Assembly (NCBI GenBank): GCA_945881885.1
Contig: CAMCVI010000004.1
Coordinates: 62,001 to 126,000, forward strand
Direction of reading: 5' to 3'
Source: Chryseobacterium gleum
Lineage (GTDB): Bacteria > Bacteroidota > Bacteroidia > Flavobacteriales > Flavobacteriaceae
Length of the DNA stretch: 64,000 nt
Below are positions 1 to 64,000 of the stretch, piece by piece. The notes beneath the pieces were generated by a model that searched no databases, was not told the DNA's origin, and worked only from the letters and a program-made list of their open reading frames with translations. Positions within the stretch are counted from its first letter, which is position 1. Every line of letters starts with the position of its first letter. The position numbers were made by a program, and so were the translations under genes.

Positions 1-1686
1 TACAATCACTGCAATAGCAATTTTAGGTCGAATTCTCGGTGCAAATGCCACAAATTCAGAATGATCTTCTAATTGAACTCGCTTCCCATTTATTTTTGCA
101 AAATTTTCAGCAGTTCCAGTTTTTCCACAAATTTCTAAACCTTCAACGCCCAATCCAAATGCAGTTCCGTGGTTATAAACATCAAATAAACCATTTACAA
201 TTGGGTCGAAATGGCGTCTGTTAATCGTTGTAAAATGTTTGGTAGTATATTTTGAATCTATTTTTTTGCCTTTTATATTTTTGATGATGTGAGGCGTGTA
301 GTAGTAACCTCTATTTGCAATTGTAGCCATCATATTTGCCAATTGTATTGGCGTCATAGAAACTTCACCTTGACCAATTGAATTTGAAATAATAGTAGTA
401 GAACGCCATCCGCCATTTGGATAAAAATGCTCGTAAAATTTTGAAGTTGGTATGTGTCCTTTTCTACCTGGAGGCAAATCATAGCCCATAAATTTCCCCA
501 AACCAAAACTTTTAAGGTGATTGGCCCAAGCATCAACACCGTCTTTTGGTCTTTTGTATTTTTCAATTGTACGTTTATATACATTTGCAAAATACGTGTT
601 GCAAGATTTATAGATTCCAAAATTTAATTGTATCACGCCGCCCGGGCAGTGACAACGCATAAAAGCTCCACGACCATAAGAAAATCCGTGGTTGCAAGTA
701 AATGACGTTTGCGTATCAATTACACCTTCTTGCAAGCCTACTAAACCTGTCAGAATTTTAAAAGGAGAGCCAGGAGGAAATTCACCCAATAAACCCCTAT
801 CGAATAAAGGTTTGGCTATGGAATCATTATATAATTTTGTGTAATTTCTTGAGCGTTGTCTGCCAACTAACAAAGCTGGATCATAAGAAGGTGCGGTTAT
901 CAAGGCTAAAATTTCACCGGTACTTGGTTCAATAGCTACAATTCCTCCACGTTTGTTTACCATTAATTCTTCGCCATATTTTTGTAATTCTCCATCAATA
1001 GCTAAAGTTACATCGCTACCTTGTTTGGCAATGGTATCAAATTTTCCTTCTTTGTAAGAACCAATTTCTTTGTTGTGCTTGTCTTTAAGAATGTATTTTA
1101 CTCCTTTTACTCCCCTTAACATTTCTTCATAAGCTTCTTCAACTCCTTGACGGCCAATTAAATCACCACTTTTATAATAAGGATTGTCTTTTATAATAGC
1201 ATCATTTACTTGTGTAATAAAGCCGAAAATATTGGCACCATGTTTTGTTTGATATTCTCTTAAAGATCGTTTTTGAATATAAAAACCGTTGTATTTTCTA
1301 ATTTTTTCTTGAAAACCAGCAAATTCCGTTTTATTTAATTGCGACAGAAAAAGTGAAGGTAATCTTGGGCTATAAATTTTAGCTTTACCAATTTTTTCTA
1401 AAAATTCTTCTTTTGTAATTTGAAGGATTTTACAAAATTCGAGCGTATCAATATCTTTTACTTCTTTTGGAACAACCATGATGTCGTAAGAAGGCTGATT
1501 GGCAACTAAAAGCTTACCATTTCTATCATAAATGTAACCTCTTTCAGGAAAATCGAACTTTATTTTTATGGCATTATTTTCCGATTGTATTTTTAAAGTA
1601 TCATCAATTATTTGCAAATAGAAAAGACGAACCAATAACAATATAGCGGACACAATGATTATGGTAGGTAATAATGTCTTTCTCAT
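1..1686 (-). CDS. mrdA: Penicillin-binding protein 2 (peptidoglycan transpeptidase), 3' part missing
   Basis: Open reading frame running off the left edge, so it is absent from the ORF track; I translated it from the ATG at 1686. It begins MRKTLLPTIIIVSAILLLVR, a single N-terminal membrane anchor, followed by the PBP dimerisation region and the transpeptidase domain. Visible motifs are the nucleophile box PPGSPFK (SxxK), SCNTYF (SxN) and CGKTGTAEN (KTG). This is the class B transpeptidase that works with RodA and MreBCD in side-wall peptidoglycan synthesis. About 560 codons are visible and the C-terminal end lies outside the window. The ATG overlaps the mreD stop by 4 nt (ATGA), so it is the fourth gene of the mreBCD-mrdA operon; rodA would be expected next. 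Confidence 0.95.
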   Translation of the reverse strand, partial: MRKTLLPTIIIVSAILLLVRLFYLQIIDDTLKIQSENNAIKIKFDFPERGYIYDRNGKLLVANQPSYDIMVVPKEVKDIDTLEFCKILQITKEEFLEKIGKAKIYSPRLPSLFLSQLNKTEFAGFQEKIRKYNGFYIQKRSLREYQTKHGANIFGFITQVNDAIIKDNPYYKSGDLIGRQGVEEAYEEMLRGVKGVKYILKDKHNKEIGSYKEGKFDTIAKQGSDVTLAIDGELQKYGEELMVNKRGGIVAIEPSTGEILALITAPSYDPALLVGRQRSRNYTKLYNDSIAKPLFDRGLLGEFPPGSPFKILTGLVGLQEGVIDTQTSFTCNHGFSYGRGAFMRCHCPGGVIQLNFGIYKSCNTYFANVYKRTIEKYKRPKDGVDAWANHLKSFGLGKFMGYDLPPGRKGHIPTSKFYEHFYPNGGWRSTTIISNSIGQGEVSMTPIQLANMMATIANRGYYYTPHIIKNIKGKKIDSKYTTKHFTTINRRHFDPIVNGLFDVYNHGTAFGLGVEGLEICGKTGTAENFAKINGKRVQLEDHSEFVAFAPRIRPKIAIAVIV

Positions 1687-2189
1687 CGTTTATTAGGTTT
1701 AATCAAGTAAATACTAATAATACAAATTGTAAACGTAAAAATTGTACTTAATAGGGTTCGAGTAATGATTTGAAAAAACAAATCAAATCGGTATAATTCT
1801 AAACTAAAAAGTATCAAATGATGAAACAAAATTGCCGAAATAATAAAAGTAAAACGAACAACAGATAATTTATCAGCTATTCTAATGGTTTGGTATTCGT
1901 AACTTAATCCAAAAGCAAATTTTAAGAAAGAAGGTCTAAAATAAGCCAAAAGTAAAGAAGCTGTTGCATGAACGCCGCCACTGTCACAAAATAAATCCAT
2001 TACCAAGCCCAAACAAAAACTTGCAGCAATAAATCCAGACTTATCTGAGTTAATTGGATATAAAATAATAAAAAGTATATACAAATACGGATTGATCCAA
2101 CCTCCAAATTTCACTTGTTCAAGCACCACAATTTGTATTGTTAGCAAAACAATAAAACGAATTAAATTTAATAGAAAGTTACTATTCAT
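1683..2189 (-). CDS. mreD: Rod shape-determining protein MreD
   Basis: A 168-residue, strongly hydrophobic protein with about five membrane segments, normal for MreD. It begins MNSNFLLNLIRFIVLLTIQI. MreD is the small integral membrane partner of MreC in the elongasome that guides lateral wall synthesis. Sequence conservation in this family is low, so the call rests on topology, size and position between mreC and the PBP2 gene. Its start overlaps the mreC stop by one base (TAATG) and its own stop overlaps the mrdA start, which indicates translational coupling. Some segments are polar for a membrane protein, but nothing suggests it is broken. Confidence 0.92.
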   Translation of the reverse strand: MNSNFLLNLIRFIVLLTIQIVVLEQVKFGGWINPYLYILFIILYPINSDKSGFIAASFCLGLVMDLFCDSGGVHATASLLLAYFRPSFLKFAFGLSYEYQTIRIADKLSVVRFTFIISAILFHHLILFSLELYRFDLFFQIITRTLLSTIFTFTICIISIYLIKPNKR

Positions 2190-3025
2190 TATTTTTTTGT
2201 TGGATCTTTTTCTGTTTCTGCTTCCAGTGTTTCTTTCTCTTTTTTCTTTTTATTTTCAATTATATACACATAACCTAGTGAGGTCATGTCATTAAAAAGT
2301 CTCACATTGATTACAAATTTATTACTTGTTTTTTCGGCAAAAATTTGTTCGATTTTACCAATTGGAATATTTTCAGGAAATATGGCAGACTGGGCTCCTG
2401 TCACAATGGTATCGCCTTTTTTTAATGTGGCTAATTTTGGCACATCAATAAGTTGCACATATCCAGCATTTTTTCCATCCCAAGTAATTGAGCCAAAATG
2501 ATCCGAATTTTTAATTTTTCCGTTTAACGGATTTTTCGTGTGCAGAATACTAATAACTGTAGCGTAATTTTTAGATGTTTTTTCTATAATTCCTACTACA
2601 CCTTTATCGCTAATTACAGCCATATCGGTTTTAAGTCCTTCAAACGAACCTTTGCCTAGCGTTAAAAAGTTTTCTTGTTTGTTGTAGGAATTTTTTATCA
2701 CTTTTGCTTGTCTTACTACAAAATCCGATAAAATATTTGGAACTACAATTTTACTTTCTAAAATTGTGTCTTTTTTGTTAAATAAAATTTCTTTTAATCG
2801 GGCATTTTCTCTTGCTAAATCTTCATTTTTTTGTTGTAGTCCAAAGTATTCTTTAACGCTATTTATTTGGCTATACGTATAACCTGAAAAAGCATTAGAA
2901 GAATTAATATACTGACTTCTGTGGAAAGAATGTGATTTAATTGTGAGCGTTAATGATATACCCAAAAGCAGCAAAAACAGCAATTTATAGCTGTTTTTTA
3001 TAAGAAAAATTATAATTTGCTGCAT
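2189..3025 (-). CDS. mreC: Rod shape-determining protein MreC
   Basis: A 278-residue protein with one N-terminal membrane helix (KLLFLLLLGISLTLTI), a short coiled-coil region around residues 60-90 (LQQKNEDLARENARLKEIL) and the periplasmic beta domain. Typical MreC signatures are visible, including KGVVGIIEKTSKNYATVISI and GDTIVTGAQSAIFPENIPIG. It ends in a charged Lys/Glu-rich tail. MreC is the periplasmic scaffold that links MreB and MreD to the wall synthases PBP2/RodA. It follows mreB after 11 nt and overlaps mreD by 1 nt, so it is the second gene of the operon. Confidence 0.96.
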   Translation of the reverse strand: MQQIIIFLIKNSYKLLFLLLLGISLTLTIKSHSFHRSQYINSSNAFSGYTYSQINSVKEYFGLQQKNEDLARENARLKEILFNKKDTILESKIVVPNILSDFVVRQAKVIKNSYNKQENFLTLGKGSFEGLKTDMAVISDKGVVGIIEKTSKNYATVISILHTKNPLNGKIKNSDHFGSITWDGKNAGYVQLIDVPKLATLKKGDTIVTGAQSAIFPENIPIGKIEQIFAEKTSNKFVINVRLFNDMTSLGYVYIIENKKKKEKETLEAETEKDPTKK

Positions 3026-3036
3026 GTATTACCTAC

Positions 3037-4065
3037 TTATTTAATTAAAATATTTTTGTACTTAGCTAAATTTTTAAGCGTCATTCCGGTTCCTCTAACA
3101 ACCGCTCTTAAAGGGTCTTCGGCAATATAAACTGGTAAATCTGTTTTTAATGAAATACGTTTGTCCAAACCTCTAAGCATTGAACCTCCACCTGCTAAAT
3201 AAATACCAGTGTTATAAATATCTGCTGCTAATTCTGGAGGTGTTTGTGATAACGTTTCCATAATCGCGTCTTCAATTCTTTGTATTGATTTATCTAAGGC
3301 TTTGGCAATTTCTCTGTAAGACACATCCACTTGTTTTGGTTTTCCAGTTAATAAATCACGTCCTTGAACTGACATATCATCTGGAGGACTTTCTAAGTCT
3401 TCGATTGCAGCACCAATTTGTATTTTAATTTTTTCTGCAGTTGTTTCACCCACAAATAAATTGTGCTGTGTTCTCATGTAGTAAATGATATCGTTAGTAA
3501 AAACATCACCAGCAATTTTTACAGATTTATCACAAACAATACCTGCTAAAGCAATCACGGCAATTTCTGTAGTTCCACCACCTATATCCACAATCATATT
3601 TCCTTTCGGTTGCATAATATCAATTCCAATACCAATTGCCGCAGCCATCGGTTCGTGAATTAAATATACTTCTTTTCCATTAACACGTTCCGCGGATTCT
3701 TTTACAGCACGCATTTCCACTTCTGTAATTCCAGAAGGGATACAAATTACCAAACGAAGTGCAGGAGTAAAAAGTTTTTTCTTTAATGCAGGAATGCTTT
3801 TAATTAACATTTGAAGCATTTTTTCAGACGCATCAAAATCGGCAATTACGCCATCTTTTAGTGGACGAATTGTTTTTATGTTTTCATGGGTTTTTCCTTG
3901 CATCATGTTGGCTTCTTTTCCAACAGCAATTATTTTCCCAGTTATTCTGTCTCTTGCAACAATTGAAGGACAGTCTATTACAACTTTATCGTTGTGAATT
4001 ATTAATGTATTTGCGGTTCCAAGGTCAATTGCAATGTCCTCAGTCATAAAGTCAAAAAATCCCAT
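3037..4065 (-). CDS. mreB: Rod shape-determining protein MreB (bacterial actin)
   Basis: A full-length 342-residue actin-fold ATPase. The nucleotide-binding motifs are clear: phosphate 1 DLGTANTLI near residue 16, phosphate 2 DIGGGTTEIAV near 160, and the adenosine motif AGGGSMLRGLD near 290. MreB forms membrane-associated filaments that position the elongasome. The start MGFFDFMTEDIAIDLG is the family N-terminus. It is the first gene of the minus-strand mreBCD-mrdA operon. A Bacteroidota-type -7 element lies about 50 nt upstream, and mreC follows within 11 nt. Confidence 0.98.
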   Translation of the reverse strand: MGFFDFMTEDIAIDLGTANTLIIHNDKVVIDCPSIVARDRITGKIIAVGKEANMMQGKTHENIKTIRPLKDGVIADFDASEKMLQMLIKSIPALKKKLFTPALRLVICIPSGITEVEMRAVKESAERVNGKEVYLIHEPMAAAIGIGIDIMQPKGNMIVDIGGGTTEIAVIALAGIVCDKSVKIAGDVFTNDIIYYMRTQHNLFVGETTAEKIKIQIGAAIEDLESPPDDMSVQGRDLLTGKPKQVDVSYREIAKALDKSIQRIEDAIMETLSQTPPELAADIYNTGIYLAGGGSMLRGLDKRISLKTDLPVYIAEDPLRAVVRGTGMTLKNLAKYKNILIK

Positions 4066-4110
4066 ATTTATTTGAAGGGTTTAGTATTTTGTGTAAATCT
4101 ATTCAACTAA

Positions 4111-4118
4111 CAAAAGTA
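4111..4118 (-). promoter_or_regulatory. Promoter -7 element for mreB operon
   Basis: On the minus strand this reads TACTTTTG, matching the Bacteroidota sigma-ABfr -7 consensus TAnnTTTG. It lies about 46 nt before the mreB ATG. I could not find a clear TTG at the -33 position, so the call rests on the -7 match and position. Confidence 0.55.
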
Positions 4119-4146
4119 TAAAATTAAATTGGAATTATTTAAAATA

Positions 4147-4181
4147 AAAACGCATTAAAAAAATATTCTTTAGTGCGTTTT
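4147..4181 (-). terminator. Intrinsic terminator of purH
   Basis: Inverted repeat AAAACGCATTAAA / TTTAGTGCGTTTT with one G-U pair and a 9-nt loop, 27 nt past the purH stop. On the minus strand the stem is followed by a T-rich run. It separates purH from the mreB promoter. Confidence 0.7.
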
Positions 4182-4207
4182 AAAATAGATGTATTTTTAA
4201 GCTGTTT

Positions 4208-5734
4208 TTAATGTTTAAAATGTCGCACACCAGTCATCACCATCGCAACATTATTAGCGTTACAATAGCCAATACTTAATTCGTCTTTTATAGATCCTCC
4301 TGGCTGAATAATAGCTGTAATTCCTGCTTTATTTGCAATTTCTACACAGTCTGGAAATGGGAAAAAAGCATCACTTGCCATAACTGCTCCAGTCAAATCG
4401 AAATCAAAAGTTTTTGCTTTTTCAATGGCTTGATTTAAGGCGTCTACTCTCGACGTTTGTCCAGTTCCAGAAGCGCATAATTGGCGATTTTTAGCAAAAA
4501 CAATGGTATTCGATTTGGTGTGTTTACATATTTTTGAAGCGAATAATAAATCTTCAATCTCTTCTGCTGTTGGTTCAGTTTTTGTGGCCGTTTTCAATAT
4601 TTCAACGGAATCGGTAATGTTATCTTTATCTTGAACTAAAACGCCATTTAAACAAGTTCGAATATTTTTAGCAGGTAAAGCCACATCGTTAATTACTAAT
4701 ATGATTCGATTCTTTTTTTCTTCTAAAATTTCAATAGCTTCTTGGTCGTAAGAAGGTGCAATAACCACTTCGCAAAATAGTTTGTTTATTTCTTCTGCGG
4801 TAGCCAAATCAATGTTTCCATTGGCAATCAGTACGCCACCAAATGCAGAAGTAGGATCGCCAGCTAGAGCATCTAAATAAGCTTCTTTCATTGTAGCTCT
4901 TGTAGCTATTCCGCAAGCGTTATTGTGTTTTAAGATAGCAAAAGTAGGATCGTTATGTTTAAATTCAGTAATTAAATTAACCGAGGCATCAACATCTAAT
5001 AAGTTATTGTATGAGAGTTCTTTTCCGTGCAATTTTGTAAACATTTTATCAAAATCACCAAAGAAAAATCCTTTTTGATGTGGGTTTTCACCGTAACGTA
5101 ATATTTGACCTTTTTCTTCGCTAATTTTCAAATAGGTATCTTCAGTATTGAAATAATTAAAAATTGCAGTATCGTAATTTGATGAGGTATGAAAGGCTTT
5201 TGTCGCTAATAATTTTCTTTGTTCAATAGAAGTAGCGCCTTGATTTTCAGTATAAAAATTTAAAAAAGTAGCATATTCATCCACTGAAGCAACAATTACG
5301 GTATCTTTAAAATTTTTAGCTGCTGCGCGAATTAATGAAATCCCACCAATATCAATTTTTTCAATACTATCTGCTTCACTGGCTCCAGAAGCTACTGTTT
5401 TTTCAAACGGATATAAATCCACAATTACCAAATCAATTTGTGGAATATCAAATTCTGTCATTTGTGCCATATCGCCTTCATGATCCTGACGGTTTAAAAT
5501 TCCGCCGAATATCTTTGGGTGTAATGTTTTTACTCTTCCCCCTAAAATGGAAGGATAAGAAGTTACATCTTCTACAGCCACAACAGGAACTTGTAAACTT
5601 TTAATAAAATCTTCGGTTCCGCCAGTAGAATAAATAGTTACATTATTTTGGTGAAGGGCTTTGATGATAGGTTCTAAACCCGTTTTATCAAATACAGAAA
5701 TTAATGCTGATTTAATTTGTTTTGTGTGAGTCAT
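4208..5734 (-). CDS. purH: Bifunctional AICAR formyltransferase / IMP cyclohydrolase
   Basis: Catalyses the last two steps of IMP synthesis. The N-terminal MGS-fold cyclohydrolase domain (about residues 1-190) shows STGGTEDFI and GRVKTLHPKIFGGIL. The C-terminal formyltransferase domain shows LRYGENPHQKGFF and KHNNACGIA and ends GYCNANNVAMVMTGVRHFKH. The ORF track begins 12 codons too early; I chose the ATG at 5734 (MTHTKQIKSALISVFDKTG), which gives the usual length of 508 residues. A promoter at 5759-5789 would place the transcription start inside the longer ORF, which supports this choice. Single-gene unit with its own terminator. Confidence 0.97.
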   Translation of the reverse strand: MTHTKQIKSALISVFDKTGLEPIIKALHQNNVTIYSTGGTEDFIKSLQVPVVAVEDVTSYPSILGGRVKTLHPKIFGGILNRQDHEGDMAQMTEFDIPQIDLVIVDLYPFEKTVASGASEADSIEKIDIGGISLIRAAAKNFKDTVIVASVDEYATFLNFYTENQGATSIEQRKLLATKAFHTSSNYDTAIFNYFNTEDTYLKISEEKGQILRYGENPHQKGFFFGDFDKMFTKLHGKELSYNNLLDVDASVNLITEFKHNDPTFAILKHNNACGIATRATMKEAYLDALAGDPTSAFGGVLIANGNIDLATAEEINKLFCEVVIAPSYDQEAIEILEEKKNRIILVINDVALPAKNIRTCLNGVLVQDKDNITDSVEILKTATKTEPTAEEIEDLLFASKICKHTKSNTIVFAKNRQLCASGTGQTSRVDALNQAIEKAKTFDFDLTGAVMASDAFFPFPDCVEIANKAGITAIIQPGGSIKDELSIGYCNANNVAMVMTGVRHFKH

Positions 5735-5758
5735 TATGTTGTTGTTTGTTTTGAACTG

Positions 5759-5789
5759 CAAAAGTAACAATTTGAATAAGAAAATCCAA
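5759..5789 (-). promoter_or_regulatory. purH promoter (TTG-N20-TACTTTTG)
   Basis: On the minus strand there is TTG at 5789-5787, a 20-nt spacer, then TACTTTTG at 5766-5759. This fits the full Bacteroidota -33/-7 promoter. It is 25 nt upstream of the purH ATG and is the best-formed promoter in the window. Confidence 0.7.
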
Positions 5790-5890
5790 TAAATCCATTC
5801 TGTAAATGAGTAACATTTTCAAATAATTTTCCATTAAAAATTGTAACAAATAGTCGCTTTTGGCTACAAATATTTAAGATATTAATTTTT

Positions 5891-7141
5891 ATGATACTAT
5901 ATATTCGTTTACTGAAAGAAAGTTTTGCTTTTGCTTTTAATGCTTTGAGAAGTAATAAATTACGAACATTTCTTTCTCTACTTGGGGTAACTGTTGGGAT
6001 TTTTTCTATTATTGCTGTTTTAGCGGCAGTTGATTCTTTGAAAAAAAATATTGTAGACAGTTTAGATGGGATGGATAAAAACACCATTTATTTATTCAAA
6101 TATTCTTTTGGACCAACGGATGTAGAAGAATGGAAACGAGACCAATTTCCGCATGTAAAATATGATGAATATCAATATTTACAAAAAAGTATGGCCGATA
6201 TTGATAAAATTTCATTTAATTTTTTTACTGGCAACCAAAATATAAAATATGATGAAAACACGGTTAATTCTATTCGAGTTAAACCCTCAACAAATGAATT
6301 TTTTGAAATTGAACCGTTTAAAGTCGATAAAGGAAGGCTATTTAATGAAGCAGAATCGAATTCTGGAACTTCTGTAATTGTAATTGGAAGTGAGGTTGCA
6401 GATGGATTATTTAAAGGCAACGAACCTATTGGAAAACAAATTCGGTTATATGGGCAACGTTTTACAGTCATTGGTGTATTAAAAAAAATGGGACAAAACG
6501 CCTTTGGCGATTCCAATGATGTGGCGGTTTTTTTACCAGTAAATAATATTAGAAAATTATATGGTGACAACAGTGCAAATTTTACACCAGCCATTTTAAT
6601 CAAACCTAAAGCAGGTGTTGATATTGAAGAATTTAAAGCAGAATTAACCAACAAAATGAGAAATTTTAGAGGTTTACGTGCTGGAGAAATTAATAGTTTT
6701 TTTGTAAATATTTTGTCTGGTTTTACTAATTTTATTGATGATATTATCGGTAAGATGAATCTTGCAGGTTGGGGAATTAGTATTTTTTCGCTTTTAGTAG
6801 GTGGATTTGGAATTGCAAATATTATGTTTGTTTCTGTTAAAGAACGTACCAATTTAATTGGAATTCAGAAAGCTTTAGGTGCAAAAAATCGATTTATATT
6901 GTTCCAATTTTTATTTGAAGCGGTAATTTTAGCCATGTTTGGCGGATTAATTGGGATCCTTTTGGTTTGGTTAATTGCCTTAGTTTTAACAAACGTTTTA
7001 GATTTTGAATTTGTATTGAGTTCTTTTAATATTTTATTAGGCTCAAGTTTGTCAGTAATTATCGGATTAATTTCTGGAATTTTGCCAGCCATTTCTGCTT
7101 CTAAATTAGATCCAGTAGAAGCCATTCGAACAGGAATGTAA
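5891..7141 (+). CDS. ABC transporter permease, MacB/FtsX type
   Basis: A 416-residue protein with the MacB layout. A first membrane helix near residues 20-45 (LRTFLSLLGVTVGIFSIIAVLAAV) is followed by a large periplasmic domain (about 50-275) and three C-terminal helices of the FtsX domain (about 290-410). The end is typical: PAISASKLDPVEAIRTGM. Such permeases pair with an ABC ATPase in export, lipoprotein trafficking or mechanotransmission. No ATPase gene is adjacent, so the substrate cannot be inferred. It is divergent from purH and convergent with the barrel gene downstream, with a shared terminator between them. Confidence 0.88.
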   Translation: MILYIRLLKESFAFAFNALRSNKLRTFLSLLGVTVGIFSIIAVLAAVDSLKKNIVDSLDGMDKNTIYLFKYSFGPTDVEEWKRDQFPHVKYDEYQYLQKSMADIDKISFNFFTGNQNIKYDENTVNSIRVKPSTNEFFEIEPFKVDKGRLFNEAESNSGTSVIVIGSEVADGLFKGNEPIGKQIRLYGQRFTVIGVLKKMGQNAFGDSNDVAVFLPVNNIRKLYGDNSANFTPAILIKPKAGVDIEEFKAELTNKMRNFRGLRAGEINSFFVNILSGFTNFIDDIIGKMNLAGWGISIFSLLVGGFGIANIMFVSVKERTNLIGIQKALGAKNRFILFQFLFEAVILAMFGGLIGILLVWLIALVLTNVLDFEFVLSSFNILLGSSLSVIIGLISGILPAISASKLDPVEAIRTGM

Positions 7142-7155
7142 TACTGAAAAATAAA

Positions 7156-7193
7156 TAAAAAAGCCGATTTGAAACTTCAAATCGGCTTTTTTA
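7156..7193. terminator. Bidirectional intrinsic terminator
   Basis: Perfect 13-bp inverted repeat AAGCCGATTTGAA / TTCAAATCGGCTT with A-rich and T-rich flanks on both sides. It lies between the convergent permease gene and the outer membrane barrel gene and can serve both. Confidence 0.88.
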
Positions 7194-7214
7194 TGGGTTT
7201 TAAATTAATTATAA

Positions 7215-9926
7215 TTACAACACGTATTTCAAGCTAAATACTACAAAACGGGGTTGTACATAATAACTCGTAAAACTTGTAGAACCGCCTAAGGCATTAA
7301 AACTGTTATCGTTTTGTGCTGTTGTGTTTAATAAGTTGGTGGCACTTACTTTGTACTCAAATTTGCTATCTCTTTTTTGATATGATAAGGATGCGGTTAA
7401 AAAATCATATTCGGTATCAAAAGTTCTCGCTTTGTCTCTGTTGTGAAAGAAATTGTATTCAGATGTAAATGAAAAGGCATCTAAAAAGAAATATTCTAAT
7501 GATACTGAAGGACTATCTACGTAATTTATCTGATTTTGAAAATCATTAACTGTATAATCATATGCCAATTCTATATTTGGTAATTTTTTTAAATTGGTTG
7601 AAAATCCAATTTTATAATTTTGTGTAAATGATTTGGTGTTCTGAATAAATTCAGAATTATTTGGATTCACACGAATATTGTTATTTGTGCTCCGGCTAAT
7701 GTTAGTACTTCCATTCGCCTTGAAATAACGTGCAAATGATTTTTCATACCTAAAAAATCCTGAAATCGACTCATTTGGAAAATTAGAATTGATGTTTACA
7801 GAGCTTGAAACTTGATTTATACCTGTTAATAAAGCACGATTGGTAATAATTTCAGTTTGTTTTGAATAGGTAATATTAGCAGAAATATTTTCCATATTAA
7901 ACATACTAAATTTAAAAAAACGTAAAGAGTGTACTTGTGAAATTGAATTTTCTAGAAATCTATTTCCGCTAAATAAACTGTTATAATTTGAAAACACGTA
8001 ACCTTGCGCCAGTTTTACAACATCTGTAAAATTATTTGTTAATGAGAAATTATAAGATAATGTTTGTGATTTTTTCATTTGCCATAATGCAAAGAAATCA
8101 GGTAAAACTCTATTGAAACTCATATTATTTACGCTGTTCAATTGGGTGTCACTAGTATTAAATTGATGTAAAGTAACTCCTGGATTAAAAGTAAATTTTC
8201 CAACCAACATTTTATAATGTAAGCCAACAAAAGCATCGTTAAAAACATAATTTACTTGATTGGTGTTTTTGCTATCGGATAAATTATTTTGTGTGCCATT
8301 ATCTAAAATTTGGAACATATTGGTGTTAAAGTTTTGATATGAATACGTGTTTCCAATTGTAACATTAATGTTGCTTTTTGGTGTTACCATATAATAATAA
8401 TCAAACTTAGAATCTGTTTTATTTGTTTTTACAAATCGGTTTTGGTTGATGTTATTTCTTGATTGAGTACTATTGTATCCTGTTAAAACAAAAGGTTGTA
8501 TTTGTAAATTGGCATTGTAAAACGGATCTTCTTGTTGAAATAAATTTTGCATTTCAAAAGCAAATACATTTTTATCATTAAGCGTATAATAATAGTTTAA
8601 GTTTTGATTTAATGAAATGGGTTGTTGATTTTTTTCTGTTAAAATATTTCCTTGCAAACTAGATACTACATTTTGTCTTTCCAATTGATCAGATGTTTTT
8701 AGTAACGCATCATAATCCAGGTGCATTTTGGTAGAAGGTACGTAGCTACTGCTTAATTTAAACAATCCTAAATTGTTTCTCTGTCTTGAAATGTCTTGAC
8801 GTGTTTCTTTAATATTTACAGTCGTACCATTTGGCAATCTATCTACACGATTGTAAACATTATCGGTTTGTAAATCGGTTTTGTTGTACGAGTAAATACC
8901 AAATCCGCTAATTGTCCACACTTTCGATGGATTATAGGAAAAGTTCGCTGCACCAAATTTCGTATCAATATTTTTAGCTCGATTGTTTCTCAATCCCCCA
9001 ATTCCCAAATCGTTTGAAGAAACATTGAAACTGGAACCTCCTTTTCGCATCATATTTCTAAATCCGCCTGTAAATTTAAAGTAGTCTTGCGTGGTAAGCG
9101 GTAACTCACCAATATTATTTAAATTCCCTATTAAATTAACGCTGTATTTTGGACTATAATAAAATAATTTTGGATTAACAATACTTCTGTTTTTCGAGTC
9201 GATAATTCCTTCTCCAGCAAGCACATCTCCAAACCAAAAGTTTGTTTTTCCTTGTTTTAGTTTTATATTAATAGCAATATTTTCTTCATTGTTTTCTAAT
9301 CCTTTTAAATTAGAAACTTCATTATAATTTCTTAGTACTTGTATCTTATCAATGGCATCTGCAGGAATGTTTTTAACTCCTAATTTCGTATCGCCATCAA
9401 AAAAATCTTTTCCATTTACCATTAATTTTTGTGCTGTTTTTCCTTCTACCGAAATTTCACCGTCTTTATTTACGGACATTCCGGGTAGTTTTTTAAGAAC
9501 ATCTTCTAACTTTTTTTCGGTACCATTTGTAAACGAATCGGAGTTGTAAATAATTGTATCGCCACTTATTCTTACAGGCATTTCTCTTACAATCTCAACA
9601 GTTTCAATAGTGTTAGAATTAGATAAAACAATATTAAAAGTTTGGTTTTCTTTTGTAGTAGTAATTTTTTGTTCAAAAGGCGCATAACCTATATAACCGG
9701 CTTTAATAATATATTCAGTATTGGCTTTTAAGTTTAATGAAAATTCTCCTTTTTCACTGGTAATGTTGTACGCATCCATCGCTTTTGTAACTTGGTTTAT
9801 GGCCATTACATTGGCTGTCTCTATAACCAAATTGTCGCTATCTTTCAGTATTCCTGAAACCTTTACCGATTGAGCGTAACTTATTCCAGTAAGAAATAAG
9901 CTTAGTACTAAAATTATTTTTTTCAT
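7215..9926 (-). CDS. Outer membrane beta-barrel protein, TonB-receptor-like, with carboxypeptidase-regulatory-like domain
   Basis: A 903-residue protein with signal peptide MKKIILVLSLFLTGISYAQ. An N-terminal CarboxypepD_reg-like Ig fold (about 22-105) is followed by a plug-like region (about 120-220, with GDTIIYNSDSF and LKKLPGMSVNKDGEI). The rest is a long Asn/aromatic-rich barrel ending in FVVFSLKYVL. This matches the flavobacterial 'outer membrane beta-barrel family' (DUF/TonB-like) rather than a classical SusC, because no SusD-like gene is nearby. It lies 12 nt after a GLPGLI gene and is probably the last gene of a three-gene operon with two GLPGLI proteins. The ligand is unknown. Confidence 0.85.
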   Translation of the reverse strand: MKKIILVLSLFLTGISYAQSVKVSGILKDSDNLVIETANVMAINQVTKAMDAYNITSEKGEFSLNLKANTEYIIKAGYIGYAPFEQKITTTKENQTFNIVLSNSNTIETVEIVREMPVRISGDTIIYNSDSFTNGTEKKLEDVLKKLPGMSVNKDGEISVEGKTAQKLMVNGKDFFDGDTKLGVKNIPADAIDKIQVLRNYNEVSNLKGLENNEENIAINIKLKQGKTNFWFGDVLAGEGIIDSKNRSIVNPKLFYYSPKYSVNLIGNLNNIGELPLTTQDYFKFTGGFRNMMRKGGSSFNVSSNDLGIGGLRNNRAKNIDTKFGAANFSYNPSKVWTISGFGIYSYNKTDLQTDNVYNRVDRLPNGTTVNIKETRQDISRQRNNLGLFKLSSSYVPSTKMHLDYDALLKTSDQLERQNVVSSLQGNILTEKNQQPISLNQNLNYYYTLNDKNVFAFEMQNLFQQEDPFYNANLQIQPFVLTGYNSTQSRNNINQNRFVKTNKTDSKFDYYYMVTPKSNINVTIGNTYSYQNFNTNMFQILDNGTQNNLSDSKNTNQVNYVFNDAFVGLHYKMLVGKFTFNPGVTLHQFNTSDTQLNSVNNMSFNRVLPDFFALWQMKKSQTLSYNFSLTNNFTDVVKLAQGYVFSNYNSLFSGNRFLENSISQVHSLRFFKFSMFNMENISANITYSKQTEIITNRALLTGINQVSSSVNINSNFPNESISGFFRYEKSFARYFKANGSTNISRSTNNNIRVNPNNSEFIQNTKSFTQNYKIGFSTNLKKLPNIELAYDYTVNDFQNQINYVDSPSVSLEYFFLDAFSFTSEYNFFHNRDKARTFDTEYDFLTASLSYQKRDSKFEYKVSATNLLNTTAQNDNSFNALGGSTSFTSYYVQPRFVVFSLKYVL

Positions 9927-9938
9927 TAAGTCTGTTTG

Positions 9939-10805
9939 TTAATTTTTTGTTTCACGGATCATAATAGGACCGTCATTATCTTCCATTTGTTTTTGCATTT
10001 TTTTCTCGTATTTTTCATATTCCTTTTTAGAAATGACTTTACCAGAATTCGGAATTTTTATTTTTACTGTTTCATTGTTTTTTATGCTTACTTTGGTGCA
10101 AAAGTAAATATAATTTTCATTTTCCAGTTGTAATATCAATCCAGGTAATCCCCATACGCCATTTGGTCCAAAACTAACTGGTATTTCACTGGTGTACCAA
10201 GCTGTAATAGTTAGTGGTTCAGGTTTTTTCATTTCAAAAAAAGAAGGTTTTCCGTTCTTTATTTTTTCTTGATAACGTTCGTATGCTTCTAAATCATTTT
10301 TAGAAACCGGTTCAATGTAAGTTGCTTTTACGCAGTTATAATCACCAATTATTTTTGTTTCGTTGGTTATTTGCCAAGCAATTTTTGGTAACGAATCTTT
10401 TATCACAAACTCATCTCCAAAAATATCTTCTTCAGTGTATGAAATTTTATCTTTTGTATTCATATATTTATCTCCATCACCAGACATACTTACAGAAATA
10501 GACACACCGCCTTGTGATGGTTTTGGTTTTTCCAATGCTACCACTTCTTCAAAAAGCGCTTCGTTTTTATTGAATGTTAAAAGGTAATTTTTTTGAAATG
10601 CTTTTGCCATAGCTTCTTTCATTGCTTCTTTATCAAAACCAATTATTGCATCTTCCGCTGCTTCTTTTTCAGATTCTTTTGAAACTGAAATCGCTTCTTT
10701 TTTAGATTTATTTCGAATGGTTTGATATTCTACTTTGCCATAAAAATCTTGCCCAAAAAGGGTAACAGAGAAAAGTAATAAACATAATTTAGGTAAATTT
10801 TTCAT
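9939..10805 (-). CDS. GLPGLI family secreted protein
   Basis: A 288-residue protein with signal peptide MKNLPKLCLLLFSVTLFGQ. It carries the family-defining motif GVWGLPGLILQLEN near residue 222, preceded by TAWYTSEIPVSFGP. The rest is a charged beta-rich periplasmic or surface protein. The function of GLPGLI proteins (TIGR01200) is unknown; in Bacteroidota they are often encoded with TonB-dependent-receptor-like barrels, as here. It is the middle gene of the unit, 30 nt after another GLPGLI gene and 12 nt before the barrel gene. The two paralogues share the region from KDSLPxxxW to the GLPGLI box and probably arose by tandem duplication. Confidence 0.88.
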   Translation of the reverse strand: MKNLPKLCLLLFSVTLFGQDFYGKVEYQTIRNKSKKEAISVSKESEKEAAEDAIIGFDKEAMKEAMAKAFQKNYLLTFNKNEALFEEVVALEKPKPSQGGVSISVSMSGDGDKYMNTKDKISYTEEDIFGDEFVIKDSLPKIAWQITNETKIIGDYNCVKATYIEPVSKNDLEAYERYQEKIKNGKPSFFEMKKPEPLTITAWYTSEIPVSFGPNGVWGLPGLILQLENENYIYFCTKVSIKNNETVKIKIPNSGKVISKKEYEKYEKKMQKQMEDNDGPIMIRETKN

Positions 10806-10835
10806 AATATTTGGGGTTTAATTAAGGTTACTATT

Positions 10836-11753
10836 TTATTTAGAAAATCTCATTTGCATACCACCTCTTGATCCAGGTCCGCCGCCCATTTCACTCATTT
10901 CTTTCATTTTTTTAATCATTATATCGTCGTATTCTTTTTGTGAGACTTTATCACCTCCAGTTGGTGCTTTTATTTCAATTTTTTCTTTCACATTCATTAC
11001 TAATTTCGAACACATAATTATGGTTTTTCCGTCATTTACTTCCATTATTAAACCTGGTAAACCCCAATATTCATCTGGACCTTGGTTTACAGGAATTTCT
11101 GGACAATACCAAGCGGTAACAGTAACTTCTTTTGGCATATCTATTTCGGCAAAAAAGTTGGTTTTCTTTTCTTCTTTTTTTTCTGTAGTTCCCTTTTCGT
11201 CTGTTTTGACTTCTTCAGTATCTTTTTTAGGTTCTTCTTTTTTTCTTCTATAATTTCTAAAGTCAGTTTTACTAGCTTCTTTGATTGCTGTTGCTTTAAA
11301 ACAAGTATAATCGCCTATTTTTTTAGATTCATCACTTAGTACCCATTTTAAATTTGGTAAGGAATCTTTAATTAAAAATTCTTTTCCAAACACTTCTTTA
11401 TCAACCGTGTATTGTTTTTCTTTAACGTTTTTAAAATACGTTCCGCCACCGCCCATAAAAGAAGCCATCATTCTACCGCCACCGCCTTGTCCGGGTGCAT
11501 CAAGTTTTTCTTCTTCTTTGTATATTGAGGCAGATTTATCGAAATTTAGAACGAATGTTTTTTCAAACATTTTTTTCATTCTTTCCATAATTTGATTTTT
11601 CATTTCAGGAGTCATGTCTTTGTTTCCATCAAAGTTTTTAGCAAATTCTGATGTAGACGTTTTAGATTCATAAACCGCCATTCCTTGGAAATCTTTCTGT
11701 GCAGTGGCCATAAAAGCTGTTAAACCCATTACGGCTAAAAATATTTTTTTCAT
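10836..11753 (-). CDS. GLPGLI family secreted protein
   Basis: A 305-residue paralogue of the next gene, with signal peptide MKKIFLAVMGLTAFMATAQ and the signature EYWGLPGLIMEVNDGKT near residue 235. It differs by a Lys/Glu-rich insert around residues 175-205 (RRKKEEPKKDTEEVKTDEKG) and Gly-rich stretches near residue 100 and at the C-terminus (GGGPGSRGGMQM). First gene of the presumed GLPGLI-GLPGLI-barrel operon. It is divergent from the hypothetical gene at 11841. No function can be assigned beyond family membership. Confidence 0.88.
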   Translation of the reverse strand: MKKIFLAVMGLTAFMATAQKDFQGMAVYESKTSTSEFAKNFDGNKDMTPEMKNQIMERMKKMFEKTFVLNFDKSASIYKEEEKLDAPGQGGGGRMMASFMGGGGTYFKNVKEKQYTVDKEVFGKEFLIKDSLPNLKWVLSDESKKIGDYTCFKATAIKEASKTDFRNYRRKKEEPKKDTEEVKTDEKGTTEKKEEKKTNFFAEIDMPKEVTVTAWYCPEIPVNQGPDEYWGLPGLIMEVNDGKTIIMCSKLVMNVKEKIEIKAPTGGDKVSQKEYDDIMIKKMKEMSEMGGGPGSRGGMQMRFSK

Positions 11754-11816
11754 ATTTTAGTTAATTTTATTGAGTATTAGACTCTAAAAATAGCTAATAG
11801 TTACATGATAATTTGT

Positions 11817-11824
11817 TATTTTTG
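11817..11824 (+). promoter_or_regulatory. Promoter -7 element for hypothetical-dNK operon
   Basis: TATTTTTG, a full match to the Bacteroidota TAnnTTTG element, 17 nt before the chosen ATG at 11841. Transcription would begin after the upstream ATG used by the ORF track, which supports the shorter protein. Confidence 0.55.
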
Positions 11825-11840
11825 TGTTAATATTAAAACT

Positions 11841-12602
11841 ATGCGATTTTTTCTTTTATTTATTATATCCGTTTATTGTGCTTCCGCTCAAAATATTGAT
11901 GTGGACCGGGTTGGTGTTATACCATTTAAATATAGTACTTTTTGGGGAAATGATTTGTCTGGCAATTCTTATTATTCTACAGGTAATAATTTGTATAAAA
12001 TTAATAAAACAGACACTTTAAATTATACAAATAATACATTTGGAAAAATTTCAAGTGTAGAAACTTTTAATATGTTGCAAACACTCGTTTTTTATAAAGA
12101 AAACAATGCTTTTGTTTTGTTAGACTCCCAATTAAACGAAATAAAATCAATTATATTTTCTGAAATCAATTGCGAATTTTTAAAGCCTGCTTCTCAAAAT
12201 GAATTATGGTTTTATGACAGTTTAAGTCAACAAATTGGCTTGTATAATTTGAACACCAAAAAAATTAAATTTTTGTCAAATCCTATAAAAGCTATTAAGC
12301 AATCTCAATCGGATTATAATTATTTGTATTGGATAGACAATGATAATAATGGTTATTCAATTTCTAAATTCGGAAAAATAGCTAATTTAGGAAAAGTTGC
12401 GCCTTTTGAAAAGGTAGTATTTTTAAGTCAAAACCATTTGTTTTATCTTTTTGAACATAAAATTTATTATTATACCTTTGAGAATAAGTTATCAACAAGA
12501 ATAAATATTAATGAAAATTTGATAGCTAATTTTTTCTATACAGATGGATTTTTTTCTATTTTTACCAACAATCAATTAAGTACCTATCAAATAAAAAAAT
12601 AA
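11841..12602 (+). CDS. Hypothetical secreted protein, possibly beta-propeller-like
   Basis: I do not recognise a named family. The start at 11841 gives a clean signal peptide, MRFFLLFIISVYCASAQ, and a 253-residue protein; the ORF track starts 12 codons earlier, upstream of the promoter. The mature part is rich in short aromatic beta strands with repeated patterns such as NELWFYDSLSQQIGLYNLNTK and YLYWIDNDNNGYSISKFGK. These look like blades of a small propeller, but this is only a visual impression. The gene is 3 nt upstream of the deoxynucleoside kinase gene and shares its promoter. No functional link between the two is evident. Confidence 0.75.
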   Translation: MRFFLLFIISVYCASAQNIDVDRVGVIPFKYSTFWGNDLSGNSYYSTGNNLYKINKTDTLNYTNNTFGKISSVETFNMLQTLVFYKENNAFVLLDSQLNEIKSIIFSEINCEFLKPASQNELWFYDSLSQQIGLYNLNTKKIKFLSNPIKAIKQSQSDYNYLYWIDNDNNGYSISKFGKIANLGKVAPFEKVVFLSQNHLFYLFEHKIYYYTFENKLSTRININENLIANFFYTDGFFSIFTNNQLSTYQIKK

Positions 12603-12605
12603 AAT

Positions 12606-13220
12606 ATGCATATAGCTATTGCAGGAAATATTGGGGCAGGAAAAACCTCATTAACCAGATTATTGTCCAAACATTTCAAATGGGAAGCGCATTTTGAAGA
12701 TGTAGATGATAATCCGTATTTAGATGATTTTTACCATTCTATGGAACGTTGGAGTTTTAATTTGCAAATTTATTTTCTGAACAGTCGTTTCCGACAAATA
12801 TTAGAGATTAGAAAATCAGGTAAGAAAACCATTCAGGATAGGACCATATATGAAGATGCCTTTATTTTTGCACCTAATTTGCATGCGATGGGGTTAATGT
12901 CTAATAGAGATTATACCAATTATAAATTACTTTTTGATTTGATGGAAGGCCTTGTAGGACCTCCAGATTTGCTAATATACTTGAGAAGTTCAATTCCTAA
13001 TTTAGTAGGTCAAATTCATAAGCGAGGTAGGGATTACGAAAATTCAATTTCAATTGATTATTTAAGCAGATTAAACGAGCGCTACGAAGCTTGGGTTAGC
13101 ACTTACGATAAAGGAAAGCTATTAATTATTGATGTAGATGATATTGATTTTGTAAATAGCCAGGAAGATTTGGGAAATATTATTAACAGAATTGATGCTG
13201 AAATCAACGGATTATTTTAA
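12606..13220 (+). CDS. Deoxynucleoside kinase
   Basis: A 204-residue P-loop kinase of the dCK/dGK/TK2 family. The Walker A loop GNIGAGKTSL lies at residues 7-16, the DRS-like motif QDRTIYEDAFIFAPN near 80-95, and the LID region RGRDYENSI near 140. It phosphorylates deoxyribonucleosides (probably dA, dG or dC) in the salvage pathway, in the cytoplasm. The length is typical of bacterial members. It is co-transcribed with the secreted hypothetical protein upstream and ends at a strong terminator. A nucleoside permease gene lies elsewhere in the window at 28.4 kb. Confidence 0.9.
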   Translation: MHIAIAGNIGAGKTSLTRLLSKHFKWEAHFEDVDDNPYLDDFYHSMERWSFNLQIYFLNSRFRQILEIRKSGKKTIQDRTIYEDAFIFAPNLHAMGLMSNRDYTNYKLLFDLMEGLVGPPDLLIYLRSSIPNLVGQIHKRGRDYENSISIDYLSRLNERYEAWVSTYDKGKLLIIDVDDIDFVNSQEDLGNIINRIDAEINGLF

Positions 13221-13225
13221 AATGT

Positions 13226-13252
13226 AAAACGCCTCCATTGAGGCGTTTTTTT
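13226..13252. terminator. Intrinsic terminator
   Basis: Stem AAAACGCCTC / GAGGCGTTTT with loop CATT, followed by T6, directly after the deoxynucleoside kinase stop. The A-run on the other side lets it serve the convergent beta-mannosidase gene too. Confidence 0.88.
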
Positions 13253-13256
13253 ATGT

Positions 13257-15740
13257 TTATTTATTCAGTGTATCAAATAAAGACAATATTTTAGTTTCTT
13301 GAGTTGGTTTTTCCGTCTTAATGATTTTTGGTATTCCGGGAAGTAAATCAAAATAGTTTTCTTCAAAAAATGTATCATTTGCTTGTAAAAACACATTTTT
13401 TGCTAGCGTATTTGTTTTTAGTTCGATAAGTGTTTCGCCAACGATTTTAAATTCAATAGTCGGTTTTTCTAGTTGAAGTTCTTTAGGTTTTACAAAATAA
13501 TGATACGCAATAGTTTTTTTCTTATTGCTATCAAACTCTATAACTAATATTGTTTTTTCTTTTTCAAATTTTGGCAATTCAGCATTAGAAATCTGCAGGC
13601 AAATTGTGCTTTTTTCAAAGTCCAAAACACAGTCTTTTGATGCAGTCCAAAGTTCCTTTCCAGAAAAATCTATCAATTTAACAAATAACTTTCCATATAT
13701 TTCTTCTAAGTTATCGTTACTACCAATAATAGAAATTTCGCTTTCATTTTCTTTTACCGCCATTAGTATCGGAGCAAAACTTTCTTTGACTTGGTAATGT
13801 GCTGCTTTCCAATTTCCATAATAGTCTAATGAACTCCAAGAAGTTACAGGCCAACAATCGTTTAATTGCCAATATAAAGAACCCATACAATAGGGTTTTG
13901 CTAATCGGTGGGCTTCAATGGCGGTTTTCATGCCACGAGCTTGGACTAATTGTGAGACATAATTGTATTTTCCTAGGGAAGTTGGCACCTGAAAATCTCG
14001 TGTCATGTACTCTGTGATTGTTTCAAAACCTGTAGGATGTTTTTGATGGTTTTTAAACGCTTCGGAAACAAAATTTAAATCTTCTTTTAAGATTACTTTT
14101 TCTAAGGTTTCCATTTTAGGCATTCCCTGAAACCCATATTCGCTCATGAATCGGCCAACTTTCTTTTGGTACATTTCAAACGGTTCTTTGCCCCACCAAA
14201 CGCCCCAATAATGAGAATCACCTTGGGTTAAGCTTTCTTTTTTCCCCCAACCAATGGAAGGTGAAGAAGGCCAATACAGATTTTTCTCTTTAGATAAAAG
14301 ACTATCTAATGTTTGAGGAATGAGTTCTTGAAATACTTTCTTATAATCGTTCCAAATTTTTGTAGAGTCTGCTTTTGAATACTGAAATTGCTTTTGCCAA
14401 CCCCAGTTGTGCCATCCTTCATCATTTTCGTTATTACCACACCAAAGCGCAATACTTGGATGATTTTGAAGTCGATTTACGTTATCAATCACTTCTTGTT
14501 TTACATTTTCTATAAATTTATCATCACCCGGATACATTGCGCAAGCAAACATAAAATCTTGCCAAACTAAAATACCATTGGCGTCACAAGCATTGTAAAA
14601 TTCGTCATCGGCATATACGCCACCACCCCAAACGCGAAGCATATTCATATTTGCTTTTCTGGCGTTTTGAATTGTCTCGTGATAACTTGAATTTGACTTT
14701 TTATGGATAAAACTATCTGGCGGAATATAATTTGCACCTTTCATAAAAACAGGTTTGCCATTTAATTTGAAATAAAAACTTGTTCCAAATTCATCTTTAT
14801 TTTGAATTAACTCGATTTTTCTAATGCCAACTTTTACCGCATAATAATCAATAATTGTATCATTGTATACAATTTCAAATTGAAATAAAAATTGATAAGG
14901 ATCGCCTAATCCGTTGCACCACCAAAGTTTAGGATTTTCAATTGATACTGGAATTTTAAGTTCGTTTTTACCTTTAATTAAATAAAAATTGTAGTATTTT
15001 TCATTGTGAAATATTTTAATTTCTTGATCTTTTTGTGATTTAATTTGCAATATAAAATTCAGTTTTGCGAGTTTTTCAGAAACATAAACCTGTTCGTGTT
15101 TAGCATCCTCAAATGTGGCATTATTCCAAAGTTTCAATTGAACTTTTTTCCAAATTCCAGCAGTTACAAATCTTGGTCCCCAATCCCAACCAAACTGATA
15201 TTGAGCTTTTCTAACAAAAACTCGTTCTTTTTCGGGTAAATAATAAGGTAATTTTGCAGCTTCTTCTTTTCCTTTTTTAACCGCCGAAAGAAATATAATT
15301 TTTAGGTGATTTTTTCCTTTTTTTAGGTGTTTTTTAGCAGCAAGTGTCCATTTTCTAAACATGTTATCCGCCTCTAAAACCATTCTTCCGTTAATATAAA
15401 CAGTTGCATAAGTGTCTAATCCATCAAATTCTAATTCGATATTTTCATTGGAAATTTCTTTTTCAGATAATGAAAATGTGGATTCGTATACCCAATTCTC
15501 ATTTTCAATCCATTGCAATTCTTTTTCATTATTTCCAAAAAATGGATCTGGAATTAATTGATTTTTGAATAAATCGGAATGGACGGTTCCAGGAATGGTT
15601 GCCTTGTGTTTTTTTGTTTCGTTTTGTTTGTTGAATGTCCAATTTTCATCAGACAGATTGCGATAGTAGGTTTGCCCAAAAAAGTAAAAACTATTTAGAC
15701 ACAATAGGTAAACGAAATTTTTTTTAATCATATTAGCCAT
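13257..15740 (-). CDS. Beta-mannosidase, glycoside hydrolase family 2
   Basis: An 827-residue secreted enzyme with N-terminal signal sequence IKKNFVYLLCLNSFYFFGQ. Its GH2 layout is a sugar-binding jelly roll (about 30-205), an Ig-like domain, a TIM barrel (about 325-640) and C-terminal beta domains. The acid/base is E438 in WCGNNENDEG and the nucleophile is E534 in FMSEYGFQG. WDWGP near residue 185 is typical of beta-mannosidases rather than beta-galactosidases. It would remove the beta-1,4-mannose of the N-glycan core. Last gene of the GH20-AGA-cutC-GH2 operon, 10 nt after cutC. A second in-frame ATG three codons in could be the true start. Confidence 0.9.
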   Translation of the reverse strand: MANMIKKNFVYLLCLNSFYFFGQTYYRNLSDENWTFNKQNETKKHKATIPGTVHSDLFKNQLIPDPFFGNNEKELQWIENENWVYESTFSLSEKEISNENIELEFDGLDTYATVYINGRMVLEADNMFRKWTLAAKKHLKKGKNHLKIIFLSAVKKGKEEAAKLPYYLPEKERVFVRKAQYQFGWDWGPRFVTAGIWKKVQLKLWNNATFEDAKHEQVYVSEKLAKLNFILQIKSQKDQEIKIFHNEKYYNFYLIKGKNELKIPVSIENPKLWWCNGLGDPYQFLFQFEIVYNDTIIDYYAVKVGIRKIELIQNKDEFGTSFYFKLNGKPVFMKGANYIPPDSFIHKKSNSSYHETIQNARKANMNMLRVWGGGVYADDEFYNACDANGILVWQDFMFACAMYPGDDKFIENVKQEVIDNVNRLQNHPSIALWCGNNENDEGWHNWGWQKQFQYSKADSTKIWNDYKKVFQELIPQTLDSLLSKEKNLYWPSSPSIGWGKKESLTQGDSHYWGVWWGKEPFEMYQKKVGRFMSEYGFQGMPKMETLEKVILKEDLNFVSEAFKNHQKHPTGFETITEYMTRDFQVPTSLGKYNYVSQLVQARGMKTAIEAHRLAKPYCMGSLYWQLNDCWPVTSWSSLDYYGNWKAAHYQVKESFAPILMAVKENESEISIIGSNDNLEEIYGKLFVKLIDFSGKELWTASKDCVLDFEKSTICLQISNAELPKFEKEKTILVIEFDSNKKKTIAYHYFVKPKELQLEKPTIEFKIVGETLIELKTNTLAKNVFLQANDTFFEENYFDLLPGIPKIIKTEKPTQETKILSLFDTLNK

Positions 15741-15750
15741 ATAAGTTCAT

Positions 15751-16422
15751 TTATGATTGCAACTTTTTCTTGAGTTGGATGATTTCATTTGGATTTGCGA
15801 TTTCTGTTCCATCGGTAATAGCTGATGAATGGTACCAATTTGCATTGACGATTTGATTCAATTCTGAAATATTGGTCGAACGCAAGCCACCACCTGGCAT
15901 TATTTCGATTCTATTTTGCGCTTGAATGACTAATTTTTTCAACACTTCTTTTCCTTCCATAACATAAGAATACGTTCCGGAAGTTAGTAGCGTTGAAAAG
16001 CTGCAAGTGATAACATCTTCCAAGGCTTGTTCACGATTAGAAACGCTATCAAAAGCACGATGAAATGTGCAAGGTAAAGGTTTTGCCAATTCTACTAATG
16101 CGCTATTTTGTTTAACATTAATGGTATTGTCTTTATTTAAAATACCAAAAACAAATCCATTCACACCAATATTTTTCAAGGTAGAAATATCTACTTTCAT
16201 TTGATTAAATTCGACTTCTGAGTAAACAAAATCTCCACCTCTTGGACGAATCATCACATAGATATCGATTGTCAAATATTCTCGAGCTTGTTGAATCATT
16301 TCAATTAATGGCGTAGTTCCACCAACCGAAATATTAGCACACAATTCGACTCTATCAGCACCCGCTTTTTCAGCAATAACTGCAGATTCACAATTAAAAC
16401 AAGCGATTTCTATTTTTTTCAT
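15751..16422 (-). CDS. cutC: CutC family TIM-barrel protein
   Basis: A 223-residue protein with the CutC hallmarks EIACFNCESAVIAEKAGADRVELC at the N-terminus, VMIRPRGGDFVYS near residue 57 and TFHRAFD near 118. CutC was named for copper tolerance in E. coli, but a direct copper role for the family is contested and its activity is uncertain. It has no signal peptide, so it is cytoplasmic, while the other three products of this operon look exported. Its ATG overlaps the stop of the glycosylasparaginase gene (TAATG), so it is translationally coupled to a glycan-degrading enzyme. This context argues for a carbohydrate-related role. Confidence 0.92.
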   Translation of the reverse strand: MKKIEIACFNCESAVIAEKAGADRVELCANISVGGTTPLIEMIQQAREYLTIDIYVMIRPRGGDFVYSEVEFNQMKVDISTLKNIGVNGFVFGILNKDNTINVKQNSALVELAKPLPCTFHRAFDSVSNREQALEDVITCSFSTLLTSGTYSYVMEGKEVLKKLVIQAQNRIEIMPGGGLRSTNISELNQIVNANWYHSSAITDGTEIANPNEIIQLKKKLQS

Positions 16423-17420
16423 TATTTCAAAAAGTAATTGGCATCAATTAATCGATTTCCTGATGCATCATGAACGGCATAATTGAAGCCACCTTGTATA
16501 CAATACGATCCATATTCTCCTTTTTTGTTTAGTGCAATAAATCCAACTTGAATATCTTTTAATTCTTTACCTCGATTTTTAGTTAGTTTTACAATTCGCA
16601 TTACCGCTTCTTCACAAGCTTTTTGAGGAGACAAACCTTGTCGCATTAATTCAACTACCAAATGGCATCCTGTAATCCGAATAACTTCTTCGCCGTGACC
16701 TGTAGCTGTGGCCGCTCCAATTTCATTATCAACATACAAACCAGCACCAATAATAGGAGAATCGCCAACTCGACCGTGCAATTTAAATGCCATGCCACTT
16801 GTAGTGCATGCTCCTGATAAATTACCGTTTGCATCTAAAGCAATCATTCCAATAGTGTCGTGGTTTTCTACATTAGCAATGGGTTTGTATTGACTGGTTT
16901 TTAGCCATTCTTTCCATTCTTTTTCAGAAGCTTCAACTAATAAATTTTCTTTTTTGAAACCTTGTGAAAGTGCAAATTGTAACGCTCCTTTTCCTACCAA
17001 CATTACGTGTGGTGTTTTTTCCATCACTGCTCTGGCGACAGAAATAGGATGTTTGATGTGTTCCAAACAAGCAACCGAGCCAATATTCGAAAATTCGTCC
17101 ATAATGCAAGCATCAAGGGTTACTTTTCCATCTCTATCAGGTCTACCACCATAGCCTACGCTGCGTTCATTTGGATCGCCTTCGGGAATTTTTACACCCG
17201 CTTCAACCGCATCCAAAGCACGACCATTTTTGCTTAAAATTTCCCAAGCCGTAGCATTTGCTTCAATTCCAAATCGCCATGTGGATAGCACAATTGGTTT
17301 TTGAACAGTTTTTAAGTCAACTTTATTTTCAAAAGTTTCATCGGTATCTTTGAAACTGGTAAGCGCTAATCCAGCAGTTGCTAAAGCGGTTTTCTTTAAA
17401 AAATTTCGTCTATTCGTCAT
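16422..17420 (-). CDS. N4-(beta-N-acetylglucosaminyl)-L-asparaginase (glycosylasparaginase)
   Basis: A 332-residue Ntn-hydrolase with a twin-arginine export signal, MTNRRNFLKKTALATAGLAL. The autocleavage site is visible as ENHDTIGMIALD: cleavage between D188 and T189 would free the nucleophilic Thr of the beta subunit. The substrate-binding segments GRVGDSPIIGAG and GATATGHGEEVIR are intact. The enzyme cleaves the GlcNAc-Asn bond of N-glycoproteins; a well-studied homologue comes from the flavobacterium Elizabethkingia meningoseptica. It lies 5 nt after the GH20 gene and overlaps cutC by 1 nt, so it belongs to the four-gene glycan operon. Confidence 0.95.
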   Translation of the reverse strand: MTNRRNFLKKTALATAGLALTSFKDTDETFENKVDLKTVQKPIVLSTWRFGIEANATAWEILSKNGRALDAVEAGVKIPEGDPNERSVGYGGRPDRDGKVTLDACIMDEFSNIGSVACLEHIKHPISVARAVMEKTPHVMLVGKGALQFALSQGFKKENLLVEASEKEWKEWLKTSQYKPIANVENHDTIGMIALDANGNLSGACTTSGMAFKLHGRVGDSPIIGAGLYVDNEIGAATATGHGEEVIRITGCHLVVELMRQGLSPQKACEEAVMRIVKLTKNRGKELKDIQVGFIALNKKGEYGSYCIQGGFNYAVHDASGNRLIDANYFLK

Positions 17421-17425
17421 CCTAT

Positions 17426-19006
17426 TTATTCTGTAAATGAAGTTTTTCTATAATTGATGTTGTTATTTTTAAGCCAATTTTTTTGTGCTTGCAAACGGGT
17501 TTTAAAATCAATAAAGTTTTCTGGATTTGCCGTTCCCCATAAAATTTCAGCTAGTGCAGACATTCTTGGCATAATCATATATTCAACCTGTTCTGGAGTA
17601 AGAATATATTCTGTCCAAACATTGGCCTGCGCGCCCAAAATATATTTTTGTTCTTCTAAATCAAGTTCTTTTGGCATTGGATTAAAATTATATACTTTCT
17701 CTAAAGAAGTAAATCCGCCAATGGCTAACGGTTCGTTTTCTGGTTTTCCTTGATAATAATCAAAATAACAATGCGAACCAGGCGTCATTACTACATAGTG
17801 TTTTTGCTTGGCAGCTGCAATTCCACCTTCAGTTCCGCGCCAACTCATAACGGCAGCGTTTGGAGCTAATCCGCCTTCCAGAATTTCATCCCAGCCAATA
17901 ATTTTTCGGCCTTTACTATTTAAAATTTTTTCAATGCGTTGGATAAAATAACTTTGTAATTCGTGTTCGTCTTTCAATCCTTTTTCTTTTATAATTTTTT
18001 GGCAATGCGCACAACTTTTCCATCGTGTTTTTGGACATTCATCACCTCCAATATGAATGTATTCAGAAGGAAATAAAGCCATTACTTCAGAAAGCACATT
18101 TTCTAAAAAAGTAAAGGTTTCCTCTTTTGGACAGTACACATCATCGAAAACACCCCATTTTTTCCCCACTTCAAAAGGTCCGCCTGTACAAGATAATTCT
18201 GGATAAGCTGCTAGTGCTGCTAGTGAATGACCAGGCATTTCGATTTCTGGTATAATTGTAATGTGTCTTTGTGAAGCGTAAGCAACTACTTCTTTAATTT
18301 CTTCTTGAGTGTAAAAACCACCATATTTTATAGTGTCAAATTTTTGATCGTCATAACGACCAATCATTGAACCATTTCTCCAAGCTCCAACCTCTGTTAG
18401 TTTCGGATATTTTTTTATTTCGATTCGCCAACCTTGATCTTCGGTTAAATGCCAATGAAAGATATTCATTTTATAATGTGCTAAATAATCAATGTATTTT
18501 TTGATAAATGAAATTGGGAAGTAATGTCTACAAACGTCAAGATGCATGCCTCGCCAAGCATATTTTGGCGCATCTGATATTTTGATCGAAGGGATTGTAA
18601 TTTCATTTTTTTTCTCAAATGGAACTATTTGCAATAACGTTTGGATGCCATAAAAAAGCCCATGTTTGGTAGGAGCGGAAATAATTATTTTCGAATCAGA
18701 AACCACTATTTTATATTGCTCTTTGTTGAAATTTTCAGTTTTAGGTTCATCTATAACCAATTGGATTGCTTGAGAATTGGTTTTAGAAGCAATTTTTAGG
18801 TTTAATCCTGTTTGAATTTGTAATGCTTCTTTTAAGTAATTAGCTTCAAATGAATATTCATTAGTTTGGATTAGTGTTTTTGCGGTAATATAAAAGTTAC
18901 CTTTTCCTACTATAATATTTTGTGGTTTTGGTAAGATTGCCATATTGTTTTGAGCGAAACTAAACGAGAATAGAAAAAATAATAGAAACGTATAGATTGT
19001 TTTCAT
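17426..19006 (-). CDS. Beta-N-acetylhexosaminidase, glycoside hydrolase family 20
   Basis: A 526-residue secreted enzyme with signal peptide MKTIYTFLLFFLFSFSFAQ. The GH20b domain (about 25-145) is followed by the catalytic barrel. The catalytic pair is D322-E323 in HIGGDECPKTRW; the HWHLTEDQGWRIEI and MPGHSLAALAAYPEL segments are also typical. It removes terminal beta-linked GlcNAc or GalNAc by substrate-assisted catalysis. First gene of the operon leading to glycosylasparaginase, CutC and beta-mannosidase. The terminator of hppA lies just upstream, so the operon should have its own promoter, but I found no clear TAnnTTTG. Confidence 0.95.
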   Translation of the reverse strand: MKTIYTFLLFFLFSFSFAQNNMAILPKPQNIIVGKGNFYITAKTLIQTNEYSFEANYLKEALQIQTGLNLKIASKTNSQAIQLVIDEPKTENFNKEQYKIVVSDSKIIISAPTKHGLFYGIQTLLQIVPFEKKNEITIPSIKISDAPKYAWRGMHLDVCRHYFPISFIKKYIDYLAHYKMNIFHWHLTEDQGWRIEIKKYPKLTEVGAWRNGSMIGRYDDQKFDTIKYGGFYTQEEIKEVVAYASQRHITIIPEIEMPGHSLAALAAYPELSCTGGPFEVGKKWGVFDDVYCPKEETFTFLENVLSEVMALFPSEYIHIGGDECPKTRWKSCAHCQKIIKEKGLKDEHELQSYFIQRIEKILNSKGRKIIGWDEILEGGLAPNAAVMSWRGTEGGIAAAKQKHYVVMTPGSHCYFDYYQGKPENEPLAIGGFTSLEKVYNFNPMPKELDLEEQKYILGAQANVWTEYILTPEQVEYMIMPRMSALAEILWGTANPENFIDFKTRLQAQKNWLKNNNINYRKTSFTE

Positions 19007-19051
19007 ATGTAATTATTTATTGTACAGGATAAATATACAAATTAATTGCAT

Positions 19052-19079
19052 AAAAAAAAGCCTCATTTCTGAGGCTTTC
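19052..19079 (-). terminator. Intrinsic terminator of hppA
   Basis: Stem AAAGCCTCA / TGAGGCTTT with a 4-nt loop. On the minus strand it is followed by T8. It lies 23 nt past the hppA stop and insulates the glycan operon from hppA. Confidence 0.88.
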
Positions 19080-19101
19080 ATTATTAATGTTGGAAAAAAA
19101 A

Positions 19102-21636
19102 CTATTTCAATCCTTCTACTTTAGCTTTTACTTCTTCTAGTGAACCTTCAAAAGTTTGCGTTTCAGATTTTCCATCTGTTGTTGAAGTTACAGTAGCTTT
19201 TGCTTTTCCGTTAACGTTTTTATCAGCGTCTTTAGAACAGCATAATTTTTCTCCTACTTTTGCTACAAATTTTCCATTAGCATCATAATGAGCCATGCAC
19301 ATTTCTTTTTCTTCAGCGGTACAACCTAGAGAATCGCACATTTTTGCACATGCTTCTTTGGTCATAGTAGCGCATTTTGTCATGTCGCATTTACCCATTT
19401 CTGAATTACCATCACCGGTCATTTTGATAATGGTGTATTTCATTTCTTTTTTGGTTCCTTCAGAATGTCCTCCCAAAATTGGAGCAATTACCAAACCAAT
19501 CAAACACGTTAATTTGATTAAGATGTTCATTGATGGTCCAGAAGTATCTTTAAATGGATCTCCAACAGTATCTCCAGTTACGGCAGCTTTGTGCGCATCA
19601 GAACCTTTGTATGTCATTTCTCCGTTGATTTCTACACCTGCTTCAAAAGATTTTTTAGCGTTGTCCCAAGCACCACCTGCGTTGTTTTGGAATACTGCCC
19701 AAAGTACACCTGAAACGGTAACTCCGGCCATATATCCACCTAACATTTCTGCAATTAATTGGTTGTTATCCGCATATACTAATTTTCCTAAAAGCACAAT
19801 TGCAATTGGGAAACCGATAGTTAAGATTCCTGGTAACATCATTTCGCGCAAAGCGGCTTTGGTAGAAATTTCTACACATTTACCATATTCTGGTTTGCCT
19901 GTTCCTTCCATAATTCCTGGAATTTCTTTGAACTGACGACGTACTTCGTACACCATATCCATTGCAGCTTTTCCAACAGAATTCATTGCTAATGCAGAGA
20001 AAACTACTGGAATCATTCCACCTATAAATAACATGGCTAATACTGGTGCTTTGAAAATATTAATTCCGTCAATTCCTGTAAACGTTACATAAGCAGCAAA
20101 CAAAGCTAAAGAGGTTAACGCAGCCGAAGCGATTGCGAATCCTTTTCCTGTTGCAGCTGTTGTATTTCCAACTGAATCTAAAATATCGGTACGTGTACGC
20201 ACTTCTTTAGGTAATTCACTCATTTCAGCAATACCACCTGCATTATCAGAAATTGGTCCGAAAGCATCAATGGCTAATTGCATAGCTGTTGTAGCCATCA
20301 TTGCCGAAGCCGCTAAAGCTACACCATAAAAACCTGCAAACGCATACGAAGACCAAATTGCCGCAGCAAATAAAATAACCGTTGGGAAAGTTGAGATCAT
20401 TCCCGTTGCCAAACCTGCAATTACGTTAGTTCCAGCACCTGTAGATGATTTTTGAACAATAGCCAAAACCGGTTTTGTTCCTAATCCTGTATAATATTCA
20501 GTTACTGATGAAATGGCTCCACCAACTATTAATCCAACAATCGTAGCATAGAAAACACGCATAGAAGAAATGTCTTTCAATCCTTCACCGTAAAATTCCA
20601 TTTTCATAGTTGTTGGTAACATATATTCTACTAAAAAGTAACATGCAATTAAAGTCAGTCCAATAGAAACCCAGTTTCCAACGTTTAATGCTTTTTGTAC
20701 TTGTGCTTCCTTAGCATCATCACTTGAAATTTTAACTAACATGGTTCCGATGATAGAAAATAAAATTCCAAAACCAGCAATTGCCATTGGCAATAAAATA
20801 GGTCCGATTCCGCCAAAAGCATCATCAATTTTACCACCCATATCTTTAATTACGTAATTTCCTAAAACCATAGCTGCTAAAACCGTTGCTACATAAGAAC
20901 CAAATAAATCGGCACCCATTCCTGCTACGTCACCTACGTTATCACCCACGTTATCTGCAATTGTCGCAGGATTACGAGGGTCATCTTCTGGAATACCAGC
21001 TTCCACTTTTCCTACTAAATCGGCACCTACATCGGCAGCTTTGGTATAAATACCTCCACCAACACGAGCAAATAAGGCTATCGATTCAGCTCCTAAAGAA
21101 AATCCAGCTAATGTTTCTAAAACAATAGTCATGTCTTCTGTAGAAGTCCAAACCCCATTCATAAAATATCTAAAAAATAAGATAAAAAATCCTGTTAACC
21201 CTAAAACTGCTAAACCAGCAACACCTAATCCCATTACCGTTCCACCACCAAAAGAAACTTTTAGGGCTTGAGGCAAACTTGTACGAGCCGCTTGAGTTGT
21301 ACGAACATTTGTTTTGGTTGCTATTTTCATTCCCATATTTCCTGCTAAAGCAGAGAAAAATGCGCCAAAAATAAAGGCAATTACGATTAGCCAATGTGTG
21401 GTTGGAACGAAAAAAGAAATGGCTCCAAGAACTATACTTGCGCCTATAACAAAAAAGGTTAATAATTTGTATTCTGCTTTTAAAAAAGCTAATGCACCTT
21501 CATAGATGTAATCTGAAATTTCTTTCATTTTACCGTCTCCTGCATCTTGTTTTAATACCCATGTGCGTTTAATTGCCATAAAAAGCAATCCTATAATTGC
21601 CATAACAATTGGCAAGTAAATCATAAAATCATTCAT
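19102..21636 (-). CDS. hppA: Membrane-bound, ion-pumping pyrophosphatase with Cys-rich C-terminal extension
   Basis: An 844-residue M-PPase that couples PPi hydrolysis to Na+ or H+ export. Substrate-binding motifs are intact: DVGADLVGKVEAGIPEDD and NVGDNVGDVAGMGADLF. GNTTAATGKGFAIASA carries Ala where K+-independent enzymes have Lys, which predicts a K+-dependent enzyme; the SLGAESIALF region suits the Na+-pumping type. The membrane core ends near residue 720. The remaining 120 residues are unusual for the family: eight cysteines lie at about 749-799 (MGKCDMTKCATMTKEAC and others), followed by a Lys/Thr/Glu-rich tail. M-PPase C-termini face outward, so this tail is probably periplasmic. Monocistronic, with its own terminator. 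Confidence 0.95.
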   Translation of the reverse strand: MNDFMIYLPIVMAIIGLLFMAIKRTWVLKQDAGDGKMKEISDYIYEGALAFLKAEYKLLTFFVIGASIVLGAISFFVPTTHWLIVIAFIFGAFFSALAGNMGMKIATKTNVRTTQAARTSLPQALKVSFGGGTVMGLGVAGLAVLGLTGFFILFFRYFMNGVWTSTEDMTIVLETLAGFSLGAESIALFARVGGGIYTKAADVGADLVGKVEAGIPEDDPRNPATIADNVGDNVGDVAGMGADLFGSYVATVLAAMVLGNYVIKDMGGKIDDAFGGIGPILLPMAIAGFGILFSIIGTMLVKISSDDAKEAQVQKALNVGNWVSIGLTLIACYFLVEYMLPTTMKMEFYGEGLKDISSMRVFYATIVGLIVGGAISSVTEYYTGLGTKPVLAIVQKSSTGAGTNVIAGLATGMISTFPTVILFAAAIWSSYAFAGFYGVALAASAMMATTAMQLAIDAFGPISDNAGGIAEMSELPKEVRTRTDILDSVGNTTAATGKGFAIASAALTSLALFAAYVTFTGIDGINIFKAPVLAMLFIGGMIPVVFSALAMNSVGKAAMDMVYEVRRQFKEIPGIMEGTGKPEYGKCVEISTKAALREMMLPGILTIGFPIAIVLLGKLVYADNNQLIAEMLGGYMAGVTVSGVLWAVFQNNAGGAWDNAKKSFEAGVEINGEMTYKGSDAHKAAVTGDTVGDPFKDTSGPSMNILIKLTCLIGLVIAPILGGHSEGTKKEMKYTIIKMTGDGNSEMGKCDMTKCATMTKEACAKMCDSLGCTAEEKEMCMAHYDANGKFVAKVGEKLCCSKDADKNVNGKAKATVTSTTDGKSETQTFEGSLEEVKAKVEGLK

Positions 21637-21673
21637 AGTTTCTTGTAAAAAGTTAATTTTAAATTTAATCGAG

Positions 21674-21681
21674 CAAAATTA
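21674..21681 (-). promoter_or_regulatory. Promoter -7 element for hppA
   Basis: The minus strand reads TAATTTTG, matching TAnnTTTG, 38 nt before the hppA ATG and immediately past the terminator of the ppa remnant. No clear -33 TTG is present. Confidence 0.5.
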
Positions 21682-21684
21682 AAC

Positions 21685-21721
21685 AAAAAAGGCAATTATT
21701 CTAACGATAATTGCCTTTTTT
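21685..21721 (-). terminator. Terminator downstream of the ppa remnant
   Basis: Inverted repeat AAGGCAATTAT / ATAATTGCCTT with a 7-nt loop and a T-run on the minus strand, 20 nt after the stop of the decayed ppa gene. The terminator survives although the gene has been lost. Confidence 0.82.
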
Positions 21722-21740
21722 ACTAAAATTAGGAAAATTT

Positions 21741-21899
21741 TTATTTTATGTTAAATAATCCCTCTGTTTTATTTTCTATATTTTCAAAACCTTTTGTATA
21801 TTCTTTAATCATGTTTTGAGCTTCTTTTATGTCTCTCCAGCCTTCTAAATCCAATATTTTGTTTTCTAAATCTTTGTATTCTTGAAAGAAGTATTCATG
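21741..21899 (-). pseudogene. ppa: C-terminal remnant of a soluble inorganic pyrophosphatase gene
   Basis: Too short for the ORF track. The minus strand encodes 52 residues and a stop: HEYFFQEYKDLENK, LDLEGWRDIKEAQNMIKEY and a short tail. This lines up with the end of class I soluble pyrophosphatases (E. coli: [20 protein letters not shown]...). Immediately upstream, the same frame has a TGA, and none of the three frames up to 22032 continues the protein, so the catalytic Asp/Glu/Lys residues are gone. It is flanked by an 11-T tract at 21910-21920 on the broken side and its own terminator on the other. It lies directly upstream of hppA, which does the same chemistry at the membrane. I infer a deletion remnant; an intact ppa may exist elsewhere in the genome. 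Confidence 0.78.
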
Positions 21900-22032
21900 T
21901 CAGTTTAAATTTTTTTTTTTGACGGAAAAGTTAGAAAAAAGATAGAAGATTTTGAGGCCTGCATTTGATTTTTTATATTGTTGATTTTGTAGTAATATAA
22001 ATACATCAATGAAGTTCCTTTTGCCTTTTAAT

Positions 22033-24513
22033 TTAAAAATAAAAACCAAAACCTACCCGTATTGTAAATTTTCTGGCATCGGGAATATTAAAATAACTGC
22101 CTCGCCAAGCTGCATCAATTCGCATTACTTTAAATATATTACCTATACCTGCAGAATATTCAAAATAGCCATCTACTGGCGCTTGATAGTTTTGTCCGGA
22201 GGCATTAACCGCTTTGTTTTCATTTGAAACAGAACCATAAACGGCTTTTGTACCAATAATTTCTCTCCAATTTAATTTTCTTAATAGTGGCACTCTTGAA
22301 AATAATTTACCATTAAAATTATGTTCCAAATGAAGTGAAGTATATTGATCGGCTACGAAATCGTAATAATTTAATAAATTGTAGGTGTTGTCGATAATAA
22401 AAAAAGATTGGTTCCCAGGAATAATTCCCATTAAAGACAAAGGTACTGTTCCAAAGGTTTTACCAACTTCTAAAGTAGTAAATAGTCGGCCAAATCCGCC
22501 AATTAATATAGGCTGACGATAAAACATTTGTAACTTGGAATAACTGAAGTCGCTATTTAAAACCCCTTTTAAACCTTGAGAATAGCTAACAAAAATTCTT
22601 GGATAATTTAAATCTACCTCTATTCGGTCCACACCATAACCAATCATTTTTCGATTTGGCGTATAGTTGACTAAAAAATTCACTTCAGATTGGGTAATTT
22701 TATTTGCCGTTCGACTAAATGTGTCATCCGTAAAATAATCTAATTTGAATTCGGAAGAAGCAGAAGATAAAGTTCGATAAGAAAAACTACTTTCGAAAAC
22801 CAAATTTTTAACAGGCTCTATTTCAAAACCTAAATTAGTTAAATTGACATTAGTTAATTTGTTGTTTGTACCACTTGAAAAGAAGGAAGAGGAGGCAAAA
22901 CTTCGTCCTAATACATCATTAGAAGTGGTTAAGCTTACGCCAATTTGTTCTACATCTCTTCGGTTTCCAAATGAGGCAATAAATCGATTTTTTTTATCCA
23001 ACATTAAGCGGGCATTGATACCGTATTTTATTTTTTGGTCTTTAAAACCGTAAGCGGTGTACCCTTGAATACGCCAAGGATCATTGGTGCCAAAGTAAGT
23101 TCTTCCACCTAATCTAATACGTTGTCCTTCTACATCATTATATCCAAAAGTGGAGAAAACGGGGCCAATATCAAATTTTCCAACTTGTATGTAACCACTT
23201 CCTAAAATAGAAACAATATTGTAAAAACGTTTAATTTTTGGAACCGTTTTTAAAGTGTCTAGCATCTCATAAATCCCTTTTTCATTAGAATTTAAACTTT
23301 CAAATCTATTTTCTTCCCAATATTCTTCTGCTTTAGTATATGCTTCTTTATTGAACGTGTTTACTTCTTCACGGTAAAATTTATCGTCTTTTTCGCGGTT
23401 GAATTCATGATTTTTAAACATGGTAGTTCGTTTGCCATACATGCCATTTGATCCTTCTTTTTTTGTAAGGGCAAAATCTGTCATCATGTGATCTCGTTTC
23501 AATAAAAAAACCGAATCGTTAAGTACATCAAATTCTTGTTCAATATAAATATCTCTTACCCAGTTTATGTTGGCACTTTTGCTGGCTTCCATATTGATGC
23601 TTTTGATGGCAAAAGTGGAATCGTTTACCCAAAAATCACCCTTAAAAGTCAATTCGTTTTTCCGTCTGGGGTAATATACAATGTTATAGCACCATTTTTT
23701 ATCAATAAAAGTACTATCGGCTAAAACATAATTATATACTTGAATTCCTGTTCGAGATATCGGACTTACAAAATCTTTATCGAAAAATTTTAAATAATTA
23801 TTATATATGTCATAATCGGCATATAAATCTTTTAAAAAGGCATTTACACCATCATTATTTGCGTTTCCAAAACCTGAATATTTATTGGCTTCTAATACGT
23901 TTTTTGTTCTATTTTTCAGATTGTCTCCGTATACTTTACTTTTGGTTTCGTTGATGAAAATAGGTAAGAAATTTTTACCAGTAATGGAAGAAGTGTCAAC
24001 GTGTTGAAAAATAAATTCTACATTTTTGAAGATTTTATTTTTCATAAATGTACTATCTATTGAATTGATGTCAAATTCAATTTTTTCATATTTATCCAAT
24101 TCATACTGATTGAATTGACGCAAACCATTTTTCTTTTTTCTTTCCCAAATTTTTCTAAGAATATCTATTGCTGGGTTGTTTTTTTTTGAAGTTTTTCCGC
24201 CGTAAACTTTAACTTCGGCAATTTCGTTTGCGTTTTCTAAAATAATTTTTAGATCATAATTAAAGGTTCCTGAAAGTGCTATTTCTCTATCTTTATAGCC
24301 TACAAATGAGATAATTAATGTAGGATATGTTTTTTTTGATTCCAGATAAAATTTACCATTTTCGTTGGCAATTATTCCTTCTGCGGAATTTTTAAAAGCC
24401 ACAGTTGCATAAGAAACAGGTTGTTTGGCATCATCTAAAATGACGCCACTTACTTTAGTTTGGGCAAAAGAAAGCGTTGCAACTAATAAAATTAGGTTTA
24501 GTAGGTTCTTCAT
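22033..24513 (-). CDS. DUF5686 / carboxypeptidase-regulatory-like outer membrane protein
   Basis: An 826-residue protein with signal peptide MKNLLNLILLVATLSFA. An N-terminal carboxypeptidase-regulatory-like domain (about 20-105, VSGVILDDAKQPVSYATVAF) is followed by a long region ending in aromatic-rich barrel strands (AWRGSYFNIPDARKFTIRVGFGFYF). This is the architecture of the Bacteroidota DUF5686 family, thought to be outer membrane proteins of unknown function. Isolated gene, bounded by the terminator of pdhB upstream and the ppa remnant downstream. Confidence 0.85.
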   Translation of the reverse strand: MKNLLNLILLVATLSFAQTKVSGVILDDAKQPVSYATVAFKNSAEGIIANENGKFYLESKKTYPTLIISFVGYKDREIALSGTFNYDLKIILENANEIAEVKVYGGKTSKKNNPAIDILRKIWERKKKNGLRQFNQYELDKYEKIEFDINSIDSTFMKNKIFKNVEFIFQHVDTSSITGKNFLPIFINETKSKVYGDNLKNRTKNVLEANKYSGFGNANNDGVNAFLKDLYADYDIYNNYLKFFDKDFVSPISRTGIQVYNYVLADSTFIDKKWCYNIVYYPRRKNELTFKGDFWVNDSTFAIKSINMEASKSANINWVRDIYIEQEFDVLNDSVFLLKRDHMMTDFALTKKEGSNGMYGKRTTMFKNHEFNREKDDKFYREEVNTFNKEAYTKAEEYWEENRFESLNSNEKGIYEMLDTLKTVPKIKRFYNIVSILGSGYIQVGKFDIGPVFSTFGYNDVEGQRIRLGGRTYFGTNDPWRIQGYTAYGFKDQKIKYGINARLMLDKKNRFIASFGNRRDVEQIGVSLTTSNDVLGRSFASSSFFSSGTNNKLTNVNLTNLGFEIEPVKNLVFESSFSYRTLSSASSEFKLDYFTDDTFSRTANKITQSEVNFLVNYTPNRKMIGYGVDRIEVDLNYPRIFVSYSQGLKGVLNSDFSYSKLQMFYRQPILIGGFGRLFTTLEVGKTFGTVPLSLMGIIPGNQSFFIIDNTYNLLNYYDFVADQYTSLHLEHNFNGKLFSRVPLLRKLNWREIIGTKAVYGSVSNENKAVNASGQNYQAPVDGYFEYSAGIGNIFKVMRIDAAWRGSYFNIPDARKFTIRVGFGFYF

Positions 24514-24526
24514 TTGGGTAATTAAT

Positions 24527-24553
24527 AAAAAAAATCCCGATACTATCGGGATT
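24527..24553 (-). terminator. Intrinsic terminator of pdhB
   Basis: Stem AATCCCGA / TCGGGATT with a 5-nt loop. On the minus strand it is followed by T8. It lies about 110 nt beyond the pdhB stop, past a heptamer array. Confidence 0.82.
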
Positions 24554-24616
24554 CAAATATACTTTATTTTCTATAAGTAGACAAATTGAAAAAAATAGAT
24601 TTTGATTATTTTTAAA

Positions 24617-24669
24617 AAATTTAAAATTTAAAATCTAAATTATCTAACCATCTAATTGTCTAATTTATC
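24617..24669. repeat. Heptamer array after pdhB
   Basis: Degenerate 7-base units AAATTTA, AAATTTA, AAATCTA, AATTATC, then 8- and 9-base variants (TAACCATC, TAATTGTC, TAATTTATC). The array runs into the pdhB stop codon. Part of the window-wide heptamer family. Confidence 0.65.
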
Positions 24670-25642
24670 TATACATTACTTTTTTAACCGCATTTACTAC
24701 ATCATTACTATTTGGCAACCATTCTTTTAATAAAGTTGGTGCGTATGGAGCAGGAGTATCGGCAGTTGTAATTCGTTGAATTGGCGCATCTAAATAATCA
24801 AAAGCACGTTCTTGTACCATATATGTAATTTCTGAAGCTACAGACGCAAACGGCCATGCTTCTTCTAAAACGACTAATCTATTTGTTTTTTTAACTGAAT
24901 TGATAATACAGTCGTAATCCATTGGGCGAACGGTTCTTAAATCGATAATTTCACAAGAAATACCTGCTGCAGCTAATTCTTCAGCTGCTATAAATGCTTC
25001 TTTTATGATTTTACCAAACGACACGATAGTTACGTCTGTTCCTTCGCGTTTTATATCTGCTACACCTAATGGAATAATGTAATCACCTTCAGGAACTTCT
25101 CCTTTATCACCATACATTTGTTCTGATTCCATGAAAATAACAGGGTCGTTATCACGAATGGCAGCTTTTAACAAACCTTTTGCGTCATAAACGGTACTTG
25201 GAACAACTACTTTTAAACCAGGAGTGTTGGCAAACCAGTTTTCAAAAGCTTGTGAGTGTGTTGCACCTAATTGTCCTGCAGAAGCTGTTGGTCCACGAAA
25301 AACCATTGGCATAGGAAATTGTCCAGCCGACATCTGACGCATTTTTGCAGCATTATTTATAATTTGATCAATTCCTACTAAAGAGAAATTGAATGTCATG
25401 TATTCTACAATCGGGCGACATCCGTTCATGGCTGAACCTACTGCAATACCTGCAAAACCTAATTCTGCAATTGGTGTATCAATTACTCTTTTTGGTCCAA
25501 ATTCATCAAGCATACCTTTTGAAGCTTTATAAGCCCCATTATATTCAGCAACTTCTTCACCCATTAAATACACCGTTTCATCACGACGCATTTCTTCGCT
25601 CATGGCTTCACAAATAGCTTCTCTAAACTGTATTGTTCTCAT
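24665..25642 (-). CDS. pdhB: Pyruvate dehydrogenase E1 component, beta subunit
   Basis: A 325-residue protein beginning MRTIQFREAICEAMSEEMRRD with the transketolase-like pyrimidine-binding domain (GEEVAEYNGAYKASKGMLDEFG) and the C-terminal transketolase domain (RLVVLEEAWPFASVASEI). With the alpha subunit it decarboxylates pyruvate, using thiamine diphosphate, and feeds acetyl groups to E2. The alpha subunit gene is not in the window, so the E1 heterotetramer is encoded at two loci. Monocistronic, divergent from etfBA, with a -7 element upstream and a heptamer array plus terminator downstream. Confidence 0.95.
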   Translation of the reverse strand: MRTIQFREAICEAMSEEMRRDETVYLMGEEVAEYNGAYKASKGMLDEFGPKRVIDTPIAELGFAGIAVGSAMNGCRPIVEYMTFNFSLVGIDQIINNAAKMRQMSAGQFPMPMVFRGPTASAGQLGATHSQAFENWFANTPGLKVVVPSTVYDAKGLLKAAIRDNDPVIFMESEQMYGDKGEVPEGDYIIPLGVADIKREGTDVTIVSFGKIIKEAFIAAEELAAAGISCEIIDLRTVRPMDYDCIINSVKKTNRLVVLEEAWPFASVASEITYMVQERAFDYLDAPIQRITTADTPAPYAPTLLKEWLPNSNDVVNAVKKVMYR

Positions 25643-25669
25643 AAAATAATTCTAAAACTTAGTGAAGGG

Positions 25670-25677
25670 CAAAAATA
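25670..25677 (-). promoter_or_regulatory. Promoter -7 element for pdhB
   Basis: The minus strand reads TATTTTTG, a full TAnnTTTG match, 28 nt before the pdhB ATG. No matching -33 TTG was seen. Confidence 0.5.
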
Positions 25678-25824
25678 ATAAAATTTAATGACTACTATCA
25701 CTATTATTTAATATTTTTACTCAATCGATTTTTTTAATAATATCTTATCAAATTCTTATTTTGACAAGATTAAATTCAACAATTCATAAAATTTATTTAA
25801 TTTTTGTAAAAAAACAATATTTTG

Positions 25825-25836
25825 TATGCGCGCATA
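25825..25836. promoter_or_regulatory. 12-bp palindrome upstream of etfBA
   Basis: TATGCGCGCATA is a perfect palindrome and by far the most GC-rich spot in this 250-nt AT-rich divergent spacer. It lies 24 nt upstream of a near-consensus -7 element (TAATTTCG, 25860-25867) that would drive etfB. This is the expected place for an operator, but no regulator is known. Confidence 0.4.
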
Positions 25837-25893
25837 ATATTTTTTTAAAACATTTTTTGTAATTTCGTACCATCAATATAAATTAGTATAAAA

Positions 25894-26640
25894 ATGAAAA
25901 TATTAGTTTGCATCAGTAATGTTCCTGATACTACTTCAAAAATTAATTTTGTTAATAACGATACCGAATTTGATACAAATGGCGTACAATATGTTATTAA
26001 CCCAAATGACGAGTTTGGTTTAACCAAAGCAATCGTTTTAAAAGAGCAAAATGGTGCTCATGTAACTGTTGTAAGTGTTGGCGGCGTAGATGCTGAAGCT
26101 ACATTAAGAAAAGCTCTAGCGATTGGTGCAGATGAAGCAATTCGTGTAAATATTCAACCAAAAGATGGCTTGTTTGTTGCCAAACAATTGGCCAATGTGG
26201 TGAAACAAGGAGGCTACGATTTAATTATCGCAGGTACAGAATCCATAGATTATAACGGAGGTATGGTTCCTGGAATGATGGCTGGATTGTTAGGATTTAA
26301 TTTTATAAATGCTTGTATAGGAATTGAAATTTCTGGTACAGAAGCCACAACAATAAGAGAAATTGATGGCGGTAAAGAAACGGCTAAATCAAGTTTGCCG
26401 TTAATAATAGCAGGTAAAAAAGGTTTGGTTGAAGAAAAAGATTTAAGAATTCCAAATATGCGTGGGATAATGACCGCAAGAACAAAGGCGCTTAATATTG
26501 TAGAACCATCATCAGATGCCAATGCCACTTCTTCTATTAAATTTGAAAAACCAGCAGCAAAATCTGCTGTAAAATTAATCAGCTCAGATAATTTAGATGA
26601 ATTAATTAATTTATTACATAACGAAGCAAAAGTAATTTAA
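25894..26640 (+). CDS. etfB: Electron transfer flavoprotein, beta subunit
   Basis: A 248-residue protein starting MKILVCISNVPDTTSKINF, the family N-terminus. The AMP/adenine-binding-like fold and the LRIPNMRGIMTARTKAL recognition loop near residue 190 are visible. It forms a heterodimer with EtfA and accepts electrons from acyl-CoA dehydrogenases. A heptamer array fills the 37-nt spacer before etfA. It is divergent from pdhB across a 251-nt spacer holding promoters for both directions. Confidence 0.96.
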   Translation: MKILVCISNVPDTTSKINFVNNDTEFDTNGVQYVINPNDEFGLTKAIVLKEQNGAHVTVVSVGGVDAEATLRKALAIGADEAIRVNIQPKDGLFVAKQLANVVKQGGYDLIIAGTESIDYNGGMVPGMMAGLLGFNFINACIGIEISGTEATTIREIDGGKETAKSSLPLIIAGKKGLVEEKDLRIPNMRGIMTARTKALNIVEPSSDANATSSIKFEKPAAKSAVKLISSDNLDELINLLHNEAKVI

Positions 26641-26643
26641 TTG

Positions 26644-26671
26644 TAAATCGCAAAACGTAAATCGTAAATAA
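26644..26671. repeat. Heptamer array between etfB and etfA
   Basis: Four consecutive 7-base units TAAATCG, CAAAACG, TAAATCG, TAAATAA fill the spacer from just after the etfB stop to just before the etfA start. It leaves little room for a ribosome binding site other than the A-rich run AAAAAAT. Confidence 0.7.
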
Positions 26672-26677
26672 AAAAAT

Positions 26678-27646
26678 ATGTCAGTTTTAATATATACAGA
26701 ATCAAACGAAGGTAAATTCAAAAAAGTAGCTTTTGAAATTGCTTCTTATGCCAAAAAAGTATCCGATATTTTAGGAACAACAGTTACCGCTGTTTCCATT
26801 AATGCTACAGAAAATAATGCTTTATCTGCTTACGGAGTTAGTAAAGTGTTAAAAGTAACTAATGATAAATTAACGTCATTTAATGCAAAAGCTTATGCGG
26901 ATGTCATTAAACAAGCAGCAGAAAAAGAAGGGGCTAAAGTAGTAATCTTAGCTTCAACTACAGATAGTTTGCACATTGCGCCACTAGTAGCTGTAAATTT
27001 AAATGCAGGTTTTGCATCAAATGTAATTGAAGCACCTTTAAGCGTGGCGCCATTTCAAGTAAAAAGAAGTGCTTTTTCAAACAAAGCTTTTAATTTATCT
27101 GAAATTGCAACAGACATAAAAGTTTTAGGAATTTCTAAAAACTCTTTCGGATTGTTTGAAAATGCAACGTCATTAACAGAAGAAGCTTTTTCTCCAGCTT
27201 TATCTGATGCAGATTTTGGCGTGAAAGTTATCAATTCTGAAAAAACAACGGGTAAAGTAACCATTGCTGATGCTGAAACTGTAGTTTCTGCCGGTCGTGG
27301 ATTAAAAGGTCCTGAAAATTGGGGAATGATTGAAGAATTAGCCACTGTACTTGGTGCAGCAACAGCTTGTTCTAAGCCAGTTTCTGATATTGGATGGCGT
27401 CCTCACGGAGAACACGTGGGACAAACAGGAAAACCAGTTGCTGCAAATTTATACATTGCAATAGGAATTTCTGGAGCTATTCAGCATATTGCGGGAATCA
27501 ACTCTTCTAAAGTAAAAGTAGTAATCAATACAGATGCCGAAGCGCCTTTCTTTAAAGTAGCTGATTATGGTATTGTTGGCGATGCATTTGATATAGTTCC
27601 AAAATTGATAGAAAAATTAAAAGCTTTTAAAGCGGCAAACGCGTAA
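26678..27646 (+). CDS. etfA: Electron transfer flavoprotein, alpha subunit
   Basis: A 322-residue protein. The C-terminal FAD-binding domain is clear: SAGRGLKGPENWGMIEELA, KPVSDIGWRPHGEHVGQTGK and YIAIGISGAIQHIAGI. It carries the FAD that shuttles electrons, with EtfB, to the respiratory chain. Second gene of etfBA; the terminator hairpin at 27675-27714 follows it. Confidence 0.97.
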   Translation: MSVLIYTESNEGKFKKVAFEIASYAKKVSDILGTTVTAVSINATENNALSAYGVSKVLKVTNDKLTSFNAKAYADVIKQAAEKEGAKVVILASTTDSLHIAPLVAVNLNAGFASNVIEAPLSVAPFQVKRSAFSNKAFNLSEIATDIKVLGISKNSFGLFENATSLTEEAFSPALSDADFGVKVINSEKTTGKVTIADAETVVSAGRGLKGPENWGMIEELATVLGAATACSKPVSDIGWRPHGEHVGQTGKPVAANLYIAIGISGAIQHIAGINSSKVKVVINTDAEAPFFKVADYGIVGDAFDIVPKLIEKLKAFKAANA

Positions 27647-27670
27647 TTTTTTTATATATTGTGCCTTCTA

Positions 27671-27722
27671 AAAAGGCTATCTAAATACGATAGAAATATC
27701 CCATTTAGATAGCCCTTTTTTT
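27671..27722 (+). terminator. Intrinsic terminator of etfBA
   Basis: Twelve-bp perfect stem GGCTATCTAAAT / ATTTAGATAGCC with a 16-nt loop, followed by CT8. It lies directly after etfA. Confidence 0.85.
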
Positions 27723-27742
27723 TATAGAAAATATTTTTATAG

Positions 27743-27750
27743 TACATTTG
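27743..27750 (+). promoter_or_regulatory. Promoter -7 element for the bifunctional nuclease gene
   Basis: TACATTTG, a full TAnnTTTG match, 20 nt before the ATG at 27770 and just after the etfA terminator. Confidence 0.55.
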
Positions 27751-27769
27751 AATAAAGTTTAAATACAAA

Positions 27770-28381
27770 ATGAGTTTAGTTAAATTAACCATTAAAGGAA
27801 TATCGTATAGTCAAACACAAAATGGGGCTTATGCTTTAATTTTGAATGAAGTAGATGGCGACAGACAATTGCCAATTGTTATTGGTGCTTTTGAAGCCCA
27901 ATCTATTGCAATTGCACTAGAAAAAGAAATTACTCCACCTCGTCCTTTAACACACGACTTGTTTAAAACATTTGCTGATAAATATGATATTATAATTAAA
28001 CAAGTCATCATACACAAATTAGTAGATGGCGTTTTTTATTCCAGTATTATTTCCGAAAAAGAGGGATCGGAAGAGGTAATTGATGCCAGAACTTCTGATG
28101 CAATTGCTTTAGCTTTACGATTTAATGCACCTATATTTACCTACAAAAACATATTAGACAAAGCTGGGATTTTCTTAAACAAAAATAAAAAAGAATCCTA
28201 TTCTGATGAGATGGATGATGACGGCATTTTGTCGGATCCAGAGGTTTATGATGCAAAAGAAGTTGAAAATATTTATTCAAAATTTTCCATTCAAGAGTTA
28301 CATGATATGCTAGAAGAAGCCATCCAAAATGAAGATTACGAAAAAGCCGCTCAAATAAAAGAAGAAATAGACAGAAAATAA
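27770..28381 (+). CDS. Bifunctional nuclease family protein (DUF151) with C-terminal UVR motif
   Basis: A 203-residue protein. The DUF151 domain occupies about 1-130 (LPIVIGAFEAQSIAIALE and VIDARTSDAIALALRFNAPI). After an acidic linker comes a UvrB/UvrC-type motif at about 172-203 (LHDMLEEAIQNEDYEKAAQI). DUF151 proteins related to plant BBD have been reported to have DNase and RNase activity; the UVR helix pair may mediate protein contacts. The combination is standard in Bacteroidota. It is followed 22 nt later by the nucleoside permease gene and may be co-transcribed with it. Confidence 0.9.
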   Translation: MSLVKLTIKGISYSQTQNGAYALILNEVDGDRQLPIVIGAFEAQSIAIALEKEITPPRPLTHDLFKTFADKYDIIIKQVIIHKLVDGVFYSSIISEKEGSEEVIDARTSDAIALALRFNAPIFTYKNILDKAGIFLNKNKKESYSDEMDDDGILSDPEVYDAKEVENIYSKFSIQELHDMLEEAIQNEDYEKAAQIKEEIDRK

Positions 28382-28403
28382 TCACCAACCAAAATACTAC
28401 AAA

Positions 28404-29720
28404 ATGAGCATAAAATTAAAATTAACTATTGTAAGTTTTTTACAATTATTTGTTTGGGGCGCTTGGCTTACCACTTTGGCGAGTTATGGATTTGGCTTTA
28501 AACAATGGTCTGGTGCAGAGTTTGGAATTGTGTTTTCAACTTTAGGTTTGGGTTCCATAATTATGCCACCTATATCTGGAATTATCGCAGATAAATATTT
28601 AAATTTAGAAAAATTATACGGCATCCATCATATTCTATATGGATTAATTTTACTTTTCTTGCCGGCCATTGATAGCCCTTCTACTTTCTTTTGGGTGTTA
28701 CTTGTAGGTATGATTTTTTATATGCCAACGTTATCTTTATCAAGTTCACTTTCTTTCGCCGTTTTAAAAAAATATAATTTTAATATCATTAAAGACTACC
28801 CGCCAATTCGAGTTTGGGGAACTATTGGTTTTATAGCTGCTATGTGGTGTACCAATTTGTTTAGTAATGTAAATCCGCCTTTTTCTTTCGGGATTGGAGT
28901 AGGAAAAGCCATTGCTGCTGTAACCAATATGCCAGTAGAATGCAACCAGTTTTATATGGCGTCTTTTTTCGCAATTGTATTGGGAATTTTCTCTTTCACT
29001 TTGCCTAAAATTGAACCAATAAAAGATGAAAGTAAAAACAAAACATTCTCTCAAATTTTTGGTTTAGATGCGTTTAAACTATTTAAAGAATCTAAAATGG
29101 CTATGTTTTTTATCTTTAGTATGTTTTTAGGAGCGGCTTTACAATTGACCAATATGTATGGCGAAACCTATATTAAAGATTTTGAAAACATTCCAAAATA
29201 TGCAGAAACTTTTGTAGTAAAATCGGCAAATATTGTGTTGTCTATTTCTCAAATTTCTGAAACTATATTTATTTTAGCCATTCCGTTTTTTTTACGACGA
29301 TATGGAATAAAAAAAGTAATGCTTTTCAGTTTAATTGCTTGGGTATTGCGTTTTGGTTTTTTCGCTTATGGCGATCCAATTGGCAGTTTATGGATGATCA
29401 TTATGTCGAATATCGTGTACGGATTGGCGTTTGACTTCTTCAATATTTCAGGTTCTTTATTTGTAGAAACCACAACCGATTCTAAAATCCGTTCCTCTGC
29501 ACAAGGATTATTTATGATGATGACCAACGGTTTCGGAGCAATCTTAGGAAGTTTGGGAAGTGGATTTTTAATTGACACCTATTTTACTACAACAAACGGA
29601 AAAGACTGGCATAACATTTGGCTAACATTTGCAGTTTATGCTTTAATCATTACTGTTGCATTTGCGGTATTATTTAAACACGAACACAATCCAAAAGACA
29701 TAGCATCATTTAGTCATTAA
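28404..29720 (+). CDS. Nucleoside:H+ symporter, NupG-type major facilitator
   Basis: A 438-residue MFS permease with 12 predicted membrane helices, beginning MSIKLKLTIVSFLQLFVWGAWLTTL. The NupG-family features LQLFVWGAWL, SIIMPPISGIIADKYLNLEKL and YPPIRVWGTIGFI are present. It imports nucleosides for salvage, which fits the nearby thyA and the deoxynucleoside kinase at 12.6 kb. Its stop codon is the base immediately before the left arm of a 28-bp inverted repeat that encloses the next gene. Probable operon with the bifunctional nuclease gene upstream. Confidence 0.9.
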   Translation: MSIKLKLTIVSFLQLFVWGAWLTTLASYGFGFKQWSGAEFGIVFSTLGLGSIIMPPISGIIADKYLNLEKLYGIHHILYGLILLFLPAIDSPSTFFWVLLVGMIFYMPTLSLSSSLSFAVLKKYNFNIIKDYPPIRVWGTIGFIAAMWCTNLFSNVNPPFSFGIGVGKAIAAVTNMPVECNQFYMASFFAIVLGIFSFTLPKIEPIKDESKNKTFSQIFGLDAFKLFKESKMAMFFIFSMFLGAALQLTNMYGETYIKDFENIPKYAETFVVKSANIVLSISQISETIFILAIPFFLRRYGIKKVMLFSLIAWVLRFGFFAYGDPIGSLWMIIMSNIVYGLAFDFFNISGSLFVETTTDSKIRSSAQGLFMMMTNGFGAILGSLGSGFLIDTYFTTTNGKDWHNIWLTFAVYALIITVAFAVLFKHEHNPKDIASFSH

Positions 29721-29748
29721 TTGGGTAAAAGGTTAAGGGTTTTTGGTA
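29721..29748. repeat. Left arm of 28-bp inverted repeat around the four-helix-bundle gene
   Basis: Matches the reverse complement of 30140-30167 at 26 of 28 positions, including an uninterrupted 18-bp core GGTTAAGGGTTTTTGGTA (29731-29748). It begins at the first base after the permease stop. The arm is itself made of heptamers. Confidence 0.85.
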
Positions 29749-29758
29749 AAAGGTTTTA
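29724..29758. repeat. Heptamer array, left of the four-helix-bundle gene
   Basis: Five uninterrupted 7-base units GGTAAAA, GGTTAAG, GGTTTTT, GGTAAAA, GGTTTTA. Each begins GGT while the other four positions vary. It overlaps the left inverted-repeat arm. Confidence 0.75.
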
Positions 29759-29780
29759 AAAGATAATTTTTTATTTCAGA

Positions 29781-30155
29781 ATGAGAAATTTTAGAGAATT
29801 AGATATTTGGAAAGAGAGTAGATTGCTTGTGGCTGCAACTTATATGATTATGAGGCAAATGCCAGACGATGAAAAGTTTGGATTGACTTCACAAATAAAA
29901 CGTTCTGTAATTTCTATTCCATCTAATATAGCTGAAGGATGTGCTAAAAGTTCAGATAAAGATTTATGTAGATTTTTAGAAATTAGCTTAGGTTCTTGTT
30001 TTGAATTAGAAACCCAATTAATGTTGTGTTCAGATATAAATTATTTAGATGAAAATATAGTTTCAAAACAAATTGAATCCATTCAAATACTTGAAAAAAG
30101 AATTGCCTCTTTTTTATCTTATTTAAGAAATAAACCGAATACCAAAAACCCTTAA
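29781..30155 (+). CDS. Four-helix bundle protein (23S rRNA intervening-sequence / S23 type)
   Basis: A 124-residue all-helical protein with family signatures FRELDIWKESRLLVAATY, SQIKRSVISIPSNIAEGCAKSSDKD and FLEISLGSCFELETQL. This family was first found encoded in intervening sequences within 23S rRNA genes and has no established function. Free-standing copies are common in Bacteroidota. Here it sits between the nucleoside permease gene and thyA inside a 28-bp inverted repeat. Its last codons (TKNP and stop) are formed by the right arm, so the C-terminus is repeat-derived. No own promoter was recognised. Acquired element rather than metabolic partner, by inference. Confidence 0.9.
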   Translation: MRNFRELDIWKESRLLVAATYMIMRQMPDDEKFGLTSQIKRSVISIPSNIAEGCAKSSDKDLCRFLEISLGSCFELETQLMLCSDINYLDENIVSKQIESIQILEKRIASFLSYLRNKPNTKNP

Positions 30156-30167
30156 CCCTATACCCAA
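30140..30167. repeat. Right arm of 28-bp inverted repeat
   Basis: Inverted copy of 29721-29748 (26 of 28 matches, 18-bp perfect core TACCAAAAACCCTTAACC). It overlaps the last codons and the stop of the four-helix-bundle gene. Transcribed RNA could fold into a long stem closing a loop of about 390 nt. Confidence 0.85.
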
Positions 30168-30182
30168 CACCTTAAACCCATA
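30141..30182. repeat. Heptamer array, right of the four-helix-bundle gene
   Basis: Six uninterrupted units ACCAAAA, ACCCTTA, ACCCTAT, ACCCAAC, ACCTTAA, ACCCATA, ending 3 nt before the thyA ATG. The unit ACCnnnn is the complement-strand counterpart of the GGTnnnn units on the left. Confidence 0.75.
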
Positions 30183-30185
30183 TAA

Positions 30186-31010
30186 ATGAGACAATATCAC
30201 GATTTAGTAAAACACGTATTAGCAAACGGAACTCAAAAAGGCGACCGAACAGGAACTGGAACCATTAGTGTTTTTGGTTACCAAATGCGTTTTGATTTAA
30301 GTGAAGGTTTTCCGATGGTTACCACTAAAAAGTTACATTTAAAATCAATTATTCACGAATTGCTTTGGTTTTTAAAAGGCGATACCAATATTGCCTATTT
30401 ACAAGAAAATGGCGTAAAAATTTGGGATGCTTGGGCAGATGAAAATGGTAATTTAGGACCAGTTTATGGACACCAATGGAGAAATTGGAACAGCGAAGAA
30501 ATTGATCAAATTACAGAATTAATCGAAACTTTAAAAACCAATCCGAATAGCCGTAGAATGTTAATTTCAGCTTGGAATCCTTCTGTTTTACCAGACACTA
30601 CCGTTTCTTTTTCGGAAAATGTGGCTAACGGAAAAGCAGCTTTGCCGCCTTGTCACGCGTTTTTTCAATTTTATGTTTCTGATGGAAAATTATCGTGTCA
30701 ATTGTACCAACGTAGTGCCGATATTTTCTTAGGCGTACCGTTTAACATTGCTTCGTATGCCTTATTTACGATGATGGTAGCACAAGTTTGTGGTTTAGAA
30801 GCGGGTGAGTTTATACACACTTTTGGTGACGCACATATTTACAACAATCATATAGAACAAGTGAATTTACAATTGAGTCGTGAACCAAGAAAATTACCAA
30901 TTATGAAATTGAACCCCAATGTAACCAACATTTTCGATTTCACTTTTGACGATTTCACGTTGGAAGGCTACGACCCGCACGAGCATATTAAAGGTGCGGT
31001 TTCTGTTTAA
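30186..31010 (+). CDS. thyA: Thymidylate synthase
   Basis: A 274-residue enzyme of normal length. The catalytic Cys lies in [12 protein letters not shown], the phosphate-binding region in [17 protein letters not shown] and SRRM, and the C-terminus HIKGAVSV is conserved. It methylates dUMP to dTMP with methylene-tetrahydrofolate and releases dihydrofolate, which the folA product at 31973 recycles. In many bacteria thyA and folA are adjacent; here a lipoprotein gene and about 960 nt separate them, consistent with a later insertion. Confidence 0.98.
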
Positions 31011-31061
31011 AAAAAATATCAAACACATAATAATTGAGCAAAGCTATTTGAAAATAGGAGG

Positions 31062-31097
31062 ATATACTCAACTAAATAGCAAAAAAACTGAGTATAT
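31062..31097. repeat. 9-bp inverted repeat stem-loop before the lipoprotein cassette
   Basis: ATATACTCA (31062-31070) and TGAGTATAT (31089-31097) are perfect inverted copies with an 18-nt loop. The stem-loop lies between thyA and the TTAGTGGCA cassette boundary. It could be a terminator of thyA lacking a T-run, or part of a recombination site. Confidence 0.5.
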
Positions 31098-31104
31098 ATA
31101 CATT

Positions 31105-31113
31105 TTAGTGGCA
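31105..31113. repeat. TTAGTGGCA boundary site, inverted relative to 31776
   Basis: Nine bases that are the exact reverse complement of TGCCACTAA at 31776-31784, on the far side of the lipoprotein gene. Integron-type attC ends have this GTTAGnGGC / GCCnCTAAC look, so this may be the 5' boundary of a gene cassette. Confidence 0.5.
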
Positions 31114-31144
31114 ATTTAGCTGCAGAAAACACCAAATTACAACT

Positions 31145-31771
31145 ATGAAAATTGAAAAAGGAATATATGCTTTAATTTTTATTTTAACCTTAAATTCTTG
31201 TAAAGGTCAAGATGAAAATGATATTAAATATAAAATAGACACTAAAGACGTCATATTTTATAAAAATGCCGGAATTAAAGACAAAAACGCTCATTCATTA
31301 TTTGCTGAAGGGTTAGAAAAAGTTGACAATCAAGATTTTGAAAAAGCTAAAGAAAAATTTATTGAAGCTGATAAAATAGAAAGTAGAAATCCCATTATTC
31401 TTAATGCAATTGCACAAACTGAAGCTAGTTTGGGTAATATCAAAAAATCAAACGAAATCTCATTAAATATTATTTCTATAGATAGCACATATACTATAAC
31501 TTATATTAATTTAGGTCAAAACTATATGAGTAGTTGTGATTACAAAAAAGCGAAAGAAATATTATTGAAAGGTAAAAAATTTACTACTGAAAAAAACTTA
31601 CATACAAAATCAATTTTATTATTGAATTTAGCTATTGCATATAATAATTTAGGAGATTGTAAAAATGGCTTAAAATATTCTAGTGAGGTATTAGAAATCT
31701 CACAAGATGAAAAATTAACTGACTTTGCAACGAAAGTGAAATTGGAAAGTGAAGATTGTATCGAAAAATAA
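31145..31771 (+). CDS. TPR-repeat lipoprotein, function unknown
   Basis: A 208-residue protein with a lipoprotein signal, IYALIFILTLNSCKGQ, lipid-modified at Cys in LNSC. At least three tetratricopeptide-like helix pairs follow from about residue 55 (AEGLEKVDNQDFEKAKEKFIEAD; YINLGQNYMSSCDYKKAKEILLKG; NLAIAYNNLGDCKNGLKYSSEVLE). No enzymatic domain is present, so a scaffold or binding role is likely. It lies alone between thyA and folA, bounded by inverted TTAGTGGCA/TGCCACTAA sites, which suggests it arrived as a cassette. No TAnnTTTG promoter was found in front of it. Confidence 0.82.
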   Translation: MKIEKGIYALIFILTLNSCKGQDENDIKYKIDTKDVIFYKNAGIKDKNAHSLFAEGLEKVDNQDFEKAKEKFIEADKIESRNPIILNAIAQTEASLGNIKKSNEISLNIISIDSTYTITYINLGQNYMSSCDYKKAKEILLKGKKFTTEKNLHTKSILLLNLAIAYNNLGDCKNGLKYSSEVLEISQDEKLTDFATKVKLESEDCIEK

Positions 31772-31775
31772 AAAC

Positions 31776-31910
31776 TGCCACTAACAGCGGTTTCGTGCAA
31801 TGACTGGTTTGTTTTTCTCAGACTGAAATGTGCCCTTTAGAAATTTTAATATCTTTACAATAAACAATTAAAAAAGCCGCCACTTCACCATGCTCCAAAC
31901 CGTTAATTGC
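31776..31910. repeat. attC-like region after the lipoprotein gene
   Basis: Starts TGCCACTAACAGCGG right after the stop and ends CCGTTAATTGC about 135 nt later. The two ends are roughly inverted copies, and the size is within the range of integron attC sites. It also contains AAGCCGCCACTTCACC. This is a resemblance, not an identification; no integrase gene is in the window. Confidence 0.42.
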
Positions 31911-31972
31911 TATTAAAGTTCAAATCAATAATTTTCACAAAATCACTACCTTAGCACTTTAAATTTTCAACT

Positions 31973-32470
31973 ATGCTAACACTAATCGCCGCAATATCTA
32001 CAAACAATGCTTTGGGAAAAGACAACCAATTGGTTTGGCATTTACCAGATGATTTTAAACGTTTTAAAGCGCTAACTTCTGAGCATTATATCATTTTGGG
32101 TAGAAAAACCTTTGAAAGTTTTCCAAAACCTTTGCCTAATAGAACGCACGTTATTATAACTCGTCAAAGTGATTATATAGCACCAGCGGGATGCATTGTG
32201 GTTTCAAGTTTAGAAGAAGCCATAGAAGCGTGTCCAAAAAATGAAGAAATTTTTATAATTGGCGGTGGCGAAATTTACAAACAAGCTATCGATATGGCTG
32301 ATAAAGTAGAGCTAACTCGTGTACATACAACTGTTGAAGCGGATACTTTTTTCCCGGAAATAAATCCGGAAAAATGGGAACTTATTTTTGAAGAACACCA
32401 TCCAAAAGATGAAAAACATGCGTTTGATTTTACGTTTCAAACATTTATCAAAGCAAATCGTAATTCGTAA
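31973..32470 (+). CDS. folA: Dihydrofolate reductase
   Basis: A 165-residue enzyme. MLTLIAAISTNNALGKDNQLVWHLPDDFKRFK, YIILGRKTFESFPKPLPNR and IFIIGGGEIYKQAI are the NADPH- and folate-binding segments of DHFR. It regenerates tetrahydrofolate for ThyA (30.2 kb) and the methionine cycle (41-46 kb). The last codons (NRNS and stop) are encoded by the start of a heptamer array, so the C-terminus is repeat-derived; this lies beyond the conserved core. Confidence 0.97.
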   Translation: MLTLIAAISTNNALGKDNQLVWHLPDDFKRFKALTSEHYIILGRKTFESFPKPLPNRTHVIITRQSDYIAPAGCIVVSSLEEAIEACPKNEEIFIIGGGEIYKQAIDMADKVELTRVHTTVEADTFFPEINPEKWELIFEEHHPKDEKHAFDFTFQTFIKANRNS

Positions 32471-32496
32471 ATTGTAATTCATAATTTTGAATTACT
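32455..32496. repeat. Heptamer array spanning the folA stop
   Basis: Six uninterrupted units AAATCGT, AATTCGT, AAATTGT, AATTCAT, AATTTTG, AATTACT. It covers the last codons and stop of folA and reaches into the menG promoter, whose TTG (32472-32474) and part of TACTTTTG lie in it. Confidence 0.75.
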
Positions 32497-32500
32497 TTTG
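32472..32500 (+). promoter_or_regulatory. menG promoter (TTG-N18-TACTTTTG)
   Basis: TTG at 32472-32474 and TACTTTTG at 32493-32500, 19 nt before the chosen menG ATG. The -33 element lies within the heptamer array. Confidence 0.6.
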
Positions 32501-32518
32501 TACTTCAAAAAAACAATC

Positions 32519-33250
32519 ATGTCTAAAAGCATAAAACCCTATCAAGATTCCGAAAAAGGTAAGAAAGAGCAAGTAGCTCAAATGTTTGATACCATTTCCG
32601 AAAATTACGATGGATTAAATAAAATAATTTCTTTAGGAACTGATGCCACTTGGAAAAAGAAGATTTTACAAATGGTAAAACAACTTCATCCAACCTCTAT
32701 TTTAGATATCGCTACCGGAACTGGAGATTTAGCCATATTATTTGCAGAAACTACCGCAACTGAAATTATAGGTCTGGATATTTCGCAAGGCATGCTTGAT
32801 ATGGGCAAGAAAAAAATTTCAGACAAAAACTTAGATTCAAAAATTCAAATGGTTTTAGGTGATGGAGAAAAAATTCCTTACTTGGATAATTATTTTGATG
32901 TGATAACTGTAGCATACGGCGTAAGAAATTTTGAAAACCTAGAAAAAGGACTTTCTGAAATACTTCGTGTATTGAAACCAAATGGTACTTTTATTATTTT
33001 AGAAACGGCTGTGCCAACCAAATTTCCTTTCAAACAAGGTTATTATGTGTACACCAATTTTATTATGCCAACCATCGGAAAATTGTTTTCTAAAGACAAA
33101 GCCGCTTATAAATATTTGTCAACTTCTGCACAAAATTTCCCTTTTGGAGAAGCGTTGAACAATATTTTACGAAAAATTGGGTTTATAGATGTACAAGACG
33201 AACCGCAAACTATGGGTATAGCTTCAATTTATAAAGCATCAAAAAAATAA
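32519..33250 (+). CDS. menG: Demethylmenaquinone methyltransferase
   Basis: A 243-residue class I SAM-dependent methyltransferase of the UbiE/MenG family. Motif I is LDIATGTGDLAI, followed by VLGDGEKIPYLDNYFDVITVAYGVRNF and LETAVPTKFPFKQGYYVYTNFIMP. Bacteroidota use menaquinone, so MenG is the likely role: the last methylation of menaquinone. I moved the start to MSKSIKPYQ at 32519, because the ORF-track start falls inside the promoter. PorT follows after 3 nt, an arrangement conserved in flavobacteria. Confidence 0.94.
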   Translation: MSKSIKPYQDSEKGKKEQVAQMFDTISENYDGLNKIISLGTDATWKKKILQMVKQLHPTSILDIATGTGDLAILFAETTATEIIGLDISQGMLDMGKKKISDKNLDSKIQMVLGDGEKIPYLDNYFDVITVAYGVRNFENLEKGLSEILRVLKPNGTFIILETAVPTKFPFKQGYYVYTNFIMPTIGKLFSKDKAAYKYLSTSAQNFPFGEALNNILRKIGFIDVQDEPQTMGIASIYKASKK

Positions 33251-33253
33251 AAC

Positions 33254-33952
33254 ATGCAAGTTAGATATCTTATTTTTATTTTATTATTCGCACTGAAATC
33301 ATTTGCTCAGGGCGGCACCTTTGGTAAAAATCCAATTATAAATGATGAAAATTTTGAGAAACAAAAAATTCATTTTGGCTATTATTTAGGATTTAGCAAT
33401 TATAATTATCATTTTAATTATAAAACCGTTGGAAAAGATATTGAGTTAAAACCTTCAACTGGATTTAATGTAGGTTTAGTGGTAAATTTAAGATTAATAG
33501 AATTTTTTGATTTGCGATTTGAACCTGGTTTTTATGCCACGCAACGCAATTTAATTTACCCAAATATTGAAGATAGAGTGGATAGATTAAGAGAAGTAAA
33601 AGCGGCAAATTTACATTTTCCATTATTATTAAAATATTCCGCATTACGAACTGGAAATGTGCGACCGTTTTTGGTGGGAGGCGTTTCTTCTACTTTAAAT
33701 TTAGGAAGTAATGAAAAAGCTTCAGACGACAATTCAGCAAACAGATTCCGAGTAAAAACCTGGACACAAAATTACGAAGTAGGTTTTGGAATGGATTTAT
33801 ATTTAGAATATTTTAAATTTTCTCCATCCATTCGTGGGGTTTTTGGAACGGGTGATGAGTTAATTCGCGATTTAGATCCAAATTCTCCTTGGACTGGAAA
33901 CATTAAATCGATGCAAACAAGAGCTGTTTTTGTAAACTTTACTTTTCATTAA
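33254..33952 (+). CDS. porT: PorT-family outer membrane beta-barrel protein (type IX secretion)
   Basis: A 232-residue protein with signal peptide VRYLIFILLFALKSFAQ followed by eight-strand-like barrel segments, such as FGYYLGFSNYNYHFNYK, FLVGGVSSTLNLGSN and the C-terminal RAVFVNFTFH. PorT is an outer membrane component needed for type IX secretion, the system used for gliding adhesins and many secreted enzymes. The call rests on length, fold and its place directly after menG, which is typical of flavobacteria. A heptamer array begins within its stop codon. Confidence 0.82.
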   Translation: MQVRYLIFILLFALKSFAQGGTFGKNPIINDENFEKQKIHFGYYLGFSNYNYHFNYKTVGKDIELKPSTGFNVGLVVNLRLIEFFDLRFEPGFYATQRNLIYPNIEDRVDRLREVKAANLHFPLLLKYSALRTGNVRPFLVGGVSSTLNLGSNEKASDDNSANRFRVKTWTQNYEVGFGMDLYLEYFKFSPSIRGVFGTGDELIRDLDPNSPWTGNIKSMQTRAVFVNFTFH

Positions 33953-33986
33953 GTCGAAAGTCATAAAGTTATAAAGTCTAAAGTCC
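33951..33986. repeat. Heptamer array after porT
   Basis: Units AAGTCGA, AAGTCAT, AAAGTTAT (8 nt), AAAGTCT, AAAGTCC. The first unit overlaps the porT stop codon. It fills the spacer to the convergent methyltransferase gene; no terminator hairpin is present there. Confidence 0.68.
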
Positions 33987-33988
33987 GA

Positions 33989-34714
33989 TTATTTATTTCT
34001 TTTAAATTCTGATAAAAAAATGGCTGTAGCTGTGGCTACGTTTAAACTTTCAGTTTGTTGTAAATTTCCAAATCTTGGTATAGAAATTTTTTGAGTAACT
34101 AAACTTTCAATTTCTGAAGAAATACCGTTGGCTTCATTGCCCATTACAAGTATACCACTAGCGGGTAATTCTTTTGTATATATGTTTTCACCTTCCATAT
34201 ATGTTCCGAAAATTTCCAAATTAGTCGCTTTTAAATAAGTTTCTAAATTGGTGTAAACCACATTAACTCGAGCTAGACTTCCCATTGTAGCTTGCACCAC
34301 TTTAGGATTATACATATCAACAGTTTCTTCCGAACAAATAATTTTCGAAATGCCAAACCAATCGCATAATCTAATAATCGTTCCCATATTACCTGGATCT
34401 TTTATAGTGTCTAAAGCCAATTCTAAACCAGAACTTGTACTTGTACTATTTTCTTTAATTTTAAAAACAGCCAAACAATCATTCGCAGAAGTTAAAGCAG
34501 ATATTTTTTTAAGTTCGCTATCTAAAATAAGATTTGCAGCGTGTTTTTGGTCAAACAAATTTGTTTTGGTTACAAATAAATGTTCCAAACTAAAATTTGC
34601 ATCAATAAGTTCTTGAATCACTTTTTTACCTTCTGCTATGAAAAGATTGTGTAATTTACGGTACTTTTTTTGCTGTAAACTATTAATTAGTTTAATTTGG
34701 TTTTTGCTAACCAT
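33989..34714 (-). CDS. SpoU/TrmH family RNA 2'-O-methyltransferase
   Basis: A 241-residue protein. The N-terminal RNA-binding domain (LQQKKYRKLHNLFIAEGKKVIQEL) resembles RlmB, and the SPOUT domain shows the knot motifs LALDTIKDPGNMGTIIRLCDWFG, ILVMGNEANGIS and IPRFGNLQQTESLNVATATAIFLSEF. It methylates a ribose in rRNA or tRNA; the exact target cannot be told from sequence. It is convergent with porT and divergent from the BamA-like gene. Confidence 0.9.
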   Translation of the reverse strand: MVSKNQIKLINSLQQKKYRKLHNLFIAEGKKVIQELIDANFSLEHLFVTKTNLFDQKHAANLILDSELKKISALTSANDCLAVFKIKENSTSTSSGLELALDTIKDPGNMGTIIRLCDWFGISKIICSEETVDMYNPKVVQATMGSLARVNVVYTNLETYLKATNLEIFGTYMEGENIYTKELPASGILVMGNEANGISSEIESLVTQKISIPRFGNLQQTESLNVATATAIFLSEFKRNK

Positions 34715-34723
34715 AAAAAATTG

Positions 34724-34731
34724 TATTTTTG
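34724..34731 (+). promoter_or_regulatory. Promoter -7 element overlapping the annotated bamA-like start
   Basis: TATTTTTG, a full TAnnTTTG match. It covers the TTG proposed as start codon at 34729, so transcription would begin near 34738, downstream of it. Confidence 0.5.
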
Positions 34732-37299
34732 ATAAAAATTAAGCGGTTGAAGAATCTCACTCCAAAAATAGCACTATTTTTTCTTTTTGGAATACTTTTT
34801 TACTCTTGTTCTGAAGTAAGAAAGCTACAAAAGAAAGAATTGCTTATTCAAGATAACGAAATTATAGTAAATAGTAAGTCTACTAATTCAGAAGATTTGC
34901 AAAATCAATTGTATCAAAAACCCAATAGTAAATTGTTAGGTTTTAAACCGCGTTTGCAATTGTACAATTTGAGTAAAAAAAATGCAGATTCTTCTTATCA
35001 GGCCTGGTTGCTAAAAAAACCAAACCGACTTGATAGAATGATTAAATTATATTCTAAAAAACAAGTAAATCGTTTGGGTAAATCATTTTTTGTTTCTGGA
35101 TATAGCGATTTCTTTAAAGAAATAGGGGAGGCGCCATCTATTTTAGACACAGCAAAAGTAAGAAAATCAGAAATTAGATTGCATTCTTATCAATTTAACA
35201 GAGGTTTTTTTGATGTGAAAGTGGCATCTAAAATTGATTCTTTAAAAGATAAAAAAGTAAAAGTTACTTACCAAATCAACACTGGTAAACCGTATATAAT
35301 TGATAGTATTTTTAGAAATATTGAATCGCCCGTTGTAGATTCTATGTATGTTACTATTTCTGGAAATTCATTAATAAAATCAGGCGAAACCTATACCGCC
35401 GAAAACATTAGCAACGAGAAAAAACGAATTGCAACGGAATTCAGAAATAGAGGTTTGTATCATTTTCAAGAAAATTACATTAAAAAACCAGATGTTGATA
35501 CGATTGGCAAAGCAAATAAACTAAACATAACCTTTAATATTGGCAATAGAGTGGTTAAAAATGCTGATTCTACTTATACAGAGCCGTTTAAATTATATAG
35601 AATTAATAAAGTAAATGTTTTTACAGACAAACAAGTAAAAGAAAAAGCGGTAGGAATTGATAGTTTATCTTATAAAAAATTTAATTTTTACAGTTCGGGA
35701 AAACTAAAATACAAACCAAAAGCACTTATTAATGCTATTTTTATAGAAGAAGGAAAATTATTTAGTGATCAAGACAGAACGCTAACTACTAGAGCGTTAT
35801 CTAATTTAAGAGTATTTCGTTATCCTCAAATTCAATATGTAGAAGATGCTACTGGAGATGGATTAATTGCTAATATAGTTTTAACACCATTAAAAAAATA
35901 CGAATTCAATATTAAAGGAGATTTCACACAATCTAACATTCAGTTATTCGGAATTTCTGGCTTTACGGGAATTACTTTTAGGAATTTATTTAAAGGCGCC
36001 GAAATTTTAGATTTTTCATTGCGAGGCAATTTAGGTTCTTCAAAAGATGCCAGCATAAAAAATAGCACCAACGCATTTTTCAATATTTTAGAATACGGTG
36101 GAGATGTGAAGTTGAGTTTTCCTAGAATTTTCTTTCCTATTAATACTAAAAGATTAATTAGTAAAGAATCTTTACCAAGTACTTCAATAACGTTAGGTTT
36201 ATCTAAACAAACAAATATAGGTTTGGATAAAGAAAATTATTACGGTAGTTTTTATTATGATTGGGGATTAAATAAAGATGAAACTAAAAAATTTAAATTG
36301 GATTTATTTAACTTACAATTTGTTAAAAATTTAAATATTGACAACTATTTTAACGTGTATAATTACTCCTATAACACTTTAAATAATTTAGCACAAACCT
36401 ATAATACTAATCAAGATTTTGAAGATGCTAATGGAAACTTAACTTTTTCTGGCGCATTAGATTTTATAAATGAAGTTAAAACTGGTGGTATTCCAGTTGC
36501 GAATGAAATAGATTTTAAAGCCATCAATACCATTGGGGAAAGAAGAAACAGATTAATTGAAAATAACTTAATTTTATCGTCTAGTTTTTCTTATAATTTA
36601 AGTACTAAAAGAAGTATTAATGACGTTCAGTTTTATAACATTAAAGCAAAAATAGAAAGTTCAGGAAATGTTTTAAATGCAATAGCCAAACAAAAAAAGG
36701 AAGCTTTAAATAGTAACGACAATCAAACTGTTTTTGGAGTAGAATATGCGCAATATATTAAAACAGAGTTTGAATACATCAAGCACTTACAATTATACAA
36801 GAAAAGCTCCTTAGCATTTAGGTTTTTTGGAGGAGTAGCTGTTCCTTATGGAAATTCAAATTCTGTGCCTTTCTCAAGAAGTTATTTTGCAGGTGGAAGT
36901 AATGATAATAGAGGTTGGCAAGCTTATTCATTAGGTCCAGGATCGAGTTTAAGTGTAAATGATTTTAACGAAGCCAATTTAAAACTATCTCTAAATTTAG
37001 AATATAGATTCAATATTTTCAATAGTTTAAACGGTGCCTTGTTTACCGATGCCGGAAATATTTGGAATGTTTCTGATAATGTAGAAGATGAAAAATTCAA
37101 ATTTAAAGGTGAAAAATCTTTCCAAGAGATTGCTTTAGGAACAGGTTTTGGACTTCGATATGATTTCGGATTTTTTGTCATTCGTGGCGATTTAGGTTTC
37201 AAGGCTTACAATCCAGCTAAAGAATACTCGCAAAGATGGCTAAAAGACATGAACCTTTCTAAAACAGTTTTTAATATAGGTATCAATTATCCTTTTTAA
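34729..37299 (+). CDS. BamA/TamA-like outer membrane assembly lipoprotein
   Basis: A protein of about 850 residues with a lipoprotein signal (IALFFLFGILFYSC, Cys at about residue 27). POTRA-like repeats follow from about 110 to 400 (e.g. FNRGFFDVKVASKIDSLKDKKVKVTYQI). The C-terminal Omp85 barrel ends VFNIGINYPF and contains the lid-lock-like segment FAGGSNDNRGWQAYSLGPG. It is the Bacteroidota lipid-anchored Omp85 (TamL/BamA-like), acting in outer membrane protein insertion. No ATG exists near the 5' end; the ORF starts at TTG 34729. Because a promoter -7 element overlaps that codon, the in-frame TTG at 34747 is an equally good start and leaves an intact signal. Confidence 0.9.
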   Translation: MIKIKRLKNLTPKIALFFLFGILFYSCSEVRKLQKKELLIQDNEIIVNSKSTNSEDLQNQLYQKPNSKLLGFKPRLQLYNLSKKNADSSYQAWLLKKPNRLDRMIKLYSKKQVNRLGKSFFVSGYSDFFKEIGEAPSILDTAKVRKSEIRLHSYQFNRGFFDVKVASKIDSLKDKKVKVTYQINTGKPYIIDSIFRNIESPVVDSMYVTISGNSLIKSGETYTAENISNEKKRIATEFRNRGLYHFQENYIKKPDVDTIGKANKLNITFNIGNRVVKNADSTYTEPFKLYRINKVNVFTDKQVKEKAVGIDSLSYKKFNFYSSGKLKYKPKALINAIFIEEGKLFSDQDRTLTTRALSNLRVFRYPQIQYVEDATGDGLIANIVLTPLKKYEFNIKGDFTQSNIQLFGISGFTGITFRNLFKGAEILDFSLRGNLGSSKDASIKNSTNAFFNILEYGGDVKLSFPRIFFPINTKRLISKESLPSTSITLGLSKQTNIGLDKENYYGSFYYDWGLNKDETKKFKLDLFNLQFVKNLNIDNYFNVYNYSYNTLNNLAQTYNTNQDFEDANGNLTFSGALDFINEVKTGGIPVANEIDFKAINTIGERRNRLIENNLILSSSFSYNLSTKRSINDVQFYNIKAKIESSGNVLNAIAKQKKEALNSNDNQTVFGVEYAQYIKTEFEYIKHLQLYKKSSLAFRFFGGVAVPYGNSNSVPFSRSYFAGGSNDNRGWQAYSLGPGSSLSVNDFNEANLKLSLNLEYRFNIFNSLNGALFTDAGNIWNVSDNVEDEKFKFKGEKSFQEIALGTGFGLRYDFGFFVIRGDLGFKAYNPAKEYSQRWLKDMNLSKTVFNIGINYPF

Positions 37300-37314
37300 A
37301 ATTAATAAAATTGT

Positions 37315-37322
37315 TACTTTTG
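37315..37322 (+). promoter_or_regulatory. Promoter -7 element for fbaA
   Basis: TACTTTTG, a full TAnnTTTG match, 47 nt before the fbaA ATG and 16 nt after the bamA-like stop. Confidence 0.55.
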
Positions 37323-37368
37323 TAAAATCAAATAGCAACACAAATCAGCTATAAATAAATAATCAAAT

Positions 37369-38436
37369 ATGAGTCATACTATCAAACCCGGAGTCGCAAC
37401 AGGAAATCAGGTACAAGAAATTTTTAAATATGCAAAGGAAAAAGGTTTTGCATTACCGGCTGTTAATGTTACAGGAAGTAGCACAATCAATGGTGTTATA
37501 GAAACCGCAGCAAAATTAAATGCGCCAGTAATTATTCAGTTTTCTAATGGAGGCGGTCAGTTTAATGCAGGAAAAGGAATGTCAAATGTAGGCGAAAAAG
37601 CAGCCATTTTAGGGTCTATAGCTGGAGCAAAACATGTGCACACTTTGGCAGAAGCTTATGGCGCAACTGTGATTTTGCATACAGACCACTGTGCAAAAAA
37701 ATTATTACCATGGATTGATGGTTTGTTAGACGCATCCGAAAAACATTTTGCAGATACAGGAAAACCATTATATTCTTCTCATATGATAGATTTATCAGAA
37801 GAACCAATTGAAGAAAACATTGAACTTTGCAAGCAATATTTAGCAAGAATGAGTAAAATGGATATGACTTTAGAAATTGAACTTGGAATAACTGGTGGAG
37901 AAGAAGACGGAGTAGACAATTCTGATGTAGATAGCTCTAAATTATACACGCAACCAGAAGAGGTTTCTTATGCTTATGAAGAGTTAATGAAAATTAGTCC
38001 ACGTTTTACAATTGCAGCTTCTTTCGGAAATGTTCATGGGGTTTACAAACCAGGAAATGTTAAGTTAACGCCGAAAATTTTAAAAAATTCTCAAGAATAC
38101 GTTCAAAATAAATTCAAAACAGGAGCCAATCCAGTTGATTTTGTTTTCCACGGAGGTTCAGGTTCAACAATTGAAGAAATTAGAGAAGCTATTTCTTATG
38201 GAGTAATTAAAATGAACATCGATACAGATTTACAATTTGCTTTTACAGAAGGAATTAGAGATTACATGACGTCTAAAATCGACTATTTAAAAACACAAAT
38301 TGGTAGTCCAGAAGGAAGCGACAGTCCAAATAAAAAACATTACGACCCAAGAAAATGGATTCGTGAAGGAGAAGTTACTTTCAATACAAGATTAGAACAG
38401 GCTTTCGCCGATTTAAATAACGTAAATACATTATAG
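37369..38436 (+). CDS. fbaA: Fructose-bisphosphate aldolase, class II
   Basis: A 355-residue zinc-dependent aldolase. ILHTDHCAKKLLPWIDGLL carries the metal-binding His, followed by LEIELGITGGEEDGVDNSD, FGNVHGVYKPGNVKL and DFVFHGGSGSTIEEI. It cleaves fructose-1,6-bisphosphate in glycolysis and makes it in gluconeogenesis. The length fits the E. coli FbaA subtype (class IIA). It has its own -7 element and is followed by a hairpin-forming heptamer array, then accD. Confidence 0.97.
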   Translation: MSHTIKPGVATGNQVQEIFKYAKEKGFALPAVNVTGSSTINGVIETAAKLNAPVIIQFSNGGGQFNAGKGMSNVGEKAAILGSIAGAKHVHTLAEAYGATVILHTDHCAKKLLPWIDGLLDASEKHFADTGKPLYSSHMIDLSEEPIEENIELCKQYLARMSKMDMTLEIELGITGGEEDGVDNSDVDSSKLYTQPEEVSYAYEELMKISPRFTIAASFGNVHGVYKPGNVKLTPKILKNSQEYVQNKFKTGANPVDFVFHGGSGSTIEEIREAISYGVIKMNIDTDLQFAFTEGIRDYMTSKIDYLKTQIGSPEGSDSPNKKHYDPRKWIREGEVTFNTRLEQAFADLNNVNTL

Positions 38437-38440
38437 TTAT

Positions 38441-38514
38441 CAAGTCAAAAGTCGAATGTCTGAATATTTTCAGATTTTTTGGCTTTTGACTTTTGACTTT
38501 TAACTTTTGACTTG
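38441..38514. repeat. Bipartite heptamer array with inverted halves between fbaA and accD
   Basis: Left half AAGTCAA, AAGTCGA, ATGTCTG; right half CTTTTGA, CTTTTGA, CTTTTAA, CTTTTGA. The outer ends CAAGTCAAAAGT (38441-38452) and ACTTTTGACTTG (38503-38514) form a perfect 12-bp inverted repeat, with a small CTGAA/TTCAG stem inside. It ends 8 nt before the accD ATG and could fold at the accD ribosome binding region. Confidence 0.75.
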
Positions 38515-38522
38515 AAAAAATT

Positions 38523-39377
38523 ATGGCTTGGTTTAAAAGAAAAGAAAAAGGAATTACAACTGCAACTGAGGACAAAAAAGATGTACCAAAAGGTTTATGG
38601 TACAAATCGCCTACAGGAAAAATTGTTGATTCAGATGAATTAGAAAGAAATTTATGGGTGAGCCCGGAAGACGATTATCATGTAAGAATTGGTAGTGCAG
38701 AATATTTTAGAATTTTATTTGACAATAATGAGTTTAAAGAATTGGATGCCAATTTGACTTCTGTAGATTCATTAAAATTTGTAGATACAAAAAAATATAG
38801 CGATCGTTTAAAAGAAGTTGCCGAAAAAACCAAACTAAAAGACGCCGTTCGAACTGGAGTAGGAAAATCTAAAGGAAATGAAATTGTTATTTGTTGTATG
38901 GATTTTGCTTTTATTGGTGGTTCAATGGGCGCTGTAGTAGGTGAAAAAATCTCTAGAGGAATTAGTTATGCAATGGCACATAAGTTGCCATTTGTGATGA
39001 TTTCAAAATCGGGTGGTGCGCGTATGATGGAAGCGGCGCAATCTTTAATGCAGTTGGCAAAAACTTCTTCAAAGTTAGCACAACTAGCAGAAGCACAATT
39101 GCCTTATATTTCTTTATGTACCGACCCTACAACAGGTGGAACAACTGCTTCTTACGCAATGCTAGGAGATATAAATATTGCAGAACCAGGCGCTTTGATT
39201 GCCTTTGCTGGTCCACGTGTAGTTAGAGACACCACTGGTAAAGATTTACCAGAAGGATTTCAAACTTCTGAATTTTTATTAGAACGCGGTTTCTTAGATT
39301 TTATTTCGCACAGAAAAGAATTAAAAGATAAAATAAATCTATACATCGATTTAATCTTAAACCAAGATATTAGATAA
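38523..39377 (+). CDS. accD: Acetyl-CoA carboxylase carboxyltransferase, beta subunit, without zinc-ribbon cysteines
   Basis: A 284-residue carboxyltransferase beta subunit. The crotonase-fold core is intact ([59 protein letters not shown]). It transfers the carboxyl group from biotin to acetyl-CoA in fatty acid synthesis. E. coli AccD has an N-terminal four-Cys zinc ribbon. Here the same region reads [20 protein letters not shown] and [10 protein letters not shown], so the surrounding residues are kept but all four Cys are replaced. I recall this as common in flavobacteria. No accA gene is adjacent. Confidence 0.95.
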
Positions 39378-39381
39378 AAAT

Positions 39382-39418
39382 AAAAAATCCGATTTTCAAT
39401 TGAAAATCGGATTTTTTT
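39382..39418. terminator. Bidirectional intrinsic terminator
   Basis: Long near-perfect palindrome AATCCGATTTTCA / TGAAAATCGGATT with A-run and T-run flanks, between convergent accD and metK. Confidence 0.88.
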
Positions 39419-39453
39419 ATTACTTAAAAAAGTCATTAATACTTTCGACTTAA

Positions 39454-40725
39454 TTATATTCCAAAAGCAGTTTTAATATCTGCAACACGGTCTAATTTTT
39501 CCCATGTAAATAATTCCACTTCTAACGTTTTTACAGTACCATCAGGCGATTTAAACGTTTTGGTTACGACTTCATTTTTACGCCCCATGTGTCCGTAAGC
39601 AGCAGTTTCGCTATAAATCGGCGTTCTTAATTTTAAATTTTGCTCAATTGCATAAGGTCTTAAATCAAACAATTGCGCTACTTTATCAGAAATTTGAGAA
39701 TCTAATAAACCGTTTTTAGCAGTACCGTATGTGTTTACATAAATGTTACATGGTTTTGCCACTCCAATAGCATAAGAAACTTGAACCAAAACTTCAGTAG
39801 CCACTCCTGCAGCAACTAAGTTTTTAGCAATATGACGCGCTGCATAAGCTGCACTTCTGTCTACTTTACTTGGGTCTTTTCCTGAGAATGCACCACCACC
39901 GTGAGCACCTTTTCCACCATAAGTATCAACAATAATTTTTCTACCTGTTAAACCAGTATCACCATGTGGGCCTCCAATTACGAATTTTCCAGTTGGGTTA
40001 ATGTGGTATTCAATTTTATCATTAAATAAATGAGCATATTGAGGGTATTTAGCTAAAATTCTAGGAATTAAAATTTCAATAATATCTTTTTTGATTTTTG
40101 CTAACATAGAAGTTTCCTCATCAAAATCATCATGTTGTGTGGAAACTACAATTGAGTCAATTCTTACTGGCACATTGTCATCGTTGTATTCTAAAGTAAC
40201 TTGAGATTTTGCATCTGGACGCAAATAAGTTATTGCTGAATTTTCTCTACGTAATTCGGCTAATTCTTGTAATAATTTATGCGCTAAATCTAATGCTAAT
40301 GGCATTAAATCAACTGTTTCGTTTGTTGCATAACCAAACATAATTCCTTGGTCACCAGCGCCTTGTGCGTTAGCTTTCGATTCAAAATCTGTAGCGGCAG
40401 CTCTGTCAACGCCTCTATTAATATCATCAGATTGATCATGAATAGCTGATAAAACACCACAAGAATTGGCTTCAAACATGTATTCGCTTTTTGTATAACC
40501 AATTTTTCTAATTACATCACGTGCAATAGATTGAACATCTAAATAAGTATTTGATTTTACTTCACCAGCTAAAATTACTTGCCCGGTGGTTACTAAAGTT
40601 TCACAAGCTACTTTTGACGATGGGTCAAATGCTAAAAAATTGTCAATTAATGCGTCACTAATTTGATCTGCAATTTTGTCTGGATGTCCTTCACTCACAG
40701 ATTCCGACGTAAATAAATATGCCAT
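39454..40725 (-). CDS. metK: S-adenosylmethionine synthetase
   Basis: A 423-residue enzyme. [37 protein letters not shown] and [22 protein letters not shown] are the ATP- and methionine-binding motifs. It makes SAM from methionine and ATP, and lies head-to-head with the methionine-synthase genes across a 550-nt spacer. Its transcript would begin near 40845 and carries a predicted structured leader (40759-40820) different from the SAM-I riboswitch on the metH side. It ends at a shared terminator with accD. Confidence 0.98.
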
Positions 40726-40758
40726 AATTATAAATTATAAATAATAATTAACGAAAAA

Positions 40759-40820
40759 ATTGCAAGGAAATACTAAAGTAGGATAGATGCTGCTTTAGCA
40801 TTTTTTTACGAGGTTGCAAT
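40759..40820 (-). ncRNA. Predicted structured 5' leader of metK, class unknown
   Basis: On the minus strand an outer stem ATTGCAA / TTGCAAT encloses an inner 9-bp stem ATGCTAAAG / CTTTAGTAT (one G-U), with a 14-nt loop CAGCATCTATCCTA and asymmetric internal loop CCTCGTAAAAAA / TTCC. It lies within the predicted metK 5' UTR, 34-95 nt before the ATG. It does not match the SAM-I pattern. A regulatory RNA is inferred from structure and position only. Confidence 0.45.
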
Positions 40821-40851
40821 CAGTTCAAATTTTTCCTCTTTAATTCTGGTG

Positions 40852-40859
40852 CAAAGTTA
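40852..40859 (-). promoter_or_regulatory. Promoter -7 element for metK
   Basis: The minus strand reads TAACTTTG, matching TAnnTTTG, 127 nt before the metK ATG. It implies a leader of about 120 nt that contains the hairpin at 40759-40820. Confidence 0.5.
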
Positions 40860-41031
40860 TAAAATCAATTTGATATTTAAATCATAAATTATAATTAAAA
40901 TTTTATTTTCAATAATGAACCATATTTATAGATAAATTTTCTTAATATTATAGTATATAATGAAAAATAATCTAAATTAAACCAATAAAAAATTAAAAAT
41001 TAGAAAATATTTCTTTTTTCATTTTTTTTAC

Positions 41032-41039
41032 TACATTTG
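41032..41039 (+). promoter_or_regulatory. Promoter -7 element for the metH riboswitch transcript
   Basis: TACATTTG, a full TAnnTTTG match, 24 nt upstream of the riboswitch P1 stem. This spacing puts the start point just ahead of the aptamer. Confidence 0.62.
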
Positions 41040-41060
41040 CACTGTTCATAAACATACTGA

Positions 41061-41168
41061 TTGTTATCACGAAAGGCGGAGGGATTAGACCCATTGAAAC
41101 CTTAGCAACCCTACACTTGTAGAAGGTGCTACATTCTATTCCGATTTTTAAATCGGAAACAGATAACT
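41061..41168 (+). ncRNA. SAM-I (S-box) riboswitch
   Basis: Contains the S-box core GGCGGAGGGATTAGACCC, ATTGAAACCTTAGCAACC and GAAGGTGCTACATTC, closed by a P1 stem GTTATC (41063-41068) / GATAAC (41162-41167). A CCGATTT / AAATCGG hairpin lies near the 3' end. It precedes the homocysteine S-methyltransferase gene by about 110 nt, so SAM would repress methionine synthesis. I see no strong intrinsic terminator between aptamer and ATG, so control may act on translation. The rest of the 553-nt metK-metH spacer holds the two promoters and the metK leader. Confidence 0.93.
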
Positions 41169-41278
41169 AGAAAATTTTACATTTTTCGCTGATATCAATT
41201 TTTAAGTTTAGATTCTTGCCCTTTCATTTTTTTGAAATTGTCGAGGTTTTATTTAAAAAAATATAATATCATTAAAAA

Positions 41279-42295
41279 ATGTTAACTAATATCACAAATA
41301 CAACAGAATCGGCTAAAAGTAGCATTCACCAAGCCATTAAAGAAAGAATTTTAGTTCTAGATGGCGCAATGGGTACCATGTTGCAACGCAATAAATTTGA
41401 AGAAGAAGATTTTCGAGGCGAACGTTTCAAAAATTTTCCGCATCCTTTAAAAGGAAATAATGACCTACTTTCCATTACTCAACCGGAAGCTGTAAAAGAA
41501 GTCCACCGTTTGTATTTTGAAGCCGGTGCAGATATTGTGGAAACCAATACTTTTTCTGGCACTACAATTGGTATGGCCGATTATCATATGGAAGATTTAG
41601 TGTATGAATTAAATTACCAATCCGCTAAAATTGCTAGAGAAGTTGCAGATGAATTTACAGATAAGCCTCGTTTTGTTGCTGGTTCAATAGGACCAACTAA
41701 TAGAACGGCTTCTATGTCGCCAGATGTCAATGATCCAGGTTTTCGTGCCGTAACTTTTGATGATTTACGAATCGCCTACAAACAACAAGTGGAAGCTTTA
41801 ATAGATGGCGGTTCGGATGTGCTTTTAGTTGAAACTATTTTCGATACCTTAAACGCTAAAGCAGCACTTTTTGCGATAGAAGAAGTAAAAGAAGAAAGAA
41901 ATTTAGACATTCCAATTATGGTTTCAGGAACTATAACAGATGCCTCAGGACGAACTTTGTCTGGACAAACCGTAGAAGCTTTTTTAATTTCTATTCAACA
42001 TATTCCTTTGTTAAGTATCGGGTTTAATTGCGCTTTAGGCGCAGATCAATTAAAACCCTATTTAAAACGTTTGGCACATCACACGCAGCTAAATATATCC
42101 GCACATCCAAATGCTGGTTTGCCAAATGCCTTCGGAGAATATGACCAAACACCAATGGAAATGCAAGCTCTAATTAGGGAATATTTACAAGATAATTTGA
42201 TAAATATTATAGGAGGTTGTTGTGGTACTACTCCCGATCATATAAAATTAATAGCTGAAGTAGCAGCAGAGTTTAAGCCAAGAAAATCAGCATAA
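41279..42295 (+). CDS. metH: Homocysteine S-methyltransferase module of methionine synthase (split MetH, N-terminal part)
   Basis: A 338-residue protein equal to the first module of cobalamin-dependent methionine synthase. [21 protein letters not shown] opens the homocysteine-binding barrel. The zinc cysteines are in [12 protein letters not shown] and [12 protein letters not shown]. It activates homocysteine for methyl transfer from cobalamin bound to the partner protein encoded 29 nt downstream. Normal MetH is one chain of about 1,220 residues; here the break falls cleanly between modules, so this is a natural split, not a frameshift. It is controlled by the SAM-I riboswitch upstream. Confidence 0.95.
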
Positions 42296-42324
42296 AAAAA
42301 TAAAAGAATACATTAGTAAATAAG

Positions 42325-45015
42325 ATGCCAAGAAACAATAAAATAAATTTACAACTTTCAGGTTTAGAACCACTTTTCGTTACCGAAGAATCTATTTTCG
42401 TGAATGTTGGTGAACGAACGAATGTTACAGGTTCCCGAAAATTTCTTCGTTTAATTAAAGAAGAAAAATACGACGAAGCACTTTCGGTTGCTCGTGAGCA
42501 AGTAGAAGGTGGTGCCCAAATTATTGATGTTAACATGGATGAAGGAATGTTAGATGGCGTATTTGCTATGACAAAATTCCTAAATTTAATTGCTGCCGAA
42601 CCTGATATTGCTCGTGTTCCAGTTATGATTGATAGCTCGAAATGGGAAATTATTGAAGCAGGTTTAAAAGTTGTACAAGGTAAAGCGGTGGTAAATTCTA
42701 TTTCTTTAAAAGAAGGTGAAGTAGTTTTTATTCATCACGCCAAACTAATAAAACGATATGGTGCAGCTGTAATTGTTATGGCTTTTGACGAAGTTGGACA
42801 AGCAGATAATTACCAAAGAAGAATTGAAATTTGTAAAAGAAGTTACGATATTTTGGTAAACCAAGTTGGTTTTCCTGCCGAAGATATTATTTTCGATCCT
42901 AATATTTTTCCTGTTGCAACGGGTATGGACGAACATAAATTAAACGCTTTAGATTTTTTTCAAGCAACAAAGTGGATTCGTGAAAACCTGCCTTTTGCTA
43001 ATATTTCTGGTGGTGTAAGCAATGTTTCCTTCTCTTTTCGTGGTAACGATAAAGTCCGTGAAGCCATGCATTCAGCTTTCTTATATCATGCCATTCAAAA
43101 CGGAATGACTATAGGAATTGTTAATCCGGAAATGTTAGAAATTTACGATGAAATTGATCCCATTTTATTAGAACATGTTGAAGATGTGCTTTTAAATAGA
43201 AGAGACGACGCCACAGAACGATTGTTAGATTTAGCCGAAAGTTTTAAGGGCGATTTTAAGATAAATGAAAAAGCTATTGCCGAATGGCGAAATGGTTCTA
43301 TTCAGGAACGATTGACTCATTCATTAGTAAAGGGAATAGACGAATTCATAGAAATTGATGTTGAAGAAGCCAGATTACAAGCCAAAAAAGCTATTGAAGT
43401 TATAGAGATAAGCTTAATGAATGGTATGAACGTAGTTGGCGATTTATTTGGTAGCGGAAAAATGTTTTTACCGCAAGTTGTAAAATCTGCACGTGTAATG
43501 AAAAAAGCTGTTGCATATTTATTACCATATATCGAAGAAGAAAAAGATTCAACTGCTTCGTCTTCGGCTGGAAAAGTTTTGATGGCAACCGTTAAAGGTG
43601 ATGTTCACGACATTGGAAAAAATATTGTATCAGTAGTTTTGGCCTGTAATAATTTTGAAATTATCGATTTGGGAGTTATGGTTCCACCAGAAAAAATTAT
43701 TGAAGCTGCCATAAAAGAAAATGTAGATATTATAGGTTTGAGTGGCTTAATTACGCCTTCATTAGACGAAATGGTGTATTTGGCCAAAGAAATGGATAAG
43801 TTGAACATCAAAATCCCAATAATGATAGGTGGTGCTACCACTTCGCGTGCACACACGGCAGTAAAAATTGCTCCAGAATATAAGGCAACTGTTGTCCATG
43901 TTAATGATGCTTCAAGAGCAGTAACAGTCGCTTCGAATTTATTAAATACGGAATCAAAAACAGATTTTTCAATAGCGTTACGTAAAGAATACGATACGTT
44001 ACGAGATGGCTATTTGAATAGAGCTAGAGAGAAAAATTTCTTAACAATTGATGCAGCTCGTAAAAATAAATTCAAAATAGATTGGGATAATTATAAGCCC
44101 ATACAACCTAATTTTATTGGAACAAAAACAGTTGAGGTTGAATTGTCTGAATTAGTTGATTTTATTGATTGGACACCATTTTTTCAATCGTGGGAATTAT
44201 ATGGAAAATATCCAGCTATTTTAACCGATGAGGTCGTAGGCGAACAAGCAACAGATTTATTTAAAGATGCACAAAATATGTTAGCCAAAATTGTTTCTGA
44301 AAAATGGTTTACGGCAAAAGGAATTTTAGGAATTTTTCCAGCAAATACTATAAATGATGACGATATCGAAGTATATTCTGAACCTTTAACGCAGAATTCA
44401 AAACCTAAAACCTTTTTATCATTAAGACAACAATCTCAAAAAACGGCTGGTGCGACCAATATTGCATTAGCTGATTTTATTGCACCAAAAGAAACTGAAA
44501 TTCAGGATTTTATAGGCTGCTTTTGTGTAACTACTGGATTTGGAGTAGATGAAAAAGCAGCAGAATTTGAAAGACAATTAGACGATTATAATGCTATTTT
44601 AACCAAAGCTTTAGGCGACAGATTAGCAGAAGCTTTCGCGGAATATTTGCATCTAAAAGTTCGAAAAGAAATTTGGGGATATGCTTCAGACGAACAACTT
44701 TCGAATCAAGAATTAATTAAAGAAAATTACAAAGGAATTCGTCCAGCACCTGGTTATCCTGCATGCCCAGATCATTTAGAAAAACCAACTATTTGGGATA
44801 TCTTAAATGTGGAGGAAAATATCGGTGTAAAATTAACTGAAAGTATGGCAATGTGGCCCGCTTCATCTGTTTCAGGATATTATTTTGCCCATCCTGAAAG
44901 CAACTATTTTGGGTTAGGAAAAATAAAATCTGACCAAGTAGCAGATTACGCAAAAAGAAGAAACATTACAATAGAAAAAGCAACCAAATGGTTAGCGCCA
45001 AATATTACAGATTAA
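42325..45015 (+). CDS. metH: Cobalamin-dependent methionine synthase, folate/B12/activation modules (split MetH, C-terminal part)
   Basis: An 896-residue protein. The pterin-binding domain (about 15-275; [18 protein letters not shown]) is followed by the four-helix cap and B12-binding domain with the cobalt-ligand motif [15 protein letters not shown] near residue 430. The C-terminal activation domain contains [17 protein letters not shown] and [18 protein letters not shown]. It transfers the methyl group of methyl-tetrahydrofolate to cobalamin and then to homocysteine held by the separate partner. A short heptamer-like stretch (44393-44420) encodes [10 protein letters not shown] in a variable linker. 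Operon with metF. Confidence 0.96.
44393..44420. repeat. Short heptamer-like stretch inside metH
   Basis: AGAATTC, AAAACCT, AAAACCT, TTTTATC in 7-nt register within the coding frame. Only two units are identical, so this is a weak member of the heptamer family. Confidence 0.35.
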
Positions 45016-45020
45016 TATAA

Positions 45021-45088
45021 GGTATTGGGCAAAAGGTATGAGGTAAATGGATTACCTATGACCCAAAACCCAAAATCCAAAACCTAAA
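45021..45088. repeat. Bipartite heptamer array between metH and metF
   Basis: Left half GGTATTG, GGCAAAA, GGTATGA, GGTAAAT, GGATTAC; right half ACCCAAA, ACCCAAA, ATCCAAA, ACCTAAA. G-type units on the left face C-type units on the right, so the array is roughly self-complementary. It starts 5 nt after the metH stop and ends 3 nt before the metF ATG. Confidence 0.75.
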
Positions 45089-45091
45089 AAA

Positions 45092-46048
45092 ATGAAAGTA
45101 ACAGAACACATAGAAAATGCTAATGGAAAACCTTTGTTTTCTTTTGAAATTTTACCGCCTTTAAAAGGTCAAAATATTCAATCTATTTTTGATAGTATTG
45201 ATCCGTTGATGGAATTCAATCCGCCGTTTATTGATGTCACTTACCATCGAGAGGAATATGAATTCAAAGAATTATCAAATGGTTTATTGCAAAAGAAAAT
45301 TGTAAAAAAGCGTCCTGGTACGGTTGGTATTTGTGCTGGAATTCAAAATAAATACAACGTAGATGCCATTCCGCATATTCTGTGTGGTGGTTTTACAAAG
45401 GAAGATACCGAAAATTTACTAATAGATTTGGATTTTTTAGGAATTGATAATGTAGTGGCACTTCGAGGAGATGCAGTAAAAAGTGAAATTTACTTCAAGC
45501 CAGATAAAGAAGGTCACGCTTATGCTTCAGAATTGGTTTCGCAAATAAACGATTTAAATAACGGTATTTATTTAGATGAAGATTTGCAAAATTCTTCTAA
45601 AACTGATTTTTGTATCGGAGTATCTGGTTATCCCGAAAGACACATGGAAGCACCAAGTTTAGACAGCGACATTCATTTTTTAAAACAAAAGATTAAAAAC
45701 GGTGCCGATTATATTATTACGCAAATGTTTTTTGACAACCAGAAATTTTTTGATTTCGTAAACAAATGCAGAGCTGCTGGAATTACGGTGCCAATTATAC
45801 CTGGGTTAAAACCTATTTCTACAAAAAAACAGCTAAATTTAATTCCACACCGATTTAGTTTAGAATTACCAGATGATTTAATTATGTTAGTTGTAAAAGC
45901 AAAGGATAATGATGCCGTTAAACAAATTGGAATCGAATGGTGCGCCCAACAAAGTAAAGAACTTGTTGCAGCTGGAATACCCGTACTCCATTATTACTCA
46001 ATGGGTAAAGCAGAAAATATTAAAGCTATTGCTAGTCAGATATTTTAA
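45092..46048 (+). CDS. metF: Methylenetetrahydrofolate reductase
   Basis: A 318-residue FAD enzyme. PLFSFEILPPLKGQNI, NVVALRGDA and GADYIITQMFFDNQKFFDF are the flavin- and folate-binding segments of MetF. It produces methyl-tetrahydrofolate for the split MetH encoded upstream, so the riboswitch-controlled unit covers methyl supply and transfer. The whole spacer to metH is a heptamer array. No terminator was seen downstream. Confidence 0.97.
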   Translation: MKVTEHIENANGKPLFSFEILPPLKGQNIQSIFDSIDPLMEFNPPFIDVTYHREEYEFKELSNGLLQKKIVKKRPGTVGICAGIQNKYNVDAIPHILCGGFTKEDTENLLIDLDFLGIDNVVALRGDAVKSEIYFKPDKEGHAYASELVSQINDLNNGIYLDEDLQNSSKTDFCIGVSGYPERHMEAPSLDSDIHFLKQKIKNGADYIITQMFFDNQKFFDFVNKCRAAGITVPIIPGLKPISTKKQLNLIPHRFSLELPDDLIMLVVKAKDNDAVKQIGIEWCAQQSKELVAAGIPVLHYYSMGKAENIKAIASQIF

Positions 46049-46081
46049 TTTTAATTTTGTTTTTATTTGTGCTTCATAAAC

Positions 46082-46089
46082 TATATTTG
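46082..46089 (+). promoter_or_regulatory. Promoter -7 element for the PagL-like gene
   Basis: TATATTTG, a full TAnnTTTG match, 15 nt before the ATG at 46104, with TTG at 46057-46059 (22-nt spacing). Confidence 0.55.
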
Positions 46090-46103
46090 TCCTAAATATT
46101 TTT

Positions 46104-47192
46104 ATGAAGCATTTTTTATTTTTATTTATTTTCGGAATTTCATTTTCACAAAATCATTCAGACGCTTATTACATAGATGTTCAAGGATTCCGTGGAAATA
46201 ATTTCAAGCATACGCAAGAAGTTAGTCATTTATCAACAGGACATCCAGACGGACTTTTGATCAGTATCAATAAAAAATCATTAGGGAAAAAAGAATGGCA
46301 ACAAGTCTATGGTTATCCCGATTACGGAATTTCTTTTCAAACAATAGATTTCAAAAATAAATATCTAGGTAAAAATTATGCTATAGGGTTACATTATAAT
46401 TTTTACTTTTTAAAAAGACATTTACTTTTTAGGGTTTCACAAGGAATTGGTTTTACAACAAATCCTTATGATAAAGAAACCAACAATAAAAATAACGCTT
46501 TTGGTTCGAAAATCTTAGACAACAATTACATTTTATTGCAGTATCAAAAGCAAAACCTTCTTGGACCAATTGGTTTACAAACGGGCTTTATGTTCACCCA
46601 TTTTTCAAATGCACGATTTAAAGCGCCAAATAGTGGTATCAATAGTTATGCATTTACTTTTGGATTGAATTATAATTTTGAAAAAAACGCAACTATTCTA
46701 AAAGACAATTTGCCAAATTCAAAATCTTACGCTGAAAAAATTAAATACAATTTTGCATTTCGTACAGGAATTTCAGAAGCACCTGTAGTCGGAATTGGTC
46801 AGCGTCAGTTTTATCATATTGGTTTATATGCGGACAAACGATTGAATAGAAAAAGCGCTTTACAACTTGGAACAGACGTATTTTTTTCTAGATATTTAAA
46901 AGATTATATACAATTTTCGGCTGTGGCTTTTCCAAATAGAGAACCTGTTGATCCCAATACTGATTATAAGAGAATTGGCGTTTTTGTTGGGCACGAATTG
47001 TTTATCAATAAACTATCCATTGAAACGCAATTTGGTTATTATGTGTACAAACCTTTTAAATATGATATTGATATTTATCAGCGATTGGTTTTAAAATACT
47101 ATATCAATAAAAATATATTTGCTGGTATTGGTCTAAAAACGCATAAAGCAAAAGCCGAAGCCGCAGAATTAACTTTAGGAATTAGATTATGA
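46104..47192 (+). CDS. Acyloxyacyl hydrolase / PagL-like lipid A deacylase
   Basis: A 362-residue outer membrane barrel protein with signal peptide MKHFLFLFIFGISFSQ. The PagL-like catalytic segment FTHFSNARFKAPNSGINSYAF near residues 170-190 has the His-x-Ser pair used by lipid A 3-O-deacylases and the conserved Asn/Gly residues. It is longer than Gram-negative PagL (about 170 residues), as usual in Bacteroidota. It probably removes an acyl chain from lipid A in the outer membrane. Its last bases overlap the next start by 4 nt, so the two are coupled. Confidence 0.85.
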   Translation: MKHFLFLFIFGISFSQNHSDAYYIDVQGFRGNNFKHTQEVSHLSTGHPDGLLISINKKSLGKKEWQQVYGYPDYGISFQTIDFKNKYLGKNYAIGLHYNFYFLKRHLLFRVSQGIGFTTNPYDKETNNKNNAFGSKILDNNYILLQYQKQNLLGPIGLQTGFMFTHFSNARFKAPNSGINSYAFTFGLNYNFEKNATILKDNLPNSKSYAEKIKYNFAFRTGISEAPVVGIGQRQFYHIGLYADKRLNRKSALQLGTDVFFSRYLKDYIQFSAVAFPNREPVDPNTDYKRIGVFVGHELFINKLSIETQFGYYVYKPFKYDIDIYQRLVLKYYINKNIFAGIGLKTHKAKAEAAELTLGIRL

Positions 47193-47923
47193 TGAAAAAA
47201 TACATACTATTTGTTTTTGTTCTAATCCTTTCAGGTTGTGGTATTTCAGAGGATTGTGTAAAAAATGCAGGAAATCCAATAACTAAAGAATTTGCTATTT
47301 CTAATTTTGAAAAAATTCGCGTACACGCAGGAATTGCTTTAGTGGTAAAAGAAGGTCCAGATTTTAAAGTAATTATTGAATCAAATTCTAATGTAATTGG
47401 AAATATTGAAATAAATAAAGAAGGCGATTTTTTGGTTGCAAAAGACAACTCAACTTGTAATTGGACAAGAGATTTTAAAGCCGCAACTGTTTATGTAACC
47501 GCACCAAATATTACCGAAATTCATAGCAAAACAGAACAAGATATTTATTCAGACGGAACGCTTACTTTTCCAATTCTAAGATTATTTGCTTTAAATGAAG
47601 ACGAAGCGGGTACTGGTGATTTCTATTTTAATATAAATAACGGACAAACCGTAATTGAATCTAATCATGTTTCAAATTTTAATATTTCTGGGAATACTGC
47701 GGAATTATTGTGTAATTTCTATTTTGGTACAGGTAAATTTAATGGAGAAAATTTCATTTGTCAAAACATAAAAATTTTTCAACGAGGTTCTAACGATATG
47801 ATTTTAAAACCCATTCAATCTATCTCAGGAAAAATTTTAAATACTGGGAATGTGATTCTGAAAAATAATCCACCAATTATTGATGTACAACAATTGTTTT
47901 CAGGACATTTGATTTTGAATTAA
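47189..47923 (+). CDS. GIN-domain (DUF2807) lipoprotein
   Basis: A 244-residue protein with lipobox VLILSGCGISEDC. The mature part is a beta-solenoid-like GIN domain, the DUF2807 'putative auto-transporter adhesin, head GIN' family (FAISNFEKIRVHAGIALVVKEG; VYVTAPNITEIHSKTEQDIYS). Family function is unknown, although surface association is expected from the lipid anchor. It overlaps the PagL-like gene upstream by 4 nt and, convergently, the gldA stop by 4 nt (47920-47923). An alternative ATG lies one codon in. Confidence 0.85.
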   Translation: MMKKYILFVFVLILSGCGISEDCVKNAGNPITKEFAISNFEKIRVHAGIALVVKEGPDFKVIIESNSNVIGNIEINKEGDFLVAKDNSTCNWTRDFKAATVYVTAPNITEIHSKTEQDIYSDGTLTFPILRLFALNEDEAGTGDFYFNINNGQTVIESNHVSNFNISGNTAELLCNFYFGTGKFNGENFICQNIKIFQRGSNDMILKPIQSISGKILNTGNVILKNNPPIIDVQQLFSGHLILN

Positions 47924-48609
47924 GCTTTCGTTTTTTCTCTAAATACTTTTTCCAAATTCTTACCTAAATCTGCAAGTTGCGAATCTTCTACAATTTTTCC
48001 TTTGTGAATTATGATAATTCTATCGCAAATAGCTTCCACTTCTTGCATTATATGTGTAGATAAAAAAACCGTTTTGTCTTTACCAATATTTTTAATTAAT
48101 TCTCTAATTTCCACCAATTGATTTGGATCTAAACCGGTTGTTGGTTCATCTAAAATCAAAACATCTGGATTATGAAGTAAAGCTGTAGCCAATCCTACAC
48201 GCTGACGAAATCCTTTAGAAAGTTCGCCAATTTTTTTATGACATTCCGGTGTTAAACCCGTCAATTCAATCACTTCTTGGATTTGAGTTTTGTCTGTTTT
48301 GTGCACATCAGCACTAAATTCTAAATATTCACGAACATATAAATCTAGATATAACGGATTGTGTTCTGGTAAATATCCAACAGATTGTTGCACACTTTTT
48401 TGAGCTGTAATAACATCGAAACCATTTACGGTTGCTTCACCTTCATCAGCTGTTAAATAGGTTGTCAATATTTTCATTAATGTTGATTTTCCGGCACCAT
48501 TTGGACCTAAAAAACCTACTATTTCCCCTTTTTTTACAGAAAAACTAACGTTGTCCAACGCTTTTTGAGTTCCGTATGTTTTGGTGATGTCTTTTACCTC
48601 TATTGACAT
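47920..48609 (-). CDS. gldA: Gliding motility ABC transporter ATP-binding protein GldA
   Basis: A 229-residue ABC ATPase. Walker A GPNGAGKST near residue 35, signature LSKGFRQRVGLATALL near 131, and Walker B VLILDEPTTGLDP near 150. It is the GldA type, the ATPase of the GldAFG transporter first found through F. johnsoniae gliding mutants. I set the start at MSIEVKDITKTYG (48609); the ORF track adds 12 unlikely residues. The permease genes gldF and gldG are not adjacent. It is divergent from a TetR gene. Confidence 0.88.
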   Translation of the reverse strand: MSIEVKDITKTYGTQKALDNVSFSVKKGEIVGFLGPNGAGKSTLMKILTTYLTADEGEATVNGFDVITAQKSVQQSVGYLPEHNPLYLDLYVREYLEFSADVHKTDKTQIQEVIELTGLTPECHKKIGELSKGFRQRVGLATALLHNPDVLILDEPTTGLDPNQLVEIRELIKNIGKDKTVFLSTHIMQEVEAICDRIIIIHKGKIVEDSQLADLGKNLEKVFREKTKA

Positions 48610-48698
48610 AATCTTCTTTTCAACAAAAATAATAAATAAAAGCAATACTTTAATAGATAAATTTAAGTTAATATAGTTTTTGTTGTTTAATTTTTACG

Positions 48699-48706
48699 TA
48701 AATTTG
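48699..48706 (+). promoter_or_regulatory. Promoter -7 element for the TetR-ABC1-SDR unit
   Basis: TAAATTTG, a full TAnnTTTG match, 20 nt before the TetR ATG. It overlaps the palindrome at 48703-48715. Confidence 0.58.
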
Positions 48707-48715
48707 TTCAACAAA
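48703..48715. promoter_or_regulatory. Palindromic operator candidate at the TetR promoter
   Basis: TTTGTTCAACAAA is a perfect palindrome around its central base and overlaps the end of the -7 element. TetR-family regulators usually repress their own promoters through such sites, so this is a natural autoregulatory operator candidate. Confidence 0.5.
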
Positions 48716-48726
48716 ATAAGATTATT

Positions 48727-49404
48727 ATGGCTGCACCAAAAAAAAAGATAGCAATTACCGAAGATGTAATTATTTCTGCATACACAGATTATAGTTTAAC
48801 GCATGGCAAAAAACCAAATTCAGTTTATGAATTTGCCAAACAAAATGGCATGACAGAATCTGATTTTTATCAATTTTTTACTTCTTTTGAATCGTTAGAA
48901 AAGCAATATTTTGTTGCTATGTTTGACTATACTTTAACTTTGTTAGAAAAAAACGAAGCCTATCAATCGTATGAAAGTGCGGACAAGTTATCCGCCTTTT
49001 ATTTCACTTTTTTTGAAATGGCAACTGCAAATAGAAGTTTTGTTATTTACTTGTTAGAACAAGATAAAAATCCAATGAAAAACTTAGGTAAAATGGGCAA
49101 ACTTCGTGAAGTGTATTTGGATTATGCCTTAACTATTTTAGAAAAACCAATTAAAATTGAACAAGAAACTGTAGTTAAAATCCAAGATAAATTCTTACAA
49201 GAAGCATCTTGGTTACAATTTTTATCTATTTTCAATTTTTGGATGAAAGACGAATCTAAAAATTTTGAAAAAACAGATATCTTCATTGAAAAATCAGTAA
49301 AAGCTAGTTTCGATTTGGCTTATAATATTCCAACACAAAGCATTATTGATTTTGGAAAATTTTTATGGAAAGAACAAATGAATGGTATGTTTTCTAAATC
49401 ATAA
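48727..49404 (+). CDS. TetR-family transcriptional regulator
   Basis: A 225-residue, mostly helical protein. The N-terminal DNA-binding domain lies at about 10-60 (ITEDVIISAYTDYSL, then VYEFAKQNGMTESDFYQFFTSFESLEKQYF, which resembles the TetR helix-turn-helix). The rest is a ligand-binding or dimer domain. It heads a close-packed set with an ABC1 kinase (15 nt later) and an SDR-like protein (8 nt after that), and probably regulates them. A palindrome sits on its own promoter. No effector can be guessed. Confidence 0.82.
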   Translation: MAAPKKKIAITEDVIISAYTDYSLTHGKKPNSVYEFAKQNGMTESDFYQFFTSFESLEKQYFVAMFDYTLTLLEKNEAYQSYESADKLSAFYFTFFEMATANRSFVIYLLEQDKNPMKNLGKMGKLREVYLDYALTILEKPIKIEQETVVKIQDKFLQEASWLQFLSIFNFWMKDESKNFEKTDIFIEKSVKASFDLAYNIPTQSIIDFGKFLWKEQMNGMFSKS

Positions 49405-49419
49405 ACACAACAAAAAATA

Positions 49420-50727
49420 ATGAATAAAATAGATAGTATTCCAACGGGAAAGATGCAGCGCGTAACAAAATTAGTTACCACAGGGGTGAAAGTTGGAGGA
49501 AATTACCTAAAATATTACGGTGAAAAAGTAGTTAATCCTGCTTTAACTAAAGATAAATTACACGAAAGTAATGCCTCAGATATTTATGATGGATTAAAAG
49601 AATTAAAGGGAAGTGCGTTAAAAGTCGCACAAATGCTAAGCATGGAAAAAAACTTATTGCCGCAATCTTATGTAGATAAGTTTTCGTTGTCGCAATTTTC
49701 TGTTCCGCCTTTGTCAGCGCCTTTGGTTCGAAAAACGTTTAAAACTTATTTTAAAAAATATCCAGAAGAATTATTTGATACTTTTTCTCCAGATTCAATA
49801 AATGCAGCAAGCATTGGTCAAGTTCATAAAGCTACAAAAGACGGCAAAGATTTAGCTGTTAAAATTCAATATCCAGGCATACGAGAAAGTATCGGTTCGG
49901 ATATTGCAATAGTAAAACCAATTGCTGTTAGAATGTTTAATTTACAAGGAACTTCTGATGAATATTTTCAAGAAGTAGAGGAAAAATTAACTGAAGAAAC
50001 AGATTATAAATTAGAAATTTCGCAATCAATGAAGGTTATTGAAGATTGTGAGAAAATTGATAATTTATTATTTCCAAAATATTACCCTGAATATTCTTCG
50101 GACAAAATTATTACAATGGATTGGATGAACGGAATTCATTTATCTGAATTTTGTTCTAGTAACGCGTCTCAAGAACAGCGCAATAAAGTAGGGCAAACCT
50201 TATGGAATTTTTACATGTATCAAATTCATCAATTGAAAAAATTTCATGCTGATCCGCACCCAGGTAATTTTTTAGTAGATGAAAACGACAACCTAGTTGC
50301 GATTGATTTTGGCTGCATGAAAGAAATTCCGATTGATTTTTATGTACCTTATTTTGAAGTGTCTACAAAAGAATCTTTAAAAGACATGGACTATTTTACA
50401 AAAAAATTATACGAATTGGAAATACTTAAAAGCACAGATACACCTAAGGAACTTGATTTTTTTACAAATCTGTTTCATGATTTGCTAAGTGTTTTTACTC
50501 AGCCAATTCAAGCAGTAGTTTTTGATTTTGCACAACCTGAATTTCAAACTCAAATTGCGGTATTAAGTGAAAAATTTGCTAGCGACAAAACATTACGAAA
50601 AATGAATGGCAACAGAGGATCCAAACATTTCATTTACGTAAACCGAACATTTTTTGGTTTATACAGCCTAATGGCTGACATTAAAGCAAAAGTAATAGTC
50701 AACGATTTTGAAAAATATTTAAATTAA
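49420..50727 (+). CDS. ABC1/AarF (UbiB-type) atypical kinase
   Basis: A 435-residue protein-kinase-like ATPase. Visible are the Ala-rich/KxGQ-like helix LKELKGSALKVAQMLSMEK, INAASIGQVHKATKDGKDLAVKIQYPG with the ATP-binding lysine, HADPHPGNFLVDENDN with catalytic Asp and Asn, and IDFGCMKEI for the metal-binding Asp. UbiB relatives assist isoprenoid quinone synthesis or lipid handling; this organism makes menaquinone, so a ubiquinone role is unlikely. It lies between a TetR gene and an SDR gene, with 15- and 8-nt spacers, so all three probably form one operon. Confidence 0.9.
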   Translation: MNKIDSIPTGKMQRVTKLVTTGVKVGGNYLKYYGEKVVNPALTKDKLHESNASDIYDGLKELKGSALKVAQMLSMEKNLLPQSYVDKFSLSQFSVPPLSAPLVRKTFKTYFKKYPEELFDTFSPDSINAASIGQVHKATKDGKDLAVKIQYPGIRESIGSDIAIVKPIAVRMFNLQGTSDEYFQEVEEKLTEETDYKLEISQSMKVIEDCEKIDNLLFPKYYPEYSSDKIITMDWMNGIHLSEFCSSNASQEQRNKVGQTLWNFYMYQIHQLKKFHADPHPGNFLVDENDNLVAIDFGCMKEIPIDFYVPYFEVSTKESLKDMDYFTKKLYELEILKSTDTPKELDFFTNLFHDLLSVFTQPIQAVVFDFAQPEFQTQIAVLSEKFASDKTLRKMNGNRGSKHFIYVNRTFFGLYSLMADIKAKVIVNDFEKYLN

Positions 50728-50735
50728 AATTACAT

Positions 50736-51419
50736 ATGAAAAACTACTTAATAATTGGCGGAAGCAAAGGCGTTGGAGAACAAATTGTAAAAGAATTATC
50801 CGATAAAGGTAATTTTTGTCATGTTATTTCTCGTTCAGAACCTACTTATTCTTTCAATGGAAATTGGCACCAATTGGATGCCTTAACGGATGTTTTACCA
50901 ACTATTGAAGCCATTGATGGTTTGGTATATTGTTTAGGAAGTATCAATTTGAAACCATTTAATCGTTTGAGTTTAGAAGATTTTAATTCAGATTTAAATG
51001 TTAACTTTTTTGGTGCTTTAAAAGCGTTTCAACACTATTTGCCAACTTTAAAAAAATCAGAACAAGCAAGTGTGGTAATGTTTAGTACGGTTGCGGTGCA
51101 GTCAGGAATGCCATATCATGCAAGTATTGCTGCAGCAAAAGGAGCTGTTGAAGGTTTAGTAAAAAGTTTGGCGGCCGAATTTGCTCCTAAAATTAGAGTG
51201 AATGCTATAGCGCCTTCTTTAATTGATTCGCCATTGGCTGCAGGAATTTTACGATCAGATCAAATAAGAGAAAATATGATTACGAAACATCCTTTAAAGC
51301 GAATTTTAAATCCTGTTGATGTTTCTCAAACCGCTTGTTTTTTATTAACAGAAGCTTCGAATGGAATTACAGGACAAATTATAGTTCAAGATAATGGACT
51401 AGTAAGTTTAAGTTATTAA
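50736..51419 (+). CDS. SDR-family oxidoreductase-like protein lacking the catalytic tyrosine
   Basis: A 227-residue Rossmann protein. The dinucleotide-binding loop GGSKGVGEQIV opens the chain, DGLVYCLGSINLKPF corresponds to the NNAG region, and VRVNAIAPSLIDSPLA-like sequence follows the active site. In classical SDRs the active site reads YxxxK. Here the Lys is in SIAAAKGAVEG and the residue four before it is Ile, so the catalytic Tyr is missing; the only nearby Tyr is eight residues before the Lys. It may be a non-catalytic or altered SDR. Third gene of the TetR-ABC1-SDR unit. Confidence 0.86.
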   Translation: MKNYLIIGGSKGVGEQIVKELSDKGNFCHVISRSEPTYSFNGNWHQLDALTDVLPTIEAIDGLVYCLGSINLKPFNRLSLEDFNSDLNVNFFGALKAFQHYLPTLKKSEQASVVMFSTVAVQSGMPYHASIAAAKGAVEGLVKSLAAEFAPKIRVNAIAPSLIDSPLAAGILRSDQIRENMITKHPLKRILNPVDVSQTACFLLTEASNGITGQIIVQDNGLVSLSY

Positions 51420-51427
51420 ATATTTTA

Positions 51428-51435
51428 TATATTTG
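51428..51435 (+). promoter_or_regulatory. Promoter -7 element for the DAHP synthase gene
   Basis: TATATTTG, a full TAnnTTTG match, 8 nt after the SDR stop and 103 nt before the DAHP synthase ATG. It would give a leader that contains two hairpins. Confidence 0.52.
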
Positions 51436-51463
51436 TAATAGCTTAAAAATCGCCGATAATTAG

Positions 51464-51481
51464 TATAACTTTTCAGTTATA
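51464..51481 (+). promoter_or_regulatory. Leader hairpin upstream of DAHP synthase gene
   Basis: Stem TATAACT / AGTTATA with loop TTTC. It lies between the -7 element and the terminator-like hairpin and could be the first stem of an attenuator. Confidence 0.4.
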
Positions 51482-51501
51482 TTAAAATTATATAAATTAA
51501 T

Positions 51502-51530
51502 AAATCCCGATTTTTTCGGGATTTTTTATA
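51502..51530 (+). terminator. Intrinsic terminator directly ahead of the DAHP synthase ATG
   Basis: Stem AAATCCCGA / TCGGGATTT, loop T5, then a T-run, ending 9-12 nt before the ATG at 51539. There is no room for a promoter between it and the gene, so transcripts must read through it. It may end the SDR operon, act as an attenuator, or both. Confidence 0.75.
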
Positions 51531-51538
51531 CAAATAAA

Positions 51539-52624
51539 ATGGAAATCACAAAAGAACACCAACAATGGTTGGTAGATTTAAAATTAAATCATCCTCTAGT
51601 AATAGCCGGACCATGTAGTGCTGAGACCGAAGAGCAAGTTTTAAAAATTGCACATGAACTAAAAAATTCTGATGTTTCTATTTTTCGTGCTGGAATTTGG
51701 AAACCAAGAACGCGTCCGGGAGGATTTGAAGGTGTGGGTGAAATTGGTCTGAAATGGATGCAGAAAGCTAAAGCTGAAACAGGCCTGTTAATGGCAATCG
51801 AAGTTGCCAATGCCAATCATGTAAAATTGGCCTTACAATATGATATTGATGTGCTTTGGATTGGTGCGCGAACTACTGTAAATCCGTTTACGGTCCAAGA
51901 AATTGCAGATGCTTTACAAAACACCAATAAAATTGTGTTGATCAAAAACCCAGTGAATCCAGATTTGTCATTGTGGATTGGTGGACTAGAACGCTTACAT
52001 CAAGCGGGGATTAAAAATTTAGGTGTAATTCATAGAGGATTTTCAACCTATGAGAAAACGAAATTTAGAAACAATCCAGAATGGCAAATCGCGATTGATA
52101 TGCAAAATAGATTTCCTAATTTACCATTAATTTGTGATCCTTCTCATATTACAGGTAAAAGAGATATGATTCAGGAAGTGTCGCAACAAGCTTTAGATTT
52201 AAATTATGATGGGTTAATGATTGAAACACATTTTGATCCCGATAATGCATGGAGTGATGCTGCACAGCAAGTTACACCTGCCGCTTTGAAACAAATTTTC
52301 GTTGATTTAAAAATGAGAAAAGAAACCGATGAAAATGCAGAATGGAACAAGGCAATGGCTTTACAACGCGCTTATATTGATGAATTGGATACAAAATTGA
52401 TTGAAATTTTAGGAAAAAGAATGAAGCTAGCGGAGAAAATCGGACAACTTAAAAAAGAAAAAAACGTGGCCATTTTACAAAATAAACGTTGGAACGAAAT
52501 TTTAGGTAGAATGATTTTAGATGGAGAAAATAAAGGATTAAATGAGGATTTTATTTTGCGAATTTACAAAGCGATTCATCAAGAAAGTATTGCACATCAG
52601 GAAAAAATAATAAATAAGATTTAA
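51539..52624 (+). CDS. Bifunctional 3-deoxy-7-phosphoheptulonate (DAHP) synthase / chorismate mutase (AroQ type)
   Basis: A 361-residue fusion. The DAHP synthase domain (about 1-260) shows VIAGPCSAETEEQV, FRAGIWKPRTRPGGFEGVG, PLICDPSHITGKRDMI and IETHFDPDNAWSDAAQQVTP. The C-terminal AroQ chorismate mutase helices run from about 275 (LDTKLIEILGKRMKLAEKIGQLKKEKN). It makes the first shikimate-pathway intermediate and converts chorismate to prephenate, so it commits carbon to Phe/Tyr. The fusion places the mutase where it can mediate feedback control. aroA lies 2 kb downstream. The leader holds an attenuator-like structure. Confidence 0.95.
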   Translation: MEITKEHQQWLVDLKLNHPLVIAGPCSAETEEQVLKIAHELKNSDVSIFRAGIWKPRTRPGGFEGVGEIGLKWMQKAKAETGLLMAIEVANANHVKLALQYDIDVLWIGARTTVNPFTVQEIADALQNTNKIVLIKNPVNPDLSLWIGGLERLHQAGIKNLGVIHRGFSTYEKTKFRNNPEWQIAIDMQNRFPNLPLICDPSHITGKRDMIQEVSQQALDLNYDGLMIETHFDPDNAWSDAAQQVTPAALKQIFVDLKMRKETDENAEWNKAMALQRAYIDELDTKLIEILGKRMKLAEKIGQLKKEKNVAILQNKRWNEILGRMILDGENKGLNEDFILRIYKAIHQESIAHQEKIINKI

Positions 52625-52660
52625 ATAAATTATCAATTATAGATTTTGAATAATAAAGAG

Positions 52661-52668
52661 TAAATTTG
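52661..52668 (+). promoter_or_regulatory. Promoter -7 element for rsgA
   Basis: TAAATTTG, a full TAnnTTTG match, 23 nt before the rsgA ATG. Confidence 0.55.
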
Positions 52669-52691
52669 TCATTCATCGTTTACAAATTAAC

Positions 52692-53669
52692 ATGACAGGA
52701 ACCGTTTATAAATCTACCGGAAGTTGGTATTACGTAAAATCTGAAGATAACCAATTTTACAATTGTCGTATCAAAGGTAAATTCCGTATCAAAGGCATTA
52801 AAAGCACCAATCCAATTGCAGTAGGTGATGTGGTAGATTTTGATTTAGACGAAACCGTTGATGAAGTAAACGGAATTATTACCCATATTCACGACAGAAA
52901 AAATTATATCGTTCGTAAATCGGTAAATTTATCTAAGCAGACACATATTATTGCCTCTAATATTGACATTGGTTTTCTAATTGTCACCATCAACAATCCA
53001 ATTACTACAACTAGTTTTATTGATAGATTTTTAGTTACTGCAAAAGCGTATGGCATTGAAGCAATTATAATTTTCAATAAAATTGACACCTTTGACGAGG
53101 CTACTTTAAACGAACAACTTTATTTACAACATATTTACACCCAAATTGGTTATACTTGTTTACGAGTTTCGGCAACAGATAATAAAGGCGTTGCTGAATT
53201 AATGGATATTATGAAAGGAAAAGTGTCTATGTTTTCTGGACATTCTGGTGTTGGAAAATCTACTTTAGTAAATGCCATTGAGCCTACATTAAAATTAAAA
53301 ACCAAAGAAATTTCTAATTCGCACGCCCAGGGGCAACATACTACCACTTTTGCTGAGATGTTTGATTTGTCAGACAATATACGAATTATTGACACACCAG
53401 GAATTAGAGGTTTTGGAATGGTAGACATGGAAAAACAAGAAGTTTCGGATTACTTTCCTGAACTTTTTGCTTTGAAAGAAGCGTGTAAATTCAACAATTG
53501 CTTACATAAAGAAGAGCCAAATTGTGCCGTAAAGAAAGCTTTAGACGAAGATAAAATTACTTGGAGTAGGTACCAAAGTTATCTGAAAATTTTAGAAGGC
53601 GATGATGAGCAATATCGAAATGACATTTACGGAGAAGACAGAATTGCCAGCGATGAAACGAGAAAATAA
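52692..53669 (+). CDS. rsgA: Ribosome small subunit-dependent GTPase A
   Basis: A 325-residue circularly permuted GTPase. The N-terminal OB fold is followed by the G motifs in permuted order: G4 FNKID near residue 120, G1 GHSGVGKSTLVNAI near 180, G3 DTPGIRGFG near 235. The zinc-binding end reads CKFNNCLHKEEPNCAVK. It matures the 30S subunit. It has its own -7 element and is followed 19 nt later by dtd. Confidence 0.96.
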   Translation: MTGTVYKSTGSWYYVKSEDNQFYNCRIKGKFRIKGIKSTNPIAVGDVVDFDLDETVDEVNGIITHIHDRKNYIVRKSVNLSKQTHIIASNIDIGFLIVTINNPITTTSFIDRFLVTAKAYGIEAIIIFNKIDTFDEATLNEQLYLQHIYTQIGYTCLRVSATDNKGVAELMDIMKGKVSMFSGHSGVGKSTLVNAIEPTLKLKTKEISNSHAQGQHTTTFAEMFDLSDNIRIIDTPGIRGFGMVDMEKQEVSDYFPELFALKEACKFNNCLHKEEPNCAVKKALDEDKITWSRYQSYLKILEGDDEQYRNDIYGEDRIASDETRK

Positions 53670-53688
53670 TTCATAATTTACCATTATT

Positions 53689-54141
53689 TTGAAAGTAGTT
53701 ATACAAAGAGTTTCCGAAGCTTCCGTTACAATTAATCAAAATATTGTAGCTAAAATAAATAATGGTCTTTTGGTTTTAGTAGGTATTGAAGAAACAGATA
53801 CTTTTGAAGATAGTAATTGGTTGGTTTCTAAAATTGTATATCTTCGTATTTTCGAAGATGCAAATAAGGTGATGAACCTTTCAGTTAAAGATTGTGATGG
53901 CGAAATAATTGTTGTAAGTCAATTTACCCTTCATGCATTAACTAAAAAAGGAAACAGACCAAGTTATATAAAAGCCGCGAAACCAGAAATTGCCATTCCG
54001 ATGTATGAAAAATTTGTAGAACATTTGGAATTGGAATTAGGAAAAAAAATCCAAACAGGACAATTTGGAGCCGATATGAAAGTAGCATTAGTAAATGACG
54101 GACCCGTAACTATAATTATTGATAGTAAAAATAAAGAGTAG
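53689..54141 (+). CDS. dtd: D-aminoacyl-tRNA deacylase
   Basis: A 150-residue enzyme of standard length. The start is TTG at 53689, giving MKVVIQRVSEASVTIN, which is the conserved family N-terminus; no ATG is available. The catalytic/specificity motifs VVSQFTLHALTKKGNRPSY and LVNDGPVTIIID (the cross-subunit Gly-cisPro region) are intact. It removes D-amino acids mischarged on tRNA. It is followed after 1 nt by a small membrane protein gene. Confidence 0.95.
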   Translation: MKVVIQRVSEASVTINQNIVAKINNGLLVLVGIEETDTFEDSNWLVSKIVYLRIFEDANKVMNLSVKDCDGEIIVVSQFTLHALTKKGNRPSYIKAAKPEIAIPMYEKFVEHLELELGKKIQTGQFGADMKVALVNDGPVTIIIDSKNKE

Positions 54142-54142
54142 A

Positions 54143-54355
54143 ATGAAAAACTTCAATCTAAAAAGATTTCTCATCGAGGTACTAATTTACGCTGTAATTT
54201 TTGCTGTAATAATGTATTTTGCAGAATATAAAGATGTTCAAAAAGCTATAACAGCTGGTTTGTTTTATGGTTTTTCTATGTCGATTTTTAATTCATTTAT
54301 CCTACCAAAATTCCAAAAAAAGAAATATTATGAACATACAAAATGCTCAACTTGA
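54143..54355 (+). CDS. Small membrane protein, function unknown
   Basis: A 70-residue protein starting MKNFNLKRFLIEVLIYAVIF at 54143, 1 nt after the dtd stop; the ORF track begins 8 codons early inside dtd. It has two membrane helices (VLIYAVIFAVIMYF and AGLFYGFSMSIFNSFIL) joined by a short polar loop and ends in a basic tail KFQKKKYYEHTK. It is tightly packed: its 3' end overlaps the MazG-like start by 26 nt. I cannot name a family, but coupling to both neighbours argues that it is translated. Confidence 0.72.
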   Translation: MKNFNLKRFLIEVLIYAVIFAVIMYFAEYKDVQKAITAGLFYGFSMSIFNSFILPKFQKKKYYEHTKCST

Positions 54356-54656
54356 CGTTGATAATTGGATAAAAAACCATGGCGTTCGTTATTTTAATGA
54401 ATTAACCAATATGGCTCAACTTACAGAAGAAGTTGGCGAAGTAGCACGAATTATAGCTAGAAGATACGGAGAACAATCTGAAAAAGAATCGGATAAAAAT
54501 AAAGATTTAGGGGAAGAATTAGCAGACGTAGTTTTTGTAGTTTTATGTTTAGCGAATCAAACCGGAATTAATTTGCAAGAAGCTTTTGATAAAAAACTCG
54601 ATTTGAAAACCAATAGAGACCACGACCGCCATCAAAATAATGAAAAACTTAAATAA
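54330..54656 (+). CDS. MazG-like nucleotide pyrophosphohydrolase
   Basis: A 108-residue all-helical protein. The metal-binding pattern of MazG enzymes is complete: LTEEVGEVARIIARRYGE supplies the EExxE part and DLGEELADVVFVVLCLA the ExxD part. Such enzymes hydrolyse NTPs or modified nucleotides to monophosphates. I start it at MNIQNAQLDVDNW (54330) rather than at the ORF-track start, because the family begins here. It overlaps the small membrane gene by 26 nt and lies 2 nt before aroA. Confidence 0.88.
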   Translation: MNIQNAQLDVDNWIKNHGVRYFNELTNMAQLTEEVGEVARIIARRYGEQSEKESDKNKDLGEELADVVFVVLCLANQTGINLQEAFDKKLDLKTNRDHDRHQNNEKLK

Positions 54657-54658
54657 TT

Positions 54659-55897
54659 GTGAATTTCAAAATTCAAAAGTCTAAATTCAAAAGTCTAAAA
54701 TCTAAAATTGAGATTACGGGAAGTAAATCAGAAACCAACAGGTTGTTAGTTTTACAAGCTTTATATCCAAATTTAGTTTTAGAAAATATCTCTAATTCCG
54801 ATGATTCCGAAGTGATGATAAAAGCTCTGAATACCCAATACCCAAAAATAGACGTTCATCATGCTGGAACAGTAATGCGATTTTTAACCGCCTATTTTGC
54901 TATTCACGAAGGAAATGAAGTACAACTTACAGGATCTTCTAGGATGAAAGAAAGACCAATTCAGATTTTAGTTGAAGCTTTAACTCAGTTGGGAGCCGAA
55001 ATCACTTATGAAGAAAAAGATGGATTTCCACCATTAAAAATCAAAGGAAAAAAACTTACAAAAAACAAAGTTTCACTTCCAGCAAACGTCAGTAGTCAGT
55101 ATATTTCTGCATTATTATTAATCGCACCAAAATTAGAAAATGGTTTAGAATTAACTTTGGAAGGAGAAATAACATCGGTTTCTTATATCAAAATGACATT
55201 GGCTTTATTAAATAAAATTGGTGTAAAAACATCATTTATTGAAAATAAAATCACAATAAAACCACAATTCACAATTCACAATTCAGAATTCGCAATTGAA
55301 TCTGATTGGTCTTCAGCATCTTATTGGTATTCAATTATTGCCCTATCTGAAATGAGTTCGCAAATTACCTTATCAAGTTTTAAAGAAAATAGTTTGCAAG
55401 GTGATGCAGTTTTAGTAGAAATTTATAAAAATTTTGGAGTGGAAACCATTTTCAATGATAATAATTCAATAACAATTTCAAAAATCAATACTAAATTTCA
55501 AAAATCATTTAATTTCAATCTTCAATCGTCTCCCGATATTGCCCAAACTATTGCTGTAACTTGCTTTGGATTAGGAATCAGTTGTCATTTAACAGGTTTA
55601 CACACGTTGAAAATTAAAGAAACAGACCGACTTGAAGCTATAAAAATTGAATTAACCAAACTAGGGGCAACAATTTCTGTTACAAATAATTCATTAACAC
55701 TTGAAAAATCAGAAAATATAAAAACCAACGTAAAAATTACTACCTATCAAGACCACAGAATGGCTATGGCTTTTGCACCTTTGGCTTTAAAAGTGCCAAT
55801 AATTATTGAAAATGTTGAGGTGGTTTCAAAATCGTATCCAACTTTTTGGGAAGATTTTAAGCAATTTGGATTTGTATTAGAAGAAAATGAAATTTAA
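54659..55897 (+). CDS. aroA: 3-Phosphoshikimate 1-carboxyvinyltransferase (EPSP synthase)
   Basis: A 412-residue enzyme with core motifs ITGSKSETNRLLVLQAL, HAGTVMRFLTAYFA, SSRMKERPI and TYQDHRMAMAFAPLAL. It joins shikimate-3-phosphate and PEP on the way to chorismate. The start is GTG at 54659. The first residues FKIQKSKFKSLKSK are translated from a heptamer array, which appears as a seven-residue peptide repeat. A second array inside the gene encodes QFTIHNSEFAIE just before SDWSSASYW. Both keep the frame and leave the active site untouched. Last gene of a packed unit from rsgA; its stop abuts the stop of the convergent ABC gene with no spacer. Confidence 0.94.
   Translation: MNFKIQKSKFKSLKSKIEITGSKSETNRLLVLQALYPNLVLENISNSDDSEVMIKALNTQYPKIDVHHAGTVMRFLTAYFAIHEGNEVQLTGSSRMKERPIQILVEALTQLGAEITYEEKDGFPPLKIKGKKLTKNKVSLPANVSSQYISALLLIAPKLENGLELTLEGEITSVSYIKMTLALLNKIGVKTSFIENKITIKPQFTIHNSEFAIESDWSSASYWYSIIALSEMSSQITLSSFKENSLQGDAVLVEIYKNFGVETIFNDNNSITISKINTKFQKSFNFNLQSSPDIAQTIAVTCFGLGISCHLTGLHTLKIKETDRLEAIKIELTKLGATISVTNNSLTLEKSENIKTNVKITTYQDHRMAMAFAPLALKVPIIIENVEVVSKSYPTFWEDFKQFGFVLEENEI
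54662..54710. repeat. Heptamer array forming the 5' end of aroA
   Basis: Seven uninterrupted units AATTTCA, AAATTCA, AAAGTCT, AAATTCA, AAAGTCT, AAAATCT, AAAATTG, beginning right after the GTG start codon. Three units equal seven codons, so the peptide repeats as FKIQKSK and FKSLKSK. Confidence 0.82.
55264..55298. repeat. Heptamer array inside aroA
   Basis: Five uninterrupted units ACAATTC, ACAATTC, ACAATTC, AGAATTC, GCAATTG in the coding frame. It encodes a stretch between two conserved segments, probably a loop. Confidence 0.78.
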
Positions 55898-56665
55898 TTA
55901 AACATCATCTTCCAAGTACATTTTTCTTACACGTTTAAATAATTCACTGGAATATACAAAGTCGGTAACAGCAGCATTATCGGTTTTAAAAATTTCTTTA
56001 TTTGTGCCTTCCCATTCTAATATTCCGTTTTTAAGAAACACAATTTTTTCTCCAATTTCCATTACCGAATTCATATCGTGCGTGTTTATCACTGTTGTAA
56101 TATTATATTCTTTAGTAATTTCTTGAATTAAATTATCAATCACAATCGCTGTTTTTGGGTCTAAACCCGAATTTGGTTCGTCACAAAATAAATATTTAGG
56201 ATTGTTTACAATAGCTCTTGCAATGGCTACCCTTTTTTGCATTCCTCCAGATATTTCCGAAGGTTTTTTATGGTTGGCATTAACTAAATTTACTCTATCA
56301 ATTACAAAATTTACACGCTCTTTAATTTCAATTGGCGATTTATTAGTAAACATTTTTAAAGGAAAACCAACATTTTCTTCAACCGTCATGCTGTCAAACA
56401 AAGCCCCTCCCTGAAAAACCATGCCAATTTCTGTACGAAGATCTCGCTTTTCATCTTTATTTAATTCTTTATAGATTCGATTATCGAAAGAGATATCGCC
56501 ACTATCAATTTCATGAACGCCTAATAACGATTTTAAAAAAACCGTTTTTCCAGAACCACTTTGACCAATAATTAAACTGGTTTTTCCAGCTTCAAAGCTT
56601 GTGGAAATCCCTTTTAGAATCATTTGGTCGCCAAAACTTTTTTTAATGTTGTGTACTTTTATCAT
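55898..56665 (-). CDS. ABC transporter ATP-binding protein, MlaF type
   Basis: A 255-residue ATPase. Walker A GQSGSGKTVFLK near 40, signature ISGGMQKRVAIARAI near 140, Walker B KYLFCDEPNSGLDP near 165. The fit with MlaF/Ttg2A is supported by the adjacent MlaE-type permease, whose stop overlaps this start by 4 nt. Mla systems move phospholipids between the membranes and maintain outer membrane asymmetry. The start is MIKVHNIKKSFG (56665), not the ORF-track start 20 codons earlier. Its stop directly abuts the aroA stop. The MlaD-type partner is not seen here. Confidence 0.88.
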   Translation of the reverse strand: MIKVHNIKKSFGDQMILKGISTSFEAGKTSLIIGQSGSGKTVFLKSLLGVHEIDSGDISFDNRIYKELNKDEKRDLRTEIGMVFQGGALFDSMTVEENVGFPLKMFTNKSPIEIKERVNFVIDRVNLVNANHKKPSEISGGMQKRVAIARAIVNNPKYLFCDEPNSGLDPKTAIVIDNLIQEITKEYNITTVINTHDMNSVMEIGEKIVFLKNGILEWEGTNKEIFKTDNAAVTDFVYSSELFKRVRKMYLEDDV

Positions 56666-57411
56666 TTGCTTAAAAGTAATTGGGTTAAAATATAGTTCAT
56701 TAAAATAATTACAACAGAGGTCCAAACAAACGATACTGTACTGGCTTTTCCAACTTCTAAAGCACCGCCTTTCATATAAAAGCCGTGAAAGGAAGGAATT
56801 GTAGCTAATATAAATGCGAAAACTAAGGTTTTAATAAAAGCATAAACAATATGAAAAGGAATAAATTCTTGTTGAATACCTGTTATAAATTCTGAACTAG
56901 TGGTAAAATCGCCATACACACCTGCAATATACCCACCAAAAATACCCAAAAACATGGCAATTCCTATGATGAAAGGATACAATAATGCGGCAATCATTTT
57001 AGGGAAAACCAAATAATTTAGGGCATTTACACCCATTACTTCTAGAGCCTCAATTTGCTCAGTAACCCTCATAGAACCAATACTTGACGTAATAAAAGAC
57101 CCCATTTTACCAGCCATAATAATAGAAATAAAAGTAGGCGCAAACTCTAAAATTATCGATTGACGGGTAGCAAAACCAATTAAATATTTTGGAATTAAAG
57201 GATCTGTTAAATTTAATGCGGTTTGAATAGCTACAACACCGCCCACAAAAATCGAAATGAAACATACTATTCCCAAAGAATCAATAATTAAATCGTCAAT
57301 TTCTTTTAATATAAGTTGTTTCATAACAGACCATTTTACGGGACGATTAAACACCTCTTTCAGCATGATGAAATAACGACCAATTTGCGATAAATATCTT
57401 ATGAGCATCAT
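56662..57411 (-). CDS. ABC transporter permease, MlaE type
   Basis: A 249-residue membrane protein with about five helices. LGIVCFISIFVGGVVAIQTAL, FAPTFISIIMAGKMGSFITSSIGSMRVTEQIEALEVMGVN and YLVFPKMIAALLYPF are characteristic of MlaE/TTG2B permeases. It forms the membrane channel for the ATPase encoded immediately downstream (4-nt overlap). First gene of the pair; no clear TAnnTTTG on its own strand. Two ATGs occur in tandem at its start. Confidence 0.9.
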   Translation of the reverse strand: MMLIRYLSQIGRYFIMLKEVFNRPVKWSVMKQLILKEIDDLIIDSLGIVCFISIFVGGVVAIQTALNLTDPLIPKYLIGFATRQSIILEFAPTFISIIMAGKMGSFITSSIGSMRVTEQIEALEVMGVNALNYLVFPKMIAALLYPFIIGIAMFLGIFGGYIAGVYGDFTTSSEFITGIQQEFIPFHIVYAFIKTLVFAFILATIPSFHGFYMKGGALEVGKASTVSFVWTSVVIILMNYILTQLLLSK

Positions 57412-57483
57412 TTGTTGGGGTTCGATTTATAAATTATTTATTCAGTAAAAATACTATTTTTGTTTTGATTTTACTTTAAAAGT

Positions 57484-58332
57484 TTAAAACAACTTTTCTT
57501 TCATTTTTTTCCATCTATAACTTCTTATCCATTTTGCTTGTTCTGGAGAAACAAATAAAGGTTTTCCTGAAGTTTTGGCTTTCCAAAAACCCATTATATA
57601 ATCGATAAATAATTGTGGTTTTCCTTTTCTTGAAGCTAATTTTAATGATGCAATTGCAGTAATAAAAAACCCGTAACCCAAGCTGTAAAACGCTTCGCCT
57701 TGCTTATATCTTGCAGCTTTAGTATAACTGGCTCCGGTTGGTTTTAGGTGCTTTACGTGCAAACTTTCATCGGTAACCACTTTCCAATTGTAAAATTTAC
57801 ATAATAATTCGTCCACGGTATCCCAACCCATCGCAGGTTTTAATCCACCAATTTGCTTGTACGTTTCTTTTCTATATGCTTTTAATGCGCCTCTAATATG
57901 GTCTTTATCGGTTAAGTTTTCTAAAATCCAATCGCCATTTTTTTCAATGTAACAAAAGCCACCAACCATTCCAATTGTTGAATCAGATTGAAAATGTTTT
58001 ATGATAGTTTCAAAATAATTATTTGGAAAAATCAAATCGGCATCTACTTTTACAATAACATCGTATTGGTCATCAATATGTTTTTCACCTTCATGAAACG
58101 CTTGAATTACTTTACTTCCTGGAAGATGAATTGCATCCGATTTTTTATTGACTAAAGTAACAAACGGATATTTTTCCGAAAAATTGGTTACAATTTCAGC
58201 GGTACTATCTGAAGAGCCATCATTCACTACAATAATTTTCGATGGCAAAACTGTTTGCGCTACCAAAGATTGTAACGTTATAGCCATAAAAGCTTCTTCG
58301 TTGTATGCGGGTATGATAATGTAATATTTCAT
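57484..58332 (-). CDS. Family 2 glycosyltransferase
   Basis: A 282-residue GT-A enzyme. MKYYIIIPAYNEEAFMAITLQSL and VVNDGSSDSTAEIV bind the nucleotide sugar, VIVKVDADLIFPNNYF supplies the metal-binding DxD, and MGWDTVDELLC is a plausible acceptor-side acidic motif. It probably acts in surface polysaccharide or lipid glycosylation; the sugar is unknown. It follows the SAM-methyltransferase-like gene across a heptamer array and may be in the same operon. Confidence 0.88.
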   Translation of the reverse strand: MKYYIIIPAYNEEAFMAITLQSLVAQTVLPSKIIVVNDGSSDSTAEIVTNFSEKYPFVTLVNKKSDAIHLPGSKVIQAFHEGEKHIDDQYDVIVKVDADLIFPNNYFETIIKHFQSDSTIGMVGGFCYIEKNGDWILENLTDKDHIRGALKAYRKETYKQIGGLKPAMGWDTVDELLCKFYNWKVVTDESLHVKHLKPTGASYTKAARYKQGEAFYSLGYGFFITAIASLKLASRKGKPQLFIDYIMGFWKAKTSGKPLFVSPEQAKWIRSYRWKKMKEKLF

Positions 58333-58354
58333 GTGGAAAATTCCAATTTTTTTA

Positions 58355-58403
58355 AAATTCCAAATTCCAACTTAAAAGGTCGAATAATTTGGGATTTGGG
58401 ATT
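58355..58403. repeat. Bipartite heptamer array between methyltransferase-like and GT2 genes
   Basis: Units AAATTCC, AAATTCC, AACTTAA, AAGGTCG, AATAATT, TGGGATT, TGGGATT. The outer units are approximate inverted copies. It touches the stop codon of the upstream gene (58403-58405 on the minus strand). Confidence 0.7.
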
Positions 58404-58933
58404 TATTTTTCGGGACTTCTTTCTGCATAAACCAGATAATACCTTGGTGTAAACCATCTTAAATACGGTCTAAACCCAATTTTTTTTACGGGATGCGTAA
58501 ATTTGATACTGTCTATAATTTGGAAACCTGTTTTTTCTAATAACCAATCCAATTGCCAATCTTCAAATTCGTGGTAATGTCTGTCCCATTTGTCGGTTTT
58601 GCTCCGGTATGCAGATGAAAACCACAAGCGTAAGGGAATAGAAATTAAGATTTTATCACATTTTACATTTTCTAAAATGGTGAACGGATTTAATAAATGT
58701 TCAAAAATTTCAAATCCTGTAAATACTTCGTATTTTTCTTCGCGTAAAGCGGCTTGATTGGTATCTAAATCTTCTCCTTTTGTATTGATAACGGTATACT
58801 GGTTTTCTACCATAATTTTTGAAAAAGGATTGGGAACACCTAAATCAAAAATAGTTTCAGATGTTGAAATATGTTTTTTTAAAAATGCTAAAGTAATATT
58901 GAAGCGTTTACTAGGATATGTTTTTTCGTACAT
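58403..58933 (-). CDS. Class I SAM-dependent methyltransferase-like protein
   Basis: A 176-residue protein with methyltransferase-like segments: IFDLGVPNPFSKIM in place of motif I (GxGxG is degenerate), TGFEIFEHLLNPFTILENV resembling the post-I/IV region, and HYHEFEDWQLDWLLEKTGF typical of Methyltransf_23-like folds. The N-terminal part is short and the glycine-rich SAM loop is weak, so activity is uncertain. Its neighbour is a GT2 gene, which suggests a surface-glycan role. Its promoter (58957-58964) is back-to-back with that of the amidohydrolase gene. Confidence 0.72.
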   Translation of the reverse strand: MYEKTYPSKRFNITLAFLKKHISTSETIFDLGVPNPFSKIMVENQYTVINTKGEDLDTNQAALREEKYEVFTGFEIFEHLLNPFTILENVKCDKILISIPLRLWFSSAYRSKTDKWDRHYHEFEDWQLDWLLEKTGFQIIDSIKFTHPVKKIGFRPYLRWFTPRYYLVYAERSPEK

Positions 58934-58956
58934 TTCTAATTATAAATTTATTAGTG

Positions 58957-58964
58957 CAAATATA
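58957..58964 (-). promoter_or_regulatory. Promoter -7 element for the methyltransferase-like gene
   Basis: The minus strand reads TATATTTG, a full TAnnTTTG match, 24 nt before the ATG at 58933. Confidence 0.55.
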
Positions 58965-58976
58965 ATTAAATAGTTG

Positions 58977-58984
58977 TATTTTTG
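58977..58984 (+). promoter_or_regulatory. Promoter -7 element for the amidohydrolase gene
   Basis: TATTTTTG, a full TAnnTTTG match, 39 nt before the ATG at 59023. Its -33 region would overlap the opposing -7 element at 58957-58964, so the two promoters share DNA. Confidence 0.55.
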
Positions 58985-59022
58985 ATTTATATGAAGGTAA
59001 CAATCTCTTTAAACTATACATT

Positions 59023-60294
59023 ATGAAATATTTATTTTTCTCATTATTTGTAAGCTTTTTGTCTTTTTCTCAAAATAAGACAGTAATTAAGTGTGGAAAA
59101 TTAGCTGATGTTAAAACACGAAAAATGTTAGAAAATCAGACGATAATTATTTTAAATAACACCATTGAAAAAATAATTGTAGGCGATTATACGGTTCATG
59201 CTACAGATGTTTTTTATGATTTATCTAAGTATACTGTAATGCCAGGTTTAATTGACATGCATGTACATGTAGAACATCAAACAAGTGCCAAGCAATATTT
59301 AGAAGAATTTACATTAAATGAGGCAGATGTTGCATTTAGAGCTGTTGGTTATGTGAAAACAACCTTAAATTGCGGTTTTACTTCGGTTAGAGATTTAGGT
59401 GGAACAGGCGTAAATATATCTTTAAGAAACGCAATTGATAGCGGTTTAATTGAAGGTCCACGTATTTTTACAGCTGGAAAATCAATTGCTTCAACTGGTG
59501 GACATGCCGATCCAACAAATGGGTATAGACAAGATTTAATGGGAAATCCTGGGCCGAAAGATGGCGTGGCTAACGGAGTAGATGAATGTGTAAAAGCAGT
59601 AAGGCAAAGGTATAAAGATGGTTCTGATTGTATCAAAATTACAGCTTCCGGTGGGGTTTTAAGTGTAGCGAAAAGCGGTGAAAATTCGCAATTTACTATT
59701 GAAGAAATTCAAACTATAGTTGCAACAGCTAAAGATTATGGTTTTAAAGTTGCAGCACATTGTCATGGTGAAGAAGCTATGAAAAGAGCGGTTTTAGGCG
59801 GCGTGCATTCTATTGAACACGGCACTTACATGAGTGAAGAAGTTATGCAGTTGATGAAAGAACGCGGAACCTATTTGGTACCAACAATTACAGCCGGAAA
59901 GGCAGTTGGTGCTTTTGCCAAGAAACCCAATTATTATCCAGATGTTGTGGTGCCAAAAGCATTAGCAATTGGTCCGAAAATACAAGGAACATTTGCTAAA
60001 GCATACAAATTTGGCGTTAAAATTGCTTTTGGAACAGATGCTGGCGTTTTTGAACACGGCGAAAATTGGAAAGAATTTGTTTACATGAATGAAGTAGGTA
60101 TGCCATTTATGGAGATTTTGAAATCAGCAACAATGAACGCCGCAGATTTATTAGGGCAGTCTGATAAATTAGGAAATTTAGAAGCTGGAAAATTTGCTGA
60201 TATTATTGCAGTTGAAGGTAATCCAGAAAAAGACATTACCGTTATGGGTAAAGTAGTTTTTGTTATGAAAGATGGCAAAGTATTTAAGAAATAA
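59023..60294 (+). CDS. Secreted amidohydrolase family enzyme
   Basis: A 423-residue metal-dependent hydrolase with signal peptide MKYLFFSLFVSFLSFSQ. Metal-binding residues are visible: HVH in LIDMHVHVEH, Lys in DCIKITASGG (bridging carbamate), His in VAAHCHGEEA and SIEHGTYMS, and Asp in AFGTDAGVFEHG. This is the imidazolonepropionase/Xaa-Pro dipeptidase-like subgroup of amidohydrolases, often annotated as peptidases; the true substrate cannot be told. The signal peptide places it in the periplasm. Its stop abuts the stop of the convergent FabH-like gene. Confidence 0.88.
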   Translation: MKYLFFSLFVSFLSFSQNKTVIKCGKLADVKTRKMLENQTIIILNNTIEKIIVGDYTVHATDVFYDLSKYTVMPGLIDMHVHVEHQTSAKQYLEEFTLNEADVAFRAVGYVKTTLNCGFTSVRDLGGTGVNISLRNAIDSGLIEGPRIFTAGKSIASTGGHADPTNGYRQDLMGNPGPKDGVANGVDECVKAVRQRYKDGSDCIKITASGGVLSVAKSGENSQFTIEEIQTIVATAKDYGFKVAAHCHGEEAMKRAVLGGVHSIEHGTYMSEEVMQLMKERGTYLVPTITAGKAVGAFAKKPNYYPDVVVPKALAIGPKIQGTFAKAYKFGVKIAFGTDAGVFEHGENWKEFVYMNEVGMPFMEILKSATMNAADLLGQSDKLGNLEAGKFADIIAVEGNPEKDITVMGKVVFVMKDGKVFKK

Positions 60295-61353
60295 TTATAC
60301 TTGATACACAATAGCATTTACATTCATTCCGGCACCAACCGATGCAAATAATATGATATCCCCTTTATGAATTTCTTGGTTTTCAATCTCACCTTTAAGC
60401 ATGGCATCGTATAAAGTAGGAACAGTGGCCACACTAGAATTGCCTAATCGATGAATGGTCATTGGCATAATGCCCTCTGGCGCGGTTTGATTGTAAAGTT
60501 TGTAAAACCTTTGAATAATAGCTTCATCCATTTTTTCATTGGCTTGATGTATCAGTATTTTTTTAATTTGATGTATTTTAATTCCACTTGCATCTAAACA
60601 TTCGGCCATGGCTTTTGGGACATTGCTTAAAGCGAATTCATAAATTTTACGCCCATGCATTTTTATATATCTTACATTTGGGTCGTGAGCTTTGTTAAAG
60701 GAATTTCCAAAAAATAAATAATTGGCTTCGTCATAGGTGAAACTAGCTGATTCATGAGCTAAAATACCGCCTTTTTCTTCGCTAGCTTCTAGTATTGTAG
60801 CGCCAGCACCATCTGAATAAATCATAGAATCTCTATCGTGCGGATCTACCACTCTAGATAACGTTTCAGCGCCTATGACAAGGCATTTTTTTGCCATTCC
60901 GGCTTTTATAAATGCAGTAGCTTGAATCACACCTTCTACCCAGCCAGGACATCCAAAAAGCACATCGTAAGCCACACATTTAGGATTTTTTATACCTAAA
61001 TTATGTTTTGTTTTTGAGGCCAAGCTAGGCAACATATCTCCTTGAATGGTGTCTTTTTTTACATCTCCAAAATTATGAGCAAATATGATATAGTCTATAG
61101 TTTCAGGATCGATATTGGCATTTTCTATGGCTTTTTTTGCTGCTATAGTAGCCATATCGGAAGTCGTTAATTCATCTGAAGCGTATCTTCTTTCCTGAAT
61201 TCCGGTTATTCCATGAAATTTTTCTGTTATTACATCATTCGATAAAGGAAAAGAAGTACCATCTTCATTTAAAAAAACATGTGAAGAAAAATCTTTGTTT
61301 GAAATTACTTCAGTAGGAATATAACTTCCAGTCCCTGTTATTTTTATAGTCAT
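60295..61353 (-). CDS. 3-Oxoacyl-ACP synthase III-like (FabH family) enzyme
   Basis: A 352-residue thiolase-fold synthase. The catalytic triad is present: Cys in DVLFGCPGWVEG, His in ILIHQANEKMDEAII and Asn in HRLGNSSVATVP. It begins MTIKITGTGSYIPTEVISN. The sequence at 20-60 is longer and more divergent than housekeeping FabH, so it may be a specialised paralogue that elongates an unusual starter acyl group. No fatty-acid genes are adjacent, only an amidohydrolase and gcvP. It has a -7 element at 61403-61410. Confidence 0.86.
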   Translation of the reverse strand: MTIKITGTGSYIPTEVISNKDFSSHVFLNEDGTSFPLSNDVITEKFHGITGIQERRYASDELTTSDMATIAAKKAIENANIDPETIDYIIFAHNFGDVKKDTIQGDMLPSLASKTKHNLGIKNPKCVAYDVLFGCPGWVEGVIQATAFIKAGMAKKCLVIGAETLSRVVDPHDRDSMIYSDGAGATILEASEEKGGILAHESASFTYDEANYLFFGNSFNKAHDPNVRYIKMHGRKIYEFALSNVPKAMAECLDASGIKIHQIKKILIHQANEKMDEAIIQRFYKLYNQTAPEGIMPMTIHRLGNSSVATVPTLYDAMLKGEIENQEIHKGDIILFASVGAGMNVNAIVYQV

Positions 61354-61402
61354 AATTTTAAAATTTGAAACTAATTTTATACTAAAATACTAAATTGAAA
61401 TT

Positions 61403-61410
61403 CAAAAATA
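61403..61410 (-). promoter_or_regulatory. Promoter -7 element for the FabH-like gene
   Basis: The minus strand reads TATTTTTG, a full TAnnTTTG match, 50 nt before the ATG at 61353. Confidence 0.52.
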
Positions 61411-61518
61411 GCTTTACAAATTGTAATTTAAGTAATTATTACGAATTTGTTAAAAAATTTCCACTTTATTGACAATTTCAAGATTTATTGAAATTTATTT
61501 CCAGATAAAATACTTAAC

Positions 61519-61556
61519 AAAAAAATCTCAAATTCACAAAATCGTAATTTGAGATT
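61519..61556 (-). terminator. Intrinsic terminator of gcvP
   Basis: Perfect 11-bp stem AATCTCAAATT / AATTTGAGATT with an 11-nt loop. On the minus strand it is followed by T7. It lies about 80 nt past the gcvP stop, beyond a heptamer array. The rest of the 282-nt spacer is AT-rich with the FabH-like promoter. Confidence 0.82.
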
Positions 61557-61565
61557 CTTAAGTTA

Positions 61566-61633
61566 TTTAGATTTTAGACTACGAAAATCGTAAATCTAAA
61601 ATCGTAAATCTAAAATCGTAAATCGTAAATAAA
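61566..61633. repeat. Heptamer array after gcvP
   Basis: Six uninterrupted units AAATCGT, AAATCTA, AAATCGT, AAATCTA, AAATCGT, AAATCGT at 61585-61626, then AAATAAA. They are preceded by two opposite-orientation units TTTAGAT and TTTAGAC (61566-61579). It is the most regular array in the window and ends 3 nt from the gcvP stop codon. Confidence 0.85.
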
Positions 61634-61635
61634 TA

Positions 61636-64000
61636 TTACATATACGCTTCTATTGGCGCACAAGAACAAACTAAGTTTCTGTCGCCATAAGCTTCATCAA
61701 CTCTTCTAACCGTTGGCCAAAATTTATTATCAGCAATATATTCTAGTGGAAATGCTGCCACTTCTCTAGTGTAAGGGAATACCCATTCATCTGAAGTAAC
61801 CATGGCTAAAGTGTGCGGTGCATTTTTCAAAATATTTTGAGTATCTTCTTTTGTTGAAGCATTTATTTCTTTACGAATAGCTATCATGGCGTCACAAAAA
61901 CGATCTAATTCTGCTAAATCTTCAGATTCTGTTGGTTCAATCATCAAAGTTCCTGCAACTGGGAAAGATACAGTAGGCGCGTGGAAACCATAATCCATTA
62001 ATCGTTTGGCAATATCAGTAACTTTTATGCCATTATCTTCAAAAGCACGACAATCTAAAATCATTTCATGAGCCGCTCTTCCCATTTCTCCAGAATATAA
62101 AATTGGATAATGAGCTTCTAAACGTGCTTTCATGTAATTGGCATTTAAAATGGCATATTTTGTTGCATTTGTTAGGCCTTCTGCACCTAACATACAAATG
62201 TATCCATACGAAATTAAGCAAACCAAAGCCGAACCATAAGGTGCCGCTGAAATTGCAGTAATAGCTTGGTCACCACCAACTTTAACAATCGGGTTAGATG
62301 GTAAAAAAGGAACTAATTTATCGTTAACACAAATTGGTCCAACACCAGGTCCGCCACCACCATGAGGAATAGCAAACGTTTTGTGTAGGTTTAAGTGACA
62401 AACATCTGCGCCAATAGTAGCTGGATTAGTCAACCCAACTTGTGCATTCATATTGGCACCATCCATATAAACCAATCCTCCATTTTCATGAATCAGGTTT
62501 GTAATTTCAATAATTGAACTTTCAAAAACACCATGAGTAGAAGGATAGGTTACCATTAAAGCAGCCAAATTAGCTGAATGTAAAATAGCTTTTTCTCTTA
62601 AATCTTCTACATCAATATTTCCTTCTGGAGTAGTTTTTGTAACAATAATATCCATTCCAGCCATAGCTGCTGAAGCAGGATTGGTTCCGTGTGCCGATGA
62701 TGGAATTAAACAAACCGTTCTGTGTTTATCACCTCGAGATAAATGATAGGCTCGAATGGTCATTAAACCTGCATATTCTCCTTGTGCACCAGAATTTGGT
62801 TGTAATGTTGTGCCTGTAAAACCAGTTACTTCATTTAATTGTAGTTCCAATTTTTTAAGCATAAAAAGATAACCTTCCACTTGATCTAGTGGTGCAAATG
62901 GATGAATATTGTTCCAATTTGACATAGATAATGGCAACATTTCGGCAGCAGCATTTAATTTCATCGTACAAGAACCTAATGAAATCATTGAGTGATTTAA
63001 TGCTAAATCTTTGCGCTCTAATTTTTTAATATAACGCATCAATTGGCTTTCAGAATGATTATTATTAAAAACATCATGTTGTAAGAAAGTTGATTTTCTA
63101 ATAAGATTTTCTGGTATAACAGTGGTTTCAACAAATTCCGTTACCGCTTCAAATGTTTTGTCTTTAGCTTCTGCAAAAATCGCAACAATTTGATTTATAT
63201 CTGAAATGGAAGTTGTTTCATTAAATGAAATTGAAATAGTATCCGCATCAATATAATAGAAATTTACTTCATTTTTTTCAGCAATAGCTTTTACTTTTGC
63301 TGCATCTGCTTTTACATTTATAGTATCAAAATAAGCAGTATTCGTTTGGTAAACGCCAATTTTATTTAAAGCTTCTACAGCCGTGTTAGCAGAATTATGT
63401 ACTTTATTGGCAATATAATTTAATCCTTTTGGTCCGTGATAAACTGCATACATTCCAGCCATAACTGCTAATAAAACTTGAGCAGTACAGATATTTGAAG
63501 TTGCTTTTTCACGTTTAATATGTTGTTCACGTGTTCCTAAAGCCATACGTAAGGCACGGTTTCCGTTTACATCAATTGAAACACCAATAATTCTACCCGG
63601 CATTGAGCGTTTGTATTCGTCTTTTGTTGCGAAAAAAGCAGCATGAGGGCCACCATAACCCATTGGAATTCCAAAACGTTGTGAAGTACCTACTACAACC
63701 GCAGCTCCCATTTCACCTGGAGATTTTAATTTCACTAAAGATAAAATATCAGCTGCAACAGCAACTTTAATTTCATTTTCTGATGCTTTTGCTATAAATG
63801 AAGTATAATCGTTTAATTGACCAAATTTTCCAGGATATTGAAGGATTGCTCCAAAAAAGTCTGGTGAAAAATCAAAAGTTTCATGATTTCCAACTACTAA
63901 TTCAATGTCAAGTGGCGTAGAACGAGTTTGTAAAACAGATAATGTTTGTGGTAAAATTTCTTCTGAAACAAAAAATTTAGAAACATTATTTTTCTTTTGA
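61636..64000 (-). CDS. gcvP: Glycine dehydrogenase (decarboxylating), P-protein, 5' part missing
   Basis: Runs off the right edge; the ORF track starts at an internal GTG (63735), but the frame stays open to base 64000. About 788 residues of an enzyme near 950 are visible. The PLP-binding Lys lies in NLHKTFAIPHGGGGPGVGPI, with SAHGTNPASAAMAGM and YMDGANMNAQVGL nearby. It decarboxylates glycine and passes the aminomethyl group to H-protein, generating methylene-tetrahydrofolate for the one-carbon pool also used by ThyA and MetF. A heptamer array and an intrinsic terminator follow. Confidence 0.96.
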   Translation of the reverse strand, partial: QKKNNVSKFFVSEEILPQTLSVLQTRSTPLDIELVVGNHETFDFSPDFFGAILQYPGKFGQLNDYTSFIAKASENEIKVAVAADILSLVKLKSPGEMGAAVVVGTSQRFGIPMGYGGPHAAFFATKDEYKRSMPGRIIGVSIDVNGNRALRMALGTREQHIKREKATSNICTAQVLLAVMAGMYAVYHGPKGLNYIANKVHNSANTAVEALNKIGVYQTNTAYFDTINVKADAAKVKAIAEKNEVNFYYIDADTISISFNETTSISDINQIVAIFAEAKDKTFEAVTEFVETTVIPENLIRKSTFLQHDVFNNNHSESQLMRYIKKLERKDLALNHSMISLGSCTMKLNAAAEMLPLSMSNWNNIHPFAPLDQVEGYLFMLKKLELQLNEVTGFTGTTLQPNSGAQGEYAGLMTIRAYHLSRGDKHRTVCLIPSSAHGTNPASAAMAGMDIIVTKTTPEGNIDVEDLREKAILHSANLAALMVTYPSTHGVFESSIIEITNLIHENGGLVYMDGANMNAQVGLTNPATIGADVCHLNLHKTFAIPHGGGGPGVGPICVNDKLVPFLPSNPIVKVGGDQAITAISAAPYGSALVCLISYGYICMLGAEGLTNATKYAILNANYMKARLEAHYPILYSGEMGRAAHEMILDCRAFEDNGIKVTDIAKRLMDYGFHAPTVSFPVAGTLMIEPTESEDLAELDRFCDAMIAIRKEINASTKEDTQNILKNAPHTLAMVTSDEWVFPYTREVAAFPLEYIADNKFWPTVRRVDEAYGDRNLVCSCAPIEAYM

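Follow-up and report, generated by a model that had tools for sequence, protein, structure and literature searches.

We consider it fairly likely that the S23 gene between a nucleoside permease gene and thyA in the window (the whole stretch of 64,000 nucleotides that was analysed) belongs to a family of mobile cassettes that are very small and probably selfish, each made of an array of short units, an S23 gene and a reverse-complement array, with a step, which we infer, in which the units are recognised. The complete cassette occupies positions 29721..30167 (+ strand, 447 bp) and consists of a left, upstream arm (29721..29756, + strand), which is a G-rich array of the 7-nt units GGTAAAA/GGTTAAG/GGTTTTT, an ORF of 124 aa of the S23 / 23S-rRNA-IVP four-helix-bundle type (29781..30155, + strand), and a right, downstream arm (30132..30167, - strand) of the reverse-complement heptads CCCTTAACCCTATACCC. 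Similar units, CACCTTAAACCC, may extend beyond the right arm to about 30180. Both host genes lie outside the cassette on the + strand, namely a nucleoside:H+ symporter gene upstream (PF03825; 28404..29720) and thyA, encoding thymidylate synthase, downstream (PF00303; 30186..31010). The first-pass annotation had described a 28-bp inverted repeat at this place, and the arms it claimed are real, as 29721-29748 and 30140-30167 match at 26/28 positions with a perfect core of 18 bp. The left arm follows directly on the permease stop (the TAA ends at 29720), and the right arm covers the final S23 codons with the stop (30153-30155) and leaves 18 nt to the thyA ATG at 30186, both as had been described; even the passing mention of "two heptamer arrays" was correct in substance, the arms being runs of 7-nt units (GGTAAAA GGTTAAG GGTTTTT GGTAAAA and so on). 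Ungapped extension lengthens the arms to 36 nt at 86% complementarity (29721-29756 / 30132-30167), and their inverted-repeat score exceeds that of all 200 dinucleotide shuffles. The arms are paired in the predicted RNA fold of 29715-30180 (-109.6 kcal/mol, z -4.6, 0/100 shuffles as good). The ORF matches PF05635 (117 bits, cut-off 33.8) and TIGR02436 (111 bits, cut-off 24), its nearest solved structure is 2gsc (XCC0516), and it is the sole ORF within the cassette, which has no transposase of its own. The cassette gave no match to the PADLOC models of known anti-phage defence, and a search for a phage vehicle gave no hits.

S23 genes generally carry inverted arms. All six PF05635 genes in the genome that holds the window (G000, a draft like the related genomes) are enclosed by inverted arrays, and their six cassettes carry six different units (CTAAGnnn, AGCTnnn, TTAGAnnn, GGTnnnn at the thyA site, ATAGAnn, and a TTnAA type). 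Within the genus, the inverted flank match was significant (p<=0.05) at 99/115 S23 loci and above all 200 dinucleotide shuffles at 80/115, whereas direct repeats between the flanks reached p<=0.05 at merely 28/115. A score of 16 was attained by 5/5 S23 genes as against 4/223 other ORFs (90-220 aa; ~790 kb, two genomes). Outside the genus, arms were found at 17/25 Bacteroidota S23 loci and at 64/77 named S23 loci from other lineages; the other-lineage records with arms include some labelled Geothrix, Ignavibacteria, KSB1, Alphaproteobacteria and Clostridia, several of them metagenome bins, and cyanobacterial plasmids carry arms as well, in two cases between cas6 and cas4. In L361 and L363, both cyanobacterial plasmid loci, the cas6 and cas4 genes of a CRISPR operon flank S23 and its long heptad arrays, and a type I-D cas1d is annotated alongside in L363. 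S23 or "four helix bundle" genes were present in 194/248 of the Bacteroidota genomes sampled, with up to 17 PF05635 genes per genome. The first-pass annotation had proposed a search of other S23 genes and had allowed that they might lack inverted repeats, or that the pair beside thyA might be a coincidence; the arrays flank the other copies too, in the same genome, in the genus and in other lineages.

The arms at the genus loci have a median length of 34 nt, with autocorrelation peaks at lags 7, 8 and 14. AG is enriched 2.6-fold and CC depleted 5-fold in left arms, and AG/GG at 7-8 nt spacing amounts to 44% in arms vs 13% in ordinary gaps. Each left-arm unit of 7-8 nt holds one AG or GG, and its sequence varies between sites and matches within a cassette; the conserved feature of the unit is the repeated core, and the letters between cores pair poorly across the arms. 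The median distance is 3 nt from the upstream stop to the start of the left arm and 9 nt from the end of the right arm to the next start; at 55/99 significant loci, the right arm overlaps the S23 stop. S23 is co-directional with both neighbours at 107/115 loci (111/115 once inspected). Cassettes stand between groES and groEL, between gmk and nadD, between the halves of metH, and ahead of several other genes (hemB, tilS, pyrF, sdhB, cox15 and thyA), the gene names at these sites being our own reading of the translated neighbours.

The unit is cassette-specific, and S23 clade and unit type are inherited together. Beyond what the first-pass annotation had seen, every site has a different unit sequence, which goes with the clade of the S23 protein. 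A left arm is a better match to the right arm of its own cassette than to those of orthologues or other sites (16.5 vs 9.1). The preference over orthologues is pronounced at the NdpA site (z 7.5, n=35) and the RluA site (z 4.4, n=20), significant also at the hemB, fadA and tilS sites, and not significant at the groEL and nadD sites. At the NdpA site (35 genomes) the unit is either CTRAG or CARAG, and nearly all units of both arms change together (Spearman 0.93, n=34). A single switch between the two is needed on the S23 protein and DNA trees, as against 10-12 on the tree of the downstream gene and 8 on that of the upstream gene, and on the host-gene DNA trees at least 5 of those switches are forced by well-supported branches. 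A CARAG-type S23 with CARAG arms also stands ahead of cox15 (L125), a relocation from the NdpA site in which the unit was kept, and a TGTATA-type cassette occurs at two places in the fad operon. The thyA site of G066 has the orthologous S23, and both arms have changed jointly to GGTGAAG-type units. Across different sites the correlation between protein and unit was weak (Mantel 0.14, p=0.08), and the nearest S23 at another site carried the more similar arms in 72/93 cases.

Each cassette is gained, lost or swapped as a discrete whole, and its history is independent of that of the flanking genes. In the pair L009 and L118, the flanking genes show 96-100% identity as far as the stop codon on one side and again from the start codon on the other, against 55-73% for everything between; flanks with 97-100% identity surround S23 genes with only ~70% identity. 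The drop in identity is bounded by the stop and start codons, so the complete cassette has been exchanged, with its edges at the arms. Three sites that are filled in G000 are empty in G080, whose host DNA is 93-97% identical and which is the closest of the relatives sampled, and two of the three are also empty in the outgroup G089 and are therefore probably gains in G000. The thyA site in G080 has lost S23 and retains scraps of both arms, while at the empty metH junctions the arms are completely absent. S23-less sites were also found at groEL, and S23-less relatives retain the operon with its genes close together (mostly 10-85 nt). Empty and occupied site pairs differ in stretches at both edges, with no clear target-site duplication. 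The first-pass annotation had suggested a comparison with related genomes for empty sites and had proposed inserted DNA; such sites are present in close relatives (G080, G089; metH, groEL, thyA), and together with the inverted arrays elsewhere and the conflicting histories of cassettes and flanks they bear the proposal out, so that the cassette as a mobile IVS-like element is well supported. Against mobility, the S23 gene at a given site is often old and common to many species, and if ancient tandem cassettes were lost differentially, the outcome could look like exchange; L010 has kept a second S23 tail and arm.

As for the means of movement, profile searches of G000 gave 0 matches to PF00078 (reverse transcriptase) and 0 matches to Y1 transposase, and both were therefore dropped as required partners. 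A movement helper could have existed elsewhere, and same-site exchange could also result from transformation with recombination. Tandem scraps of a second S23 cassette, with an S23 tail and right arm in L010 and repeated right arms in L066, show duplication and decay. The metH gene is a single ORF of ~1250 aa in G018, G020, G040 and G106, and in nearly all other genomes of the genus it is divided at one and the same domain boundary. That S23 insertion split metH is not supported, as S23-less genomes are split at the identical point and four genomes have the gene fused. In L192, L194, L195, L196 and L198, the split junction has ~150-180 extra bases and a short ORF (MKN..F...SQRCWVCQYVS.SK.FWK..AKHYKRISNEL) in place of S23, a further kind of insert at this hot spot. 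The metH codons are unit-like, and the idea that the unit is copied from its target site was dropped because the same unit accompanies related S23 genes at other sites and the empty metH sites are without it.

Period-7/8 arrays were surveyed over ~390 kb of G000 and ~400 kb of G118 against a Markov null. S23-less arrays numbered ~8 per 47 kb of intergenic DNA in G000 vs ~1 expected, G118 was similar, and several of them pair as left and right arms. As S23-less period-7 arrays are common, the S23 protein is not strictly required by the arrays, and those without S23 may represent leftovers of cassettes, of the sort seen at thyA in G080, or non-autonomous copies. The window itself contains a heptad hairpin without S23 between co-directional genes at 38437-38522 (AAGTCAAAAGTC ... 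GGCTTTTGACTTTTGACTTTTAACTTTTGACTTG), a candidate remnant or non-autonomous copy. Elsewhere in G000, rlmH rather than S23 lies between inverted TTAGAnnn/TCTAAnnn arrays (L154:1163-1218 and 1693-1810, G000:C3), whose unit type is that of the genome's RluA-site S23 cassette. An ORF of 100 aa resembling GIY-YIG nucleases lies within a perfect 24-bp inverted repeat, GTCTTTGCGAGGCACGAAGCAATC (L153:13324-13626; G000:C3:153324-153626), and is possibly a member of a second, unrelated family of small genes with inverted repeats; strings similar to this repeat, attgcttcgttcctcgcaatgac, precede thyA in L050, L060 and L061.

The S23 protein is under purifying selection, as its dN/dS of about 0.11-0.21 is indicative of a maintained protein. 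S23 proteins have been described without known function, and that of Xanthomonas campestris as a homopentameric ring of four-helix bundles (PMC4990558). Each cassette fills the entire space between two co-directional host genes and is probably expressed by read-through from the gene upstream. In the mechanism that we propose, the S23 ring, which is probably pentameric as in 2gsc, would recognise the repeated unit of its own arms, with one protomer per unit over a run of about five units, and would draw both arms together. Such recognition would explain the joint change of all units in both arms with the protein, and a pentamer would agree numerically with arms of about five 7-nt units. More tentatively, and with appreciable doubt, we suggest that the cassettes may form a new class of minimal mobile element, in which a ring-forming four-helix-bundle protein would recognise the units of its own arms, protein and unit would co-diversify so that each cassette has its own address, and spread between the operons of many bacterial phyla would proceed with no transposase encoded by the element itself; the rRNA IVS would be one offshoot of this class.

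A different role for the arms, which the first-pass annotation had raised as RNA cut out of the mRNA and which we regard as unlikely, would be at the mRNA level, where they could pair in the polycistronic transcript and form a stem cut by RNase III, freeing the S23 message as in 23S rRNA IVSs; the stem would then make an insertion in an operon tolerable. The Coxiella IVS, which is 428 nt long and ends in a 28-bp stem cleaved by RNase III (PMC4990558), has the same protein family and a similar size, the stem at thyA is predicted to fold strongly (z -4.6), cassettes are nearly always co-directional with the host genes, and the arms co-vary, all of which would fit an intervening sequence. However, arm mismatches are not enriched for G.U-type over A.C-type (84 vs 140, with ~74 G.U-type expected from the table marginals, z about 1.4 by our own arithmetic, a non-significant excess close to the composition expectation) and give no clear sign that sense-strand pairing is selected, what is conserved is the unit core rather than the pairing of the letters between cores, and cleavage would divide the messages of essential operons (e.g., groES-groEL). 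Less probable still is a host regulatory module, in which S23 would be an RNA-binding regulator that acts at the right arm and controls the translation of the downstream gene and of itself. The short distance from the right arm to the next start (median 9 nt), the purifying selection on S23 and the conserved sites (e.g., groEL, hemB, nadD and tilS) speak for such a module, but presence is patchy, replacement at one site is repeated, and S23-less relatives keep the operon with a gap of mostly 10-85 nt. Moreover, the cassettes' own units are not enriched elsewhere in the genome (1.17 vs 1.05 hits) and are not over-represented among the S23-less arrays; a trans regulon is thus unsupported. That the arms match merely as static, vertically inherited heptad microsatellites of low complexity, with S23 as a bystander, is very improbable, since the S23-less period-7 arrays of the same genomes and the old age of many sites are outweighed by the rarity of such arms at other ORFs (merely 4/223), by arms that match within cassettes and not between them (16.5 vs 9.1), by the joint switching of S23 clade and unit type against the host tree, and by empty metH sites without arms.

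Among described systems, the closest known thing to the mobile cassettes is the S23-bearing 23S rRNA IVS (e.g., in Coxiella burnetii and Leptospira), which shares PF05635, a single ORF, a size of about 430-490 nt, a terminal inverted repeat, sporadic presence and a proposed horizontal origin (PMC4990558); its defining location, however, does not apply. The rRNA IVS sits in an rRNA helix, whereas the copy at thyA and the others stand between protein genes of operons, and the thyA-site cassette is for that reason not an rRNA IVS. The arms here are also arrays of 7-8 nt units, with the unit of each cassette tied to the S23 clade, and the ORF is maintained by selection, whereas it is decaying in the Coxiella IVS. 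Avd of the diversity-generating retroelements has a related four-helix-bundle fold and gives a weak NCBIfam match, but identity with Avd was rejected (20 bits vs a cut-off of 80, and no reverse transcriptase in G000). TAACTGA repeats, known from Beggiatoaceae, cyanobacteria and some Bacteroidetes (PMC4679880), and the cyanobacterial STRR are likewise intergenic arrays of 7-nt units, often just ahead of starts; these have been described as direct repeats of one unit, whereas here the unit varies, the arrays form inverted pairs, and S23 is enclosed. S23 is absent from the TAACTGA paper (PMC4679880), and no STRR paper that we found pairs the repeats with S23. MITE, IS and REP-RAYT elements share the short mobile unit and terminal inverted repeats, and S23-less paired arrays resemble non-autonomous copies. 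An IS or MITE was rejected, as the arms of different copies have no common sequence (six units in one genome) and the unit has no transposase, and REP/RAYT was rejected with 0 matches to Y1 transposase in G000. Open-access papers on S23 IVSs, heptamer repeats, STRR and Flavobacterium genomes gave no earlier description of S23 together with inverted arrays.

Few unexplained small genes are as common in Bacteroidota as those for S23, and the arms supply them with an anatomy, with their own repeated unit as a likely ligand, and with a lifestyle as exchangeable operon cassettes. Natural cassette swaps in near-identical hosts, in which protein and unit have changed together, make the recognition of the unit by the protein directly testable. 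The link to S23 may also account for part of the puzzling intergenic heptamer repeats in Bacteroidota and cyanobacteria.
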